Of a stretch of 64,000 nucleotides of DNA, positions 1-64,000 are shown in pieces. Numbering within the stretch: the first letter of the stretch is position 1; each line of letters begins with the position of its first letter. The stretch is from Thioalkalivibrio sulfidiphilus HL-EbGr7 (GTDB lineage: Bacteria > Pseudomonadota > Gammaproteobacteria > Ectothiorhodospirales > Ectothiorhodospiraceae). Where the stretch lies: NCBI RefSeq assembly GCF_000021985.1, contig NC_011901.1, positions 1,922,001 to 1,986,000 on the forward strand, read 5' to 3'. Both the position numbers and the translations under genes were made by a program. The notes beneath the pieces are model-generated. The model did no database searches and was not told the origin of the DNA. It worked only from the letters and a program-made list of their open reading frames with translations.

Positions 1-1
1 C

Positions 2-856
2 GGCGAGGCTCAGGACGAGCAGTTGGCGATCCTCGACACCATAGCCACCCACGTGCCCGGTGGCGAGGTCAGCTTCGACCTCACCCACGGCTTCCGTCAC
101 ATGGGGATGCTGGGCTTTCTGTCCGCCTTCATGCTCGAGCGCATCGGCCACCTGCGGGTGCGCGGGCTCTGGTATGGCGCCCTGGACATGAGCCGGGACA
201 ACATCACGCCGGTAGTGCGTCTGGACGGGCTCTCCGCCGTGCGCCACTGGATCGAGGCCCTCTCGCATTTCGAGGCCACTGGCGACTACGGCGTGTTCGC
301 ATCGCTGCTGGTGGCCGATGGCGTGGCCGAGGACAAGGCCCGCTGCCTGGAAGAGGCGGCCTTCCACGAACGCACCTTCAATCTCCTGGATGCCGTGCGC
401 AAGCTGCGCACCTTCCTGCCGGTACTCGATACGCCATTGGGCGGCGCCTCGGGACTTTTCCAGGCGGTGCTCCTCAGGCACCTGGAATGGAGTCGGGAAA
501 GCAGCCTGGATGCTTACCAGAAACGCCTCTCCAGGGCCTACCTGCACATGGGCGATTTCGTACGCGCCGTGATCTTCGGCTGGGAGGCGGTCATCACCCG
601 GCATTGCCTGGCCACGGGCAGGGATCCACGAGATTTCGCTTTGGGCCGCAAGGCCGCCGCCGAGGATCTGGACGCGGATGTCAGAAATGGAATACGCGAT
701 AGGGACTTCGTGCAGGCCTACTGGACCATCAAGAACCTGCGCAACTCGCTGGCCCACGGAAACCCGCCCAAGGACAAGGATCTGCTCAGGGTGCTGAAGT
801 CCGAACAGGACACCCGCAGGTTCATCACCGAGTCCCTCCAACGTCTGTTGGATTGA
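2..856 (+). CDS. CRISPR-associated Csx1/TM1812-type CARF-HEPN protein, 5' partial
   Basis: The reading frame is open to the left edge, so the true start is outside the window; a TTG at 23 is only an internal candidate. The visible protein has the motif DLTHGFRH, matching the DxTHG signature of CRISPR-associated Csx1/TM1812 (CARF) proteins. Near the C-terminus RNSLAHG fits the RX4-6H catalytic motif of HEPN ribonucleases. Such proteins are known as accessory RNases of type III CRISPR systems, activated by cyclic oligoadenylates. No cas gene or repeat array is visible to the right, so any CRISPR locus must lie to the left. Confidence 0.8.
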   Translation, partial: GEAQDEQLAILDTIATHVPGGEVSFDLTHGFRHMGMLGFLSAFMLERIGHLRVRGLWYGALDMSRDNITPVVRLDGLSAVRHWIEALSHFEATGDYGVFASLLVADGVAEDKARCLEEAAFHERTFNLLDAVRKLRTFLPVLDTPLGGASGLFQAVLLRHLEWSRESSLDAYQKRLSRAYLHMGDFVRAVIFGWEAVITRHCLATGRDPRDFALGRKAAAEDLDADVRNGIRDRDFVQAYWTIKNLRNSLAHGNPPKDKDLLRVLKSEQDTRRFITESLQRLLD

Positions 857-1425
857 AGCCACAGGCGGAAGGACTGCCCCCCTCCCCCCGACAGGCGCGG
901 CCACCCCGCCGCGGCCTGTCATCCAGGCGGGTGATGTGTTGATGTCACCCAGCCTATTCGCAGCCAACCGTTCAGCGAGAAAATTCACCCGCTCATGACC
1001 GCAACAGTAGCTCCATGAATCCCCACCCTGTTTAATCACGCCGCCGGATCGGTCGCCCAGTGCTGAGGGGACCCAATCGCGATGCGTAGATCAATGCCTG
1101 CAAGTACAGGCTGGAGAGCGATGCGTTTGGCGGCAGGTGATGGGCACTGAAACACAGGATGTGAATAAGCGAATTTGATCACCTGATAAGCCGGGTGGGT
1201 GGATTCGCTTCATGGTCAGTGGCCGTAGGAACAAGAATCAGGTGTACCTGACTTGATCACCCAGCCCTGGTTTCGATCTGGCAATCAATCCAAGTGTTGC
1301 GCTGAGAGTTGCATGATCATCCTGCCTGATCTGCAAGCGGCCCTGTGCGTTCAGATCAACAAGAAAGTTCAATTTGCGACGTCTCAACAACGCATTTCGA
1401 ATCATTACAGGGAGATACATCAAGA
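857..1425. other. Intergenic region without a recognisable gene
   Basis: No convincing coding region is seen in these 569 bases. The DNA is less GC-rich than its surroundings. It has only short dyads, such as GGGTGA/TCACCC near 930-951 and AAGCGAAT/ATTCGCTT near 1167-1211. I found no CRISPR repeats. It probably contains the promoter of the lipoprotein gene that follows, but I could not assign -35/-10 boxes. Confidence 0.5.
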
Positions 1426-2727
1426 ATGATGAAGTTCAGATCCATGTTCGTGGCCTCGGCTGTGCTCGCATTGGCTGGCTGTGTGGGCGGCGTCGAGAAT
1501 GTCCGCCCTGCCGCACAGCAGAACGTTGTCGACATGACCCGCACGGTATCCAGTGAGGAGGTGGGCCTTCAGCCTGCTGAAACCGTCTGGGTGCCTGGGC
1601 AGTATCGACCCGATGGTGAGGCGGCCCTTTACATCAAGGGGCGTCGGTTCATCGTCGAGGGTGGCTACGGTAATGTTCAGGGCTTCCTGAAGAATGACGA
1701 AGGGTATCTGGTTGCAGTGCGCCAGCCGCACGTGGATCTGACTGACTCTCGTCGCGGCGTGTTCACTGTCTTCTACCAGGTGGATGGCGAGGGTCAGGTT
1801 CTGCGTAATGTGGGTGTCATCCAGAGCGGTGGTGTCGTGTTGACTGGCCCTACCGGTATCTTCGTTGAGGTGTCGCAGCGCAGCAACTATCGCGTGCCCC
1901 TGAACAGTTACCCGGGGTACTCTCGGGATGGTAACCTGGTCTCTGGGCCTGAGAACGTGCGCGTAGCGCGTCCTTCAGGGGATGGCGGATGGTACGTAAT
2001 CACGCCATTCAAGGAAGACGCCTTCACCGGGACCAGTCTTGAGCGTCAAAAGCGCTATGCCGATGGTCGGATCGAAGTCAAGAATAAAGAGCTGCTGATG
2101 GATACTCGTGAGCTGAATACGTTTCCAGTATCCAGCGCTATTTTCATTGACCGAGAGCCGTTGACAGACTCTGCCCTGGCAGGTGCTTTCCTCTGGTTGC
2201 ATCGTGAGCATAATATTTACTCAAGGGATGGCGCTGCGTACCGAGTTCGAGCTGTTGTGGGTGATAAAGCCGACGGCGTTATCTACTACAACGTGAGCAA
2301 CCTGGGCACTCGTCTGAACATGAGTAGCGACGGTGCGCTCGGTAGGGCTAACCGCATTACGGTGACTGAAGGTGCTAATGGTCCTCTGATTGGGACTCAG
2401 CGTAGCGGTCGAGGCTTTGCCGCAAGTCAGGGTTGGTACCTGATGGACTTGAGTAACATGGATTTTCTGCGCAATAGCCCAGAGATCTTCAGCCTGATGG
2501 GCGCAGGACTGAATACGCTTCGCACCTTTGTGGGTCAGAATACGGCACAGGTGTCTGGTGATTCCAGGAATGATGTGTATGCGGTCATTACGCCAAAGAC
2601 CAATGTCTATATCTTGGCCAATCGACTGGCTGTTGAGAGTCAAGGGCACAAGACCTATGCCCAGGATATCGGTTCAGTCAACACCCAAGAAATCCAGGGC
2701 TTCATTCGCACATACGGGCTCAATTGA
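1426..2727 (+). CDS. Predicted outer-membrane or periplasmic lipoprotein of unknown function
   Basis: The start is the ATG at 1426 (or the next ATG at 1429), preceded by AGGGAG. The frame is open further upstream but without signal features. The N-terminus is a lipoprotein signal, with a basic start, a hydrophobic stretch and the lipobox LALAGC, so the mature protein begins with a lipidated cysteine at about residue 19. The remaining roughly 410 residues are polar and beta-rich, with WYVITPF and WYLMDLSN-like segments, and I recognise no family. Base composition is lower in GC than the neighbours, which hints at foreign origin. A strong terminator follows directly, so it is probably monocistronic. 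Confidence 0.75.
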   Translation: MMKFRSMFVASAVLALAGCVGGVENVRPAAQQNVVDMTRTVSSEEVGLQPAETVWVPGQYRPDGEAALYIKGRRFIVEGGYGNVQGFLKNDEGYLVAVRQPHVDLTDSRRGVFTVFYQVDGEGQVLRNVGVIQSGGVVLTGPTGIFVEVSQRSNYRVPLNSYPGYSRDGNLVSGPENVRVARPSGDGGWYVITPFKEDAFTGTSLERQKRYADGRIEVKNKELLMDTRELNTFPVSSAIFIDREPLTDSALAGAFLWLHREHNIYSRDGAAYRVRAVVGDKADGVIYYNVSNLGTRLNMSSDGALGRANRITVTEGANGPLIGTQRSGRGFAASQGWYLMDLSNMDFLRNSPEIFSLMGAGLNTLRTFVGQNTAQVSGDSRNDVYAVITPKTNVYILANRLAVESQGHKTYAQDIGSVNTQEIQGFIRTYGLN

Positions 2728-2742
2728 AACTCTCTGAAGTCA

Positions 2743-2768
2743 CACCCCTCCGCTTCGGCGGAGGGGTG
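2743..2768 (+). terminator. Rho-independent terminator-like hairpin
   Basis: A perfect 11-bp stem (CACCCCTCCGC with its complement) closes on a TTCG tetraloop, 15 bases after the lipoprotein stop codon. The bases after it are CTTATATACT, only modestly T-rich. Confidence 0.75.
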
Positions 2769-2887
2769 CTTATATACTCGACCGCAGCCCATCTGCGTGA
2801 AGTGGCCGCCGGGAACCGAGCCTCAGATTGAAAGGCATTTCCATCTATCCACTGATTGGTATTCTCGACGCCCTCGCTACGAACGGT

Positions 2888-2902
2888 GGTGAGATATGCG
2901 GG
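2888..2902. repeat. Solo copy of a mobile-element terminal repeat
   Basis: GGTGAGATATGCGGG here is identical to the inner part of the right-hand terminal repeat of the 262-bp element at 17481-17742. As there, it sits against the stop codon of a minus-strand gene. No partner end was found nearby, so it looks like a single-ended remnant. Confidence 0.45.
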
Positions 2903-3145
2903 CTAGCCCTCCATGTTGGCCACCACCTCGATCCACTCCGGGTTGCCGGCCACCTCCTCGAAGTCGATGCCATGGGCGACGCACCGCCTGATGATGACGT
3001 GCGGATCGTCTATGGTCGTGTTGACCTTGCTCAGATAGATGGTGCACATCAACAGCGCCTCAGGGCTGATACCCGCACGCCTCCTGAGCAGGCGATTCTG
3101 ATGTTCGACGATGCGCTCCCTGGTCAACTGAATCACATTGCTCAT
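2903..3145 (-). CDS. Small hypothetical protein (80 aa)
   Basis: The start is the ATG at 3145 (MSNVIQLTRERIV), preceded on the minus strand by GGGAGGGAGA, a strong ribosome binding site; the frame runs 16 codons further upstream without one. The protein is soluble, mixed acidic and basic, with no signal peptide or membrane segment. I recognise no domain. It is convergent with the lipoprotein gene and divergent from the membrane-protein cluster at 3336. Confidence 0.55.
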   Translation of the reverse strand: MSNVIQLTRERIVEHQNRLLRRRAGISPEALLMCTIYLSKVNTTIDDPHVIIRRCVAHGIDFEEVAGNPEWIEVVANMEG

Positions 3146-3335
3146 CCTGTCTCCCTCCCCATATCGGTTGTTCGTCTCGTGGACAGGCGGCAATCATCTC
3201 TTAGCTCCATACGCCATACCGACATGGCAAGCTTGCGATCCAGGCCTTGAATCCCCGAATTTGTCAGTATTTCAGCATCGATCCTGGCACAGGGTGCCGA
3301 GAACATACCGAATACCGATCCGGGAGGGATAACAC

Positions 3336-4226
3336 ATGTTGCCGAGAACCTTTATCGAATGGCTGCTCTGGTTGACCATCACTGGCCTGTTTTTTATCGC
3401 CTCGATGCTGGCCCACGACAGTCTGTTTCCCGCTTGGACAGAGGCTTTGCGTGAGGCCGGATTCACCAGGCTGAACGTGGCCCTCCTGGTCATGATCGTC
3501 TCCTGGGTCTACTTCATGATCCGCTGGCGCGACGAACGTCCCAGGCTGCCCAGCAAGGAAGAGCCCGGTGTGCAGAAGCCGGCTGAGGACAAGCCGGCAC
3601 CCGGCAATCATGGAACGGGGGAAGATCAACCTCTCGACACCTTGTCCGGGATGGCCATGGGTGCCGGGGCTGGCATGCTGACGGCCTATGCCCTGAGCCG
3701 CAGTGACGATCACCGAATCAATACGGGGAGTCGCGACGACGGTCTTTGGGAACATCGTGGCCATGATATTTCCAGTCCCTCCATCAATCCTGCCACCGGC
3801 CTGCCCATGATGGCAGGTGGCATGATCGATGTGATGGGAAATGTATACGGGACCTCTTCCTCGAGCGACTCGACCGTAGGTACGTGGCCCGGTATCAATC
3901 CCGCCAACGGCCTGCCCATGATGGATGGGGGCATGATTGATGTGATGGGAAATCCCTACGGAACCGATCTCAGTCATATGGCAATCGGTACCGGATCAGA
4001 CTCCATGGGCTGTCACACAGGTCTGGATGACCTGGGCAGACTGGATTGCTTCGGCGGTGGACTGGACAGCGGTATCCATTCAATGAGCGATTGGGACAGT
4101 TCCAGTTCCTGGGACAGTTCCAGCAGCTGGGACAGCTCAAGTTCATGGGACAGTTCAAGCAGCTGGGACAGCTCAAGTTCATGGGACAGTTCAAGCAGCT
4201 GGGACAGCTCAAGCTCCTGGGACTGA
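3336..4226 (+). CDS. Two-helix membrane protein with NPATGLPMM repeats and an (SSSSWD)7 tail
   Basis: Residues about 5-25 and 46-64 are hydrophobic and likely cross the membrane. A polar linker with lysine, glutamate and proline follows. A short glycine/alanine-rich segment (MAMGAGAGMLTAYALS) comes near residue 107. Then two copies of a 25-residue unit with the pattern INPAxGLPMMxGGMIDVMGN begin near residues 148 and 188. The protein ends in seven perfect SSSSWD units. Its function is unknown. It begins a run of three co-directional genes ending at 4930. The start ATG at 3336 follows GGGAGGGATAAC. Confidence 0.7.
   Translation: MLPRTFIEWLLWLTITGLFFIASMLAHDSLFPAWTEALREAGFTRLNVALLVMIVSWVYFMIRWRDERPRLPSKEEPGVQKPAEDKPAPGNHGTGEDQPLDTLSGMAMGAGAGMLTAYALSRSDDHRINTGSRDDGLWEHRGHDISSPSINPATGLPMMAGGMIDVMGNVYGTSSSSDSTVGTWPGINPANGLPMMDGGMIDVMGNPYGTDLSHMAIGTGSDSMGCHTGLDDLGRLDCFGGGLDSGIHSMSDWDSSSSWDSSSSWDSSSSWDSSSSWDSSSSWDSSSSWDSSSSWD
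4098..4223 (+). repeat. Seven in-frame 18-bp tandem repeats encoding SSSSWD
   Basis: Each unit ends in TGGGAC. Units 3-4 and 5-6 form two identical 36-bp blocks (4134-4169 and 4170-4205), which suggests recent duplication by slippage or recombination. The stop codon follows the last unit. Confidence 0.95.
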
Positions 4227-4313
4227 AACCGGCCGGCCCGCAAGCTTGCGAACCCGAAAATCGCCAGTTCGATCCATAAACTGGTCACCATAACAACACA
4301 GGGGGAAATCACC

Positions 4314-4580
4314 ATGCTGAAACTGTTTCTGGAATACCTGCTGCCGGTGGTACATGAGGAAGAGAAGCTGCGCTTCTCCATGGAGCGTTTCACCGGCTAC
4401 AGCAACCGCTACTCGGTGCGCAACATGGTCGTTGGCGTCGTACTGGTGTTCGGTTCCACGCTCCTGGGCGGCTACGGCGAGAGCCTGCTCTCCACGCTCC
4501 TGTTCGTCTTCGGATGCGGTTTCGGTACGCTGGCGGGTCTGTTCATGGGAGCCGCCATGGACTTTCACCGCAGAGGCTGA
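4314..4580 (+). CDS. Small inner-membrane protein (88 aa), hypothetical
   Basis: The ATG at 4314 is preceded by CAGGGGGAAAT. The first 35 residues are amphipathic and charged (LPVVHEEEKLRFSMERF). Two hydrophobic helices follow at about residues 36-54 and 57-82, the second glycine-rich (FGCGFGTLAGLFMGAAM). No family is recognised. It lies 87 bases after the SSSSWD protein gene and 56 before the next gene, which suggests a shared transcript and perhaps a membrane partner. Confidence 0.65.
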   Translation: MLKLFLEYLLPVVHEEEKLRFSMERFTGYSNRYSVRNMVVGVVLVFGSTLLGGYGESLLSTLLFVFGCGFGTLAGLFMGAAMDFHRRG

Positions 4581-4636
4581 ACCAGCCTCCAGCGGCCGGG
4601 CGAGACGGCATGACCACCATCATCACGGAGGCCTCT

Positions 4637-4930
4637 ATGGGAAAAGTCATCGACTTTGAGACCCGCATCAAGAAACGGAATACGCACAAGCCCAGGGAAC
4701 GGGCATGGGCTCAAGACCTTCATAAGGCCCTGCGACTGCCACGCGAGCACCCGCTTCACCGGGCCGCTGTCGCTCTGCTCAGTGGGCGGCTCGAAGATGC
4801 CTGGCTCATCCTCCAGGAACCTCGCGTGAACCCGGCTGTGACTGGAGATCAGCACCAGCAACACCAGGACCCGAGTCTGCTTGCCTGGGACACGGACAAG
4901 ATGATCGAATCATGGTTCGTGAGACAGTGA
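4637..4930 (+). CDS. Small soluble hypothetical protein (97 aa)
   Basis: The start is chosen at the ATG at 4637 (MGKVIDFETRIKKR), preceded by CACGGAGG; the frame is open further upstream inside the previous gene. The N-terminus MGKVIDF followed by basic residues resembles many short conserved gammaproteobacterial proteins. The middle (RAAVALLSGRLEDAWLIL) looks helical. No domain was recognised. It is the last gene of the three-gene run that starts at 3336. Confidence 0.6.
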   Translation: MGKVIDFETRIKKRNTHKPRERAWAQDLHKALRLPREHPLHRAAVALLSGRLEDAWLILQEPRVNPAVTGDQHQQHQDPSLLAWDTDKMIESWFVRQ

Positions 4931-5510
4931 ATGCCAGCGGTGAGGGACCCCCAATCCCGGAGCCACAGTTCTCTATCCCGCCGTGTCACTTCCCGCCTTC
5001 AAGGGTATGCTTGTGCTGAGTGTGCGGCTCAGACCGGCAGACCTGGCCCAATGATCTTGTCGCTAAAGGCTATTTTGGGAGTTTTCGATTCTAAATTGCA
5101 CACATTATTCTATAACTGATCGATATAGTTATTATATTAAATAACTATTAATCACTAGGTCGGCGGTTGATCCGCGCCATCCCTAACGCGGTCTCTCCGG
5201 GCGCGCTGCGCGTCCAAATCTGCTCCCGGCAGATTTGTCGAGCCCGCCCCGGGGAGTTGGATAAAACAAGGACTTACGGAACCCACCGCCAGGCGGATTT
5301 TTCATTGGGTCACAGAATAGCCACAGCCGAGGGTAAGGTGTACGCCCGCAAGCCTCCAACAGGCCAGCTACACTCTCGAACAGGCCGGCTTCGCCCCGTT
5401 AAGTGGCACCATTCCCCGATGGCCGGTCATGAAATCATTGCTTCTCAACTTGCCCCATCCCCATAATTGTCTGGACGTTTTCGGTCAGTGAACTAATCGA
5501 GGCTCGTGAC
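4931..5510. other. Intergenic stretch with an AT-rich palindrome and a hairpin
   Basis: No gene is supported; one 99-codon frame at 5167-5466 has no protein-like features. Positions 5090-5160 are markedly AT-rich. An inverted repeat TAGTTATT/AATAACTA lies at 5126-5147 and a hairpin CAAATCTGC/GCAGATTTG at 5215-5237. The composition break just before a toxin-antitoxin pair suggests a junction of foreign DNA. Confidence 0.5.
5126..5147. repeat. AT-rich inverted repeat
   Basis: Two perfect 8-base arms (TAGTTATT and AATAACTA) flank six bases. It may be an operator or an element end; nothing more can be said. Confidence 0.5.
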
Positions 5511-5750
5511 ATGTCAGCTATTCGCGTCAATGCCCTTTGGGATCCGGATGCAAAGGTGTGGACCGCAGAAAGTGATGACGTGCCCGGTCTCGTGACCGAA
5601 GCAGACACTGTTGAAGCCCTGACTGAGAAGTTGCGTATCCTCATCCCTGAACTGTTAGAAGCTAATGGGATTACCCCGCAAACTGACGACGATGAATTGC
5701 CGTTTGACGTGATCGCGCACCGTCACGACAGTGTTCGATTGGCGTCGTGA
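5511..5750 (+). CDS. HicB-like antitoxin of the DUF1902 type
   Basis: This 79-residue protein opens with IRVNALWDPDAKVWTAESDD and VPGLVTEADT, the pattern of HicB-like/DUF1902 antitoxin folds (a beta strand, a degenerate active-site loop and EADTVEAL). It ends with a short tail that probably binds DNA or the toxin. The ATG at 5511 follows GAGGCTCGTGAC. The hicA-like toxin gene begins directly after its stop with no spacer, so the two are translated together. Known pairs of this kind regulate their own promoter; the AT-rich DNA upstream could hold the operator. Confidence 0.8.
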   Translation: MSAIRVNALWDPDAKVWTAESDDVPGLVTEADTVEALTEKLRILIPELLEANGITPQTDDDELPFDVIAHRHDSVRLAS

Positions 5751-5948
5751 ATGGGCAGCAGCCTTACGCCCGACCTCAAGCGGATACTGCGTGACGCCGG
5801 ATGTGTGTTTGTCCGGCAGGGGAAAGGGGATCACGAAATTTGGTACAGCCCTAAAACGAATCGTAATTTCCCGGTCGATTCTAAAATTCTATCTCGCAAC
5901 ACTGCCAACGCGGTATTGAAGCAAGCAGGTCTCCCCAAGCAGTTCTAA
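5751..5948 (+). CDS. hicA: HicA-type mRNA interferase toxin
   Basis: The 65-residue protein has the HicA/YcfA layout: an N-terminal helix (SLTPDLKRILRDAG), two strands with the catalytic histidine in GKGDHEIWY, and the C-terminal helix ANAVLKQAGL. HicA toxins have a double-stranded RNA-binding fold and cleave mRNA. The length is normal for the family and nothing is truncated. The order here is antitoxin first, toxin second, the reverse of classic hicAB but common when the antitoxin is of the DUF1902 type. Confidence 0.85.
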   Translation: MGSSLTPDLKRILRDAGCVFVRQGKGDHEIWYSPKTNRNFPVDSKILSRNTANAVLKQAGLPKQF

Positions 5949-6056
5949 GTGGTTCGTGCTCTTACCTTTCGCACAGGCAGAAGAAGCCCGGCGCTTGACC
6001 GGGTAACCGCGAGGATGACCCTTAAATAACGCTTTCGGAGAATTGTTTGTCTCCGA

Positions 6057-6299
6057 TCCCTTTTCGTTCTCATCACCGTGCCGGCCAATCCCCTGGTGGC
6101 CGACATCCATGCCAAGGGGCGGATGCCGGCCATGGCGCTGGCTTCCCGATGCCCGGCCTGGCTGCAAGCCGGCCCCGAGGATGCCCGGGCCATGCTGCTG
6201 CCCTTCCCCGCGGATCAGATGGATGCCTATCCGGTGAGCACACGGGTCAATTCGCCCAGGAACGATCGGCCTGATCTGGTCGAACCGATCGGCCCCTGA
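6057..6299 (+). pseudogene. Remnant of a SOS response-associated peptidase (SRAP/YedK family)
   Basis: Only the C-terminal third of an SRAP protein is left. The frame reads ANPLVADIHAKGRMP, then PEDARAMLLPFPADQMDAYP, then VSTRVNSPRNDRPDLVEPI, which matches the family's last blocks, including the IHxRMP histidine. The N-terminal part with the catalytic Cys2, which crosslinks abasic sites, is absent and a stop lies upstream in frame at 6027. The break falls just after the toxin-antitoxin pair, so I infer that insertion or deletion there destroyed the gene. Confidence 0.8.
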
Positions 6300-6408
6300 G
6301 CAGGCGGCCTCTGCGCGTCGCCTCATCGGGTCTTTGCGCATCGACTATATTCATGAGGTAAATCCTGCCGCGCAGTTTGCCACTGCCAACCAGGAGGCAC
6401 GGAGCCCC

Positions 6409-6711
6409 ATGAACGTCTTGCCATCCCACCGCCCCTTGAGGCTGGCTTCCCTGCTGATCTGCCTGTCACTGACGTCCCTGCAGGTGGGTGCTCAGGATTT
6501 CGATCCCGGCCGGGCCTTGTACGAAAACCACTGTCAGCAATGCCATGCCGGCTGGGTGCACACCCGGGAGGGTCGCAAGGTCACCCGGCTCGATGACCTG
6601 CACGCCCGCGTGGGGGCCTGGAGCGTGCATGCCGGGTTGCACTGGACCAGCGAGGAGATCGACGCAGTCACTCGGTATGTGAACCGGCGTTTCTACCAGC
6701 TTACGGAATAA
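6409..6711 (+). CDS. Small secreted c-type cytochrome (100 aa)
   Basis: The start is the ATG at 6409, preceded by CAGGAGGCACGGAG; the frame extends upstream without a signal sequence. A signal peptide (RLASLLICLSLTSLQVGAQ) sends it to the periplasm. The mature part has one haem-binding motif, CQQCH, in ALYENHCQQCHAG and a C-terminal helix ending RYVNRRFYQLTE. No clear distal methionine is visible after the haem site, so the sixth ligand is uncertain and may be a histidine. Its electron partner is unknown. Confidence 0.75.
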   Translation: MNVLPSHRPLRLASLLICLSLTSLQVGAQDFDPGRALYENHCQQCHAGWVHTREGRKVTRLDDLHARVGAWSVHAGLHWTSEEIDAVTRYVNRRFYQLTE

Positions 6712-6761
6712 GACCCACCGGGCCGCTCGGACAGGATCACCCGTGCGGCATTGGCAGCAGG

Positions 6762-7184
6762 ATGCAGTCTTCGACGCCAGCGACCCGATTCACGGACCGC
6801 ACCTTTGAGCGGGGCCCGGGCGTCCGGGAGGTGTGTGTGAAAAAACGAGAGGGTGCACGCAGGCCTGTCGACATTCACGCCATGATCGAACCGCTCACCG
6901 ACCGGTTCTCCGATCCTGTGCAAGGCCGGATCAGGGATATCAGCCTGAGCGGTGTGTACGTGGAGATGCCGACCGAGGCCGTGGCGAAGTACACCAGGCT
7001 GCGGCTCAGCGTCGGTACCGGGGAGGGCAACACCGGCCCGACACGCAACTGGCAATGCTACGTAGTCCGAACCACGGATGACGGCGTCGGCTGCATGTTC
7101 GATGATTCCGATCCCGGCAACATCGACGGCCTGCTGGAGATCCTGCGCGACCTGTCCGTGCGCAGGTCCCGGGGCCCTGGCTAA
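6762..7184 (+). CDS. PilZ domain protein
   Basis: The C-terminal 110 residues have the PilZ pattern: an arginine-rich motif (KKREGARRPVDI), then DISLSGVYVEM matching the D/NxSxxG motif, followed by beta strands up to GVGCMFDD. PilZ domains bind cyclic di-GMP. The first ~25 residues are not conserved-looking, and a GTG at 6837 (VKKREGARR) is a plausible alternative start. The target is unknown. The gene stands alone between the cytochrome and a hypothetical gene. Confidence 0.8.
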   Translation: MQSSTPATRFTDRTFERGPGVREVCVKKREGARRPVDIHAMIEPLTDRFSDPVQGRIRDISLSGVYVEMPTEAVAKYTRLRLSVGTGEGNTGPTRNWQCYVVRTTDDGVGCMFDDSDPGNIDGLLEILRDLSVRRSRGPG

Positions 7185-7469
7185 GCGCGCAATGGCACGG
7201 GGCACGCTCTGACCCTGACCTCATGGCCATCGATACAGACCCCAATAATGGAAAGCGACACGCCCTGTGCATGCAGGCAGCGCCTGCTGAACCGTGCTTC
7301 GATGTCATGTCATCCCTGGCAGACAGATTGGCACTGGCAGGTAATTCCTGACACCATCCGCGTAGCATGCACGTCAACCGGATGATCCCGCCGTCGCGGC
7401 TCCGGGGAAGACTGCGGATGACTGATTCCCAAAGATCACCTGAAACGCTTACAGGAGCGTATTCCCGCC

Positions 7470-7790
7470 ATGTCCAAGCCATCTGGGCAATCCGAGATGC
7501 AGCTTTCTGAACTGCGGGCAGACGTGCTCGATACGCCCGGTGGCGATTCGGTGCGGCTACGCTTCGAGGGGCCGTTCGAGGGGCAGCCGGTGCGCTGGGA
7601 TGCGTGCGTCATGGCCCTGGGCCGCAGTGCGACCGGCGGAAATTTCATCGAAGTGGGAGAAGAAGGTCAGGATGGAATCCGCTTGCGAGTCGGTCTCGCT
7701 GTGGATTGCATCGACGAACCCAGCCTGCGCAACGCCATCATCATGATCCGGCAGTACAAGCGCCTGCGGCGCGGGCGCCACGAGTGGTGA
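7470..7790 (+). CDS. Hypothetical protein (106 aa)
   Basis: The ATG at 7470 follows ACAGGAGCG. The protein is soluble and rich in beta strand (VRLRFEGPFEGQPVRWDACVM), ending with a basic helix MIRQYKRLRRGRHEW. Its size and a repeated V-D-C-I-D-E-P stretch resemble small PilZ-like or response proteins, but no signature supports a family. It lies 94 bases before mtgA on the same strand. Confidence 0.55.
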   Translation: MSKPSGQSEMQLSELRADVLDTPGGDSVRLRFEGPFEGQPVRWDACVMALGRSATGGNFIEVGEEGQDGIRLRVGLAVDCIDEPSLRNAIIMIRQYKRLRRGRHEW

Positions 7791-7884
7791 TCTCATGGCT
7801 GGCGTGGTACAGACGCTGGCAATTGCTCAACGCCACGGATGAATCAGGCATCAAGGCAGACTTGTAGCAACACGGACATACTCC

Positions 7885-8544
7885 ATGCGTCGTTTTCTGT
7901 TCATCATCGCGCTGTTACCCGTCGCCTATTACCTGCTGTGCGTCGTGGCGCTGGCTTACCTGCGCTACCTGCCGCCACCCGTCACAGGCGTGCAGACTCA
8001 ACGGGTCATCGAGCAGGTATGGAGTGGCGAACCTGTCATCCGCGACTATCGCTGGCGCCCCGCTTCCCAGATCTCCCCACACCTGCCCCGGGCCGTGGTG
8101 GCGGCCGAGGACGCCCGCTTCTTCCTGCACCGGGGTTTCGACTGGGAGGAGTTGCACAAGGCCCGGGAAACGGCCAGGGACGAAGGACAGTCCATGCGCG
8201 GCGCCTCCACCCTCACCCAGCAGCTGATCAAGAACCTGTTCTTCACCACCCACCGAAATCCGGTGCGCAAGGTCTACGAGTGGGCGCTGACCCCGGTTGC
8301 TGAGTTCATCCTGGGCAAGGACAGGATCCTGGAGCTGTACGTCAACGTGGTGGAATTCGGACCCGGCATCTACGGTGCTGAGGCGGCCGCGCGCCACCAC
8401 TACGGCATCACCGCAGCCGACCTGTCCCGCCAGCAGGCCATGGGCCTCGCCGCGGTCCTCCCCGCGCCGCTGACGCGCAGGCCCCAGGCCATGGGCTGGT
8501 ATACGGAGATCATCGAGGAGCGCATGCAGCAGCTGGGGTGGTAG
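7885..8544 (+). CDS. mtgA: Monofunctional biosynthetic peptidoglycan transglycosylase
   Basis: This is a family 51 glycosyltransferase that polymerises lipid II into glycan strands at the inner membrane. One N-terminal membrane helix (FIIALLPVAYYLLCVVALAY) anchors it. The catalytic motif AEDARFFLHRGFDW holds the first glutamate. RGASTLTQQLIKNLF and KDRILELYVNVVEFG are the next conserved blocks. At 219 residues it is normal length and has no transpeptidase domain. Confidence 0.95.
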   Translation: MRRFLFIIALLPVAYYLLCVVALAYLRYLPPPVTGVQTQRVIEQVWSGEPVIRDYRWRPASQISPHLPRAVVAAEDARFFLHRGFDWEELHKARETARDEGQSMRGASTLTQQLIKNLFFTTHRNPVRKVYEWALTPVAEFILGKDRILELYVNVVEFGPGIYGAEAAARHHYGITAADLSRQQAMGLAAVLPAPLTRRPQAMGWYTEIIEERMQQLGW

Positions 8545-8581
8545 ATGAAAAGTCGGTGCTGTGATGCGGCGCCCGATGCAT

Positions 8582-9058
8582 TCACTTTACTTCGATTGCA
8601 TAGGCATCAACGGGGCCCTCGAAGGCGATGAACAGCACGCAGGCCTCGGGACTTTCACAGACCGCGGTATGCGTTCGTTCTGCCGGGCCATATGCGTAGG
8701 TGCCTGGCTTGAGTGACACGGTCTCCTGCCCCTCGTACTGTACCTGGAGTTGCCCTGAGACCAGTACCATGCGTTCCGCCGAGGTGTGCCGGTGATGTGG
8801 GACGAGGAAGCCGCCACCGGGTACTTTGAAGAAAATGTCCGCGTTCTGCTTTGCTGGATCACCATGCAGTACCGCGATCTCGCAGCCAGCGGGGATGAAG
8901 GATGGGCACGGTCCCCATTGCAGATCGGCATCACTGAAGGTACGTGCCAAGGCCTGTTCGGGAACGCCTGTCTCCGCAGCCAAGGGCATGGCGAACAGGA
9001 GCAGCAGGAAAAGCACTCGAGCCTGGCGCGTGTGGCCAGTGGGTTTCATGGTGGACAT
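8582..9058 (-). CDS. Secreted cupin-domain protein
   Basis: The start is placed at the ATG at 9058, after GAGGATTCCCCC; the frame runs further upstream without sense. A signal peptide (RVLFLLLLFAMPLAAE) is followed by a ChrR-like cupin. Metal-binding residues lie in PHHRHTSAERMVLVSG (two or three histidines and a glutamate), and the second cupin motif is PAERTHTAVCESP. Two cysteine pairs may form disulfides in the periplasm. Substrate is unknown. It is convergent with mtgA. Confidence 0.75.
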   Translation of the reverse strand: MSTMKPTGHTRQARVLFLLLLFAMPLAAETGVPEQALARTFSDADLQWGPCPSFIPAGCEIAVLHGDPAKQNADIFFKVPGGGFLVPHHRHTSAERMVLVSGQLQVQYEGQETVSLKPGTYAYGPAERTHTAVCESPEACVLFIAFEGPVDAYAIEVK

Positions 9059-9429
9059 GGGGGAATCCTCTTCAAGAGAGCAGGGTGTCGGATCGTGAAA
9101 CACATCCGCATTACATGAAGATAGTGGAGTTTTGGCGCAGCGGTGGCATTGGCGAGAAATACTTCTATCCAACAGCACATCGATCAAGGGTAAGGAGGCA
9201 TTTATCCGGCATTCCACCGTGCCACTTTCAGGCTACTGACCGCCATCATGCGCCATGACATGCCCGCTGATGCGACCACCATCTGATCCACGCCCTGTCT
9301 TGGTGCGGCCGACCCTGTTCGGGATGGCCCTGAGCGCGGTGCTGTCCTGATCCCATGGCAGTGGCTTGAATGTTGCAAGCCACAAGTATCCTGCCTCCCC
9401 CCACAACGGCCGCAAGGCCCGACGAACCC
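9059..9429. other. Intergenic region with no recognised feature
   Basis: These 371 bases lie between two divergent genes and should hold their promoters. I see no RNA gene, repeat or clear operator. Open frames here are short and have no protein-like features. Confidence 0.4.
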
Positions 9430-10674
9430 ATGACCAACTCACTTGGATTGCCCCGCCACGGGGACAAACAGAACTCCCCCTTCTTTGAGGAATACCTGGT
9501 GCGCCTGCTGGAGGAGCGCGACCGGGTGGGCCTGAGCGATCTCATCCGCGAGATCGACGCCCTGATGATCACCGTGGAGCCCGGTCACTCGATCCAGTAC
9601 GTGGCCGAGCTGGCCCTCATGACGCCCTACCACTACCTGGTCACCCTGGAAAGTGAGTCCCACTGGACACACATCCTGCGCATCGACATGGCGTCGCCGG
9701 ACATCCTGGTGAGGGAGGTGAAGGACCCGTCCATCCAGGGCATCTTCCGGAGCCTCAACGAGGTCTACCCCATCGGCCGGCACAAGCCCCACAGCCGCTA
9801 CATGGGCGAGATCCTCCGGGTGGAAGACCTGCACGGCGCGGTGAGCCTGCAACGGGACCGGGAGTTCCGCTTCTTCACCCAGGACGAGGTGCGGAAACTG
9901 GAACTGCCGGGCAACGTGGCGGTGAGTAAGCCCTCTCCCTATACCCACAACATGGTGGGGTACATGGAGCGACGGCCTGACGAGATCCGTGTGTATGCCC
10001 TGGGGATGAGCAGCATTCGCAGTGACGTCAACGAGGCCTACCTGGCCGCCAAGGCGTTGCAGGAAAAGCTGCGCATCGACGACCTGCTGCAGCCCATCGA
10101 TCACCTGGCCACCCGGGTCTACGCCCAGAACCGGGAAGTGGCGATCCTCGAATACCTCTCCTGGTCCAGCTACTACTACTGGGGCTCCTATGACATCAAG
10201 GACCAGAACTCATCCACCAATGTCACCAAGAGCGTTCACTATTCCGAGGAGCGGCGCAGCCCGGCCAAGGTCTTCACCGCCAACAACACCCCGTACTTCG
10301 TCAATCACCTGGAGAAACTGCCCTCACCCACCGAGACCTTCGTGCGCAATTACGGACCGCGCCTGCACCACATCGCCGTGGGGGTCAACGACGGTGAACG
10401 GGACGGTGTTGAGAACATCGAGTTCGTAGTCGAGGCCATCCGGCGCCAGGGGAAGGATTTCCTCCTGGATGTGATCGGCTCCAAGGAGGAAGGCCTGAAG
10501 CAGATCTTCTCCAGCGCCTCGGAGCACTCCTCGCTGATCGTGGAATACGTGCAGCGTTTCGGGGATTTCGACGGGTTCTTTGCCAGAGACAACGTGGCGG
10601 AGTTGACACGGGCCGCAGGCGCAGAGGAGACGCTGCGTTTACTCGATGCAGAGGCCGGTGCGAAGGGGTCGTGA
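9430..10674 (+). CDS. VOC-fold protein resembling 4-hydroxyphenylpyruvate dioxygenase
   Basis: The start is put at the ATG at 9430, since the preceding 20 codons look unstructured; no strong ribosome binding site is seen. The C-terminal half keeps spacing like a two-module VOC dioxygenase: IDHLATRV (first metal histidine), YGPRLHHIAVGV (second), and LIVEYVQRFG (glutamate). Such a 2-His-1-Glu site binds Fe(II) in the HPPD family. The N-terminal half (EEYLVRLLEERDRVGLSDL) is unlike HPPD. A strikingly aromatic segment, SSYYYWGSYDIK, lies between the sites. Substrate is unknown and the gene stands alone. Confidence 0.6.
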   Translation: MTNSLGLPRHGDKQNSPFFEEYLVRLLEERDRVGLSDLIREIDALMITVEPGHSIQYVAELALMTPYHYLVTLESESHWTHILRIDMASPDILVREVKDPSIQGIFRSLNEVYPIGRHKPHSRYMGEILRVEDLHGAVSLQRDREFRFFTQDEVRKLELPGNVAVSKPSPYTHNMVGYMERRPDEIRVYALGMSSIRSDVNEAYLAAKALQEKLRIDDLLQPIDHLATRVYAQNREVAILEYLSWSSYYYWGSYDIKDQNSSTNVTKSVHYSEERRSPAKVFTANNTPYFVNHLEKLPSPTETFVRNYGPRLHHIAVGVNDGERDGVENIEFVVEAIRRQGKDFLLDVIGSKEEGLKQIFSSASEHSSLIVEYVQRFGDFDGFFARDNVAELTRAAGAEETLRLLDAEAGAKGS

Positions 10675-10699
10675 GCGGATGGTCGTATGGGGGAAAAGA

Positions 10700-11503
10700 C
10701 TAATACCCCCAAACACCTTCGAGCATGGTCTCCAGGCCCAGGTAGGTATCGTTGGCGGCCTCCTCGAGGTTGGGCACGTTCAGAGCCTCCAGCATGGCTC
10801 GACCGGTCGGTGAGTTTTGGGCATTCAGCAGCGCCTGACGGATGCGCTCGCGCTGGTCTGGGCTGACTCTGCTGCTCACCGAGATCCCGGGCGCCGGTAG
10901 CTGCTCGGTGGTGTACACCGGGACAAGATCTGGGAAATTCGCCATCAGGCTCGTAGGCAGCATGGCCCCGACTGTGCGCTTGTCCACGGCCGACTGCGCG
11001 GCTTCGACATGGGTATCCACCGGGACGATGTGTGGCTGACGTACCGAGTCCGGGAATAGATTGATGAGACCCAGGGCACCGAGGGCCGGGGAAGGCTGCG
11101 ACGCGACCCGCCGCCCGATCAGTTCTGACGGATCCAGGATGCCGAAGTCCACGTGGGACGCCAGGGTGAAGCTCAGGACATCTGGCAGTTTGGCCACCAC
11201 GGTGTAATCCATCCTGGCGGCACGGTAGGCGGTGAACGGCGGTGCGTCGATCACGATGTCGTAAGCCTCGCGACGCATCAACTGCCAGTGGGCCAGGATG
11301 TTGACGCTCGTCTCCAGCCGGATATCCCTGCCCGTGGCCTGAGCCAGGTAAGCGATCAAGGGCTGATAGGTCTGGGCCGCCTGTTGCTGAGACAGGCCCA
11401 ATGCCACCGCCAGGGTCAACTCATCAGATTTGACGGCGCTCCCGGCCAGCAGGAAGAACAACAACATGCTGCGCAAAGAGGTCGCTATGAGCCTGCTGGG
11501 CAT
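10700..11503 (-). CDS. PhnD/SsuA-type periplasmic substrate-binding protein
   Basis: The start is the ATG at 11503, since the upstream frame has no signal sequence. A signal peptide (LRSMLLFFLLAGSAVKS) is followed by the phosphate/phosphonate-binding fold. Indicators are LTLAVALGLSQQQAAQTYQP and LIAYLAQATGRDIRLE, then the FTAYRAARMDYTVVAK region and a helical end. No ABC permease or ATPase adjoins, so it may feed a sensor or be an orphan. Ligand cannot be assigned. Confidence 0.75.
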   Translation of the reverse strand: MPSRLIATSLRSMLLFFLLAGSAVKSDELTLAVALGLSQQQAAQTYQPLIAYLAQATGRDIRLETSVNILAHWQLMRREAYDIVIDAPPFTAYRAARMDYTVVAKLPDVLSFTLASHVDFGILDPSELIGRRVASQPSPALGALGLINLFPDSVRQPHIVPVDTHVEAAQSAVDKRTVGAMLPTSLMANFPDLVPVYTTEQLPAPGISVSSRVSPDQRERIRQALLNAQNSPTGRAMLEALNVPNLEEAANDTYLGLETMLEGVWGY

Positions 11504-11643
11504 GATCAAGGATACCTCTCGTCTGTGACCGACTCGATTGTATCTCAACCCGGCAATGTGATAAGCGACCCATGAGAATCGTTTGTCGCCGAATCCATAC
11601 CAGTGGTCGTCGGGAAAAATGACGGAGGGATAGAAAGGGAAAA

Positions 11644-11680
11644 GGTGACGGAGGGTTAAAAGCCTTGACCCTCCGTCACC
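11644..11680 (-). terminator. 13-bp palindrome, possible terminator and REP-like element
   Basis: GGTGACGGAGGGT pairs with its complement around an 11-base loop, 31 bases beyond the stop of the metallo-beta-lactamase-fold gene. On the minus strand it is followed by TTTCCCTTTCT. A partial copy, TGACGGAGGG, lies just to the left near 11620. It resembles the palindrome at 12892. Confidence 0.6.
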
Positions 11681-11711
11681 TCTGACTTGAGCCGCGTCTG
11701 CGGTGAACTGC

Positions 11712-12713
11712 TCAGAACAGCGCCGCTTCCACCTGCAGGTAAATGTGAGAGACGGACTCACCGAGGATGTCGTCCATGCCGGGATAGATGGCCTCGAAGT
11801 CCGCCATCTGCTCGCGGGCCTGTGCGGCGATCTCATGGTCCATCATGCCGGCGTTATAGCCCTCTTCCACGATATCCCACAGGGTCTGGAAGTAGTTGCG
11901 CATGTTCTGCACCGCCTCGAAGCCACCGACCGGGCCGTGACCGGGCAGTACCACTTCAGGCTCCAGGGCAAGCATCTCATCGAGCATGGCGATCCAGCCC
12001 TGCACGTTGGAATCGAAGGTGGCCGGGCCGCGTTCGGTGTAGACCACGTCGGCGGCCAGCAGCACACGCTGAGCGGGCAGCCACAGGGCGATATCGCCGG
12101 GGGCATGGGCACGCTCGCTGCGCAGGATATAGGCCTCGGTGTCGGCGAACTGGTAGCTGCCGGATTCGGTCACCGCATCACGCGCCGGCACCAGGTCGAA
12201 GCTGCCGATGGCCCCGTTGGTCATGCTGTAGAAACGGCTCAGCCATTCGTCACCCTGCTCCTTCATCAGTGCGATGGTGATGTCGGAGGCGATGATCTGC
12301 TCGGGTTCGTCGGCCATGAAGGCGCTGTTGCCCAGCCAGTGATCGCCATGCACGTGGCTGTTGATGATCCAGCGCACCGGCTGATCGGTGACGGTGCGGA
12401 TTAGATCACGCAGGGCCGCGCCGATGGCTTCGGAAGAGCCGGTATCGAACATCAACACCCCGTCGCCGGTGACGACAAAGGCGGTGTTGGAATTCCAGCC
12501 CAGGTTGTCCGCGCTGGGAAAGCCGCGGGCGGGAGAAACGATGGCATAGACCCCCTCGGCCAGCTGCTCGACCTTCATGCCGAAGGGGTTGTCGGTCACC
12601 TCTGCCGTCTCCGCGGCGGCCTGCTGCTGAACGGGCGGCTGGCTCTCGCCGGAACAGGCGCTCAGCCACAGGGCGATGCTGACCAAAAGCAGAGTAAAAA
12701 TAAGGTTTTTCAT
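11712..12713 (-). CDS. Metallo-beta-lactamase-fold lipoprotein (SoxH/quinoprotein-relay type)
   Basis: The start is the ATG at 12713 after CTGGAGAAGTC. The lipobox LSAC near residue 20 marks a lipoprotein. The zinc site motif HVHGDHWLGN is intact, followed by APGDIALWLPAQRVLLAADVVY and PGHGPVGG, all standard for class B-like hydrolases of the SoxH and quinoprotein-relay metallohydrolase group. Substrate is unknown. The gene is bracketed by two related palindromes (11644-11680 and 12892-12928). Confidence 0.8.
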   Translation of the reverse strand: MKNLIFTLLLVSIALWLSACSGESQPPVQQQAAAETAEVTDNPFGMKVEQLAEGVYAIVSPARGFPSADNLGWNSNTAFVVTGDGVLMFDTGSSEAIGAALRDLIRTVTDQPVRWIINSHVHGDHWLGNSAFMADEPEQIIASDITIALMKEQGDEWLSRFYSMTNGAIGSFDLVPARDAVTESGSYQFADTEAYILRSERAHAPGDIALWLPAQRVLLAADVVYTERGPATFDSNVQGWIAMLDEMLALEPEVVLPGHGPVGGFEAVQNMRNYFQTLWDIVEEGYNAGMMDHEIAAQAREQMADFEAIYPGMDDILGESVSHIYLQVEAALF

Positions 12714-13125
12714 GACTTCTCCAGTGCAGTTTCTTAACTTGGGTGGATCGTTCAATGAATCTTGGGAAGTTGATGTGGATTCCTTTCCCTTTGTCCAGGA
12801 TCTTTCGTGCGCGTTCGGCGCAACCCTGGATCTCCGGGTGCGTGAACAGGGGCGACGATAAGAGGGCCCTGGGTCTTTCCGGCTACTAAAAGGGGGCGGA
12901 GGGATTACAGTTTCATCCCTCCGCCCCCTCTAACTGTCTTGCCCGGTGCTTCCCTGCCGTATTGGGGCGTAGATTGTACTGAAATTACGCGCCCAAGATC
13001 GATTCCCGGCCGAATACTAAGGAATTATTCTTTATATACAGTCGGTTGCCAAGATTCGGCCCCGTTATTGGGATTGAACGCCCGTGAGGGACTGGTGTTG
13101 GTTGGAGTGGCCGACACCCTGTGAC
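12714..13125. other. Intergenic region containing one strong palindrome
   Basis: No gene is supported. The main feature is the palindrome at 12892-12928. A short AT-rich patch (GGAATTATTCTTTATATACA, about 13020-13039) could carry promoter elements for the gene to the left on the minus strand, but I could not fix them. Confidence 0.4.
12892..12928. repeat. 14-bp palindrome, REP-like
   Basis: GGGGGCGGAGGGAT pairs perfectly with its complement around nine bases. It shares the GCGGAGGG/CCCTCCG core and spacing with the palindrome at 11644-11680. It is preceded by CTTTCCGGCTACTAA (12875-12889), which recurs with one change at 15355-15369. Confidence 0.75.
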
Positions 13126-13383
13126 CTACCCACCGCTCAAGGCCTGCACGATCACCACTTCGTCAGACTCTTTCAATGGCAGGCCAAGATCGAATACTGC
13201 GGCGTTATTGACGAAACAGCGCATGTTCGGGCGCATCCTGTTCTGCTCGTCGACGATGCGGAACCGGATGCCGGGGAACTGGCGATCCAGGTCATCCAGC
13301 AGGCCGGACAGCGTCTCGCCGTGGGCCTGCACCCGGGGACTCCCGGTGTAACTGTGCAGCGGCGTGGGGATCAGAACGTCCAT
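13126..13383 (-). CDS. MoaD/ThiS-family small sulfur-carrier protein
   Basis: The start is the ATG at 13383; the frame continues upstream into the neighbouring gene. The 85-residue protein has the ubiquitin-like order of strands (VQAHGETLSGLLDDLDRQFP, then RCFVNNAAVFDLG) and ends in LSGG. The terminal Gly-Gly is the residue pair activated to a thiocarboxylate in this family. It begins 7 bases after the stop of the BNR-repeat gene, which suggests one transcript. Nearby genes for molybdopterin or thiamine synthesis are absent, so its job is open. Confidence 0.85.
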   Translation of the reverse strand: MDVLIPTPLHSYTGSPRVQAHGETLSGLLDDLDRQFPGIRFRIVDEQNRMRPNMRCFVNNAAVFDLGLPLKESDEVVIVQALSGG

Positions 13384-13390
13384 GGCCTGG

Positions 13391-14527
13391 CTAACCGAGC
13401 TCTGCGCTCTCGACCGCATAGATCTCTGGCAGGTGGCGTGCGAGACAGCGCCAGTGCTGCCCCTCGTCGTCACTCATCCAGAGTTCACCGCTCGTGGTTC
13501 CGAAGTAAAGACCCACGGGATCCCGGGTGTCGCAGGTCATGGCTTGACGCTTCACGGTCCACCAGGCCTGTTCCCTCGGCATACCCTCATCCTGTCGTTC
13601 CCAATTCATGCCGCCGTCTCGCGTGCCATAGACCGCGGGTCTGCCGCTCGGCGAGGTGCGAGGCCAGACCTCGGTACCGTCCATGGGGAAGACCCAGGCG
13701 CGGTCCGCATCCCGTGGGTGTACGACCATGGGAAAGCCGATGTCGCCCACCTCGCGGGGCATTGCATTGCCGATGCGTCGCCATTCCATGGAGGGCCGAT
13801 CCAGGCGGTATATGCCGCAATGGTTCTGCTGATAGAGGCGGTCTGGGTCGCTCGGACACAGGCGTATGCAATGGGGGTCGTGGAAGGTCGGATCGAGAAT
13901 GTCGAAGCCCTCCACGACCTCCAAGCCCTCGATCAGGGATGTGAAGCTGTCACCGCGATCCAGAGACTCATGCACCCCGCCACCAGACATCGCGATGTAC
14001 AGGTGCTTCGGGTCACGCGGGTCCACGATGATGGAGTGCAGAACGGGACCATCCGGGGTTCCGTCCTGCACCGTACCCATCCAGGCACGGAACCGGGGAT
14101 CGTCGTTGAGGATTGAATAGGGCTGCCAGTGATCACCACCGTCATCGGAGCGGAACAGGCCCTGGGGCGAGGAGCCTGCATACCAGGCTCCGGGCTCGTC
14201 AACATGGCAGGGCGTGAGCCAGAAACTGTGATGTACGCTGCGCCCGGTCTCGGGCTGAAAGGCAGGTGGCCGACGGGCCTCTCTCCACGACGCTCCCAGG
14301 TCCGTGGAGCGAAAGATCGTCGGTCCCAGGTGCCCGGTACTGGCTGTTGCCAGCAGCGTCTCTCGGTCGCGGGGGTCCAGGACCATGTGATGAATGATAT
14401 GACCGAGAAAGTGGGGGCCGTCGCTTCGCCAGTTCTGGCGTCTGTCGTCGCCGTGAAACAGCCATGCCCCTTTGCGGGTGGCTACCAGCAACACGGGACC
14501 CTGTCCGGATGACTGAGATGTCGTCAT
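13391..14527 (-). CDS. BNR/YVTN beta-propeller protein (sialidase-like fold)
   Basis: The start is the ATG at 14527 after AAGGAGGAACGACAC. No signal peptide is seen, so it is cytoplasmic. The protein shows several BNR-like repeats: FRSTDLGASWREA, FRSDDGGDHWQP, GTRDGGMNWERQ and WMSDDEGQHWR. It also has GVHESLDRGDSFTS. These form a beta-propeller. True sialidase catalytic residues were not identified. It is paired with a downstream MoaD-like carrier gene, an arrangement I know from other bacteria but without an established function. Confidence 0.8.
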   Translation of the reverse strand: MTTSQSSGQGPVLLVATRKGAWLFHGDDRRQNWRSDGPHFLGHIIHHMVLDPRDRETLLATASTGHLGPTIFRSTDLGASWREARRPPAFQPETGRSVHHSFWLTPCHVDEPGAWYAGSSPQGLFRSDDGGDHWQPYSILNDDPRFRAWMGTVQDGTPDGPVLHSIIVDPRDPKHLYIAMSGGGVHESLDRGDSFTSLIEGLEVVEGFDILDPTFHDPHCIRLCPSDPDRLYQQNHCGIYRLDRPSMEWRRIGNAMPREVGDIGFPMVVHPRDADRAWVFPMDGTEVWPRTSPSGRPAVYGTRDGGMNWERQDEGMPREQAWWTVKRQAMTCDTRDPVGLYFGTTSGELWMSDDEGQHWRCLARHLPEIYAVESAELG

Positions 14528-14548
14528 GTGTCGTTCCTCCTTCGCGAG

Positions 14549-14611
14549 AAACCGGGTCAGCGAGGAAATTCTGCTTATCTCTAGAGACATTTCCCCGCTG
14601 TGACCCGGTTT
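14549..14611. repeat. Long imperfect inverted repeat upstream of the BNR gene
   Basis: AAACCGGGTCAGCGAGGAAAT at 14549-14569 is nearly matched in inverted form at 14589-14611 with small mismatches. It lies about 20 bases upstream of the BNR start codon, in the expected leader, so it could act as an operator or leader hairpin. Confidence 0.6.
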
Positions 14612-14687
14612 CTTCAGTATCAGATTATCGGGGATGACACGTCCTGGTGCGCCAGGCTGATCATGTGTATGAGAGCATCCCGCAAAG

Positions 14688-15251
14688 TCAGGCCTTCACA
14701 GACTGGAAAAACTGGTGAAGCAAATTAGGATCGTAACAGTGGGAGTCCTGCTCCATGCGCCGCAGGGCTCTTTCCGTAGAGACGCCCTTATGATAGGGGC
14801 GATTCATGATCATGGCATCGAAAGAATCCAGGATTCTGGCCAAGCGCGCAAAGAATGGGATTTCATCGCCTTTGAGGCCTTGGGGATATCCAGTTCCGTC
14901 ATAGTTCTCATGATGGAATCGCACGAGATCGTTTACACGAGGATCAAGGTCCAGGGGAGACAGTAGATCCGCGCCTATGTCGGCGTGCTGCTTGATGAGC
15001 GAAAACTCAGATGCGGTCAGGCGTGCGGGCTTGTTCAGGATATGATCGCTGATGGAAAGCTTTCCAAGGTCGTGGATCTCAGCACCCAGGCACAGCAGGG
15101 AGACTTCCTCCGATGTACAGCCCAAATGCAGGCCAAAGCGTTCAGCACTACTGCCAAGCCTCTGATGATGTCCGGCGAGATCGGGGTCCCTTCCTTCGAC
15201 GAGTCCCGCTATAAAATTTGCAATTCTATCGATCATATCCAGTGCCCCCAT
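14688..15251 (-). CDS. Stand-alone HD-GYP domain protein
   Basis: The 187 residues are almost all HD-GYP domain. The metal-binding HD pair lies in GAEIHDLGKLSI, and the GYP signature in FHHENYDGTGYPQGLKG. HD-GYP domains hydrolyse cyclic di-GMP. No receiver or sensor domain is attached, so it may act alone or with a partner in trans. The start ATG at 15251 is convincing. The gene precedes the integron region and is separated from it by about 210 bases. Confidence 0.9.
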   Translation of the reverse strand: MGALDMIDRIANFIAGLVEGRDPDLAGHHQRLGSSAERFGLHLGCTSEEVSLLCLGAEIHDLGKLSISDHILNKPARLTASEFSLIKQHADIGADLLSPLDLDPRVNDLVRFHHENYDGTGYPQGLKGDEIPFFARLARILDSFDAMIMNRPYHKGVSTERALRRMEQDSHCYDPNLLHQFFQSVKA

Positions 15252-15464
15252 GAAACATGGTCACCTTAGTAAGGATATATAGATTGCCTGCCACAAGGGT
15301 GCAATGCCGTTAAAGGTGATTTAAAAGGTGACAGACTCTGAGGTTTCCCCCCGTCTTTTCGGCTACTAAGCAGCGAGTGAATCCAGAGGCAGTGTCCCTC
15401 ATTACTCAGACGCCCACAGGCATGGCAGATTAAGCGAGAAGCACAATAGGTATACCGTCCCTGG

Positions 15465-15493
15465 ATTTAACGCAGTGCAGAACCTTGTTGGGC
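15465..15493 (-). repeat. Truncated attC-like site after the hydrolase cassette
   Basis: On the minus strand, directly after the hydrolase stop, GCCCAAC fits the attC consensus RYYYAAC. It is followed by AAGGTTCTGCAC, similar to the other attC. Then comes GTTAAAT, which fits GTTRRRY. Only 29 bases separate the outer ends, far short of a normal attC, so the central hairpin seems lost. Confidence 0.45.
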
Positions 15494-15502
15494 GACGATT
15501 GT

Positions 15503-16399
15503 TCAGGCCAAAGGCAGACGGTTGTTGGCGGTTATCCAATCGAGTATGAGGTGATCGAATTCTTCCGGCTGTTCGAGCTGTGGAGTGTGTCCGCTCTTGC
15601 TGAACACTCGGAAGGCGACGTTCTCCAGACTAGGCAGTACCCTATTCCATAGTGTATGCGGAACCGCGTAGTCGTGTTCTCCCATGACGATGAGCACGGG
15701 AGCGATGAGTGATTCAGCATCCCAATTCAACTCGTATTCCTGGTAGAGGTCGCGAAACGCGCGAATGGCCTCCATATCGAACGCCATGCCATCCCACAGC
15801 CAGGAGGCGTCGTAATTGGGATCATTCCAATACAAGGGCGCATCCGCTACGTATTGCCGAACGTAGGCATCCGCTGGAGAAAGCGACTCCAACTGATCCT
15901 TATCCACCAGGGAGCTCCGCCTCATCTCAAGGGCTTCCCGCCGCTCCTCTGAAGCATGGAGTGCCCAGTACTGTTCGGCAGCATGAACTGTTTGGGCGAT
16001 ATTAACGGGAGGAGAACAGATCAGGACAACATGTGAAACGTTCTGAGGAAATCTCTTCGCGTACTCCAGAGCTACGTTTCCGTGATGAGAATGGCCGACC
16101 ACTGCAACACGCTCAAGACCGGCTGCAAGACGAATCGCCTCAATGCACATCGCATAGGTGTCGAAGTTGATTGATGTATGTATGAACTTAGAGTCCAACC
16201 GTACGAAATGTGGTAAATCAGCACACACCAGCGAGCACGATCGCCTAAGACCTTGCGAGAAGGTTCGGGGGTAATAAATGGATGACCCTACGATCAGCAG
16301 AGGCGTACCAACGCCTTCCACAGTGTATGCAAGCTCGGTACCAGCTACGCTCACGAAATGGCTGCCAATTTCTCTTTCGGCCATTTTCCTTTCACTCAT
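15503..16399 (-). CDS. Alpha/beta hydrolase, probable integron cassette gene
   Basis: The ATG at 16399 lies five bases after the attC right-hand box, a typical cassette position. The fold is supported by the nucleophile elbow VGHSHHGN, the acid in GEHDYAVP and the catalytic histidine in SGHTPQLEQP. The elbow has histidine where most members have the last glycine of GxSxG, so activity may differ. Composition is clearly lower in GC than flanking genes. It is the second cassette of the array. Substrate is unknown. Confidence 0.8.
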   Translation of the reverse strand: MSERKMAEREIGSHFVSVAGTELAYTVEGVGTPLLIVGSSIYYPRTFSQGLRRSCSLVCADLPHFVRLDSKFIHTSINFDTYAMCIEAIRLAAGLERVAVVGHSHHGNVALEYAKRFPQNVSHVVLICSPPVNIAQTVHAAEQYWALHASEERREALEMRRSSLVDKDQLESLSPADAYVRQYVADAPLYWNDPNYDASWLWDGMAFDMEAIRAFRDLYQEYELNWDAESLIAPVLIVMGEHDYAVPHTLWNRVLPSLENVAFRVFSKSGHTPQLEQPEEFDHLILDWITANNRLPLA

Positions 16400-16404
16400 T
16401 CGCC

Positions 16405-16476
16405 GCTTAACGTTGAACTCACCGATGGCAATGGAGCGCGAGCGGAACTGGCATCCGGTGCAGTGACTTGTTATGC
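16405..16476 (-). repeat. Integron attC recombination site (72 bp)
   Basis: On the minus strand it starts with GCATAAC (overlapping the upstream stop codon) and ends with GTTAAGC, which fits GTTRRRY. Inside, CACTGCACCG and CGGTGAG face each other as inner boxes around an imperfect palindromic centre. The order of parts and size are as expected for attC. Confidence 0.8.
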
Positions 16477-16944
16477 AGCGCCGCCCTCACCTTCGACTGC
16501 GATATCAAAATGCAAGACATCTTCACGCCTCCCCAGCTTTGTATACAAGGCGACTGCTGGTACGTCTTCAATGCCGGTGTCGGCTTGAACGAAGATCACG
16601 TAGGCGCCTCGCATAGCAGCTATTTCCTTTAGCTTCTCAATCAACATTGTCGCAATCCCTTCTCGCCGATGCCCGATGGCCACCGCAAGATCGTAAATGT
16701 AGACCTCGCTGCGCTCCTGCTCGAACTTCTTCAGTTCATACGCGGCGATGCCGCCGATGACAACTCGATTCTTCAAGGCTGCCAGCGCAATGAAGGAATC
16801 ACCGCCGAGCAGTCGTTCCAGATAATCGTCACTCGGGGGGTTCGAAGTGTAGGTTTCCTGTTCATTGAATGCCTCGCCAAACGTTGTCAACAACGCTTTC
16901 ATCAGCGGCACATCATTCGGGGTGAGATGGCGAATGTCTATCAA
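16471..16944 (-). CDS. AAC(3)-I family aminoglycoside N-acetyltransferase, first cassette
   Basis: The protein has the GNAT fold and matches AAC(3)-I enzymes block by block: DSFIALAAL, ELKKFEQERSEVYIYDLAV, the acetyl-CoA loop HRREGIA, and ALYTKLGRREDVLHFDI. These enzymes acetylate gentamicin-type aminoglycosides at N3. I choose the TTG at 16944 because ACGGAGG lies eight bases upstream and the protein then lines up with the family N-terminus. An ATG far upstream at 17061 would run through the attI region. The stop codon lies inside the attC. Whether it gives resistance cannot be read from sequence. Confidence 0.85.
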   Translation of the reverse strand: MIDIRHLTPNDVPLMKALLTTFGEAFNEQETYTSNPPSDDYLERLLGGDSFIALAALKNRVVIGGIAAYELKKFEQERSEVYIYDLAVAIGHRREGIATMLIEKLKEIAAMRGAYVIFVQADTGIEDVPAVALYTKLGRREDVLHFDIAVEGEGGAA

Positions 16945-16962
16945 CTGGGCTACCTCCGTGCT

Positions 16963-17100
16963 GCATAACAGTTGATTAGACGGATTCTGACATATCGGTG
17001 ATATGCGGATTCCGTATAGTACGGGGAACCCTTGCCTTTCCGGTGTGTGTTGCGGAAGCATGAATCCTGTTCAGGAGCTTCGTGCACACAGGGAGGTGCC
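16963..17100 (-). other. attI-like region between integrase relic and first cassette
   Basis: On the minus strand GTTATGC at 16963-16969 marks the junction with the first cassette, and its sequence matches the outer box of attC. The region to the right, up to the integrase start at 17103, is where attI and the cassette promoter would lie. A weak -10-like TACTAT is present, but I could not define a promoter. Confidence 0.55.
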
Positions 17101-17102
17101 TT

Positions 17103-17315
17103 ATGGCGACAGGTGGTCGCGCCGACAGGGAACGCCGGTTTTGGGATCGTTACCGGCATATTCTTCTTTCTCGAGGGGTTAGATCCGCATCGGTAGGCTG
17201 TTATGTGATGCGGGCGGAGCAGTTCATCCGCACCTTTCCGAAGAGGCGGCGGGCGGCGTATCTCGGTACGCTGCGCCACAGTCTGACCGTGCGCAGCCCG
17301 CTGGATGCAGGCTGA
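17103..17315 (+). pseudogene. Internally deleted integron-type tyrosine integrase
   Basis: The ATG at 17103 follows GGGAGGTG. Residues 1-50 look like the N-terminal DNA-binding part of long IntI-like integrases (RFWDRYRHILLSRGV, then RAEQFIRTFPKRR). The frame then jumps to LTVRSPLDAG and stops, which resembles the family's very last residues (VRSPLD). All of the catalytic core, with its Arg-His-Arg-Tyr residues, is missing. It faces away from the cassettes, as intI does. It cannot be active. Confidence 0.7.
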
Positions 17316-17480
17316 ATGGAATGCATTGGGCAGCTTCATGGATGACCAGACTCCCTGTCTGTCTTCTTTGCCCCGACTTTAACGGTGGCGGGCGAGGGAG
17401 GCAAACGACGGCCGCTGCCCTGTCTTTGAGGTTTCGTATTTCCCCTCTGAGGCCTCTGTGCCCTCTGTGGCTAACCCGCC

Positions 17481-17742
17481 TTAACCCGCATATCTCACCG
17501 GGATTGCGGGAGCAGGCGAAGGATTCGTGTCTGTAGGCGCCGCTCTGGAGCGAAACCCATAGCAATAGCTATGGGTTGAGTGAAGAGCAAGCCTACGGGC
17601 GCGAAGACGAGCCTGAACCGCGATAGGACTCCGGCGGGAACAGACTGTCATGCTGAGTTCGCCGGCCATTTCAGTGTATTCCACTTGGGTTTCAGCTTGT
17701 TACGCGTCCGCTGGTGTCCGACCGGTGAGATATGCGGGTTAA
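17481..17742. mobile_element. 262-bp MITE-like element with 21-bp terminal inverted repeats
   Basis: TTAACCCGCATATCTCACCGG is repeated in inverted form at 17722-17742. The inside has no gene, but holds a hairpin AACCCATAG/CTATGGGTT (17554-17577). The right end overlaps the tatD stop codon. A partial copy of the end sequence is at 2888-2902. I did not recognise the IS family and saw no clear target duplication. Confidence 0.75.
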
Positions 17743-18518
17743 TCCTTCAAAGCACCAAACAGCTGCTGATAGTTGCGCGTCGTGAGCGCCGCGATGCTTT
17801 CAAGGTCGCTGCCGCGCACCTCGGCCACCTTCGCGGCCACGTCACGCACCCAGGCGGGGTGGTTGCCCTTGCCGCGATGGGGCACCGGGGCGAGGTAGGG
17901 GGAATCGGTCTCCACCAGCAGGCGGTCGTCGGGGACCTGGCGGGCCACCTCGCGCAGTTCATCGGCGTTGCGGAAGGTGACGATGCCGGAAAACGAGATG
18001 TAGAAGCCCAGATCCAGGGCGGCTTGCGCCATCTCCCAGGTCTCGGTGAAGCAATGCATCACACCGCGCACCTGATCGGCGCCCTCCTCCTTGAGGATCC
18101 TGATGGTGTCCTCCCGGGCGTCACGGGTGTGGATGATGAGCGGCTTGCCCACCTCCCGCGCGGCGCGGATGTGAGTGCGAAAGCGCTCCCGCTGCCACTC
18201 GTTGTCCTCGGGGTGGTAGTGATAGTCGAGCCCCGTCTCGCCGATGGCCACCACCCGGGGATCGCGACCCCGGCTCACCAGGTCCTCCACCGTGGGATCG
18301 GCCCCCTCGGTCTCGCCGGGGTGCACGCCCACGGAGCAGGACACATCCGCATAGCGCTCGGCGATGCCCCGCACCGTGGGGTATTCCTCCAGGGAGATGC
18401 TCACGCACAGCATGTGCCCCACGCCGGCAGCGCGGGCGCTGTCCATGACCTTGTCCAGGGAACCGTCGAAGGGCTCCAGATCGATGCGATCCAGATGGCA
18501 GTGGGAGTCGATGAGCAT
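17739..18518 (-). CDS. tatD: TatD-family metal-dependent deoxyribonuclease
   Basis: The start is the ATG at 18518 (MLIDSHCHLD), which gives the family's N-terminal metal motif; an ATG seven codons upstream is less likely. Further motifs are SVGVHPGE, GETGLDYHY, LIIHTRDA, GVMHCFTET and LLVETDSPYLAP, all of the TatD/YcfH amidohydrolase fold. These enzymes are 3'-5' exonucleases acting in DNA repair. It is the last gene of the fab-holB-pilZ run, as in other gammaproteobacteria. Its stop codon is formed inside a mobile-element end. Confidence 0.95.
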   Translation of the reverse strand: MLIDSHCHLDRIDLEPFDGSLDKVMDSARAAGVGHMLCVSISLEEYPTVRGIAERYADVSCSVGVHPGETEGADPTVEDLVSRGRDPRVVAIGETGLDYHYHPEDNEWQRERFRTHIRAAREVGKPLIIHTRDAREDTIRILKEEGADQVRGVMHCFTETWEMAQAALDLGFYISFSGIVTFRNADELREVARQVPDDRLLVETDSPYLAPVPHRGKGNHPAWVRDVAAKVAEVRGSDLESIAALTTRNYQQLFGALKD

Positions 18519-18533
18519 ATGGGGCAATTCAAC

Positions 18534-18593
18534 ATTCAACGTTCAAAATTCAAAGGTGCAGCGACTTTGAATCTTGAATTTTGAACGTTGAAT
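18534..18593. repeat. Intergenic palindrome (TTCAAAATTCAA family)
   Basis: Two perfect 20-base arms, ATTCAACGTTCAAAATTCAA and its complement, lie at 18534-18553 and 18574-18593 between pilZ and tatD. Related copies occur at 51540 and 62648. Confidence 0.85.
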
Positions 18594-18599
18594 TTCGGT

Positions 18600-18941
18600 T
18601 TACATGGTATGGGTCGGGCGATCCGCCTGCAGGGCGCCGGCCAGCAGGCCTTCGATCTTGTTGCGGGTGGCGCCGTTGTCCTGGGGATTGAACTGCACGC
18701 CGATGCCCGGGGTGCGGTTGCCCTGGGCGCGGGGCGGGGTGACCCAGATGATCTTGCCCGCCACCGGCATGCGCTCGCGCTCCTCCATGAGGGTCAGCAG
18801 CATGAACACCTCGTCGCCCAGCTTGTAGGGCTTCTGGGTGGGGATGAACAGACCGCCGTTCTTCACGAACGGCATGTAGGCAGCGTACAAGGAGTTCTTG
18901 TCCTTGATGGCCAGCGAGAGAATGCCCTGTCCTGCCGACAT
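18600..18941 (-). CDS. pilZ: Type IV pilus protein PilZ
   Basis: At 113 residues it has the size and sequence style of PilZ itself (IKDKNSLYAAYMPFVKNGGL, then FIPTQKPYKLGDEVFMLLTL, then GKIIWVTPP). PilZ works in type IV pilus assembly with PilB and FimX. Like other true PilZ proteins it lacks the c-di-GMP-binding arginine motif. It begins 12 bases after holB, the usual position in this operon. Confidence 0.95.
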   Translation of the reverse strand: MSAGQGILSLAIKDKNSLYAAYMPFVKNGGLFIPTQKPYKLGDEVFMLLTLMEERERMPVAGKIIWVTPPRAQGNRTPGIGVQFNPQDNGATRNKIEGLLAGALQADRPTHTM

Positions 18942-18953
18942 GCGGTGACTCCC

Positions 18954-21593
<2,640 letters not shown>

Positions 21594-21597
<4 letters not shown>

Positions 21598-22406
21598 GCC
21601 ACGCCCTCCGAAAGCGCCCGGCGCAGGCGCGCCACCAGCTCATGGCGCGGGAGCTCGCGACCGTCGAGCCGGCGCACGGGCCAGAGGCCGATCAGGGTGT
21701 TGGTGAGGAACAGGCCGCGGGCCTTGAACAGGTCCGCGACCGAGAGCCGCGCCTCCTGGCAGGAGACGCCCAGCGCCCGGGCCGCATCCAGCACCCGGGC
21801 ACGGGTGATCCCCGCCACGCCGCACTGATCCAGCAGCGGCGTGATCAGGGTCTGGTCGTCCCGGATCAGGAACAGGTTGCTCATGGTGCCTTCCACCACA
21901 TGGTCGTCGGTATCCAGCATGATGCCTTCCTGGAATTCATCCTGCCATTCACTGCGTCCCAACACCTGCTCCAGGCGGTTGAGATGCTTGATGCCCGCCA
22001 GGGCCGGGTTGCGGCCGAGCCGAGTTTGGCACACGCAGACCTCCACGCCCTCTTCTGACCAGGCCGCGGGCGGATCGGAGGTCTCGAAGCCCATCACGAT
22101 GCGAGTTGGCTCGGGCTTCAAAGGCGGGCGATAGCCCCGGAGGCCGACGCCCCGGGTCAGGATCAGCTTCAGCGCCCCGAATCCGCCGCCGGCCAGCACC
22201 CGGTGCGCCTCGGCCAGCCACAGACCGGCATCCGGCGCGGGCAGGCCCAGGCGCGCGCAGCCCCCGGCCATGCGCGCCATGTGCCGATCCCAGTGCAGGG
22301 GCTTGCCGTCGCGCACCGCCAGGGTCTCGAACAGGCCGTCGCCGTAGGCCAGCCCCCGGTCCTGGACCGGCAGGGTGTCTCCCGCTTGTCCGTTGACCAG
22401 AATCAT
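21594..22406 (-). CDS. pabC: Aminodeoxychorismate lyase
   Basis: PabC is a PLP fold-type IV enzyme that makes p-aminobenzoate and pyruvate from aminodeoxychorismate for folate. The start is the ATG at 22406 (MILVNGQ), which overlaps the pabB stop (ATGA). Motifs are DRGLAYGDGLFET, the PLP lysine in LAGIKHLNRLEQVLG, and EGTMSNLFLI. Length is usual. A longer frame upstream is only pabB shadow. Confidence 0.95.
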
Positions 22407-23710
22407 GGACGCAGGGCCCGCAGCAGGCCCTCCGCCTTGTGGCGGGTCTCCTCCAGCTCCCGCTGGGGATCGGAGTCGGCGACGATGCCGGCGCCGGTGC
22501 GAAAGTGCACCTGGTTGCCCCGCTGCACCAGGGTGCGGATGAGGATGTTGAGGTCCATGTCCCCGTCGCGGTTGAGGTAGCCCAGGGAGCCGGTGTAGGC
22601 ACCCCGCCCTTCCTGCTCCAGCTCGGCGATGATCTCCATGCAGCGCACCTTGGGGCAGCCGGTGATGGTGCCGCCGGGAAACACCGCCCGGATCACCTCG
22701 CCGGGGCTGATGCCGGGGCGCAGCCGGCCGGTGACGTTGGAGACGATGTGGTGCACGTGGGGATAGGTCTCGAGCGTCATGAGTTCGTCCACCTGGATGC
22801 TGCCCGGCACGCACAGACGGCCCAGGTCGTTGCGCTCCAGGTCCAGCAGCATGATGTGCTCGGCGCGCTCCTTGGGATGGGCCAGCAGCTGGGTGGCCAG
22901 GGCCCGGTCCGACTCCAGGGCCTCGCCCCGGGGACGGGTGCCTGCGATGGGCCGGGTGTCCACCCGTTCGCCGCGCACACGCACCAGGCGTTCCGGCGAG
23001 GAACTGACGATGTGCCCGCCGGGCAGGCTGGCCAGCGCCGCGAAAGGGGCCGGGTTGCGAGTGCGCAGGCGGTCATAGAGCTCTGCCGCCGCCACCGGCT
23101 CGCGCAAGCGCGCCTGCCAGGCACGGGACAGGTTCACCTGGAACACGTCACCCTCGCGGATGTAGTCGATGATGCGCTCCACACCACGCAGGTAGCGTCG
23201 GGGCGCGTCCTCCTCCAGGGATTCGAGCACCAGGGGCGTGGCCGCGGCATCGCTTCCATCCAGCGCGGCCAGATCGGCGCGCATCTGTTCCAGTGCCGAC
23301 TCATGACCCGGTTCGGCCACCAGGTGGGTCAGGCCCTGTTCGTGGTCCACCACCAGGGCACAGGGGAAGCGCTGAGCGAAGGCCACGGGCAGCGCGCAGG
23401 GATCCAGGGGCAGATCCAGCACCGGCTCCACCTGCGCGGCCAGCTCGTAAGCCAGGAACAGGAACCAGCCGCCGCGAAACGGCAGGGGGTCGGCGGCATC
23501 GTTCAGGGGCGCGATCCGCTCGCGCTGCCACCAGGCATCCAGGGCGCGCAGGAAATCCCCGGATCCGCCGTCGGCGTCCAGGCTCAGGGTTTCGCCGGGG
23601 AAGGCGAACAGGATGCTGTAACGGGCCTGGGGCGTGCCCTTGAGCGCGCTTTCCAGGAGATGGGGATATCTGCCGGGCCAGCGCCGGTGCAGCGCCAGCA
23701 GGTCCGTCAC
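22403..23710 (-). CDS. pabB: Aminodeoxychorismate synthase component I
   Basis: PabB aminates chorismate with ammonia supplied by PabA. It has the anthranilate-synthase fold: YLRGVERIIDYIREGDVFQV, SSSPERLVRVRG, RPIAGTRPRG and FPGGTITGCPK. The start is uncertain. I place it at the GTG at 23710, since the frame to the right runs into fabF and a strong hairpin (23713-23747) lies there. It is coupled to pabC by overlap. The pabA partner is not in the window. Confidence 0.9.
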   Translation of the reverse strand: MTDLLALHRRWPGRYPHLLESALKGTPQARYSILFAFPGETLSLDADGGSGDFLRALDAWWQRERIAPLNDAADPLPFRGGWFLFLAYELAAQVEPVLDLPLDPCALPVAFAQRFPCALVVDHEQGLTHLVAEPGHESALEQMRADLAALDGSDAAATPLVLESLEEDAPRRYLRGVERIIDYIREGDVFQVNLSRAWQARLREPVAAAELYDRLRTRNPAPFAALASLPGGHIVSSSPERLVRVRGERVDTRPIAGTRPRGEALESDRALATQLLAHPKERAEHIMLLDLERNDLGRLCVPGSIQVDELMTLETYPHVHHIVSNVTGRLRPGISPGEVIRAVFPGGTITGCPKVRCMEIIAELEQEGRGAYTGSLGYLNRDGDMDLNILIRTLVQRGNQVHFRTGAGIVADSDPQRELEETRHKAEGLLRALRP

Positions 23711-23712
23711 CG

Positions 23713-23747
23713 CATCCAGGCAGGGGGCGCGGCCCCCTGCCTGGATG
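23713..23747. repeat. 15-bp hairpin between fabF and pabB
   Basis: CATCCAGGCAGGGGG and its perfect complement surround five bases (CGCGG). It starts four bases after the fabF stop and ends just before the likely pabB start. No T-run follows on the minus strand, so I cannot call it an intrinsic terminator; it may limit read-through or pabB translation. Confidence 0.7.
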
Positions 23748-23750
23748 GGA

Positions 23751-24989
23751 TCAGAGCATCCGGAAGACGAGGGTGCCGTTGGTGCCACCAAATCCGAAGG
23801 AATTGGACAGGCCCACGTTGATCTTCATCTCACGGGCGGTATTGGGCACGTAGTCCAGATCGCACTCGGGGTCCGGGTTGTCCAGGTTGATGGTGGGGGG
23901 GATCACGCCGTGCTTCATGGCCAGGGCCAGGAACACCGCCTCCACGCCGCCGGCGGCACCCAGCAGGTGGCCGGTCATGGACTTGGTGGAGCTGATGGCC
24001 ACCTTGTAGGCGTGATCGCCCAGGGCGCGCTTGGCGGCCATGGTCTCGGCCACGTCGCCGGCCGGGGTGGAGGTGCCGTGGGCGTTGATGTAGTCCACGT
24101 CCGTGGGATTGAGACCTGCGTCCCTGAGGGCCATGAGCATGCAGTTGGCCGCACCCTCGCCGCCCGCGGACGGCTGGGTCATGTGGTAGGCGTCGCTGTT
24201 CCAGCCGAAACCGGCCAGCTCGCAGTAGATCTGCGCACCACGGGCCTTGGCGTGCTCGTACTCCTCCAGCACCAGCGCGCCGGCGCCATCGCCCAGCACG
24301 AAGCCGTCCCGGTCCTTGTCCCAGGGACGGCTGGCGCGGGCGGGATCGTCGTTGCGCGTGGACAGGGCGCGGGCGGCAGCGAAGCCGCCGATGCCCAGCG
24401 GCGTGGTGGCCATCTCGGCACCACCGGCGACCATCACGTCCACGTCGCCGTACATGATCATGCGCGCGGCATCACCGATGTTGTGGGTACCGGTGGCGCA
24501 GGCGGAGACGATGGAGATGTTCGGACCCTTCAGGCCACACATGATGGACAGGTTGCCGGCCACCATGTTGATGATCGCGCTGGGCACGAAGAAGGGCGAG
24601 ATCTTGCGGGCACCACCGTTGAGATAGGCCGTGTGGCTCTTCTCGATGTAGGGCAGACCGCCGATGCCGGAGCCGATGGCCACGCCGATGCGCTCTGCGT
24701 TCTGCTCGGTCACCTCGAGGCCGGAATCCTTGATGGCCTGCAGGCCAGCGGCGATGCCGTAATGGACGAAGGTGTCCATCTTGCGCTGGTCCTTGGGGGT
24801 GATGTAATCGTCGGCATTGAAGTCCCGCACCGCGCCGGAGATGCGCACCGGCATCTCGGAGGCGTCAAAGACGTCAATGGGTGTAATCCCGCTGCGGCCT
24901 GCGGTGATGTTGTCCCAGGCGGACTGGATGGTGGATCCGACCGGGGAGACGATCCCCAGTCCAGTGATGACGACGCGCCGTTTAGACAA
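23751..24989 (-). CDS. fabF: 3-oxoacyl-ACP synthase II
   Basis: FabF condenses malonyl-ACP with longer acyl-ACP in fatty acid synthesis. The nucleophilic cysteine is in [12 protein letters not shown], and the two histidines are in [11 protein letters not shown] and [12 protein letters not shown]. The C-terminus [13 protein letters not shown] is typical. The start is a TTG at 24989 with GAGGG upstream; [10 protein letters not shown] is the usual N-terminus and no ATG fits. It is 412 aa, normal. Confidence 0.97.
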
Positions 24990-25026
24990 GCTCTTGCCCT
25001 CGGAGATTTAAGTTTCCAGGCGGTTC

Positions 25027-25071
25027 AAAAACACCCGTGGCCGCGATCAGTCTGCACTGGTCGCGGCCACG
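25027..25071 (-). terminator. Intrinsic terminator of acpP
   Basis: On the minus strand a 15-bp stem (CGTGGCCGCGACCAG, one G-T pair) with a six-base loop is followed by GGTGTTTTT. It lies about 40 bases after the acpP stop. It can produce a short, abundant acpP message and reduce read-through to fabF. Confidence 0.85.
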
Positions 25072-25111
25072 ATGTCGAGGTACTGAACCGGAAGCGGCGT
25101 TCCGGTTTCAA

Positions 25112-25351
25112 TCAACCCTGAGCGTGGGCGTTGATGTAATCAATCGCCTGCTGCACGGTGGTGATCTTTTCCGCTTCCTCGTCAGGAATTTCGGTCTCGA
25201 ATTCTTCTTCGAGGGCCATGACGAGTTCCACGGTGTCCAGAGAATCCGCGCCCAGATCTTCGACGAAGGAAGCGCTGTTGGTGACTTCTTCTTCCTTCAC
25301 GCCCAGCTGTTCCACAACGATTTTCTTGACGCGTTCTTCAATGTTGCTCAT
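25112..25351 (-). CDS. acpP: Acyl carrier protein
   Basis: The 79-residue, very acidic protein carries acyl chains on a phosphopantetheine arm attached to the serine in [11 protein letters not shown]. The start is the ATG at 25351 ([11 protein letters not shown]), preceded by AAGGGGATTGTC. The longer frame upstream is spurious. It is between fabG and fabF as expected and has its own terminator. Confidence 0.98.
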
Positions 25352-25613
25352 GGTTTGACAATCCCCTTGTTGGATAGGCAGCCGAAGCTGGGCCGCTATT
25401 CTAGATAAATCCCCCAGACCGTTCCACCTGAAGTGGCTGGCGCAGAGCGCTGGTCCGGGATTGCAAGTCTTCAAGGGGCGCGAGTATCACCCGGCCCCAC
25501 ATCCGCTGTAAACCACCGCAACACACTTTCCTGTACCGGGTTCGGCAGCGGAATGAGTACTAAAAGAGCTTTCTGTTGAGTTCGTTACAGCAGGTTTCTC
25601 ATGTACAGCACCA

Positions 25614-26357
25614 TCAGGCCATGTACATACCGCCATTGACGTGCAGGGTCTCTCCGGTGATGTAGGCGGCCGCCGGCGAGGCCAGGAAGGCCACCACGGA
25701 GGCGATCTCCTCCGGGCGACCCAGGCGACCCAAGGGGATCTGACCCAGCAGGGCATCACGCTGGGCCTCGGGCAGGCCACGGGTCATGTCGGTGTCGATG
25801 AAGCCGGGGGCCACGGTGTTCACGGTGATGCCCCGTGAGCCCACTTCCCGGGCGAGCGACTTGCCCAGGCCCAGCAGACCCGCCTTGGCGGCGGCGTAGT
25901 TGGTCTGCCCGGCATTGCCGCTGGAACCCACCACGGAGCCCACGTTGATGATGCGGCCCTTGCGGGCCTTCATCATGCCCCGCAGCACGCCCCGGGTGAC
26001 GCGCCACACGGCGGTCAGGTTGGTCTGGATGATGTCATCCCACTCCTCGTCCTTCATGCGCATCATCAGGTTGTCCCGGGTGATGCCCGCATTGTTGACC
26101 AGGATGGAGATGCCACCGAGATCGTCGCTGATCTGCTTGATGGCCGCCTCGACCGCCTCGGCATCGGTCACGTTCAGGGCCATGCCCCGACCCTTCAGGC
26201 CCGCCTCGCGCAGATAGGCGGTGATGGCCTCGGCGCCGGATTCGCTGGTGGCGGTACCCACCACGGTGGCGCCCTGCTCCGCCAGGGCCATGGCGATGGC
26301 CTTGCCGATGCCGCGGCTCGAGCCGGTGACCAGTGCGATCTCGTTTTCCAGACTCAT
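25614..26357 (-). CDS. fabG: 3-oxoacyl-ACP reductase
   Basis: FabG reduces 3-oxoacyl-ACP with NADPH. The cofactor motif is VTGSSRGIGKAIA, the Asn is in NNAGITRD, the catalytic serine in SVVGSSGNAG, and the Tyr-Lys pair in YAAAKAG. The ATG at 26357 follows CAGGAGAAGC. The 262 bases between it and acpP have no gene and could hold an acpP promoter. Length 247 aa is normal. Confidence 0.97.
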   Translation of the reverse strand: MSLENEIALVTGSSRGIGKAIAMALAEQGATVVGTATSESGAEAITAYLREAGLKGRGMALNVTDAEAVEAAIKQISDDLGGISILVNNAGITRDNLMMRMKDEEWDDIIQTNLTAVWRVTRGVLRGMMKARKGRIINVGSVVGSSGNAGQTNYAAAKAGLLGLGKSLAREVGSRGITVNTVAPGFIDTDMTRGLPEAQRDALLGQIPLGRLGRPEEIASVVAFLASPAAAYITGETLHVNGGMYMA

Positions 26358-26440
26358 GAAAGCTTCTCCTGACAATGATGCGGGCCGCTTCGGGCGGTCC
26401 GATATATTAAATGTTCGACGGACTCAGCCCTGCACCTGCC

Positions 26441-26609
26441 CTAGGAGCCTGTCGGACTTAGGTGCCCGTAGCGAGCTGAATGGGAGAGTGAGGCCATTTT
26501 TTCGATCGTTTGAGGAGAATAGCCGTCGCTATTTGACGAAAAGGATCGGAAAAATGGACCGCTCTCCCACCAGCGCAGTAGGCGCAGCCTAAGTCCGACA
26601 GGCTCCTAG
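26441..26609. mobile_element. 169-bp MITE-like element inserted in the 3' end of fabD
   Basis: CTAGGAGCCTGTCGGACTTA (continuing one base more) is repeated in inverted form at 26589-26609. The inside has no gene. Inverted pieces near the middle (TTTTTCGATC and GATCGGAAAAA) extend the symmetry. The right end codes for the last residues and stop of fabD. Confidence 0.85.
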
Positions 26610-27524
26610 GGCCTGGGCGAGGCTCTCGGGATCCTGCACGCAGGCGAGCGCGAGGGTCTTGTCGATGCGCTTGTTGAGGCCCGTGAGCACCTTGCCCGGG
26701 CCCAGCTCCAGCACGGTGGTCACGCCATCGGCGGCCATCTTCTGCACCGACTCCACCCAGCGCACCGGACGGTGCAGCTGCGCGGCGAGCACGGCGCGGA
26801 TCTGGGCCGGATCCGAATGACTGGACACATCCACATTGTGGATCACGGGAATGGACGGGGAGACGATCGCCACCGAGGCCAGGCGCTCGGCGAGGCGTTC
26901 GGCCGCGCCCGCCATGAGCCGGCAGTGGGAAGGCACGCTCACCGGCAGTTTCACGCTGCGCTTGGCGCCGGCCTCGGCAGCCAGGGCCACGGCCCGGTCC
27001 ACCGCGGCGGTCTCGCCGGCGATCACCACCTGCCCCGGGGAATTGAAGTTCACCGCCTCCACCACGCCGCCCTCGGCGGCGCGGGCGCAGACCTCGATCA
27101 CCTGGGCGTCATCCAGGCCCAGGATCGCGGCCATGGCCCCCTGCCCCGGCGCCACGGCGCCCTGCATGAGCCGGCCGCGTTCGGCCACCAGGCCCGCGGC
27201 ATCGCTGAAGCCCATGGCGCCTGCACACACCAGCGCGGTGTACTCGCCCAGGCTGTGGCCCGCCATCACCGCAGGCGCCGGTCCGCCCGCCGCCTGCCAG
27301 ACCCGCCACACGGCCACGCCGGCCGCCAGCATGGCCGGCTGGGTGTTCTCGGTGCGGTTCAGGTCTTCCTCGGGTCCGTTCTGCACCAGGCTCCACAGAT
27401 CGAAGCCCAGCACGTCGGAGGCCTCCTGGAAGGTCTCGCGAACCTGGGGATGGGCATCGGACAGGGCGCTCAGCATGCCAAGGGACTGGGAGCCCTGGCC
27501 GGGGAACACGCAGGCGAAGGTCAT
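26589..27524 (-). CDS. fabD: Malonyl-CoA:ACP transacylase with an element-derived C-terminus
   Basis: FabD loads malonyl groups onto ACP. The active serine is in AGHSLGEYTALV, the oxyanion glutamine in VFPGQGSQ, and the histidine in SVPSHCRLM. The start is the ATG at 27524. The final residues LGACRT and the TAG are encoded by the inserted element at 26441-26609. Joining the DNA on either side of the element gives AQALGQVQG and a stop, probably the original end. The loss is outside the catalytic domain, so the enzyme is likely active. fabH, plsX and rpmF do not adjoin it. Confidence 0.95.
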   Translation of the reverse strand: MTFACVFPGQGSQSLGMLSALSDAHPQVRETFQEASDVLGFDLWSLVQNGPEEDLNRTENTQPAMLAAGVAVWRVWQAAGGPAPAVMAGHSLGEYTALVCAGAMGFSDAAGLVAERGRLMQGAVAPGQGAMAAILGLDDAQVIEVCARAAEGGVVEAVNFNSPGQVVIAGETAAVDRAVALAAEAGAKRSVKLPVSVPSHCRLMAGAAERLAERLASVAIVSPSIPVIHNVDVSSHSDPAQIRAVLAAQLHRPVRWVESVQKMAADGVTTVLELGPGKVLTGLNKRIDKTLALACVQDPESLAQALGACRT

Positions 27525-27697
27525 GGGGGAATGGCCTCTGTTTTGGGAGGGAAATCAGGCCGCGTAGTTTAGGCAATCCATCCGCATGCGGGCAAATCGG
27601 TCACGCGGCGTTGTGAACAAGGTTCACCAGGCCCTTGTTTTATCGGCCCGGTTGTTGATAATGGGCCGCTTGACTCGACCCGACCGACTGCAGGTAT

Positions 27698-27916
27698 ATG
27701 GCCAAAGAAGACCACATTGAAATGGAAGGCACGGTGCTGGACACCCTGCCCAACACCATGTTTCGTGTACAGCTGGACAACGGCCACATCGTCACGGCCC
27801 ACATCTCCGGACGCATGCGCAAGAACTACATCCGCATCCTCACCGGCGACCGTGTCACGGTGCAGATGACCCCCTACGACCTCACCAAGGGCCGCATCAC
27901 CTACCGCAACAAGTAA
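27698..27916 (+). CDS. infA: Translation initiation factor IF-1
   Basis: The 72-residue protein is a full OB-fold IF-1 ([36 protein letters not shown], then [11 protein letters not shown]). IF-1 binds the ribosomal A site during initiation. It is divergent from fabD, and the gap of 173 bases should hold both promoters. A strong terminator follows. Confidence 0.98.
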
Positions 27917-27941
27917 GCGCCGCGCCCGCCACGCAGGATTC

Positions 27942-27979
27942 AAACGACAAACGCCGCAGAGATGCGGCGTTTGTCGTTT
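27942..27979 (+). terminator. Intrinsic terminator of infA
   Basis: A perfect 17-bp stem, AAACGACAAACGCCGCA and its complement, closes on GAGA, 26 bases after the infA stop. The arm's own TTTGTCGTTT supplies the T-rich end. Confidence 0.9.
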
Positions 27980-28018
27980 CTGGTCTCTGGTTTCTACAAG
28001 CCCGATCAAAAGCCAACC

Positions 28019-28098
28019 GCGAAGGATGCAAAGGGAGTACGCCAGGGTCGCGAAGGGTCTTTTTTCAAAAGGATTTCCTTCGCGCCCTTTGCGTTCCG
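28019..28098. repeat. Imperfect intergenic palindrome (CGAAGG/CTTTGCG family)
   Basis: CGCGAAGGATGCAAAGGG on the left is partly mirrored by CCTTCGCGCCCTTTGCG on the right, between convergent infA and clpA. Similar sequence lies at 43674 and 57367. Confidence 0.6.
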
Positions 28099-28107
28099 GC
28101 TTTTCCC

Positions 28108-30369
28108 TTACGATGCCACCGGCTCTTCTTCGTACTCCAGCGCCAGGGCACCGTCGCGCACGGTGACGCTCACCTCGCCGCCGCCGGCCAGACGGCCGAA
28201 CAGGATCTCCTCGGCGAGCGGCTTCTTGATGTGCTCCTGGATCACGCGTGCCATGGGCCGGGCGCCCATCTTCGGGTCGTAGCCGTGCTCGGCCAGCCAG
28301 GTGCGGGCCTCCTCGTCCACGTCCAGCACCACCTTCTTCTCGTCCAGCTGCGCCTGCAGCTGGGTGAGGAACTTGTCCACCACGCTGGCGATGGTCTCCG
28401 GCGCCAGGGGGCGGAACTGGATGATGGCGTCCAGGCGATTGCGGAACTCGGGCGTGAAGGTGCGCTTGAGCACTTCCATGGCGTCGCTGGAATGATCCTG
28501 GCGGGTGAAACCCATGGTGGCGCGGCTGGAGACATCCGCGCCCACGTTGCTGGTCATCACCAGGATCACGTTGCGGAAATCCACCTTGCGGCCGTTGGTG
28601 TCGGTAAGCGTGCCGTGGTCCATCACCTGCAGCAGCAGGTTGAACACGTCGGGGTGGGCCTTTTCCACCTCGTCCAGCAGCAGCACCGCGTGGGGATGCT
28701 TGAGGATCGCGTCGGTGAGCAGGCCGCCCTCGTCATAACCCACGTAGCCGGGCGGCGCACCGATCAGGCGCGACACCGTGTGCCGCTCCATGTACTCAGA
28801 CATGTCGAAGCGCACCAGTTCGATGCCCAGCAGGTCGGCCAGCTGGCGGGTGACCTCGGTCTTGCCCACGCCGGTGGGACCGGCGAACAGGAAGGAACCG
28901 ATGGGCTTCTGCCCGTCGCCCAGGCCCGAGCGGGCCATCTTGATGGCGGCCGCCAGGGTGGAGATGGCCTCGTCCTGGCCGAACACCACCATGTTCAGGT
29001 TGCGCTCCAGGTTCTTGAGGGTCTCCATGTCGGAGGCGGAGACGCTCTTGGGCGGGATGCGCGCGATCTTGGCGACGATGGCCTCCACGTCGTGCACGGA
29101 GATGGTCTTCTTGCGCGTGCTGGCCGGCTGCAGGCGGCGGTTGGCGCCGGCCTCGTCGATCACGTCGATGGCCTTGTCCGGCAGGTGGCGGTCGGTGATG
29201 TAGCGGCTGGCCAACTCCGCCGCCGCCCGGAGCGCCTTGTTGGTGTAGCGCACGTCGTGGTGCGACTCAAAGCGCGACTTGAGCCCTTTCAGGATCTCGT
29301 AGGTCTCGTCCACCGTGGGCTCGTTCACGTCGATCTTCTGGAAGCGCCGTGCCAGCGCCCGGTCCTTCTCGAAGATGCCCCGGTATTCCTGGTAGGTGGT
29401 GGAGCCGATGCACTTCAACTCGCCGGAGGCGAGCATGGGCTTGATCAGGTTGGAGGCGTCCATGACGCCGCCGGAGGCGGCACCGGCACCGATGATGGTA
29501 TGGATCTCGTCGATGAACAGTACCGAACCCTTGCGGCGCTTGAGCTGGGCCAATACACCCTTGAGGCGCTTCTCGAAATCACCCCGGTACTTGGTGCCCG
29601 CCACCAGGGCACCCAGGTCCAGGGAGTAGATCACCGCGTCCTTGAGGACCTCGGGCACCTCCCCGTCGACGATCTTCTTGGCCAGGCCCTCGGCGATGGC
29701 GGTCTTGCCCACGCCCGCCTCGCCCACGTACAGCGGATTGTTCTTGCGCCGGCGGCACAGGATCTGCACCGTGCGCTCCAGCTCGTGGGCGCGGCCGATG
29801 AGCGGGTCGATCTTGCCCTTGCGGGCCTGTTCGTTGAGGTTGGTGGCGTAGGCCTCCAGCGGGTTCTGGCGGTTCTCCTCGCCCTCGGCGGGCGCCTCCT
29901 GCTGGCTCGAGGCCTCCTCGTCGGGATGCTCCTCGGGCACCTTGGAGATGCCGTGGGAGATGTAGTTCACCACGTCCAGGCGGGCCACGTCGTGCTGGGA
30001 CAGCAGGTACACGGCGTGGGATTCCTGCTCGCCGAAGATGGCCACCAGCACGTTGGCGCCGGTGACCTCCTTGCGCCCGGAGGACTGCACGTGGAACACC
30101 GCCCGCTGCAGCACCCGCTGGAAGCCCAGGGTGGGCTGGGTGTCGCGGGGGTCATTGGGGGGCAGGCGCGGGGTGTTGGCGTCCACGAACTCCGCCAGCT
30201 CGCCGCGCAGCTTGTCCAGGTTGACGCCGCAGGCGCGCAGCACCGAGGCGGCGGTGGGGTTTTCCGTGAGGGCGAGCAGCAGGTGCTCGACGGTCATGAA
30301 CTCGTGACGTTTCTCGCGAGCGGCCTTGAAGGCCAGGTTGAGTGAGAATTCGAGTTCCTTGTTGAGCAT
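28108..30369 (-). CDS. clpA: ATP-dependent Clp protease ATP-binding subunit ClpA
   Basis: ClpA unfolds proteins and feeds them to ClpP. The N-domain (residues 1-140) is followed by two AAA+ modules with Walker A motifs [13 protein letters not shown] and [12 protein letters not shown] and Walker [10 protein letters not shown] and [10 protein letters not shown]. Length 753 aa is normal. It lies downstream of its adaptor clpS, as in most gammaproteobacteria; clpP is not in the window. A very long mirror frame on the plus strand is not a gene. Confidence 0.98.
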
Positions 30370-30394
30370 GGCGTAAACCCCGTATGTGCCGTTG

Positions 30395-30715
30395 TCAGGC
30401 CTGCTCCATCGCGCACAGCAACGGATGCTGGTGCTGACGGGCGTAGTCGTTTACCTGGGCCACCTTGGTCTCGGCGATGTCACGGGGGTAGATGCCACAC
30501 ACACCCTTACCCCGGGTATGCACGTGCAGCATGATGCGCGTGGCCTTCTCCCGGTCCATGCCGAAAAAACTCTCCAGGACTTCAACCACAAACTCCATAG
30601 GAGTGTAGTCATCGTTGAGCAGTACGACCTGATACTGCGGCGGTGGCTTGAGTTTCGGTCGAGCCTCCTCGACGGCCAGACCCCGGTCGGGTGTGTCTTT
30701 CCTTTCTTCTCCCAT
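30395..30715 (-). CDS. clpS: ClpAP adaptor protein ClpS
   Basis: ClpS delivers N-degron substrates to ClpA. The core [20 protein letters not shown] holds the binding-pocket Asp residues, and the [11 protein letters not shown] segment is conserved. An unstructured N-terminal tail of about 28 residues is present, as needed for ClpA binding. It is 25 bases upstream of clpA. Confidence 0.97.
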
Positions 30716-30841
30716 AATGCTTTGAGCGCTGCTTTCTCTGAACGGTTCAATGGGGCAGATTGCCCGGAGGATTGAGGGAGTCCCGGAGCCGGGAAATCGC
30801 CGATTCCGGATGCCTCGAGTATAGCCCAGCGGGGCACCGGC

Positions 30842-30872
30842 AAACCCTCTCCCACACTGCGGGAGAGGGTTT
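30842..30872 (-). terminator. Probable terminator of icd
   Basis: AAACCCTCTCCC and its perfect 12-base complement surround ACACTGC, just beyond the icd stop. The T-run on the minus strand is short (GTTTG), so strength is uncertain. Confidence 0.65.
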
Positions 30873-30883
30873 CCCGTCCGGTG

Positions 30884-32143
<1,260 letters not shown>

Positions 32144-32277
32144 GGGGTCTCCCTGATGTGGATCGCGGTTAAGTGCTCATTATACACCCGGCCGCAGCCC
32201 TGGGGTGGTGGGCCCCGGCGCCCCGGCCAGAGGTTCCTGTGATAATCTGCCCGCCTGCGTCACTCACCCGCCTCGCC

Positions 32278-32757
32278 ATGCCGTCAGCCGACCAGTACAC
32301 CACCGCCCGCCCCTGGACTCCCCGGGCCACCGTGGCCGCCGTGGTGGAACGGGACGGGCGATTCCTGATGGTGGAGGAACAGGTGGACGGCGGCCTGCGC
32401 CTGAACCAGCCGGCCGGGCACCTGGAGGACGGCGAATCCCTGCTCCAGGCGGTGATCCGGGAGACCCTGGAGGAGACCGCCTGGCATTTCCGCCCCGAGG
32501 CCCTGGTGGGCATCTACCGCTGGCGCCACCCGGGCGGCGAGACCTTCCTGCGCTTCGCCTTCGCCGGCACGGTCCATGACCAGGACGGCACCCGCAGCCT
32601 GGACCCGGACATCCTTCGCAGCCTGTGGCTGGACCGGGACACCCTGGTCACGGAACGCGCGCGCCTGCGAAGCCCCCTGGTGCTGCGCTGCGTGGACGAC
32701 TACCTGGCCGAACGGCGCTACCCCCTGGCACTCCTGCAGGACCTGCCAAGCCCATGA
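32278..32757 (+). CDS. Nudix hydrolase, NudJ-like
   Basis: The Nudix box is intact: [20 protein letters not shown] (G-x5-E-x7-REUxEE). The ATG at 32278 starts the protein; the frame upstream is not conserved-looking. NudJ-type enzymes hydrolyse nucleoside di- and triphosphates or thiamine pyrimidine diphosphate. Its stop overlaps the mnmA start (ATGA). In many gammaproteobacteria this gene precedes mnmA and hflD. Confidence 0.92.
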
Positions 32758-33848
32758 GCGGCCCCCGACACATCATCGTGGGCATGTCCGGGGGCGTGGA
32801 CTCCTCCGTGGCCGCCCTGCTGCTGATCCAGGCCGGCTACCGGGTGGAAGGCCTGTTCATGAAGAACTGGGAGGAGGACGACGAGCCCGGCTACTGCGCC
32901 GCCGCCGAGGACCTGGCCGATGCCAAGGCCGTCTGCGAAGTACTCGAGATCCCCCTGCACAAGGTGAACTTCTCCGCCGACTACTGGCACCGGGTGTTCA
33001 GTCACTTTCTGGACGAATACCAGGCCGGTCGCACCCCCAACCCGGACATCCTGTGCAACAAGGAGATCAAGTTCCGGGCCTTCCTGGACTACGCCCGGCA
33101 ACTGGGCGCCGATGGCATCGCCACCGGCCACTACGCCCGCATCGGACGCGACGGGGAGTCCTACACCCTGCTGGCCGGCCGGGATGCCAACAAGGACCAG
33201 ACCTACTTCCTCTACACCCTGGGCCAGGAACAGCTCTCGAAGTCCCTGTTTCCCATCGGCGAACTGGAGAAGCCCCGGGTCCGGGATCTGGCCCGGGCGC
33301 ACGGCCTGCCGGTGTTCGCCAAGAAGGACAGCACCGGCATCTGCTTCATCGGCGAGCGCCGTTTCAGGGATTTCCTGCAGACCTACCTGCCCGCCCGGCC
33401 CGGGGAGATCGTCGACCCGGAGGGCAACCGGCTGGGGGAACACCAGGGGCTCATGTACTACACCCTGGGCCAGCGACAGGGCCTGGGCATCGGCGGCGTG
33501 CACGACGCCGGGGAGGCCCCCTGGTACGTGGTGGACAAGGACATGGCGCACAACCGCCTGATCGTCGCCCAGGGCCATGACCACCCCCTGATGCACCACC
33601 GGGGCCTGGAGGCCCAGGACCTGCACTGGGTGTCGGGCGAAGCCCCCCGGGAGGCCTTCAGCTGCCGGGCGCGCATCCGCCATCGCCAGCCGCTGCAGGC
33701 CTGCCGGGTGGAGCCGCACGCCGACGGCCGGGTGCGTGTGCTGTTCGACGAGGCCCAGCGGGCCATCGCACCGGGGCAGTCGGTGGTCTTCTACCAGGAG
33801 GATCGCTGCCTGGGCGGCGGCATCATCGTGCGCCGATTCCATCCCTGA
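32754..33848 (+). CDS. mnmA: tRNA-specific 2-thiouridylase MnmA
   Basis: MnmA thiolates U34 of Lys, Glu and Gln tRNAs. The PP-loop is [15 protein letters not shown]. The catalytic cysteines are in [12 protein letters not shown] and [10 protein letters not shown]. The ATG at 32754 overlaps the Nudix stop; the upstream extension is a shadow. Length 364 aa is normal. mnmC, which finishes the other U34 modification, lies at 60656. Confidence 0.97.
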
Positions 33849-33913
33849 ATGCCTGCGGCAAAATCACGGGCTGACGTTCATCCGACGTGCCGTTTCACGG
33901 TATAGTGATATAG

Positions 33914-34597
33914 ATGACTCGGGGTTCCACACCCCGCTCCGCCACCCGACCCCAAGACAAGGCCAGACCGCTCGTGGACGCCAGCCAACGCAACCGTGTG
34001 ATCGCCCTCGCCGCCCTGTTCCAGGCGGCCTCCCTGGTCAAGGACGTGGCCTGGCACGGGCGCTGCGACCCGGACGAGTTCCGCACCATGGTGGGCAGCC
34101 TGTTCAGCTTCGAGGCCTCGGACGTCGAGGGCATCTACGGCAACGTGCATCGCCTGCGCCGCGGCCTGCAGGCCCTGGCCAGCCAGCTGGAGAACCGGGG
34201 CTCGGGCAACGACATGGAGCTGACCCGCTACGTGATCGGCCTGCTGTTCCTGGAGCGCAAGCTCATGAAACAGCCCCACATGATCCAGGGGGTGCGCGAG
34301 GGCATCCAGGGCGCCGAGCGCCAGCGGGACTATTTCGACGACCCGACCCACGAGAGCGTCAACGCCGCCCTGGCCCAGACCTACCAGGACACCATCAGCC
34401 AGCTGGGTCCGCGCATCATCGTGCAGGGCGAACAGGCCCATCTGTCCAACAGCGACAACGCCGCGCGCATCCGCACCCTGCTGCTCTCGGGCATCCGCGC
34501 CGCGGTGCTCTGGCGCCAGGCGGGCGGTTCCCGCTGGCGCCTGCTGTTCTCGCGGGCCGGACTGCTGCGCGAGACCCGCGCCCTGCTGGCCCACTGA
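33914..34597 (+). CDS. hflD: High-frequency lysogenization protein HflD homolog
   Basis: The protein is mostly helical and matches HflD ([40 protein letters not shown], then [17 protein letters not shown]). HflD is a membrane-associated protein known to bind phage lambda CII; its native role is less clear. The start at 33914 is uncertain, with GTG at 33974 (VDASQRNRV) as alternative. It follows mnmA as in other genomes. Confidence 0.9.
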
Positions 34598-34634
34598 ACC
34601 ATTCCAATACACATCTCACCACGGGGATCCCTCC

Positions 34635-37382
<2,748 letters not shown>

Positions 37383-37400
37383 GCCTCCGGCAGTCACATA

Positions 37401-37439
37401 TCCTTCACCGGGTGTCGCGCAGTGATGCCCGGTGAAGGA
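37401..37439 (+). terminator. Terminator-like hairpin after acnA
   Basis: TCCTTCACCGGG pairs perfectly with its complement around 15 bases, 19 bases after the acnA stop. No strong T-run follows. Confidence 0.6.
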
Positions 37440-37501
37440 AACACTTGCAGCCAGAAACCACAGGCTGTAGTTTACGTGCGGGGCTTAGAATTCATGGGCT
37501 T

Positions 37502-37885
37502 ATGAACAATAAGCAGAAACTGCGTACGATTTACCTAGTTCCGGGCCAGGTTTTGGCCGAGGACATCCACGACCGCACCGGTCGACTGCTGATGCCCGCC
37601 GGCCTGCCCCTCAAGGAACGCCATCTGCGCGTGCTCATGACCTGGGGTGTCACCGAGGTCACCATCTGGACCGAAACCCAGCCCGACAACGACGAGCAAC
37701 CCGGCCATTCCGACGCCGACCCGGCAACACCCGTCCTCGATCCCGCCCTTCGCAGCCGCCTGGCCCCGGTGGCCGATGACCTGTTCAGACATTGCGACAT
37801 GAGTCTTCCGGTCAGCCAGACCCTCTACGAGGCGTCCCTACGACGCATAGCCGCAGAGGCCGGACGCAACAAGGGCAGCCCATGA
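37502..37885 (+). CDS. Small protein resembling the N-terminal part of HD-GYP proteins
   Basis: The ATG at 37502 is used because the frame upstream is unconvincing. The segment LVPGQVLAEDIHDRTGRLLM, with LPLKERHLRVLMTWGVTEV, resembles the stretch found in front of HD-GYP or HDOD domains. The rest is polar. It overlaps the HDOD gene start by four bases, so it is translationally coupled to it. The function is unknown but likely in signalling. Confidence 0.7.
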   Translation: MNNKQKLRTIYLVPGQVLAEDIHDRTGRLLMPAGLPLKERHLRVLMTWGVTEVTIWTETQPDNDEQPGHSDADPATPVLDPALRSRLAPVADDLFRHCDMSLPVSQTLYEASLRRIAAEAGRNKGSP

Positions 37886-38733
37886 CCCATCCCATCTGCC
37901 AGGAGCTGATCAGGGAACACATCGAGCTCGGCAGCCTGCCGGACGTCTATCACCGCATCGAGGAGGCGGTCAACGACCCCACCAGCTCCTTCGATGCCAT
38001 GGCCCGGCTCATCGAACACGATCCCGCCCTCACCGCCCAGGTGCTCAAGCTCGCCAACAGCCCGCTGTACGGCTTCCCCTACAAGATCCAGTCCGTGGCG
38101 CGCGCCGTGAGCATCATCGGCACCCAGCAGCTGCGCGACGTGGTGCTGGCGGCCACGGTAATCCGCTTCTTCAACGAGATCCCCTTGGGCCAGGTGAACA
38201 TGGAGAGTTTCTGGCGTCACAGCATCGCCTGCGGGCTGGTGAGCCGCGCCATCGCCACCTTCCGGCGCGAACCCAACGTGGAGCGCTTCTACGTGTGCGG
38301 TCTGCTGCACGACCTGGGCCGGCTGGTCATGTTCATGCACCTGGAAGGCAAGCTGACCCTGCTGCTCAAACGCCGCGACGAAATGGGCGAACTGCTGTTC
38401 AAGGTGGAACAGCAGATCCTCGGATTCGACCATGCCGCCCTGGGTGGCGCCCTGCTGGAGGCCTGGCGCCTGCCGCCGGCGTTCAGCGAGGCGGTGCGGT
38501 TTCACCACAATCCGGGTGAGGCCAGCAACTACCCCGTCGAGGCCGCCGTGGTCCATGTGGCCGACAGCATCGCCAATGCCCTGCGCATGGGCACCAGCGG
38601 CGAAAGGTTCGTGCCACCCGTCGACCCTGTGGCCTGGAATCGAATTGCACTGCCGGGTGGCATTCTTGAGCAGGTGATCGAGTATACTGAGCAGCATTAT
38701 CAACAGGCCGTCGAAGTCTTCCTGGCGTGTTGA
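37882..38733 (+). CDS. HDOD domain protein
   Basis: The HDOD domain occupies residues ~15-215 (ELGSLPDVYHRIEEAVNDP, DPALTAQVLKLANSPLYGFP, then VCGLLHDLGRLVMFM). HDOD domains are HD-related but usually lack catalysis and act in signalling. The ATG at 37882 overlaps the previous stop. The gene is followed 51 bases later by a GGDEF-EAL gene, so the three may form an operon. Confidence 0.9.
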   Translation: MTHPICQELIREHIELGSLPDVYHRIEEAVNDPTSSFDAMARLIEHDPALTAQVLKLANSPLYGFPYKIQSVARAVSIIGTQQLRDVVLAATVIRFFNEIPLGQVNMESFWRHSIACGLVSRAIATFRREPNVERFYVCGLLHDLGRLVMFMHLEGKLTLLLKRRDEMGELLFKVEQQILGFDHAALGGALLEAWRLPPAFSEAVRFHHNPGEASNYPVEAAVVHVADSIANALRMGTSGERFVPPVDPVAWNRIALPGGILEQVIEYTEQHYQQAVEVFLAC

Positions 38734-38784
38734 GCAGCACAACAGGACAGTTGACACATCCTCGGACCGCCACAGACGGAACGC

Positions 38785-40731
38785 ATGCCATACAACATGG
38801 CCGAGAACGGCAATCACCCACTGCCGGAAATGGAGTTCCTCAAGCGCAGGGTCGAATACCTGGAACAGACCACCCAGTGGCACAGCTACGCCATGGACGT
38901 GCTTGCGTCCATGACCGCGATATTCGGTGACAGCGCGCGCAACCGCGACACCGCCTCAATCCTCAAGAACGCCCACGAATGCATCGACCGGATCCTGGAT
39001 TTCCAGCAGACCGGTTATTACATCGTCGACGACGAATCCAGCTTCAACCTGGTCTATGCCCCGTCCCAGGAGGACAAGACCAGCATCGAGGCCGAGGTGG
39101 AGGTCTTCATCCGCAACGGCATGTTCTCCTGGGCCATCAACCAGAATCACCCGGTGTGCCTGCCTTCCCGGGATCGCCAGTCCACCATCATCCTGCACGT
39201 GATCTCCACCCGCACCCGCATCCGCGGCATGTTCGCCGGGCGTCTGGGCGAGGAAAGGGTGGGCACCACGGAGTCGGCGCTCAAGCTGCTGTCGATCGTG
39301 CTGTTCAATACCGCCTACGCCCTGGAGAGCGCGGCACTGTACGCCCTCATGGAGCAGCAGCAGCGCACGCTCAAGAAGATCACCGAACGCCAGTCCAAGG
39401 AACTGGTGCACCAGTACAGCCACGACCTGCTCACCAACCTGCCCAACCGCATCCTGTTCGTGGACCGACTGGAGCAGAGCATCGGCCGGCGCGCCAGCCG
39501 CGATGCACACCTGGCGGTGATCCTGCTGGACCTGGACAACTTCAAGCGAGTCAACGATTCGCTAGGCCACAAGAGCGGCGACCTGCTGATCAAGCAGCTG
39601 GGCGAAGACCTGCGCAAGGTATTCCTGGGCAACGAGCTGGCGCGACGCTACGGCATCGAGGCCTCCAGCATCACCCTCTCCCGCCTCGGCGGTGACGAGT
39701 TCGGCATCATCCTGGACGAAGTGGATTCACTGGACCTGGTGGTGCGCATCGTGCAGCACCTGATCGAGGTGATCAGCCGGGAACACGACATCGAGGGACA
39801 CCAGGTGTTTCTCACCTGCAGCGTGGGCATCAGCGTGTTCCCCTACGACGGCGACGACGCCGACACCCTGATCAAGAACGCCGACGCGGCCATGTACGAC
39901 GCCAAGCAGCGCGGGCGCAACAGCTTCCAGTTCTACACCAAGGACATCAACTCCCAGACCTACCGCCAGCTGATCCTGGAAAACCAGCTGGTCAAGGCCC
40001 TGGCCCGGGAGGAGTTCGAGGTGCATTACCAGCCCCAGGTGGACGTGATCTCCGGGCAGGTGGTGGGCGCCGAGGCCCTGGTGCGCTGGCGGCACCCGGA
40101 GAAGGGCCTGCAGCCGCCGGCCAACTTCATCGCCATCGCCGAGGAGACCGGCATCATCGAAGGACTGGGCGCCTGGGTGCTGCAGAAGGTCTGTCAGGAC
40201 ATCCGGCAACTCACCCGGGACGGATACCGGATCCCGCGCATCTCCATCAACCTCTCGGCGCGCCAGTTCCGCCAGTCCGACCTGGTGGAGCAATGCCGCA
40301 ACACCATCAGGTCCGCGGGTATCGCCCCCGCCTACATCGAGCTGGAGCTGACCGAAAGCACCATCATGAAGGACATCGACATCGCCGTGGGCATGCTGCG
40401 CCAGCTCAACGCACTGGGTGTGCGCCTGGCCATCGATGATTTCGGCACCGGCTATTCATCGCTCAACAACCTCAAGCACTTCCCCATCGACACCCTGAAG
40501 ATCGACAAGTCCTTCGTGCGCGACATCCCCGGCGACCGGGACGACGAGGCCATCGTCACCGCCATCGTGGCCCTGGCCAAGAGCCTGGAACTGGAGGTGG
40601 TGGCCGAAGGCGTGGAGACCCGGGAACAGCTCGGCTTCCTCAAACGACTGGGATGCGAGATCGTGCAGGGCTACTTCTTCAGCAGGCCGCTGCCGTTTGA
40701 AGGGTTCAGGGAATACCTTAAAGGCAAGTAA
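38785..40731 (+). CDS. GAF-like-GGDEF-EAL cyclic di-GMP enzyme
   Basis: The first ~190 residues look like a GAF-like sensor (KRRVEYLEQTTQWHSYAMDV) with no membrane helix. A full GGDEF follows with RLGGDEFGI near residue 302. The EAL domain has AEALVRWRHP, INLSARQF, ELELTESTI, DDFGTGYSSL, KIDKSFV and VAEGVET, all catalytic positions intact. Both activities are possible. It is cytoplasmic and shares an operon with the HDOD gene. Confidence 0.93.
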   Translation: MPYNMAENGNHPLPEMEFLKRRVEYLEQTTQWHSYAMDVLASMTAIFGDSARNRDTASILKNAHECIDRILDFQQTGYYIVDDESSFNLVYAPSQEDKTSIEAEVEVFIRNGMFSWAINQNHPVCLPSRDRQSTIILHVISTRTRIRGMFAGRLGEERVGTTESALKLLSIVLFNTAYALESAALYALMEQQQRTLKKITERQSKELVHQYSHDLLTNLPNRILFVDRLEQSIGRRASRDAHLAVILLDLDNFKRVNDSLGHKSGDLLIKQLGEDLRKVFLGNELARRYGIEASSITLSRLGGDEFGIILDEVDSLDLVVRIVQHLIEVISREHDIEGHQVFLTCSVGISVFPYDGDDADTLIKNADAAMYDAKQRGRNSFQFYTKDINSQTYRQLILENQLVKALAREEFEVHYQPQVDVISGQVVGAEALVRWRHPEKGLQPPANFIAIAEETGIIEGLGAWVLQKVCQDIRQLTRDGYRIPRISINLSARQFRQSDLVEQCRNTIRSAGIAPAYIELELTESTIMKDIDIAVGMLRQLNALGVRLAIDDFGTGYSSLNNLKHFPIDTLKIDKSFVRDIPGDRDDEAIVTAIVALAKSLELEVVAEGVETREQLGFLKRLGCEIVQGYFFSRPLPFEGFREYLKGK

Positions 40732-40828
40732 GAAGTGTGAATTGGGAAATGGGATGTGAAGTGAGAAGTGCGATTTGAGAAGTGCGAAGTTTGAGCATTT
40801 TACTTCCCACTTCCCAATTCACACTTCT
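40731..40828. repeat. Intergenic palindrome between convergent genes
   Basis: AGAAGTGTGAATTGGGAA at 40731-40748 recurs in inverted form at 40811-40828, perfect over 18 bases. The middle holds further GAAGTG-like pieces. It may act as a two-way terminator for the GGDEF-EAL and fumC genes. Confidence 0.8.
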
Positions 40829-40834
40829 GACTTC

Positions 40835-42205
40835 CTAAACGAGCTTACCCGGATCCAGCAGCCGGCGCAGTTCCTCTTCCGAAAGATCCGTCTCCTCCAG
40901 CGCCACGTCCAGCACCGGCCGGCCCTGGGCATAGGCCTTCTTGGCGATGGCCGCGCCCTTCTCGTAGCCGATGATGGGGTTGAGTGCCGTGACCAGGATG
41001 GGGTTGCGGTCCAGGGCCTCGCGGATGCGTTCCTCGTTGACCGTGAAGCCGGCGATGGCCCGGTCCGCCAGCAGGCGGGCCGCATTGGCCAGCAGCTCGG
41101 TGCTCTGCAAGAGGTTCAGCGCGATCACCGGCAGCATCACGTTCAACTGGAAGCTGCCGGACTGGCCGGCCACGGTCACGGTCACGTCATTGCCCATCAC
41201 CTGGGCGCAGACCATGGCCACGGACTCCGGGATCACCGGATTCACCTTGCCGGGCATGATGCTGCTGCCGGGCTGCAGGGACGGCAGGCTGATCTCGCCG
41301 AGCCCCGCCAGGGGGCCGGAGTTCATCCAGCGCAGGTCGTTGGCGATCTTCATCAGGCTCACGGCGACGGTGCGCAGCTGGCCGCTCATCTCCACCGCCG
41401 TGTCCTGGGCACTCAGGCCCTCGAAGAAATCCGGCTTGCTGCGGAAGATCTCGCCGGTGGTCTGCTGCAGTTCCTCCGCCACCAGTTTGGCAAAGCCGGG
41501 CTCGGCGTTGACGCCGGTGCCCACGGCGGTGCCGCCCAGGGCCAGCTCCAGCAGGCCCTCGCCGCTGCGCTCCAGGCGCGCCAGGCCGTTGCGCACCTGC
41601 CGGGCCCAGCCGCCCAGTTCCTGGCCCAGGGTCACGGGCATGGCATCCATCAGGTGGGTGCGGCCGGTCTTGACCACGTCGCGCAGTTCGCTGGCGCGAC
41701 GCTCCAGGGTCAGGGCCAGGTGATCCAGGGACGGCAGCAGGTGATTGACCAGGGCCAGGCGGGCAGAGACGTGGATGGCGGTGGGCACCACGTCATTGGA
41801 GCTCTGGCCCCGGTTGACGTGGTCATTGGGATGCACGGGCTTGCCCAGGCGCTGGCTGGCCAGCCGGGCGATCACCTCGTTGACGTTCATGTTGGAACTG
41901 GTGCCGGAACCGGTCTGGAATACGTCCACCGGGAACTGGTGGTCGTGACCGCCCTCGGCCACCTCCCGGGCGGCGGCATCGATGGCCTTGGCCACGTCCG
42001 CGTCCAGGCCGCCCAGGGCCGCGTTGGCCCGGGCACAGGCACCCTTGATGTGCCCCAGGGCATGAATGAAACCGGGAGGCATGGGCAGACCACTGACCGG
42101 GAAGTTGTCCACTGCCCGCTGGGTCTGGGCCCCGTAGAGCGCATCCGCGGGGACCTCCACCGTGCCCATGCTGTCGCGTTCGGTTCGGGTCTGCTGGTCA
42201 CTCAT
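40835..42205 (-). CDS. fumC: Class II fumarate hydratase
   Basis: FumC hydrates fumarate to malate without an iron-sulfur cluster. The signature [11 protein letters not shown] is intact, with [15 protein letters not shown] and the helix [12 protein letters not shown]. Length 456 aa is normal. It is divergent from purB, a member of the same superfamily. Confidence 0.97.
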
Positions 42206-42273
42206 GGGGGCCTCCGGGTCACGGCGTCTCTACAGGTAGGCTGTAGTATAATCCAGCGCCTTCACGCGTTTGA

Positions 42274-43656
<1,383 letters not shown>

Positions 43657-43673
43657 TCGTGATCGCTGTTCAT

Positions 43674-43766
43674 CGCAAAGAGCGCAAAGACGCAGAGAAC
43701 GCAAAGAAATCTTAGAACTTTATTTCAAGAAACCTTTGCGCCCTCTGCGACTTTGCGCTCTTTGCG
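43674..43766. repeat. Imperfect intergenic palindrome (CGCAAAG family)
   Basis: CGCAAAGAGCGCAAAGACGC and four more bases (43674-43697) are matched in inverted form at 43743-43766 with one mismatch. It lies between two genes on the same strand. Confidence 0.8.
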
Positions 43767-43806
43767 TTGACTACATAGCCACCAATCCACCACCTCGTTC
43801 ACGTAC

Positions 43807-45000
43807 ATGGCCATGAACCCCGACGAACCGCTGACGCTGCTGGGGGGGCTCACCGCCCGGGCGTTTCTGCGCGACTACTGGCAGCAGAAACCGCTGCTGG
43901 TGCGTCAGGCGATCCCCGGGTTCGAGTCGCCCCTCTCACCCGAGGAACTGGCGGGGCTGGCCTGCGAGGAAGGGGTGATCAGTCGCCTGGTGCGCGAGCG
44001 GGGCGAGACCGGGTCCTGGGCGTTGCGCACCGGTCCCTTCGACGAGGACGACTTCACCACCCTGCCCGAGAGCCACTGGACCCTGCTGGTCTCGGACATG
44101 GAGAAGCACCTGCCGGAACTGCGGGCCTACCTGGAACCCTTCCGCTTCATCCCCGACTGGCGCATGGACGACCTGATGGTGAGCTATGCCGCGCCGGAGG
44201 GTTCCGTGGGACCCCACGTGGACGAGTACGACGTGTTCCTGCTCCAGGCCCAGGGCCGACGCCGCTGGCAGATCGCCCGTCAGGCGGTGAGCGGCGATGA
44301 CTTCCTGCCCGGGGTCGAACTGCGCATCCTGCGGGATTTCCAGCCGGACCAGGAGTGGATCCTGGAGCCCGGCGACATGCTCTACCTGCCGCCGCGCATC
44401 CCCCATCACGGTGTGGCCGTGGGACCGTGCATGACCTGGTCCGTGGGTTTCCGGGCCCCGGCCTGGCGGGACCTGATGGCCGCCTGGGTGGACCAGCGCT
44501 ACGAAGCACTCGCGCCCCAGGATCGCTACGCCGATCCAGGCCTGGAGCCCCAGGACAACCCGGGTGAACTCAGCGCAGCCGCCCTCGCCCGCCTGATCGC
44601 CGGCCTGCGCCGGGCCATGGCGGTCGATGACGCCGAACTCGCCCGCTGGCTGGGCACTGTGCTCACCGAACCCAAGGCGGAACTGCTGGAGCACATGCAA
44701 CTGCCGGAGACGCTCACCCGGGACGAGGCACTCGGCCTGCTGCAGGATGGAGTCTCCCTGGAACGCCACGGCGCCGCCCGCCTGGCCTGGATGTCGGACC
44801 ACGGTGGCCTGCGCCTGTTCGTCAACGGCCAGGAACACCTCCTGCCGGAAGCGGCAGGCCCGCTGGTGCGCCACCTGTGCGCCGAAACGGCCTATGACGG
44901 CAAGGCCCTTTGGGGCCTTGCCAGTGGTATCGACAGCGCGGAAGATCTGCTCATGAGCCTGTGTATAGCCGGGATCCTGCTTGAGATCCCGGCGCCTTGA
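43807..45000 (+). CDS. roxA: JmjC-type cupin, ribosomal protein uL16 arginine hydroxylase RoxA (YcfD)
   Basis: The protein has the JmjC double-stranded beta helix with the Fe(II) ligands in VGPHVDEYDVF (H-x-D) and IPHHGVAVG. It is ~397 aa with the C-terminal domain typical of YcfD/RoxA. RoxA hydroxylates an arginine of ribosomal protein L16 with 2-oxoglutarate and oxygen. The ATG at 43807 or 43813 is the start. Confidence 0.9.
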   Translation: MAMNPDEPLTLLGGLTARAFLRDYWQQKPLLVRQAIPGFESPLSPEELAGLACEEGVISRLVRERGETGSWALRTGPFDEDDFTTLPESHWTLLVSDMEKHLPELRAYLEPFRFIPDWRMDDLMVSYAAPEGSVGPHVDEYDVFLLQAQGRRRWQIARQAVSGDDFLPGVELRILRDFQPDQEWILEPGDMLYLPPRIPHHGVAVGPCMTWSVGFRAPAWRDLMAAWVDQRYEALAPQDRYADPGLEPQDNPGELSAAALARLIAGLRRAMAVDDAELARWLGTVLTEPKAELLEHMQLPETLTRDEALGLLQDGVSLERHGAARLAWMSDHGGLRLFVNGQEHLLPEAAGPLVRHLCAETAYDGKALWGLASGIDSAEDLLMSLCIAGILLEIPAP

Positions 45001-45077
45001 TCATCAGGCTCTCCTGCACGGGCCGGCATGCGGCGGCCCCATGATGACAGGCCTTGGCAAAGGACCAGGCTGAGACC

Positions 45078-48000
45078 ATGCCCGACTCGCGCGTCATCCG
45101 ACAACCCCTGTACGCCTGGCTGACCCTGGCGGCAGGCTTACTGCTCACATTCTTCTTTGCCACCCTGGCCAAGGATCTGGCCGAAGAAGACGCCATCGAT
45201 CATTTTTCCTTCGCTGCCGATCAGGTCACGGTCAAGATCGACGAACGCCTGCGCGCCTATGCCCTGGTGCTGCGAGGTGGCGCTGCGCTGTTTGATGCCT
45301 CCGAGGAGGTCACCCGGGATGAATGGCGCGCCTTCACCGACAAGCTCAGTGCCTCGGAGACCGTGGTGGGGATCCAGGGCATCGGCTTTTCCCTGCTGAT
45401 CCGGCCCGAAGAGCTCGAAGACCATATCACCCGCATCCGGGCCGAGGGTTTTCCCGAATACCAGGTCTGGCCGGCCGGTGAGCGCGAGCTCTATTCCGCC
45501 ATCGTCTACCTGGAACCGTTCAGGGGTCGCAACCTGCGCGCCTTCGGCTATGACATGTTCTCCGAGCCGGTGCGGCGTGCCGCGATGATCCAGGCCCGCG
45601 ACACCGGCATGGCCGCCCTGAGCGGCAGAGTGGAACTGGTCCAGGAGACCGGCACCGGCGTCCAGCCCGGCACCCTGATGTACGTGCCGGTCTATCGTCA
45701 GGGCGCCGCCTGGGGCACGCTCGAGGAGCGACGCGAGGCGCTGATCGGCTGGTCGTACAGCCCCTACCGCATGTATGACCTGATGGGCGGCATCCTGGGC
45801 AATGACCACCAACATCTCAACGGCCAGGCCGTCGGCCTGAGCATCTATGATGGCGAGGCGAGGCCGGAGAACCTGCTATACCGCAATTTCGAGTCCGCGC
45901 TGGATACCGGGCCGAGCCTGTTCTTCCGCCAGCGCGTTATCGACTTCAATGATCGGCAATGGACACTGCATTTCGACCATCTGGATCCGTCCAGTGGCAT
46001 CGACTACACCTCTGCCTGGGCCACCCTCGCCGGCGGCCTGGTGCTCAGCGGGCTGCTGTTCAGTCTGCTCCTGAGCATGGCCAACACCCAGGCCCGGGCC
46101 TTGCGCATCGCCGACCAGCTCACCGTGGACATCCGCGACCGCGAGGCCCGGCTGAGTGACAGTGAATACCGCTGGCGCTTCGCCCTGGAGGGGGCCGGCG
46201 ACGGTGTCTGGGACTGGAACCTGGAAGACAACACCGTGTACTTCTCCCGACGCTGGAAATCCATGCTCGGCTTCGAGGACCAGGAGATCGGCCAGGGCCT
46301 GGATGAATGGCAACGCCGGGTGCATCCGGATGATCTGGACAGCACCCTGGCGGAACTGAAGGGCTACCTGAATGGAGATCGCGGCGAGTACGTCTCCGAA
46401 CACCGCATGCGCTGCAAGGACGGCAGCTGGAAATGGATCCTGGATCGCGGCATGGTGGTCAGTCGCGATGGGCAGGGGCGCCCGCTGCGCATGATCGGCA
46501 CCCACACGGACATCTCCGGACAAAAGGCCCTGGAGGCTGCCCGCGAGGAAATCCTCGCGCGACTTCAGACCATCACCAGCCGGGTCCCCGGCGTGGTCTA
46601 TGAATTCAGGCTCCAGGCGGACGGCCGCTCCTGCTTCCCCTACGCCAGCGAAGCGATCCGCCAGATCTACCGTGTCAGCCCCGAGGAGGTGAAGACAGAT
46701 GCCTCGGCCGTGTTCGCCATCCTGCACCCCGACGACTACGATGCCGTGGTCGAGTCGATCCAGCATTCGGCGCGCCATCTCACGCCCTGGCGCCATGAAT
46801 ACCGGGTGAAATTCCCGGACGGCACGGTTCGCTGGCTGTACGGCGATTCCCTGCCCCATCGCGAACCGGACGGTTCGACTCTCTGGTACGGCTTCATCAC
46901 CGACATCACCGAACGCAAGGAGGCGGAGGCCGCGCTGCGCAAGGCACACAGCGAGACCCAGCGCTTCCGCGAGGCCCTGGATTACGTCTCCTCCTTCATC
47001 TACATGAAGGACACCCAGTCCCGCTATACCTACGCCAACCGCGCCACGCTGGAGCTGTTTGGCACGAACGACCACGATCTGCCCGGCAGCGATGACTTTC
47101 GCTTCTTCTCGGACAGCACGGCCCATCGCCTGCGGGAGATCGACCGGCACGTGTTCCTGGGTGAACAGACCTCCGAGGAGATCGAGGCCGTCGATCCCGG
47201 CGGTCACCGGCGGGTGTACCTGGAGATCAAGACCCCCATCTACGACGAGACGGAGCGGGACGAGGTGATCGGTCTGCTGGGGATCTCCACCGACATCACC
47301 GCCATCAAGGAACACGAACGCCAACTGGAGCACATCGCCCATTTCGATGCCCTGACCAACCTGCCCAACCGGGTGCTGCTGGCCGACCGCCTGCACCAGG
47401 CCATGGCCCAGGCCGTGCGCCGCGGTCACCACCTGGCCGTGGCCTACCTGGACCTGGATGGATTCAAGGCCATCAACGACCGCTACGGCCACGCCGTGGG
47501 GGACAAGCTGCTCATGGCGGTAGCGCAACAGATGCACGAGGTCCTGCGTGAGGAGGATACCCTGTCCCGCCTGGGCGGTGACGAGTTCGTCGCCGTGCTG
47601 CTGGATCTTGCGGACGTGGAGGCCTGCGTGCCGCTGCTCACCCGCCTGCTCGCCGCGGCGGCCCGCCCGGTCAGTATCGAAGGCAGGGAACTGAGGATCT
47701 CCGCGAGCCTGGGTGTCACCTTCTATCCCCAGGCGGAGCAGATCGAGGCCGAGCAGTTACTGCGCCAGGCCGACCAGGCCATGTACCAGGCGAAGCTCGC
47801 CGGCAAGGGCCGCTACCACGTCTTCGACGCGGAGCTGGATCGCAGTGTGCGCACCCACCACGAGAGCCTGGAGCGCATCCGCAGCGCCTTCGAAAACGAT
47901 GAGTTCGTCCTCCACTACCAGCCCAAGGTCAACATGCGCAGCGGGGCCGTGATCGGCGCCGAGGCCCTCATCCGCTGGCAGCATCCGGACAAGGGTCTCC

Positions 48001-48983
48001 TGCCGCCAGGGGACTTCCTGCCCGTGATCGAAGACCACCCGCTGGCCATCGAACTGGGGGAATGGGTGATCACCCGCGCGCTGCAGCAGATGGCCTCCTG
48101 GCAGACTGCCGGGCTTGTCCTTCCGGTGAGCGTCAACATCGGTGCCAGCCAGCTTCGCCAGGACACTTTCGTCAGCCGTCTCAGGACACTGCTGGATGGG
48201 TTCCCTGAGATATCCCCGGGCTCCCTGGAACTGGAAATACTCGAAACCAGTGCGCTGGGCGACCTGGCCCTTGTGACCCGATTGCTGGATCAATGCCGCG
48301 CCATCGGCGTGAACATCGCACTGGATGATTTCGGCACAGGCTACTCGTCGCTCACCTACCTCAAGCGCCTGCCCGCAGGCGTGGTGAAGGTGGACCAGAG
48401 CTTCATCCGGGACATCCTCATGGACCCGGAAGACCTCGCCATCCTGGACGGCGTGCTGGGGCTGGCCGGCGCCTTCAACCGACAGGTGATCGCCGAGGGC
48501 GTGGAAACCGTGGAGCACGGCGACATGCTGCTCAGGATCGGCTGCGAACTGGCCCAGGGCTATGGCATCGCGCGCCCCATGCCCGCCGAGGCGTTGCACG
48601 ACTGGGTCAAGCGCTGGCGCCCCGAACCCCACTGGCCTCGCCTGCGGCGGATCAGCCGCGAGCTGATGCCGCTGCTCCACGCCGGGGTCGAACACCGTGC
48701 CTGGCTAGAGGATCTGGACAGGGCACTACGCAGCGGAAGCAGCGACTTCCCGCCGCTGGGCCCGCACCAGTGCCGATTCGGAACCTGGCTCGACCAGCTC
48801 GGCGATCAGCTGCAACCGGGCTTCGGGCAGATCGACCTGCTGCATCGCCAGGTACATGCACTTGCCGCGGAACTGATCGAGCTGCATGAGCGTGGCGACG
48901 CCGCGCAGGTCATCGCCCGGCTCGACGAGCTTCATGCGCTCAGTGAGCGTCTGCTGGAAGCCTTGCGAAATTACCTCGACTGA
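45078..48983 (+). CDS. CHASE-PAS-PAS-PAS-GGDEF-EAL-CZB signalling protein
   Basis: I use the ATG at 45078 as start, though a TTG at 45054 is possible. An N-terminal helix (YAWLTLAAGLLLTFFFATL) and a second helix near residue 325 enclose a periplasmic CHASE domain. PAS domains follow near 365, 495 and 630, then GGDEF (RLGGDEFVAV near 830) and EAL (AEALIRWQHP near 960, DDFGTGYSSL). The last ~100 residues (VEHRAWLEDLD, PHQCRFGTWLDQL, LHRQVHAL) fit a chemoreceptor zinc-binding (CZB) domain. It should make or break cyclic di-GMP in response to an outside ligand and zinc. Confidence 0.88.
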   Translation: MPDSRVIRQPLYAWLTLAAGLLLTFFFATLAKDLAEEDAIDHFSFAADQVTVKIDERLRAYALVLRGGAALFDASEEVTRDEWRAFTDKLSASETVVGIQGIGFSLLIRPEELEDHITRIRAEGFPEYQVWPAGERELYSAIVYLEPFRGRNLRAFGYDMFSEPVRRAAMIQARDTGMAALSGRVELVQETGTGVQPGTLMYVPVYRQGAAWGTLEERREALIGWSYSPYRMYDLMGGILGNDHQHLNGQAVGLSIYDGEARPENLLYRNFESALDTGPSLFFRQRVIDFNDRQWTLHFDHLDPSSGIDYTSAWATLAGGLVLSGLLFSLLLSMANTQARALRIADQLTVDIRDREARLSDSEYRWRFALEGAGDGVWDWNLEDNTVYFSRRWKSMLGFEDQEIGQGLDEWQRRVHPDDLDSTLAELKGYLNGDRGEYVSEHRMRCKDGSWKWILDRGMVVSRDGQGRPLRMIGTHTDISGQKALEAAREEILARLQTITSRVPGVVYEFRLQADGRSCFPYASEAIRQIYRVSPEEVKTDASAVFAILHPDDYDAVVESIQHSARHLTPWRHEYRVKFPDGTVRWLYGDSLPHREPDGSTLWYGFITDITERKEAEAALRKAHSETQRFREALDYVSSFIYMKDTQSRYTYANRATLELFGTNDHDLPGSDDFRFFSDSTAHRLREIDRHVFLGEQTSEEIEAVDPGGHRRVYLEIKTPIYDETERDEVIGLLGISTDITAIKEHERQLEHIAHFDALTNLPNRVLLADRLHQAMAQAVRRGHHLAVAYLDLDGFKAINDRYGHAVGDKLLMAVAQQMHEVLREEDTLSRLGGDEFVAVLLDLADVEACVPLLTRLLAAAARPVSIEGRELRISASLGVTFYPQAEQIEAEQLLRQADQAMYQAKLAGKGRYHVFDAELDRSVRTHHESLERIRSAFENDEFVLHYQPKVNMRSGAVIGAEALIRWQHPDKGLLPPGDFLPVIEDHPLAIELGEWVITRALQQMASWQTAGLVLPVSVNIGASQLRQDTFVSRLRTLLDGFPEISPGSLELEILETSALGDLALVTRLLDQCRAIGVNIALDDFGTGYSSLTYLKRLPAGVVKVDQSFIRDILMDPEDLAILDGVLGLAGAFNRQVIAEGVETVEHGDMLLRIGCELAQGYGIARPMPAEALHDWVKRWRPEPHWPRLRRISRELMPLLHAGVEHRAWLEDLDRALRSGSSDFPPLGPHQCRFGTWLDQLGDQLQPGFGQIDLLHRQVHALAAELIELHERGDAAQVIARLDELHALSERLLEALRNYLD

Positions 48984-49012
48984 CAGCGCGCCCATCGCGA
49001 GTCGCGGCAGGC

Positions 49013-50023
49013 TCAGCCGGGCACGCGCTGCGCCGCTGCCTGGATCACCTCCACACCGGCACCGGCGCGGTGTGCGTTCTCGCTGATGGTCCTGCGCCAG
49101 GCGCGGGCGCCGGGCACACCCTGGAACAACCCGAGGATGTGGCGGGTCATGGCCTGCAAGGGCACGCCTTGCGCAAGCCGCGCCTCCACGTAGGGCAGGA
49201 AGCGTTCCACCACCTGATGACGGCTGGGAACGGGATGGGCATCCCCGTAGAAACGCGCGTCCACCTGCGCCAGCACGTAGGGGTTGTGATACGCCTCCCG
49301 GCCCAGCATGACGCCATCCACCTGGCGCAGCGCATCACTCACCGTGTCCAGGTCCTTAACGCCGCCGTTGAGAATGATCTCAAGCGCCGGGAAGTCCTGC
49401 TTGAGTCGATACACCCAGTCATGGCGAAGCGGTGGCACCTCGCGGTTTTCCCTGGGGCTCAGGCCCTGCAGCCAGGCCTTGCGGGCGTGAATGATGAAGG
49501 TCCGGCAACCACTGCGCTGCACGGTATCGATGAACGCGGTGAGCTCCGGGTAGCTGTCCCGGTCGTCGATGCCGATGCGGGTCTTCACGGTGACCGGCAG
49601 ACCGCAGGCGGAGCGCATGGCCTCGACGCAGTCCGCGACCAGTTGCGGCTCCGCCATCAGGCAGGCACCGAAACGCCCGGATTGCACCCGGTCCGAAGGG
49701 CAGCCCACGTTGAGGTTCACCTCGTCGTAGCCATGGTCCTCGGCCATGCGCGCGCAGGCCGCCAGTTCCCCCGGTTCGCTGCCGCCCAGTTGCAGGGCCA
49801 GGGGATGCTCGTCGGGATGAAAAGCCAGGAAGCGTTCCCGGTCACCGTGCAACAGGGCCCCGGTGGTCACCATCTCCGTGTACAGCAGCGTGTGACGGCT
49901 GATCAGGCGCAGGAAATAGCGGCAGTGCCGATCGGTCCAGTCCATCATCGGCGCCACGCTCACGCGTCGCGACAAGGGATTCGCGGGGGAAGCATCGGAA
50001 CTGCAGGGCAGGGAAACAGACAT
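49013..50023 (-). CDS. dusA: tRNA-dihydrouridine synthase A
   Basis: DusA reduces U20 and U20a in tRNA. FMN-binding residues are in SVAPMMDWTDRHCRYF, the catalytic cysteine in LNVGCPSDRVQSGRFGACLM, and IHARKAWLQGLSP is typical. The subfamily DusA is supported by length (336 aa) and motifs. It stands between convergent and divergent neighbours, alone. Confidence 0.95.
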   Translation of the reverse strand: MSVSLPCSSDASPANPLSRRVSVAPMMDWTDRHCRYFLRLISRHTLLYTEMVTTGALLHGDRERFLAFHPDEHPLALQLGGSEPGELAACARMAEDHGYDEVNLNVGCPSDRVQSGRFGACLMAEPQLVADCVEAMRSACGLPVTVKTRIGIDDRDSYPELTAFIDTVQRSGCRTFIIHARKAWLQGLSPRENREVPPLRHDWVYRLKQDFPALEIILNGGVKDLDTVSDALRQVDGVMLGREAYHNPYVLAQVDARFYGDAHPVPSRHQVVERFLPYVEARLAQGVPLQAMTRHILGLFQGVPGARAWRRTISENAHRAGAGVEVIQAAAQRVPG

Positions 50024-50115
50024 AAGTAGAGAACGTGTCAGGGCGCAACCGGGCGAGCGGCAAGGCGCTCAAGTCTGCTAGATTGTAACTGAATGCCTAC
50101 GCAAGAGGTCCCCAG

Positions 50116-51534
50116 ATGGCCGGAGATACCGCACCCTCCCCCAACTTCATGCAGAACGTGGCGCTGATGATCGACCACGCCCTGGACGGCCTGGAACTGC
50201 CCCCCGGCGCGGATCGCGCGCTCAAGTCCTGCGAGTCGATCCTGCAGGTGTCATTCCCCCTGCGCATCCGCGGCGAGATCCGGGTGTTCACCGGCTGGCG
50301 GGCGGTGCACAGCACCCACAAGCTGCCCGCCAAGGGCGGCCTGCGCTACTCCCCCACCCTGGACCAGGAGACCACCGAGGCCCTGGCCGCGCTGATGACC
50401 TACAAGTGCGCCCTGGTGGACGTGCCCTTCGGCGGCTCCAAGGGTGGTCTGTGCATCGATCCCGGCCAGTACGACCGGGACGAGATGGAACAGATCACGC
50501 GCCGCTTCGCCCGCGAACTGGCCCGCAAGGGTTTCCTGAGTCCCGCCACCAACGTGCCCGCCCCGGACCTGGGCACCGGGCAGCGGGAGATGGCCTGGAT
50601 CATGGACACCTATAAGAACCTCTACCCGGAGGATCTCAATCACGCAGCCTGTGTCACCGGGAAACCCATCCAGTTCGGCGGCATCCGCGGACGCGTGGAG
50701 GCCACCGGCAGGGGGATCCAGTACGCCCTGCGGGAGTTCTTCCGCCATCCTGCCGCGCTCAATGAAGCGGGCCTGTCCGGTTCCCTGGAGGGCAAGCGGG
50801 TGATCGTCCAGGGGCTCGGCAACGTGGGCTACCACCTGGCCAAGGCCCTGCAGGAGGAAGACGGCGCACTGATCACCGGCATCATCGAACAGGACGGCGC
50901 CCTGGTGAGCGATGCCGGCTTACCCGTCGAAGAGATACGCCAGTTCATGAACAAGACCGGCGGCGTGGAAGGCTTCCCCGGCGTGGAATTCGTCCCGCCT
51001 GGGGCCCGGGTGCTGGAGAAGGAATGCGACATCCTGGTGCCCGCCGCCCTGGAGGGCGTGATCACCAGCAGCAACGCCGAGCGCATCCAGGCCAGGCTCA
51101 TTGCCGAAGGCGCCAATGGCCCGGTCACCTACGAGGCCGACGAGATCCTGCGCAAGCGGGGCATCATGATCCTGCCCGATGTGTTCATGAACGCCGGCGG
51201 CGTGGTGGTCTCCTATTTCGAGTGGATCAGGAACCTGTCGCACATCCGTCTCGGCCGCCTGCAACGGCGCTTCGACGAGGTGCGCGGCCAGCACATGGTC
51301 TCGGCCCTGGAACTGATGACCGGCGAACAGGTGCCGGAATGGATGCACGAGGCCCTGGTGCGCGGCGCCCACGAGACCGACCTGGTGCGTTCGGGCCTCG
51401 ACGACACCATGCGCACCGCCTTCCAGGAGATCCAGGAGGCCCGCGAGAACAGCAAGTACGACTACCGCACCGCCGCCTACCGCATCGCCATCCAGAAGAT
51501 CGCCCGGGCGAACCTGGATCTCGGCGTGGTGTGA
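50116..51534 (+). CDS. Glu/Leu/Phe/Val family amino-acid dehydrogenase
   Basis: The protein has the glutamate dehydrogenase fold: PAKGGLRYSPTLDQETTEAL, the catalytic lysine in VPFGGSKGGL, and VPAPDLGTGQREMAWIMD. The dinucleotide domain has VIVQGLGNVGYHLAKAL. It is 472 aa, like bacterial hexameric GDHs. Glutamate is the likely substrate, but I cannot exclude another amino acid. It is transcribed alone and is convergent with the two-component genes. Confidence 0.88.
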   Translation: MAGDTAPSPNFMQNVALMIDHALDGLELPPGADRALKSCESILQVSFPLRIRGEIRVFTGWRAVHSTHKLPAKGGLRYSPTLDQETTEALAALMTYKCALVDVPFGGSKGGLCIDPGQYDRDEMEQITRRFARELARKGFLSPATNVPAPDLGTGQREMAWIMDTYKNLYPEDLNHAACVTGKPIQFGGIRGRVEATGRGIQYALREFFRHPAALNEAGLSGSLEGKRVIVQGLGNVGYHLAKALQEEDGALITGIIEQDGALVSDAGLPVEEIRQFMNKTGGVEGFPGVEFVPPGARVLEKECDILVPAALEGVITSSNAERIQARLIAEGANGPVTYEADEILRKRGIMILPDVFMNAGGVVVSYFEWIRNLSHIRLGRLQRRFDEVRGQHMVSALELMTGEQVPEWMHEALVRGAHETDLVRSGLDDTMRTAFQEIQEARENSKYDYRTAAYRIAIQKIARANLDLGVV

Positions 51535-51539
51535 AGACT

Positions 51540-51563
51540 GTTCAAGATTCAAAGTTCAAGGCT
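51540..51563. repeat. Short copy of the TTCAA-rich intergenic repeat
   Basis: TTCAAGATTCAAAGTTCAAG matches one arm of the palindromes at 18534 and 62648. The partner arm is missing. Confidence 0.55.
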
Positions 51564-51589
51564 GAACGGGGGTGTTCGTCCGTGCCGGT

Positions 51590-52927
51590 TCAGGCCTCGA
51601 TGCCGTAGCGTTTCATCTTGCGCCACAGCGACACCCGGTCGATGCCGAGCAGTTCCGCCGCTCGGCCGCGATGACCGCCGGTTTCCGCCAGTGCGCGTTT
51701 GATGGCGCTGATCTCCTGGTCCTCCAGTGAGGCCATGGCAGCGGATGCGGGCATGGTGACACGCAACCTGCGCAGGTTGTCCGGCAGATTACCCACCTCG
51801 ATCAATGTGCCCTCGGTGAGCAGCACGGCCCGTTCGATGATGTTGGACAGCTCGCGCACGTTGCCGGGAAAGTCGTAGGCCATGAGCAGTTCGAGCGCCG
51901 CATCGCTGAATCCCTGAACGTTGCGCCCGGAAGACTCGCAATGACGTCGCAGCAGGTGCTGGGCAAGCAGGGGGACGTCCTCCTTGCGCCGGCGCAGCGG
52001 CGGCAGTTCCAGGGTCACCACGCTGACCCGGTAGTAGAGGTCCCTGCGCATCCGCCCTTCGGCCACTTCCCGCTCCAGGCTGCGGTTGGTCGCCACCACC
52101 AGCCGCACGTCCACCGGCCGTGGACGCTCGGCACCCACCGGCAGCACTTCGCGATTCTCGATGACCCGCAGCAGCTTGACCTGCATGGCGGGACTCATCT
52201 CGGCGAATTCATCCAGGAACAGGGTGCCGCCGGAGGCGGTCTCGAAATAGCCGCGCCTCGCCTTGACCGCGCCCGTGAAGGCGCCCGCCTCGTGACCGAA
52301 CAGGGCACTGTCCAGCAGTTCCTCGCTCAGTGCCCCGCAGTTCACCGCGAGAAAGGGCTGGTCATGCCGGTGGCTGAGGCGGTGAATCTCCCGGGCCAGC
52401 AGCTCCTTGCCGGTGCCGCTCTCTCCCAGGATCACCACGTTGCTCTCACTGGGCGCGATGGAGGCCGCCGTGGCAAGTACCCGCTGCATGATCTCGCTGC
52501 AGGTGACGATGGGGCCCGACGAGACCGCGGGCGGCTCGGTGCGCGTGGACCTGCGTGCCAGCAGTCGTTCCCTGGCACCGGCGACCGCCGCGCGCAGTTC
52601 CTCGAGCCGATAGGGTTTGGTCAGATAATGATAGGCACCGGCACGCAGGGCGGTCACCGCGGTGTCCACGGTGGCATGCCCGGTGAGCAGGATCACCAGG
52701 GTGTCGGGATTGTGCTCCAGTGCGCTGGCAAGCACCGCCAGCCCGTCCACGCCGGGCATGCGCAGATCCGTGATCACCAGGTCGAACTGGCTGCGCCTGA
52801 TGGCCACCTGGGCCGCCTCGCCGCCCGGCGCGGTCTCGATCAGGAAGCCCTGACCGTCCAGGGCGTCCGCCAGGTTGTCCAGCGCGATCTGTTCGTCATC
52901 CACGAGCAGCAGGCGAAGATCAGCCAT
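51590..52927 (-). CDS. NtrC-family sigma-54-dependent response regulator
   Basis: The start is the ATG at 52927 (or 52933). The receiver (residues 1-120) has its phosphoacceptor Asp in LVITDLRMPG. The AAA+ domain has GESGTGKELLAREIH and ALFGHEAGAFTGA, where GAFTGA is the sigma-54 contact loop, so it is an activator. The C-terminus is a Fis-type helix-turn-helix (GRAAELLGIDRVSLWRKM). It overlaps the kinase gene by eight bases. It likely binds the two dyads upstream of the UspA-like gene. Confidence 0.95.
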   Translation of the reverse strand: MADLRLLLVDDEQIALDNLADALDGQGFLIETAPGGEAAQVAIRRSQFDLVITDLRMPGVDGLAVLASALEHNPDTLVILLTGHATVDTAVTALRAGAYHYLTKPYRLEELRAAVAGARERLLARRSTRTEPPAVSSGPIVTCSEIMQRVLATAASIAPSESNVVILGESGTGKELLAREIHRLSHRHDQPFLAVNCGALSEELLDSALFGHEAGAFTGAVKARRGYFETASGGTLFLDEFAEMSPAMQVKLLRVIENREVLPVGAERPRPVDVRLVVATNRSLEREVAEGRMRRDLYYRVSVVTLELPPLRRRKEDVPLLAQHLLRRHCESSGRNVQGFSDAALELLMAYDFPGNVRELSNIIERAVLLTEGTLIEVGNLPDNLRRLRVTMPASAAMASLEDQEISAIKRALAETGGHRGRAAELLGIDRVSLWRKMKRYGIEA

Positions 52928-54425
52928 CGGCATTCTCCGGCAACCAGAGGGTGAAGATCGCGCCGCCGTCGTGTCCGTTCTCGACGCTGACCGCGCCTCC
53001 ATGGACCTCCATGATCTGGGCGACCAGGTACAGACCCAGGCCACTGCCTTCCGTGTCCCGACGGGTCTCCGCGCGATAGAAGGGTTCGAACAGATGGGGC
53101 ATGTCCGCCGGCTGGACCCCGGGGCCATTGTCGCTCACCTGGATGGCGATCGCCGAACGGGGACGGCCATCGGGGCTGACACGTTCCTGCTGCAGCAACG
53201 GCCCCACGCTGTAGCGTTCATCCGTGTTCCATTCCGGCATGGGCCTGTGCTCTGCCTGGACGATGATCCTTGCCCCGGGACCCGCCGACTGGTCGGCATT
53301 GACCAGCAGGTTGACCAGCGCCTGCTGAAAAGGCTCCCGCGCCACGCACACAAACAGCTCCCCCGCGCAGGTCACCTGGACCTCGCTGTCACGACACTGG
53401 GCCCGGCTCCACTGCAGCGCGGCGTCGATCACCTTGCGCAGATCCGTGAAGACACAATCCAGGCGTTCCCCAGCACGGTCACGGACATGGTTGAGAAGCA
53501 GGCGCACGATGCGGTGTGCCCGGTCAGTCTCTTCCCGGGCCTGGCGCAGATAACGCTGCATCCTGAGTTCATCCCGCTGTTCCGGGGGCCGACGCAGCTG
53601 CTCGTTGTAGAGGTCCAGGGACGAGGCGATATTGCCCAGGGGATTGTTGAGTTCATGGGCCACACCGGACACCAGCACACCCAGTGCCAGCAGGCGCTCG
53701 GTGTGCGCGCGCTTGCGCTCGCGCTGCTCGATGTGCTCCAACATGTGATTGATCGCCTGGGCCAGGGTCTGGAGTTCGATGGCATCGTTGCGCGGTTGAA
53801 GCCGGGTATAGCGCCCGGTGGTGATCGGTGCCAAACGGTTGACCATGCGATTGAGGGGCAACAGCACCTGTCGGGCCAGCCACCAGAAGGTCAGCAGCAG
53901 AAGCCCGGCGGCCAGCAGCAACACCATCGCCAGCTGCCAGCGGCTTGCACGCATGCTGGCATGCAGGGCGTCCCGTTCCCGCTGCACCCAGATCTTGGCC
54001 AGGGATGAGACCTCGCTGCCCGCCAGGCGCACGGCTTCCGCGTTGGTCTGACTGCTCGTGCCGCCCCCGGATTCCAGCTGTGCAAGCCCGTCGATGTAGC
54101 GCCTCACGGCCTGTTCGAAGTCCTGCACTTCATTGCCCCTGGCATGAGACTCGATGATCGCGGATGCACTGACCAATCGCTCCAGGGAGGCCGTGGCATA
54201 TGCCGCCGCGAGTTGCAGGTCCTCGGGCTTGCCATCCACGTAAAAGCGTTTTTCGTGGCGTCGCATTTCCAGGCTGTCACGCAGCAGGTCGGCGATCACG
54301 TCACCCTCGTAGAGCTTGTTCTCGAAGCGATTGAATCGCTCGGCGGCAAACAGGCTCACCAGGGCAACCACCACCAGGGTGACCACCCAGGTGATGCGGA
54401 TGCGTTGTTGCAGACTCGGTTGCAT
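52920..54425 (-). CDS. Membrane histidine kinase, partner of the NtrC-type regulator
   Basis: The ATG at 54425 begins MQPSLQQRIRI. Two membrane helices (WVVTLVVVALVSLFAA and MVLLLAAGLLLLTFWWLA) enclose a ~145-residue periplasmic sensor domain. A HAMP-like linker is followed by the phosphorylated histidine in GVAHELNNPLGNI and the ATPase motifs NLLVNAD, DNGPGVQPADM and SGLGLYLV. The signal is unknown. It and the regulator form an operon divergent from the UspA-like and SulP genes. Confidence 0.93.
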   Translation of the reverse strand: MQPSLQQRIRITWVVTLVVVALVSLFAAERFNRFENKLYEGDVIADLLRDSLEMRRHEKRFYVDGKPEDLQLAAAYATASLERLVSASAIIESHARGNEVQDFEQAVRRYIDGLAQLESGGGTSSQTNAEAVRLAGSEVSSLAKIWVQRERDALHASMRASRWQLAMVLLLAAGLLLLTFWWLARQVLLPLNRMVNRLAPITTGRYTRLQPRNDAIELQTLAQAINHMLEHIEQRERKRAHTERLLALGVLVSGVAHELNNPLGNIASSLDLYNEQLRRPPEQRDELRMQRYLRQAREETDRAHRIVRLLLNHVRDRAGERLDCVFTDLRKVIDAALQWSRAQCRDSEVQVTCAGELFVCVAREPFQQALVNLLVNADQSAGPGARIIVQAEHRPMPEWNTDERYSVGPLLQQERVSPDGRPRSAIAIQVSDNGPGVQPADMPHLFEPFYRAETRRDTEGSGLGLYLVAQIMEVHGGAVSVENGHDGGAIFTLWLPENADG

Positions 54426-54438
54426 CAGCCCTCCGCCC

Positions 54439-54453
54439 GTTGCAGATCGCAAC
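54439..54453. promoter_or_regulatory. Activator-binding dyad 1 (GTTGC-N5-GCAAC)
   Basis: GTTGCAGATCGCAAC is a perfect 5-bp inverted repeat centred about 150-160 bases upstream of the expected start of transcription. It shares its sequence with dyad 2 and lies near the kinase start, so it could also affect that operon. Confidence 0.7.
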
Positions 54454-54511
54454 ACGCATTGCCCGATGCCTCTCGGATCCGGGGCCAGGGCCGGTTCAGC
54501 CCGGGCCGGAT

Positions 54512-54526
54512 GTTGCGCATTGCAAC
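54512..54526. promoter_or_regulatory. Activator-binding dyad 2 (GTTGC-N5-GCAAC)
   Basis: GTTGCGCATTGCAAC repeats dyad 1 with the same five-base spacer, 73 bases downstream centre to centre, about seven helical turns. The symmetry extends to 11 bases per arm (CCGGATGTTGC). It lies ~90 bases upstream of the expected start site. Confidence 0.75.
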
Positions 54527-54580
54527 ATCCGGGCTCAGAGAGGGTTCTCGCAAGTTACTGTTTTTCATGGACATAGAGTG

Positions 54581-54596
54581 TGGCACAGGCGTTGCA
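54581..54596 (+). promoter_or_regulatory. Sigma-54 promoter
   Basis: TGGCAC, five bases, TTGCA is the -24/-12 consensus of sigma-54 promoters. Transcription should start near 54608, giving a leader of ~57 bases before the UspA-like gene at 54665. Confidence 0.85.
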
Positions 54597-54664
54597 ATAC
54601 CACCATAGAGAAAGGCCCGGAGAACACGTCCGGGAACGGTCACCGCATCACGGGAGTACACACC

Positions 54665-55186
54665 ATGTCCAAATCCAAATCGCTGTTCCGGCAGTTCTTC
54701 GATGGCCTTGCCCATGAGCAGGCCGGCGAATTCCTCACCAGCGACCAGAAACTCAGGACCCTGGGCGCGGCCACGGTGTCGAGCGAACCGGAGCTCGAGC
54801 CGGCCCGCCCCATGGCCTCGCGGGTACGCATCGGCCTGATCCTGGGCTCGGTCCTCTCGGCGCCGGCCGCCGCCTTCGCCCTGGAGAGCGCCCAGCGCCT
54901 GGACGCCAACCTGGTGGTCTACAGCTTCCAGGATGAGGCCAAGGTACTGGCACAGATCACCGGACATCTGCCCGAATCCTTCAACCCCGACGACCGGGTG
55001 GAGATCCGTCGGCTCAAGGGCTCGAGCAATGATGCGATTCAACGTGCCGTCAACCGCACCCATCGGTTACAGTTTTTGGTGTGTGATGCGGACGGTTTCA
55101 CCGGCCACGGGATCACCCACAGCCTGCACGTGGACCTGAAGGTGCCGGTGGTGGCGGTCGCCCGTTGTGATCGGGACGTGACCTGA
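54665..55186 (+). CDS. UspA-like protein upstream of a SulP transporter
   Basis: The start is the ATG at 54665 (MSKSKSLFRQFFDGLAHE), with CGGGAG upstream; a longer frame to 54440 would run through the sigma-54 promoter. The first 50 residues are charged. The rest (VRIGLILGSVLSAPAAAFAL, then LDANLVVYSFQDEAKVLAQI and VDLKVPVVAVARC) looks like the alpha/beta fold of universal stress proteins. The family is tentative. It lies 51 bases upstream of the SulP gene, likely one transcript. Confidence 0.65.
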   Translation: MSKSKSLFRQFFDGLAHEQAGEFLTSDQKLRTLGAATVSSEPELEPARPMASRVRIGLILGSVLSAPAAAFALESAQRLDANLVVYSFQDEAKVLAQITGHLPESFNPDDRVEIRRLKGSSNDAIQRAVNRTHRLQFLVCDADGFTGHGITHSLHVDLKVPVVAVARCDRDVT

Positions 55187-55237
55187 CCGCCCCTGCACTC
55201 GTGCATCATCTGATGACCCTTACACACCCAGCCTGAG

Positions 55238-57352
55238 ATGCCCATGCCCAATCCCTGGCTCTATCGCCTGCTGCCCTTCCTGAACTGGTTCCCCATGTCC
55301 CCGCGCGCCGTGCGGGGTGATCTGATCGCGGGCCTGTCGGTGGCCATGGTGCTCATCCCGCAGGGCATGGCCTATGCCGCGCTGGCAGGTCTCCCCGTGG
55401 TGTACGGTCTATATGCCTCGGCTGTACCCGTGATCGTCGCCACCCTGTGGGGCTCGTCCCGGTTCCTGCACACCGGTCCCACCGCCATGCTGTCCCTGCT
55501 CTCGGCAGCGGCGGTGGCGCCGTTTGCCGTGCTGGGCACGGAACGTTTCATCGAGATCTCGGTGATGCTGGCCCTGCTGGTGGGTCTGCTGCGCCTGGGC
55601 CTGGGCGTGTTCCGCATGAACGTGATCATGAACTTCGTCTCCCAGCCGGTGATCGTCGGTTTCACCAATGCCGCCGCCCTGATCATCGGCCTGTCCCTGC
55701 TCAACACCTTCCTGAACGTGCCGCGCACCAGCTCCGGCAGCTTCCTGGTGGACCTGTGGCACGTGGTCGAACAGATCGGCCAGGCACACCCGCTCACCCT
55801 GCTCATCGGTCTGGGCGCACTGGCGATCCTGGTCGTGGGACAGAAGATCAACAAGCGCATCCCCTGGGTCCTGGTGGTCGTGGTGCTGGGCACCCTGCTC
55901 TCGGCGGCCATCGGCTTCGAACGCAAGGCCGAGACCCGGCTGGATGCCATTGACGCGCCCGAGGTGATCCGAACGCTGGAGGCCTGGGACCAGGGCAATC
56001 GCAGGCTCACCGAGATTGCCGCGCAACTGACCGAGCTCAATGCCCAACTGGATACGCTGCGGCATCGGGGTGATTTCGATGCCCAGCTGGAGGCCCGCCT
56101 GCTTGAACTGCAACACACCCAGAAGGAACTCCGCAAAGACGTCAACGAGCTGAGGGCCGAAAGCCACGCCATCCGTCTGTCGCCGGTGCCCGGCACGGGC
56201 AGCGGCGAGACCACCCGCTGGCGCCTCGCCCAGGAGGGTGACTCCTTCTACCGGCCCGAGGCCATCCGCCAGGGACAGCTGATCCTGAGCGGCGGCGGCA
56301 AGGTGGTCGGCGAGGTCCCCCGCGGCCTGCCGAGCTTCTCGGTGCCCCATTTCGACCTGGAACTGATGCTGGCCCTGCTCCCGGCCGCCCTGGTGATGGC
56401 CCTGATCGGCTTCATGGAGGCCACCTCCATCTCCCGCGCCCTGGCCGCCCAGACCCGCGAGAAGATCGACGGCAATCAGGAACTCATCGGCCAGGGCCTG
56501 GCCAACATCGCCGGCTCCTTCTTCCAGTCCTACACGGTGAGCGGTTCATTCTCGCGCTCGGCGGTGGCCTTCCGTTCCGGCGCCCAATCGGGGCTGTTCG
56601 CCATCGTCAGCGCCCTGACGGCGATGCTGGCCATGCTGTTTCTCACGCCGTACCTCTACCACCTGCCCCAGGCCGTGCTGGCGGCCATCGTCATGAGCGC
56701 GGTCTTCGGGCTGATCGATTTTCGCAGCCTGTTCAAGGCCTGGCAGGTCAACCGGGCCGACGCCGTGGCCGGCGCACTGACCTTCGCGGTCACGCTTTAC
56801 GCCGCCCCCGACCTGGCCGGTGGCGTGATCGTCGGGGTGCTGGCAGCCACCTTCCTGTTCCTGGTAGGCACCGTGAAGCCGCGCTCGGAGATCCAGGGCC
56901 TGCGCCAGGACGGCGTGCTGGCCGGTGCCATCACCCACGACCTGGCACCCATCTCCGACAGATTCGTAGTGCTGCGCTTTGATGCCTCGCTGGTGTTCAT
57001 GAACGTGGCCCATTTCGAAGAGGCGGTGCTGGATGCCCTGTCCCGTTTCCCCCGGGCCGAGGCCCTGCTGGTGCTGGGAGACAGCATCAACCGCCTGGAT
57101 GCCTCCGGCGCCGAGAAACTGCGCGCGCTCACCGCGGACCTGAAGAAGACTGGAGTGACCCTGATGTTCAGCGGGCTCAAGCGCCCGGTACGCCGTGCCT
57201 TTGAGCGCGCCGGTCTGGTGGAGGTACTCGGTGAGGACAATCTGCTGAGCAGCAAGTACCAGGCGATCTGCGTGCTCAAGGAACGCTACGCCGGTGAAGT
57301 CCCAGTGCAGGCATCGCAGGAGGCCGAACCGGGCCGCAATGGCCCCGTCTGA
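55238..57352 (+). CDS. SulP-family anion transporter with coiled-coil insert and STAS domain
   Basis: The N-terminal part is a SulP permease (SVAMVLIPQGMAYAALAGLP, then GPTAMLSLLSAAAVAPFAVL), with about ten helices. A polar insert, residues about 225-368, splits the helices. It carries a heptad-like coiled coil (TEIAAQLTELNAQLDTLRHR). The STAS domain fills residues ~560-690. SulP proteins carry sulfate, bicarbonate or other anions; substrate is not decidable here. The gene follows the UspA-like gene under the sigma-54 promoter. Confidence 0.9.
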   Translation: MPMPNPWLYRLLPFLNWFPMSPRAVRGDLIAGLSVAMVLIPQGMAYAALAGLPVVYGLYASAVPVIVATLWGSSRFLHTGPTAMLSLLSAAAVAPFAVLGTERFIEISVMLALLVGLLRLGLGVFRMNVIMNFVSQPVIVGFTNAAALIIGLSLLNTFLNVPRTSSGSFLVDLWHVVEQIGQAHPLTLLIGLGALAILVVGQKINKRIPWVLVVVVLGTLLSAAIGFERKAETRLDAIDAPEVIRTLEAWDQGNRRLTEIAAQLTELNAQLDTLRHRGDFDAQLEARLLELQHTQKELRKDVNELRAESHAIRLSPVPGTGSGETTRWRLAQEGDSFYRPEAIRQGQLILSGGGKVVGEVPRGLPSFSVPHFDLELMLALLPAALVMALIGFMEATSISRALAAQTREKIDGNQELIGQGLANIAGSFFQSYTVSGSFSRSAVAFRSGAQSGLFAIVSALTAMLAMLFLTPYLYHLPQAVLAAIVMSAVFGLIDFRSLFKAWQVNRADAVAGALTFAVTLYAAPDLAGGVIVGVLAATFLFLVGTVKPRSEIQGLRQDGVLAGAITHDLAPISDRFVVLRFDASLVFMNVAHFEEAVLDALSRFPRAEALLVLGDSINRLDASGAEKLRALTADLKKTGVTLMFSGLKRPVRRAFERAGLVEVLGEDNLLSSKYQAICVLKERYAGEVPVQASQEAEPGRNGPV

Positions 57353-57366
57353 CAACAGGTACTGCC

Positions 57367-57414
57367 CGCCAAGGATGCGAAGTTATTCCAACGATTTTCC
57401 TCGCGTCCTTGGCG
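57367..57414. repeat. Imperfect intergenic palindrome between convergent genes
   Basis: CGCCAAGGATGCGA at 57367-57380 is matched in inverted form at 57401-57414 with one mismatch. Further GTCCTTCGCG repeats follow to about 57440. Confidence 0.65.
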
Positions 57415-57453
57415 ACTCCTTCGCGTCCTTCGCGTTCCGGCTTTTGACTGTAC

Positions 57454-58839
57454 TCAGCCGCCGAAGCGCGCGCGGATCACCTCGAACATGGCGCGCAGCC
57501 CCATGGCCTCGCCACCCTTGGGCCGGCCGGGGCGGCCGCGGTTGTTGAAGGCCATGACATCGAAGTGGACCCAGGGTACCTGCGGGTCCACGAACTCCTG
57601 CAGGAACAGCGCAGCGGAGATCGCCCCGCCGTAGGGGGCGCTGCTGCAGTTGGCGATATCGGCCACGCTGCTCTCCAGGCTGCTGCGGTAAGGCTTGTGC
57701 AGCGGCAGGCGCCAGACCGGATCTCCCAGCCGCGTGGCGGCCTCCTCCAGTTCCCCGTAGAGCGGCGCGTCTTCGGTGAAGGTCGCTGCGATCTCGGTGC
57801 CCACGGCCACCCGGGCAGCACCGGTGAGCGTCGCATAGTCCACCAGCAGGTCGGGCTTGTGCTCACCCTCGCAGGCCTCGGTGAGCAGATCGCAGAGCAC
57901 CAGGCGCCCCTCGGCGTCGGTGTTCTCGATCTCGATGCTCAGGCCCTTGCGCGAGGTGAGCACGTCGCCGGGGCGGAAGGCATCCCCGGAGATGGCGTTC
58001 TCCACCGCGCCGATCAGCACCCGCAGGCGCACGGGCAGCCGGGCCGCCATGATCATCTTCGCCAGGCCCAGCACGTGGGCGGCGCCGCCCATGTCCTTCT
58101 TCATCTGGCGCATGCCGTTTGAGGGCTTGATGTCCAGGCCGCCGCTGTCGAAACACACGCCCTTGCCCACCAGGGTGATGCGCGGGTGATGGTCTTCACC
58201 CCAGTTCAACTCCACCTTGCGGGGCGCGTGACTGCTGGCCCGGCCGACGGCGTGAATGCAGGGAAAGTTTTCGCTCAGCAGGGCCTCCCCTTCCACGGTG
58301 GAGAACACCGCCCCATGGGCATCGGCCAGCATGCGCGCCGCCTCGGCCAGGTGCTCGGGCATCATGTCCTGGGCGGGGGTATTGACCAGGTCGCGCACCA
58401 GGGCGGTGGCGTCCACCACCTGCAGTACCTCGTCGGCATCCACGGCTTCGGGCAGTTGCAGCACCGGCGCCGGTTTCTCGGCGGACTTGTAGCGGTCGAA
58501 ACGGTAGGCGCCCAGGCCCCAGCCGATGCAGGCCTGGGTCAGCCAGGCGACGTCCTGGTCGGTGTCGAGGCGATAGGTGCCGGGGCAGAGCTTGCGCGCC
58601 GCACCCGCCACGCTCCAGACAGGGGCCTCGGTGTCCAGGCCCACCAGGACGCCCTGGATGCGGCCATGCTCATCGGGCAGCGTGCACAGCGAATTGGGCT
58701 TGCCCTTGAAGCCGTTGGCCTCCACCCAGGCCCTGACCCGGGGCGGATGGGCTTCCAGCCACGAGGCCAGGGTGTCCGGGGTCAGGGGAACCAGGGGGAT
58801 GGCCTCGGTCTTGGTATCAAGGCTGAAACACGCGCGCAT
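57454..58839 (-). CDS. M17 leucyl aminopeptidase family protein
   Basis: The C-terminal domain has the M17 active site: VGKGVCFDSGGLDIKPS, MKKDMGGAAHVLG and ENTDAEGRLVLCDLL (metal-binding Asp and Glu). The N-terminal domain is short, and the protein is 461 aa, like PepB or YwaD-type members. It removes N-terminal residues in the cytoplasm. The ATG at 58839 is the start. It is convergent with SulP. Confidence 0.93.
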   Translation of the reverse strand: MRACFSLDTKTEAIPLVPLTPDTLASWLEAHPPRVRAWVEANGFKGKPNSLCTLPDEHGRIQGVLVGLDTEAPVWSVAGAARKLCPGTYRLDTDQDVAWLTQACIGWGLGAYRFDRYKSAEKPAPVLQLPEAVDADEVLQVVDATALVRDLVNTPAQDMMPEHLAEAARMLADAHGAVFSTVEGEALLSENFPCIHAVGRASSHAPRKVELNWGEDHHPRITLVGKGVCFDSGGLDIKPSNGMRQMKKDMGGAAHVLGLAKMIMAARLPVRLRVLIGAVENAISGDAFRPGDVLTSRKGLSIEIENTDAEGRLVLCDLLTEACEGEHKPDLLVDYATLTGAARVAVGTEIAATFTEDAPLYGELEEAATRLGDPVWRLPLHKPYRSSLESSVADIANCSSAPYGGAISAALFLQEFVDPQVPWVHFDVMAFNNRGRPGRPKGGEAMGLRAMFEVIRARFGG

Positions 58840-58978
58840 CAGATCACCTATTCAGACATTCGGAACACAGGATTCGGCATCGCGACCCACACCTGGCGCC
58901 GTTTGCCTCACCCCTCACCCAAGCACCCATGTTACCATTATCGACTTGTCACAGCTTCGCAAAAACCTCTTAAAAACA

Positions 58979-59902
58979 ATGCCCAAAGCCCTCTCGATCC
59001 GGAATCTGACCAAGACCTACCGCAATGGCTTCCAGGCGCTCAAGGGCATCGATCTGGACGTGCAGCCCGGGGATTTCTTCGCCCTGCTGGGCCCCAACGG
59101 CGCGGGCAAATCCACCACCATCGGCATCATCGCCTCCCTGGTGAACAAGACCGCCGGCCAAGTCTCCATCTTTGGCCACGACATCGACCGGGAGAAGGAT
59201 GCCGCCAAGGCCTGCCTGGGCCTGGTACCCCAGGAATTCAACTTCAACACCTTCGAGCCGGTGGTGGAGATCGTCGTCAACCAGGCCGGTTATTACGGCA
59301 TCCCCCGGCGCCAGGCCTACGAGCGGGCGGAGCGCTACCTGCGCGAACTGGGACTGTGGGAAAAGCGCCACGAGATGGCGCGCACCCTGTCGGGGGGCAT
59401 GAAGCGCCGCCTCATGATCGCCCGGGCCCTGGTGCACGAGCCGCAGCTGCTGATCCTGGACGAACCCACCGCCGGCGTGGACATCGAGATCCGCCGCTCC
59501 ATGTGGACCTTCCTGCGCAAGATCAACGCCGAGGGTCGCACGATCATCCTCACCACCCATTATCTGGAAGAGGCGGAAAGCCTGTGCCGCAACATCGCCA
59601 TCATCGACCATGGCGAGATCATCGAGAACACCACCATGAAGGGCCTGCTGGGCAAGCTCAACGTGGAGACCTTCGTGCTCGACCTGGCAAGGCCCCTGGC
59701 CCAGCTGCCGCAACTGCCCAGGCACACGCTGCGCTGGGTGGATGAACTGACATTGGAGGCGGACATCCGCAAGGAGGACAGCGTCAACGCGCTGTTCACG
59801 GATCTGGCCGCCGCCGACGTGCAGGTGCTGAGCCTGCGCAACAAGACCAACCGCCTGGAGCAGCTGTTCATGAACCTGGTGAAGGAGAACCGTCCCTCAT
59901 GA
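58979..59902 (+). CDS. ABC transporter ATP-binding protein
   Basis: The ATG at 58979 (MPKALSIRNLTKTYRN) begins the protein; the upstream frame is a shadow of the peptidase gene. Walker A is GPNGAGKSTT, the Q-loop VPQEFNFN, the signature LSGGMKRRLMIARAL and Walker B LLILDEPTAG. A C-terminal extension of ~80 residues is present. The permease gene overlaps its stop by four bases, so both form a two-component exporter of the YadG-YadH/NodI-J type. Confidence 0.95.
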   Translation: MPKALSIRNLTKTYRNGFQALKGIDLDVQPGDFFALLGPNGAGKSTTIGIIASLVNKTAGQVSIFGHDIDREKDAAKACLGLVPQEFNFNTFEPVVEIVVNQAGYYGIPRRQAYERAERYLRELGLWEKRHEMARTLSGGMKRRLMIARALVHEPQLLILDEPTAGVDIEIRRSMWTFLRKINAEGRTIILTTHYLEEAESLCRNIAIIDHGEIIENTTMKGLLGKLNVETFVLDLARPLAQLPQLPRHTLRWVDELTLEADIRKEDSVNALFTDLAAADVQVLSLRNKTNRLEQLFMNLVKENRPS

Positions 59903-60672
59903 GCCTGCGCCGCAACTGGATCGCCTTCCAGACCATCGTCATCAAGGAAGTTCTGCGCTTCATGCGCATCTGGGTGCAGACCGTGCTGCCGCCGGCCATC
60001 ACCACGGCGCTCTATTTCATCATCTTCGGCGGCCTGATCGGTTCGCGCATCGGCGAGATGGACGGCCTGCGCTACATGGACTTCATCGTCCCCGGCCTGA
60101 TCATGATGACCATCATCACCAACTCCTACGCCAACGTGGTGTCGTCCTTCTACGGCTCCAAGTTCCAGCATCACATCGAGGAGATGCTGGTGGCCCCTAT
60201 CCCCAACGCGCTCATCATCCTGGGCTTCGTGGCCGGCGGCGTGTGCCGGGGGCTCACTGTGGGCGTGGCGGTCACCCTGGTGTCGCTGCTGTTCAGTCCC
60301 TTCAGCATGCACAGCCTCGGCGTGACGCTCTCGGTGGTGCTGCTCACCTCCGTGCTGTTCTCCCTGGCAGGCCTGATCAACGGCATCTACGCCAAGAGCT
60401 TCGACGACATCTCCATCATCCCCACCTTCGTGCTCACCCCGCTCACCTACCTGGGTGGCGTGTTCTATTCCATCACCATGCTGCCGGAGTTCTGGCAGGG
60501 GGTCTCACACCTCAATCCCATCCTGTACATGGTCAACGCCTTCCGCTACGGGCTGCTCGGGGTGAGCGACATCAACCTGTGGCTCTCCTACGCCATCATC
60601 CTGGGCTTCATCGCCGCGCTGTTTTCCTTCAGCCTGTACCTGCTCAACAAGGGGCATGGCATCCGCAACTGA
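59899..60672 (+). CDS. ABC-2 type transporter permease
   Basis: The protein has about six membrane helices, among them ITTALYFIIFGGLIGSRIG, VTLSVVLLTSVLFSLAGLI and YAIILGFIAALFSFSLYLL. It fits the YadH-type ABC-2 family by size (257 aa). The ATG overlaps the ATPase stop. The exported substrate is unknown. The 3' end overlaps the mnmC start by 17 bases. Confidence 0.93.
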   Translation: MSLRRNWIAFQTIVIKEVLRFMRIWVQTVLPPAITTALYFIIFGGLIGSRIGEMDGLRYMDFIVPGLIMMTIITNSYANVVSSFYGSKFQHHIEEMLVAPIPNALIILGFVAGGVCRGLTVGVAVTLVSLLFSPFSMHSLGVTLSVVLLTSVLFSLAGLINGIYAKSFDDISIIPTFVLTPLTYLGGVFYSITMLPEFWQGVSHLNPILYMVNAFRYGLLGVSDINLWLSYAIILGFIAALFSFSLYLLNKGHGIRN

Positions 60673-62641
60673 CACAGGCGCCGGATTCCAGCCCCTGGAG
60701 CCGGCGGTCCTGGAGTTTCGCGACGGCACGCCCTGGTCGTCGCGCTACGGCGACGTGTACTTCAGCCACGGCCACGGCGCCGAGGAATCCCGCACCGTGT
60801 TCCTTGAGGCCAACGGCCTGCCCGAACGCTGGCTCGACCGGGATGTGTTCACCATCGCCGAGACCGGCTTTGGCACCGGGCTCAACTTCCTGCTGACCTG
60901 GGATCTCTGGCGCGGCCAGCCGGGAGCCGGCTGGCTGCACTACCTGAGCGTGGAACTGCATCCCTTCACCCGCGAGGACCTGGCCCGGCTGATCTCCACC
61001 CTGCCCCGGGCATTGCGTGACCTGGGTGAGGCGCTGCTGGCCCAATACCCGGCGCCGGTGCCCGGCTTTCACCGGCTGTTGTTCCCCGGGGAACGTCTGA
61101 GCCTCACCCTGATGTTCGGCGATGCCGTGGACTGCCTGAGCCAGTGCCAGGCGCAGGTGGATGCCTGGTACCTGGATGGCTTTGCCCCGGCACGCAACCA
61201 GGCACTGTGGCAGGAGGCCCTGTACGCGCAAGTGGCGCGCCTGACACCGGCAGGCGGAACACTCGCCAGCTTCACCGCCGCAGGCCACGTGCGTCGCGGC
61301 CTGGAGACCACGGGTTTTGCCATTGAGCGCCTGCCGGGTTTCGGCCACAAGCGGGAACGCATCCGCGGCCTGAGAAACACACAGGCAGCGACCCCCGACC
61401 CCACCCCGCCCTGGTACTCGAACCCGCCCCCCGCCCCACCCGCCGCACGCCAGGCGGCGGTACTCGGCGCAGGCCTTGCCGGCAGCGCCGTGGCCCTGGC
61501 CCTGGCGCGCCGGGGCTGGCAGGTCACGGTGGTGGATGGCGCGGATCAGGTGGCCGCCGGCGCCTCCGGCAACCCGGCCGGCATCCTCATGCCGCACCTG
61601 AGCGCCGATCACGGGGTGGTGAGCCGCTTCACCCTGTCGGCGGCGGCGTTTTCCCGCCAGTGGATCGAATCCCTGGGACTGACCCCGGAGGCCCTGCCCC
61701 GTGACTGGTGCGGCGCCCTGTGGCTGGCCGACGGCAAGCGCCTTGCGCAGCGCCTGGAACGCATCCGTGAACGCCTGACCCTGCCCCCGGAACTGATGCG
61801 GGCCGTGGATGCCGCCGAGGCCAGCGAGCTGGCCGGCGTGCCACTCAACCTGCCGGGCCTGTTCCTGCCCCGGGCAGGCTGGGTGGACCCGGCGGCCCTG
61901 TGCCGCGCGCAACTGGCAGCGGCGGGTGTGAATCTGCGCCTGGGACGAGCGGTGTCACGCCTCACCCGTGACGGACAAGACTGGCTGCTGGAAGATGAGC
62001 ATGGCGTGGCGATCACACGCGCACCCCGGGTGGTGCTGGCCAACGGCGCGGGCCTGCCGGGGCTGCATCCGGGCATCGAACCCAGGCCCCTGCGCGGTCA
62101 GCTGAGTGTGATTGAAACAAGCCGCAACACGCGGGGGCTGAAGAGGGTGCTGTGCTACGAGGGCTACCTGACACCGGCAACCCGAAGCGGCCATGTCTGC
62201 GGCGCGAGTTTCGTGCGTGGTGACCGGAACACCCGGCTGCGTCCCGAGGAACATGCCAGCAACCTGGCGGGACTGCGCCGGGTCTGGCCGGACGCGCTGG
62301 GGGATGAGGACCCGCCCCTGTCCGGACGGGCGGCGCTGCGCTTCAACGCCCCGGGCCGCCTACCGCTCGCGGGGCCGCTGCCGGACATGGTGGCCTTCGA
62401 ACGCTGCTACGGGGAACTGCATCACGGCCGTCGCCCCGACAGTTATCCCGGGGCGCCCCTGCTGCCCGGCGTCTACACCAGCCTGGCCCATGGCTCGCGG
62501 GGCCTGACCACCGCCCCCCTGAGCGCCGAACTGCTGGCCTCGCTGATGCACGGCGATCCCCTGCCCCTGCCCCGTGACCTGGTGGAGGCCCTGCATCCGG
62601 CGCGGGATCGGGTCAGGGAACTCAGGAAAGCGCATTCCTGA
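60656..62641 (+). CDS. mnmC: Bifunctional tRNA mnm5s2U biosynthesis protein MnmC
   Basis: The N-terminal domain (1-240) is the SAM-dependent methyltransferase (ETGFGTGLNFLLTW and WYLDGFAPARNQALW). The C-terminal domain (from ~260) is the FAD oxidoreductase (AAVLGAGLAGSAVALALARR). Together they turn cmnm5s2U into mnm5s2U at position 34 of tRNA. Length 661 aa is usual. The start at 60656 overlaps the permease, which is plausible coupling. mnmA is also in the window. Confidence 0.95.
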   Translation: MASATDTGAGFQPLEPAVLEFRDGTPWSSRYGDVYFSHGHGAEESRTVFLEANGLPERWLDRDVFTIAETGFGTGLNFLLTWDLWRGQPGAGWLHYLSVELHPFTREDLARLISTLPRALRDLGEALLAQYPAPVPGFHRLLFPGERLSLTLMFGDAVDCLSQCQAQVDAWYLDGFAPARNQALWQEALYAQVARLTPAGGTLASFTAAGHVRRGLETTGFAIERLPGFGHKRERIRGLRNTQAATPDPTPPWYSNPPPAPPAARQAAVLGAGLAGSAVALALARRGWQVTVVDGADQVAAGASGNPAGILMPHLSADHGVVSRFTLSAAAFSRQWIESLGLTPEALPRDWCGALWLADGKRLAQRLERIRERLTLPPELMRAVDAAEASELAGVPLNLPGLFLPRAGWVDPAALCRAQLAAAGVNLRLGRAVSRLTRDGQDWLLEDEHGVAITRAPRVVLANGAGLPGLHPGIEPRPLRGQLSVIETSRNTRGLKRVLCYEGYLTPATRSGHVCGASFVRGDRNTRLRPEEHASNLAGLRRVWPDALGDEDPPLSGRAALRFNAPGRLPLAGPLPDMVAFERCYGELHHGRRPDSYPGAPLLPGVYTSLAHGSRGLTTAPLSAELLASLMHGDPLPLPRDLVEALHPARDRVRELRKAHS

Positions 62642-62647
62642 GATTCA

Positions 62648-62715
62648 GATTCAAGATTCAAAATTCAAAGGGCAGATGCCTATCCCTTTGAATTTTGAAT
62701 TTTGAATCTTGAATT
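62648..62715. repeat. Intergenic palindrome (TTCAAAATTCAA family)
   Basis: ATTCAAGATTCAAAATTCAA with following AGGG faces CCCTTTGAATTTTGAATTTT and onward; the right arm has one extra seven-base unit. It sits between convergent mnmC and the gene at 62726. Confidence 0.8.
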
Positions 62716-62725
62716 CGCCCTCGCC

Positions 62726-62986
62726 CTATTCGAGCCAGGGTTCCTTGTCTTCCTCGTAGGTGCCCCGGGCCTCGGCGCGCTTGTAGGCCTCGATGGTGCG
62801 CACCAGTTCCGCGTGGTTGTGCTCGGCAAGGCCCGAATGCAGGTAACGCTCCGAGGCGCTGAGCACCCGTTCCAGGTGCTTCATCCGGTAGTTGAGGTTG
62901 AGCAGACACTTGGCGAGAAAGTGGGGATCCTCGCCATGCTCGCGCATGCGCGCGGCCTTGAGTTCTTCGTCGGTGGGCTTGCCCAT
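62726..62986 (-). CDS. Conserved-looking small helical protein (86 aa)
   Basis: The start is the ATG at 62986 (MGKPTDEELKAARM), preceded by ACCGCAGCATC; upstream codons look unstructured. The protein is charged and helical (HFLAKCLLNLNYRMKHLERV), with a histidine-rich middle. I recognise no domain and no signal peptide. It is convergent with mnmC. Confidence 0.65.
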   Translation of the reverse strand: MGKPTDEELKAARMREHGEDPHFLAKCLLNLNYRMKHLERVLSASERYLHSGLAEHNHAELVRTIEAYKRAEARGTYEEDKEPWLE

Positions 62987-63175
62987 GATGCTGCGGTTCC
63001 TGTGTGACGGTGGCGGTTGACGTTGTAGACTAATAACACAAGTTTTTAGCGCTGCCTGCCATCCGGTGCCCAAGCGGCCTGTTTACCTGACGACGGTCAA
63101 ACCAGGTCACCGGGCATCGTCCATACTGCGCAGAAGGCTTGACCAGAGACATTGCACAAGGAACCGGAGAATCCG

Positions 63176-63412
63176 ATGAGCAACAGCCATACCCCGCCCC
63201 ACGTGGGCGCGCAGGATCCCGAACTGCGCAACTCCCCCATCGCCATGGAGATGGACGAGGAGTCCGATGTGCTCAAGCAGGAGGTGCCGGGAGAACCCGC
63301 GTGCTACTTCAATGACATCGCCTACCAGCACGGCGATTACGTCAACAGCGGCGGCATGCTGCTGCGCTGCGACCGCGGCGTGTGGGTACAGTCCGTGGAG
63401 GGCGTGGAGTAG
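63176..63412 (+). CDS. DUF1496 (YnjH-like) family protein
   Basis: The start is the ATG at 63176 after GAACCGGAGAATCC. The C-terminal half ACYFNDIAYQHGDYVNSGGM with LLRCDRGVWVQ fits the short DUF1496 pattern (C-Y-x3-Y-x2-G-x5-G-x4-C). The N-terminal half is acidic and likely disordered. The function of the family is unknown. No signal peptide is visible, unlike some members. Confidence 0.7.
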   Translation: MSNSHTPPHVGAQDPELRNSPIAMEMDEESDVLKQEVPGEPACYFNDIAYQHGDYVNSGGMLLRCDRGVWVQSVEGVE

Positions 63413-63625
63413 CCCGCATATCACACCAAGGCGTGCGGTGCGCTTGCGCATAGGGCGTGCCGTACGCGCCGTCAGACCCAGGTTCGACGTCAGCCGCAGG
63501 TTCAAGGACAGCAGGCGGGCACGGCCCGCCCTATGGCTACGCTTCTCCTTCCAGAGACAGCGCGAGTCAGGCCCGGAGACCACCATCAATTGCGATCCTT
63601 GGCTCTTTGATTTGGGCCTGGGACC

Positions 63626-64000
63626 TCAGTACCCGGCGACCTGGTAGCGGTTCTTGCCTGCCGACTTGGCCTGGTAAAGCGCCTGGTCGGCGGCCCGCAT
63701 CAGGCCGTCGTGGTCCTCGCCATGGCGGGGATGCAGGGCGATGCCGACGCTGGCCCCCAGCAGGCATGTCTGGCCGTTGAGTTGTATCGGCCTGGACAGT
63801 GAATCGATGATCTTTTCGGCCACCTGGATGGCCATGTCCTCCTGCTCCAGGGCCTGGAGCAGAATCACGAACTCATCCCCGCCCATGCGCGCCACGGTGT
63901 CCACCCGGCGCACCGCAGCCCGCAGACGCTGAGCCACTTCCTTGAGCACCCGGTCCCCCGCCTCGTGGCCGTGGGTATCATTGACCGGCTTGAAATCGTC
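63626..64000 (-). CDS. GGDEF domain protein, 5' part outside the window
   Basis: The frame is open to the right edge, reading DDFKPVNDTHGHEAGDRVL, the start of a GGDEF domain. The active-site loop RMGGDEFVIL is intact and so is the C-terminal SAGKNRYQVAGY. GGDEF domains make cyclic di-GMP. An upstream sensor or receiver domain, if any, lies beyond 64000. No I-site RxxD was seen at the expected place. Confidence 0.92.
   Translation of the reverse strand, partial: DDFKPVNDTHGHEAGDRVLKEVAQRLRAAVRRVDTVARMGGDEFVILLQALEQEDMAIQVAEKIIDSLSRPIQLNGQTCLLGASVGIALHPRHGEDHDGLMRAADQALYQAKSAGKNRYQVAGY

Follow-up and report, generated by a model that had tools for sequence, protein, structure and literature searches.

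The chromosome of Thioalkalivibrio sulfidiphilus HL-EbGr7 carries, beside tatD, a short integrase-like frame, an attI-like junction, and two genes separated by an attC-like site. Are these the remains of an integron, and what is left of its activity? The host genome is a single contig of 3,464,554 bases, and the window analysed here is its 64-kb stretch G000:C1:1922001-1986000; positions up to 64,000 refer to the window, and higher ones to the chromosome. On the minus strand, the array runs in the order GTTATGC, AAC(3)-I gene, attC1, hydrolase gene, and a short outermost attC (Table 1). The original prediction, a reading of the letters alone, had proposed a dead integron in the order stub, attI, and two cassettes. 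Its boxes are all present (GTTATGC at 16963-16969, attC sites at 16405-16476 and 15465-15493), and the order is collinear with that of an open-frame integron at the same locus of a relative, genome G004.

Table 1. Features of the tatD locus (window coordinates)
Feature	Position	Strand	Basis
91-bp repeat bordering the array on its outer side, overlapping the attC2 R' box	15378..15468	.	Copies elsewhere
Probable attC2 remnant: R'' GCCCAAC and spacer AAGG, centre deleted, GCGTTAAAT end	15465..15493	-	Second R1 match in the window
Cassette 2 gene for an alpha/beta hydrolase of 298 aa	15503..16399	-	PF00561, E 2.6e-16
attC1, 72 bp, R'' GCATAAC, R' GTTAAGC	16405..16476	-	Best R1 match in the window; homology to attC of G002
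Gene cassette 1 (AAC(3)-I cassette), attI crossover to attC1 crossover	16411..16968	-	Complementary end boxes; L089/L090 homology edge
AAC(3)-I family aminoglycoside N-acetyltransferase gene	16471..16944	-	NCBIfam NF033083; PDB 5HMN
attI / intI leader	16963..17081	-	Platform homology ending at crossover box
Relic intI, 77-codon frame (ATG 17103, stop 17315)	17082..17315	+	Homology to IntI of G004 and G002
MITE-like insertion, 262 bp including both TTAA copies, 21-bp inverted ends	17481..17742	.	Separates relic intI from tatD; not in G004
tatD, chromosomal anchor gene	17739..18539	-	PF01026, E 1.4e-84; same neighbour in G004

Synteny at tatD makes unoccupied, filled, and decayed sites comparable across genomes. 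G004 is 95.9% identical to the window in DNA across 8.4 kb outward from tatD (98% in the TatD protein), and at the same position it has an open long-form intI and a cassette array. The gap between tatD and the intI end measures 164 bases in G004 and 423 bases in the window, where the MITE-like element contributes 262 of them. This element has 14 near full-length genomic copies at 89% or above, the one beside tatD included. In genome G002, the site is free of an integron and a RES/Xre gene pair (Pfam) directly follows tatD; in G001, homology to the pair starts ca. 190 bp past tatD, with no integron between. The G004 integron sits between tatD and the RES/Xre pair, which then comes after the array, and in G003 other genes, including a COX1 oxidase gene, separate tatD from the pair. 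An integron platform occupies tatD in two of the five genus genomes compared. The RES/Xre pair was not found beside the array of the window, where the outward genes differ. Because the genes outward of the G004 array are missing there, the outer edge of the array, itself a presumptive boundary, is by its gene content rearranged in the window.

The relic intI is what remains of a long-form integron integrase gene: it retains the N-terminal ca. 55 codons and, at the other end, the last ca. 10 (VRSPLDAG), and has lost ca. 1.1 kb. Specifically, 24 bases at 17257-17280 replace 1110 bases of the G004 gene. These 24 bases may include a scrap of the TLRHS box, since 11-14 bp of them align collinearly with the TLRHS codons, a match that has an E of 1.5 on its own. 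With such a value, we dropped the requirement of at least two deletions that had been derived from this match, and a single deletion is possible. Searched against 58 genomes (our own and 57 relatives), the relic frame has matches in 11, our own included; the best are in G004 (71%, residues 1-59) and G002 (76%, residues 4-58), at the N-terminus of long-form integrases whose frames bear the TIGR02249 integron-integrase domain. Its other end, VRSPLDAG with the DNA that follows, matches the 3' ends of two further copies of intI in HL-EbGr7 (36 bp at 89% and 119 bp at 84%). The original prediction had made itself dependent on integron-integrase similarity of a rightward relic at 17103-17315, and both ends of the frame bear it out. 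The frame alone matches no family in Pfam or NCBIfam. Hence, where a complete integron has a functional intI encoding a tyrosine recombinase with the IntI-specific domain, this locus has a fragment frame of 77 codons. What it does possess is the layout of a relic integron, namely a recognisable intI remnant that lies beside attI and is oriented opposite to the array.

The G004 integrase at the orthologous locus (L072 8557-9876) is an open frame of 439 aa that scores 402.1 bits with TIGR02249 (cut-off 265) and also matches PF00589 and PF13495. The long-form integrase frame of G002 has 503 aa, and 30 residues present in it ahead of the catalytic domain are missing from G004 IntI. With these residues missing, G004 IntI is open yet perhaps inactive, and decay of the tatD integron may be under way in G004 as well as in T. 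sulfidiphilus HL-EbGr7.

We then inspected the boundaries of the cassettes. The attI crossover box reads GTTATGC on the minus strand, that is, GCATAAC on the plus strand. DNA homology of the platform to G004 (95%, 145 bp) and G015 (84%, 57 bp) ends at 16966, and that to G002 at 16967, so all three breakpoints fall no more than 3 bases from where the crossover is predicted. G022 matches less well (73%), and its homology extends to 16964. Both an attI and a crossover at the first cassette are hence recognisable. The end boxes of the AAC cassette, GTTATGC and GCATAAC, are complementary at seven of seven positions. GCATAAC occurs once per strand in the 64-kb window, exactly at the two ends of this cassette, and its uniqueness raises the boxes above chance. 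The stop codon TAA of the AAC gene lies inside the R'' box of attC1 and the hydrolase ATG (16397-16399) lies five bases past attC1, both as predicted. In addition, attC1 shares 82% identity over 55 bp with an attC from the integron locus of G002 (L070:13311-13382, 46.8 bits). Hence, the first cassette is bounded by attC1 on the grounds of model, homology, and end complementarity, and the second has an outer attC remnant.

This outermost attC reads GCCCAACAAGG...GCGTTAAAT at 15465-15493. At 29 bp, it is internally deleted and has no hairpin, and its R' box overlaps the 91-bp repeat. Since the R' end is shared with the repeat, we grade the site as a probable attC remnant and treat the outer end of the array as uncertain; the predicted truncated last attC is thus upheld as a model match (see below) but not as a firm array end. 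The repeat has inverted ends and further copies at G000:C1:348432 and 348655 and on contig C20 of G004; the two chromosomal copies are near a toxin-antitoxin-like cassette. The cassettes had also been said to be less GC-rich than their surroundings. Their GC content of 0.530 is indeed below that of the right flank (0.676) but not of the left flank at 14600-15464 (0.521), and with the left flank equally low, GC content is no marker of the cassettes.

An attC covariance model, R1, was derived from 13 sites in the arrays of relatives, with the loops trimmed; the window contributed no site. Twenty trimmed sites were reduced to 19 for alignment by omitting the own-genome site, and another six, whose inner arm has an offset of at least one base, were excluded. 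As attC1 belongs to the offset class, R1 may under-score it. A MAFFT alignment of full-length attC sites had misaligned loops and was not used. Up to E 10, R1 has two matches in the 64-kb window, and these are the two predicted attC positions: attC1 ranks first (22.9 bits, E 0.0029), and attC2 ranks second (13.7 bits, E 0.51). The prediction had been staked on an attC-model match too, and both sites supplied one. In an unfiltered run on 2.2 kb, attC1 scored 17.1 bits (E 0.0026) and attC2 13.7 bits (E 0.017). Beyond the window, R1 gave 38 matches with E ≤1 on 12 integrase-surrounding loci, a single match up to E 3 on 101 kb from 14 loci (in L233 of G004), and 15 matches with E ≤10 on 870 kb of AAC neighbourhoods, the last being near chance save the best few. 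The plain pattern GTTRRRY...RYYYAAC was tried genome-wide and rejected as uninformative, having 17 matches per strand against 41 in a reversed-pattern control. With a limit of E 5, an Rfam scan of 10000-22000 returned 13 matches, none of which reaches its gathering score or belongs to an attC-type family. Most of these sub-threshold matches fall at the tatD start (18526-18594), on an AT-rich inverted repeat composed of TTCAAC/GTTGAA words. MicroRNA models match this repeat below their gathering scores, and it has look-alikes in G004 and at 62649-62721 of the window.

Folding of attC1 as single-stranded DNA gave a mixed answer. The bottom strand folds more stably than the top strand (-10.8 against -6.3 kcal/mol). 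Against dinucleotide shuffles, however, its z-score is -0.64 and 51 of 200 shuffles are equally stable, and with 16 sites of relatives ranging from -14.3 to -25.0 kcal/mol, attC1 is the least stable of the 17.

The first cassette gene scores 226.6 bits with NF033083, above the curated cut-off of 200, which places it in the AAC(3)-I family as the prediction had it. Its protein matches PDB 5HMN (E 3.9e-64) and is 65.8% identical to a plasmid-borne AAC(3)-Id record. The start codon, assigned by eye, is a TTG at 16944 with GGAGG upstream, and a promoter scan of 16400-17320 found one weak match only, located within the gene. We surveyed the neighbourhoods of 80 out of 423 AAC relatives, using loci fetched from contigs. 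The two closest by DNA among those fetched are L089 from Billgrantia kenyensis (88.3% over 489 bp) and L090 from a Desulfobacteraceae metagenome-assembled genome (76.0% over 508 bp), which are assigned here, by record title, to Halomonadaceae and Desulfobacterota, respectively. In both, homology ends at 16969; among the 25 matches listed, the other 23 end at 16794-16945, within or at the start of the AAC gene. L090 has an attC directly upstream of its AAC gene that ends in GTTATGC (found by script). It is the best R1 match in a 1-kb unfiltered scan (14.4 bits, E 0.0052) but scores no better than chance in the run on 870 kb (E 4.5). A second attC-like stretch, seen by eye after the L090 gene, is absent from the R1 matches of the 1-kb scan. 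L089 shows by eye an attC-like site before its AAC gene, with R'' damaged to AGC, and this site (5906-5976), which likewise ends at the cassette edge, is the best R1 match of the 1-kb unfiltered scan (12.4 bits, E 0.016). Judged by where homology ends, organisms of different phyla share an AAC(3)-I cassette whose 5' edge is the same.

The hydrolase of the second cassette has matches in 116 of 369 class genomes (E ≤0.001, our own included), mostly weak and at fold level. Besides our own, genome G055 has the sole strong full-length match (46%, E 2.7e-80), the next best having an E of 1.0e-16; R1 found no attC in the G055 hydrolase region.

A wider search of the genome, which the original prediction had proposed, revealed further attC sites beside a complete-looking integron, at two further relic loci, and as lone attC-like sites (349380, 440902, and 2069199 among the matches listed). 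The genome-wide R1 run scored 150 of 5838 candidates, so this list is a lower bound; the window's own site is absent from its matches. The complete-looking integron has attC sites alongside a full-length, short-form IntI at G000:C1:2845117-2846055, whose TIGR02249 score of 476.7 bits exceeds the cut-off. Hence, the words "dead integron" suit the tatD locus but not the genome as a whole. One relic is an IntI C-terminal scrap at 3085759 (L017 9005-9915; G000:C1:3085004-3085914), with an attC-like site 0.7 kb off that is oriented as in an integron; the 3' end and flank of this scrap share 84% identity over 119 bp with those of the relic intI in the window. The other relic has an attI-like stretch at 2753749-2753797 (80% over 49 bp).

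Further observations concern these scattered sites. At the latter relic (L177 7750-7829; G000:C1:2753749-2753828), the inner part of the attI-like stretch is doubled into a 71-bp near-perfect palindrome. Its cassette has a 292-aa ORF with no Pfam match, and the ends, GTTAGCG/CGCTAAC, read by eye as complements; an attC-like site lies at 2752793. Elsewhere, a single cassette with toxin-antitoxin-like genes ends in attC (L179 4224-4938; G000:C1:348723-349437). Its first gene has a Gp49 family match, the second is toxin-antitoxin-like by eye, and the ends GTTGGAA/TTCCAAC are likewise complementary by eye. Contig C20 of G004 carries a repeat and an attC like those of this cassette.

Because the corresponding locus of G004 carries an open-frame version, the succession of stub, attI, and cassettes represents a real degraded integron. 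We conclude that the tatD locus is almost certainly a degraded chromosomal integron that shares its platform with G004, carries two cassettes, and has had its intI gutted, so that its array would be frozen. The homology, the deletion, the limits of the cassettes, and the synteny are directly observed. The order of events may have been as follows. In a lineage common with G004, a platform of attI and long-form intI would have lodged 3' of tatD. The AAC(3)-I cassette would have been captured at attI, with the alpha/beta-hydrolase cassette behind it. The intI gene would then have lost its ca. 1.1 kb through one or more deletions, the catalytic domain going with it, and attC2 its hairpin, and the MITE-like element would have inserted beside tatD. 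Devoid of its own integrase, the array would be frozen, with no cassette exchange in cis. The cassettes could still be readable as ordinary genes, the AAC gene having its own putative ribosome-binding site, and the AAC product is predicted to acetylate aminoglycosides.

Three other readings deserve weighing. The array might not be frozen at all if the IntI at 2845117-2846055 acted in trans, excising the AAC cassette or filling the orphan attI. That integrase is full-length and has adjacent attC sites, the ends of the AAC cassette are perfect complements, and the bottom-strand fold of attC1 is the favoured one. However, the enzyme is of the short form, BLAST of the tatD-locus attI found nothing alike around it (L015 and L016), attC1 is the weakest folder of 17, and attC2 is without a hairpin, so we consider such activity at the tatD locus unlikely. 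A related and tentative idea, which we would put somewhat higher while still doubting it, is that platforms of this genus moved and died repeatedly: tatD, 3085759, and 2753750 carry related attI/intI pieces, and the fourth integron, different and complete-looking, may serve orphan cassettes in trans. If so, the AAC(3)-I cassette edge found in two gammaproteobacterial families and in Desulfobacterota would reflect an environmental pool feeding resistance cassettes.

The remaining two readings deny that an integron ever stood here. Stray cassettes, that is, a cluster of attC sites lacking an integron integrase (CALIN), could have landed beside an unrelated tyrosine-recombinase fragment, in a genome where single attC-like sites do occur at the three lone positions given above. 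Collinearity of stub, attI, and array with the G004 open-frame integron contradicts this account and makes it highly improbable. Or the AAC and hydrolase genes could be ordinary chromosomal genes with attC boxes arising by chance. Relatives of the AAC(3)-I gene are often without a detected attC: with E ≤10, R1 placed an attC adjoining the AAC gene in 3 of 80 loci (L090, L115, and L119), to which the unfiltered scan added L089, and full-length integron integrases occur within the fetched DNA of 2 of the 80 (L113 and L122), with a fragment in L159. Moreover, 7 of the 57 related genomes have an AAC relative that is 55-68% identical along almost its full length, and G002 has a fragment. Such a coincidence of boxes is contradicted by the unique, fully complementary cassette ends, the E of 0.0029 for attC1, its homology to the attC of G002, and the cassette edge shared across phyla, and we give it next to no credence.

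How does this degraded integron compare with known systems? T. sulfidiphilus HL-EbGr7 came from a sulfide-removing bioreactor and is classed as non-pathogenic, and the main text of its genome paper mentions neither "integron" nor "integrase" (PMC3072093). In the open-access literature, to which our search was confined (subscription papers lay outside its scope), no paper was found that combines Thioalkalivibrio, integron, and attC, or integron, tatD, and attC; one paper pairing Thioalkalivibrio with integron concerns laccase and is unrelated. In the survey of Nemergut et al. (2008, PMC2426708), nearly one third of intI genes are pseudogenes with a stop, frameshift, or major deletion, more than one fifth of integron-bearing lineages have more than one intI, and one intI clade has a gene fusion ca. 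120 residues longer. The tatD locus resembles the pseudo-integrons described there in its ruined intI and in the several intI genes of its genome. It differs from them in that its intI is cut down to two ends and in that a relative still has an open intI frame at this locus. CALINs, for which IntegronFinder 2.0 by default counts at least two attC sites without integrase while allowing that a single site can be real (PMC9024848), have been proposed as degraded integrons, and hypersaline ones are described for other hosts (PMC7923331). Like them, the tatD locus has attC without a working integrase, as far as the fragment frame tells. Unlike them, it keeps a recognisable attI and both intI ends, and R1 gives it one full attC and a 29-bp remnant, below the default of two.

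Another close parallel is in Xanthomonas, where integrons mostly sit at one address downstream of ilvD and frequent intI inactivation is followed by stabler arrays (PMC12444791). The fixed address, the loss of intI by large deletion, and the extra attC clusters in the genome are common to both. In contrast to the Xanthomonas integron as described there, the address here is tatD, the host is a soda-lake chemolithotroph, and two of five genus genomes are occupied. Integrase pseudogenes and orphan arrays are already well documented, and neither the decay series nor the spread of the AAC cassette overturns existing knowledge. What the tatD locus adds is a case that can be compared unusually well across genomes: the same address has no integron in G002 and G001, an open-frame one in G004, and a gutted one in HL-EbGr7, so that a path of integron decay can be read. 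The AAC enzyme belongs to the same family as the known AAC(3)-I enzymes (PDB 5HMN; NF033083), here borne as an integron cassette. It departs from them in its environmental lineage, its 65.8% identity to the plasmid-borne enzyme, and an activity that is predicted from its sequence. For a family also found on clinical plasmids, the same mobile unit thus occurs in a soda-lake sulfur oxidiser, in Billgrantia, and in a Desulfobacteraceae metagenome-assembled genome.
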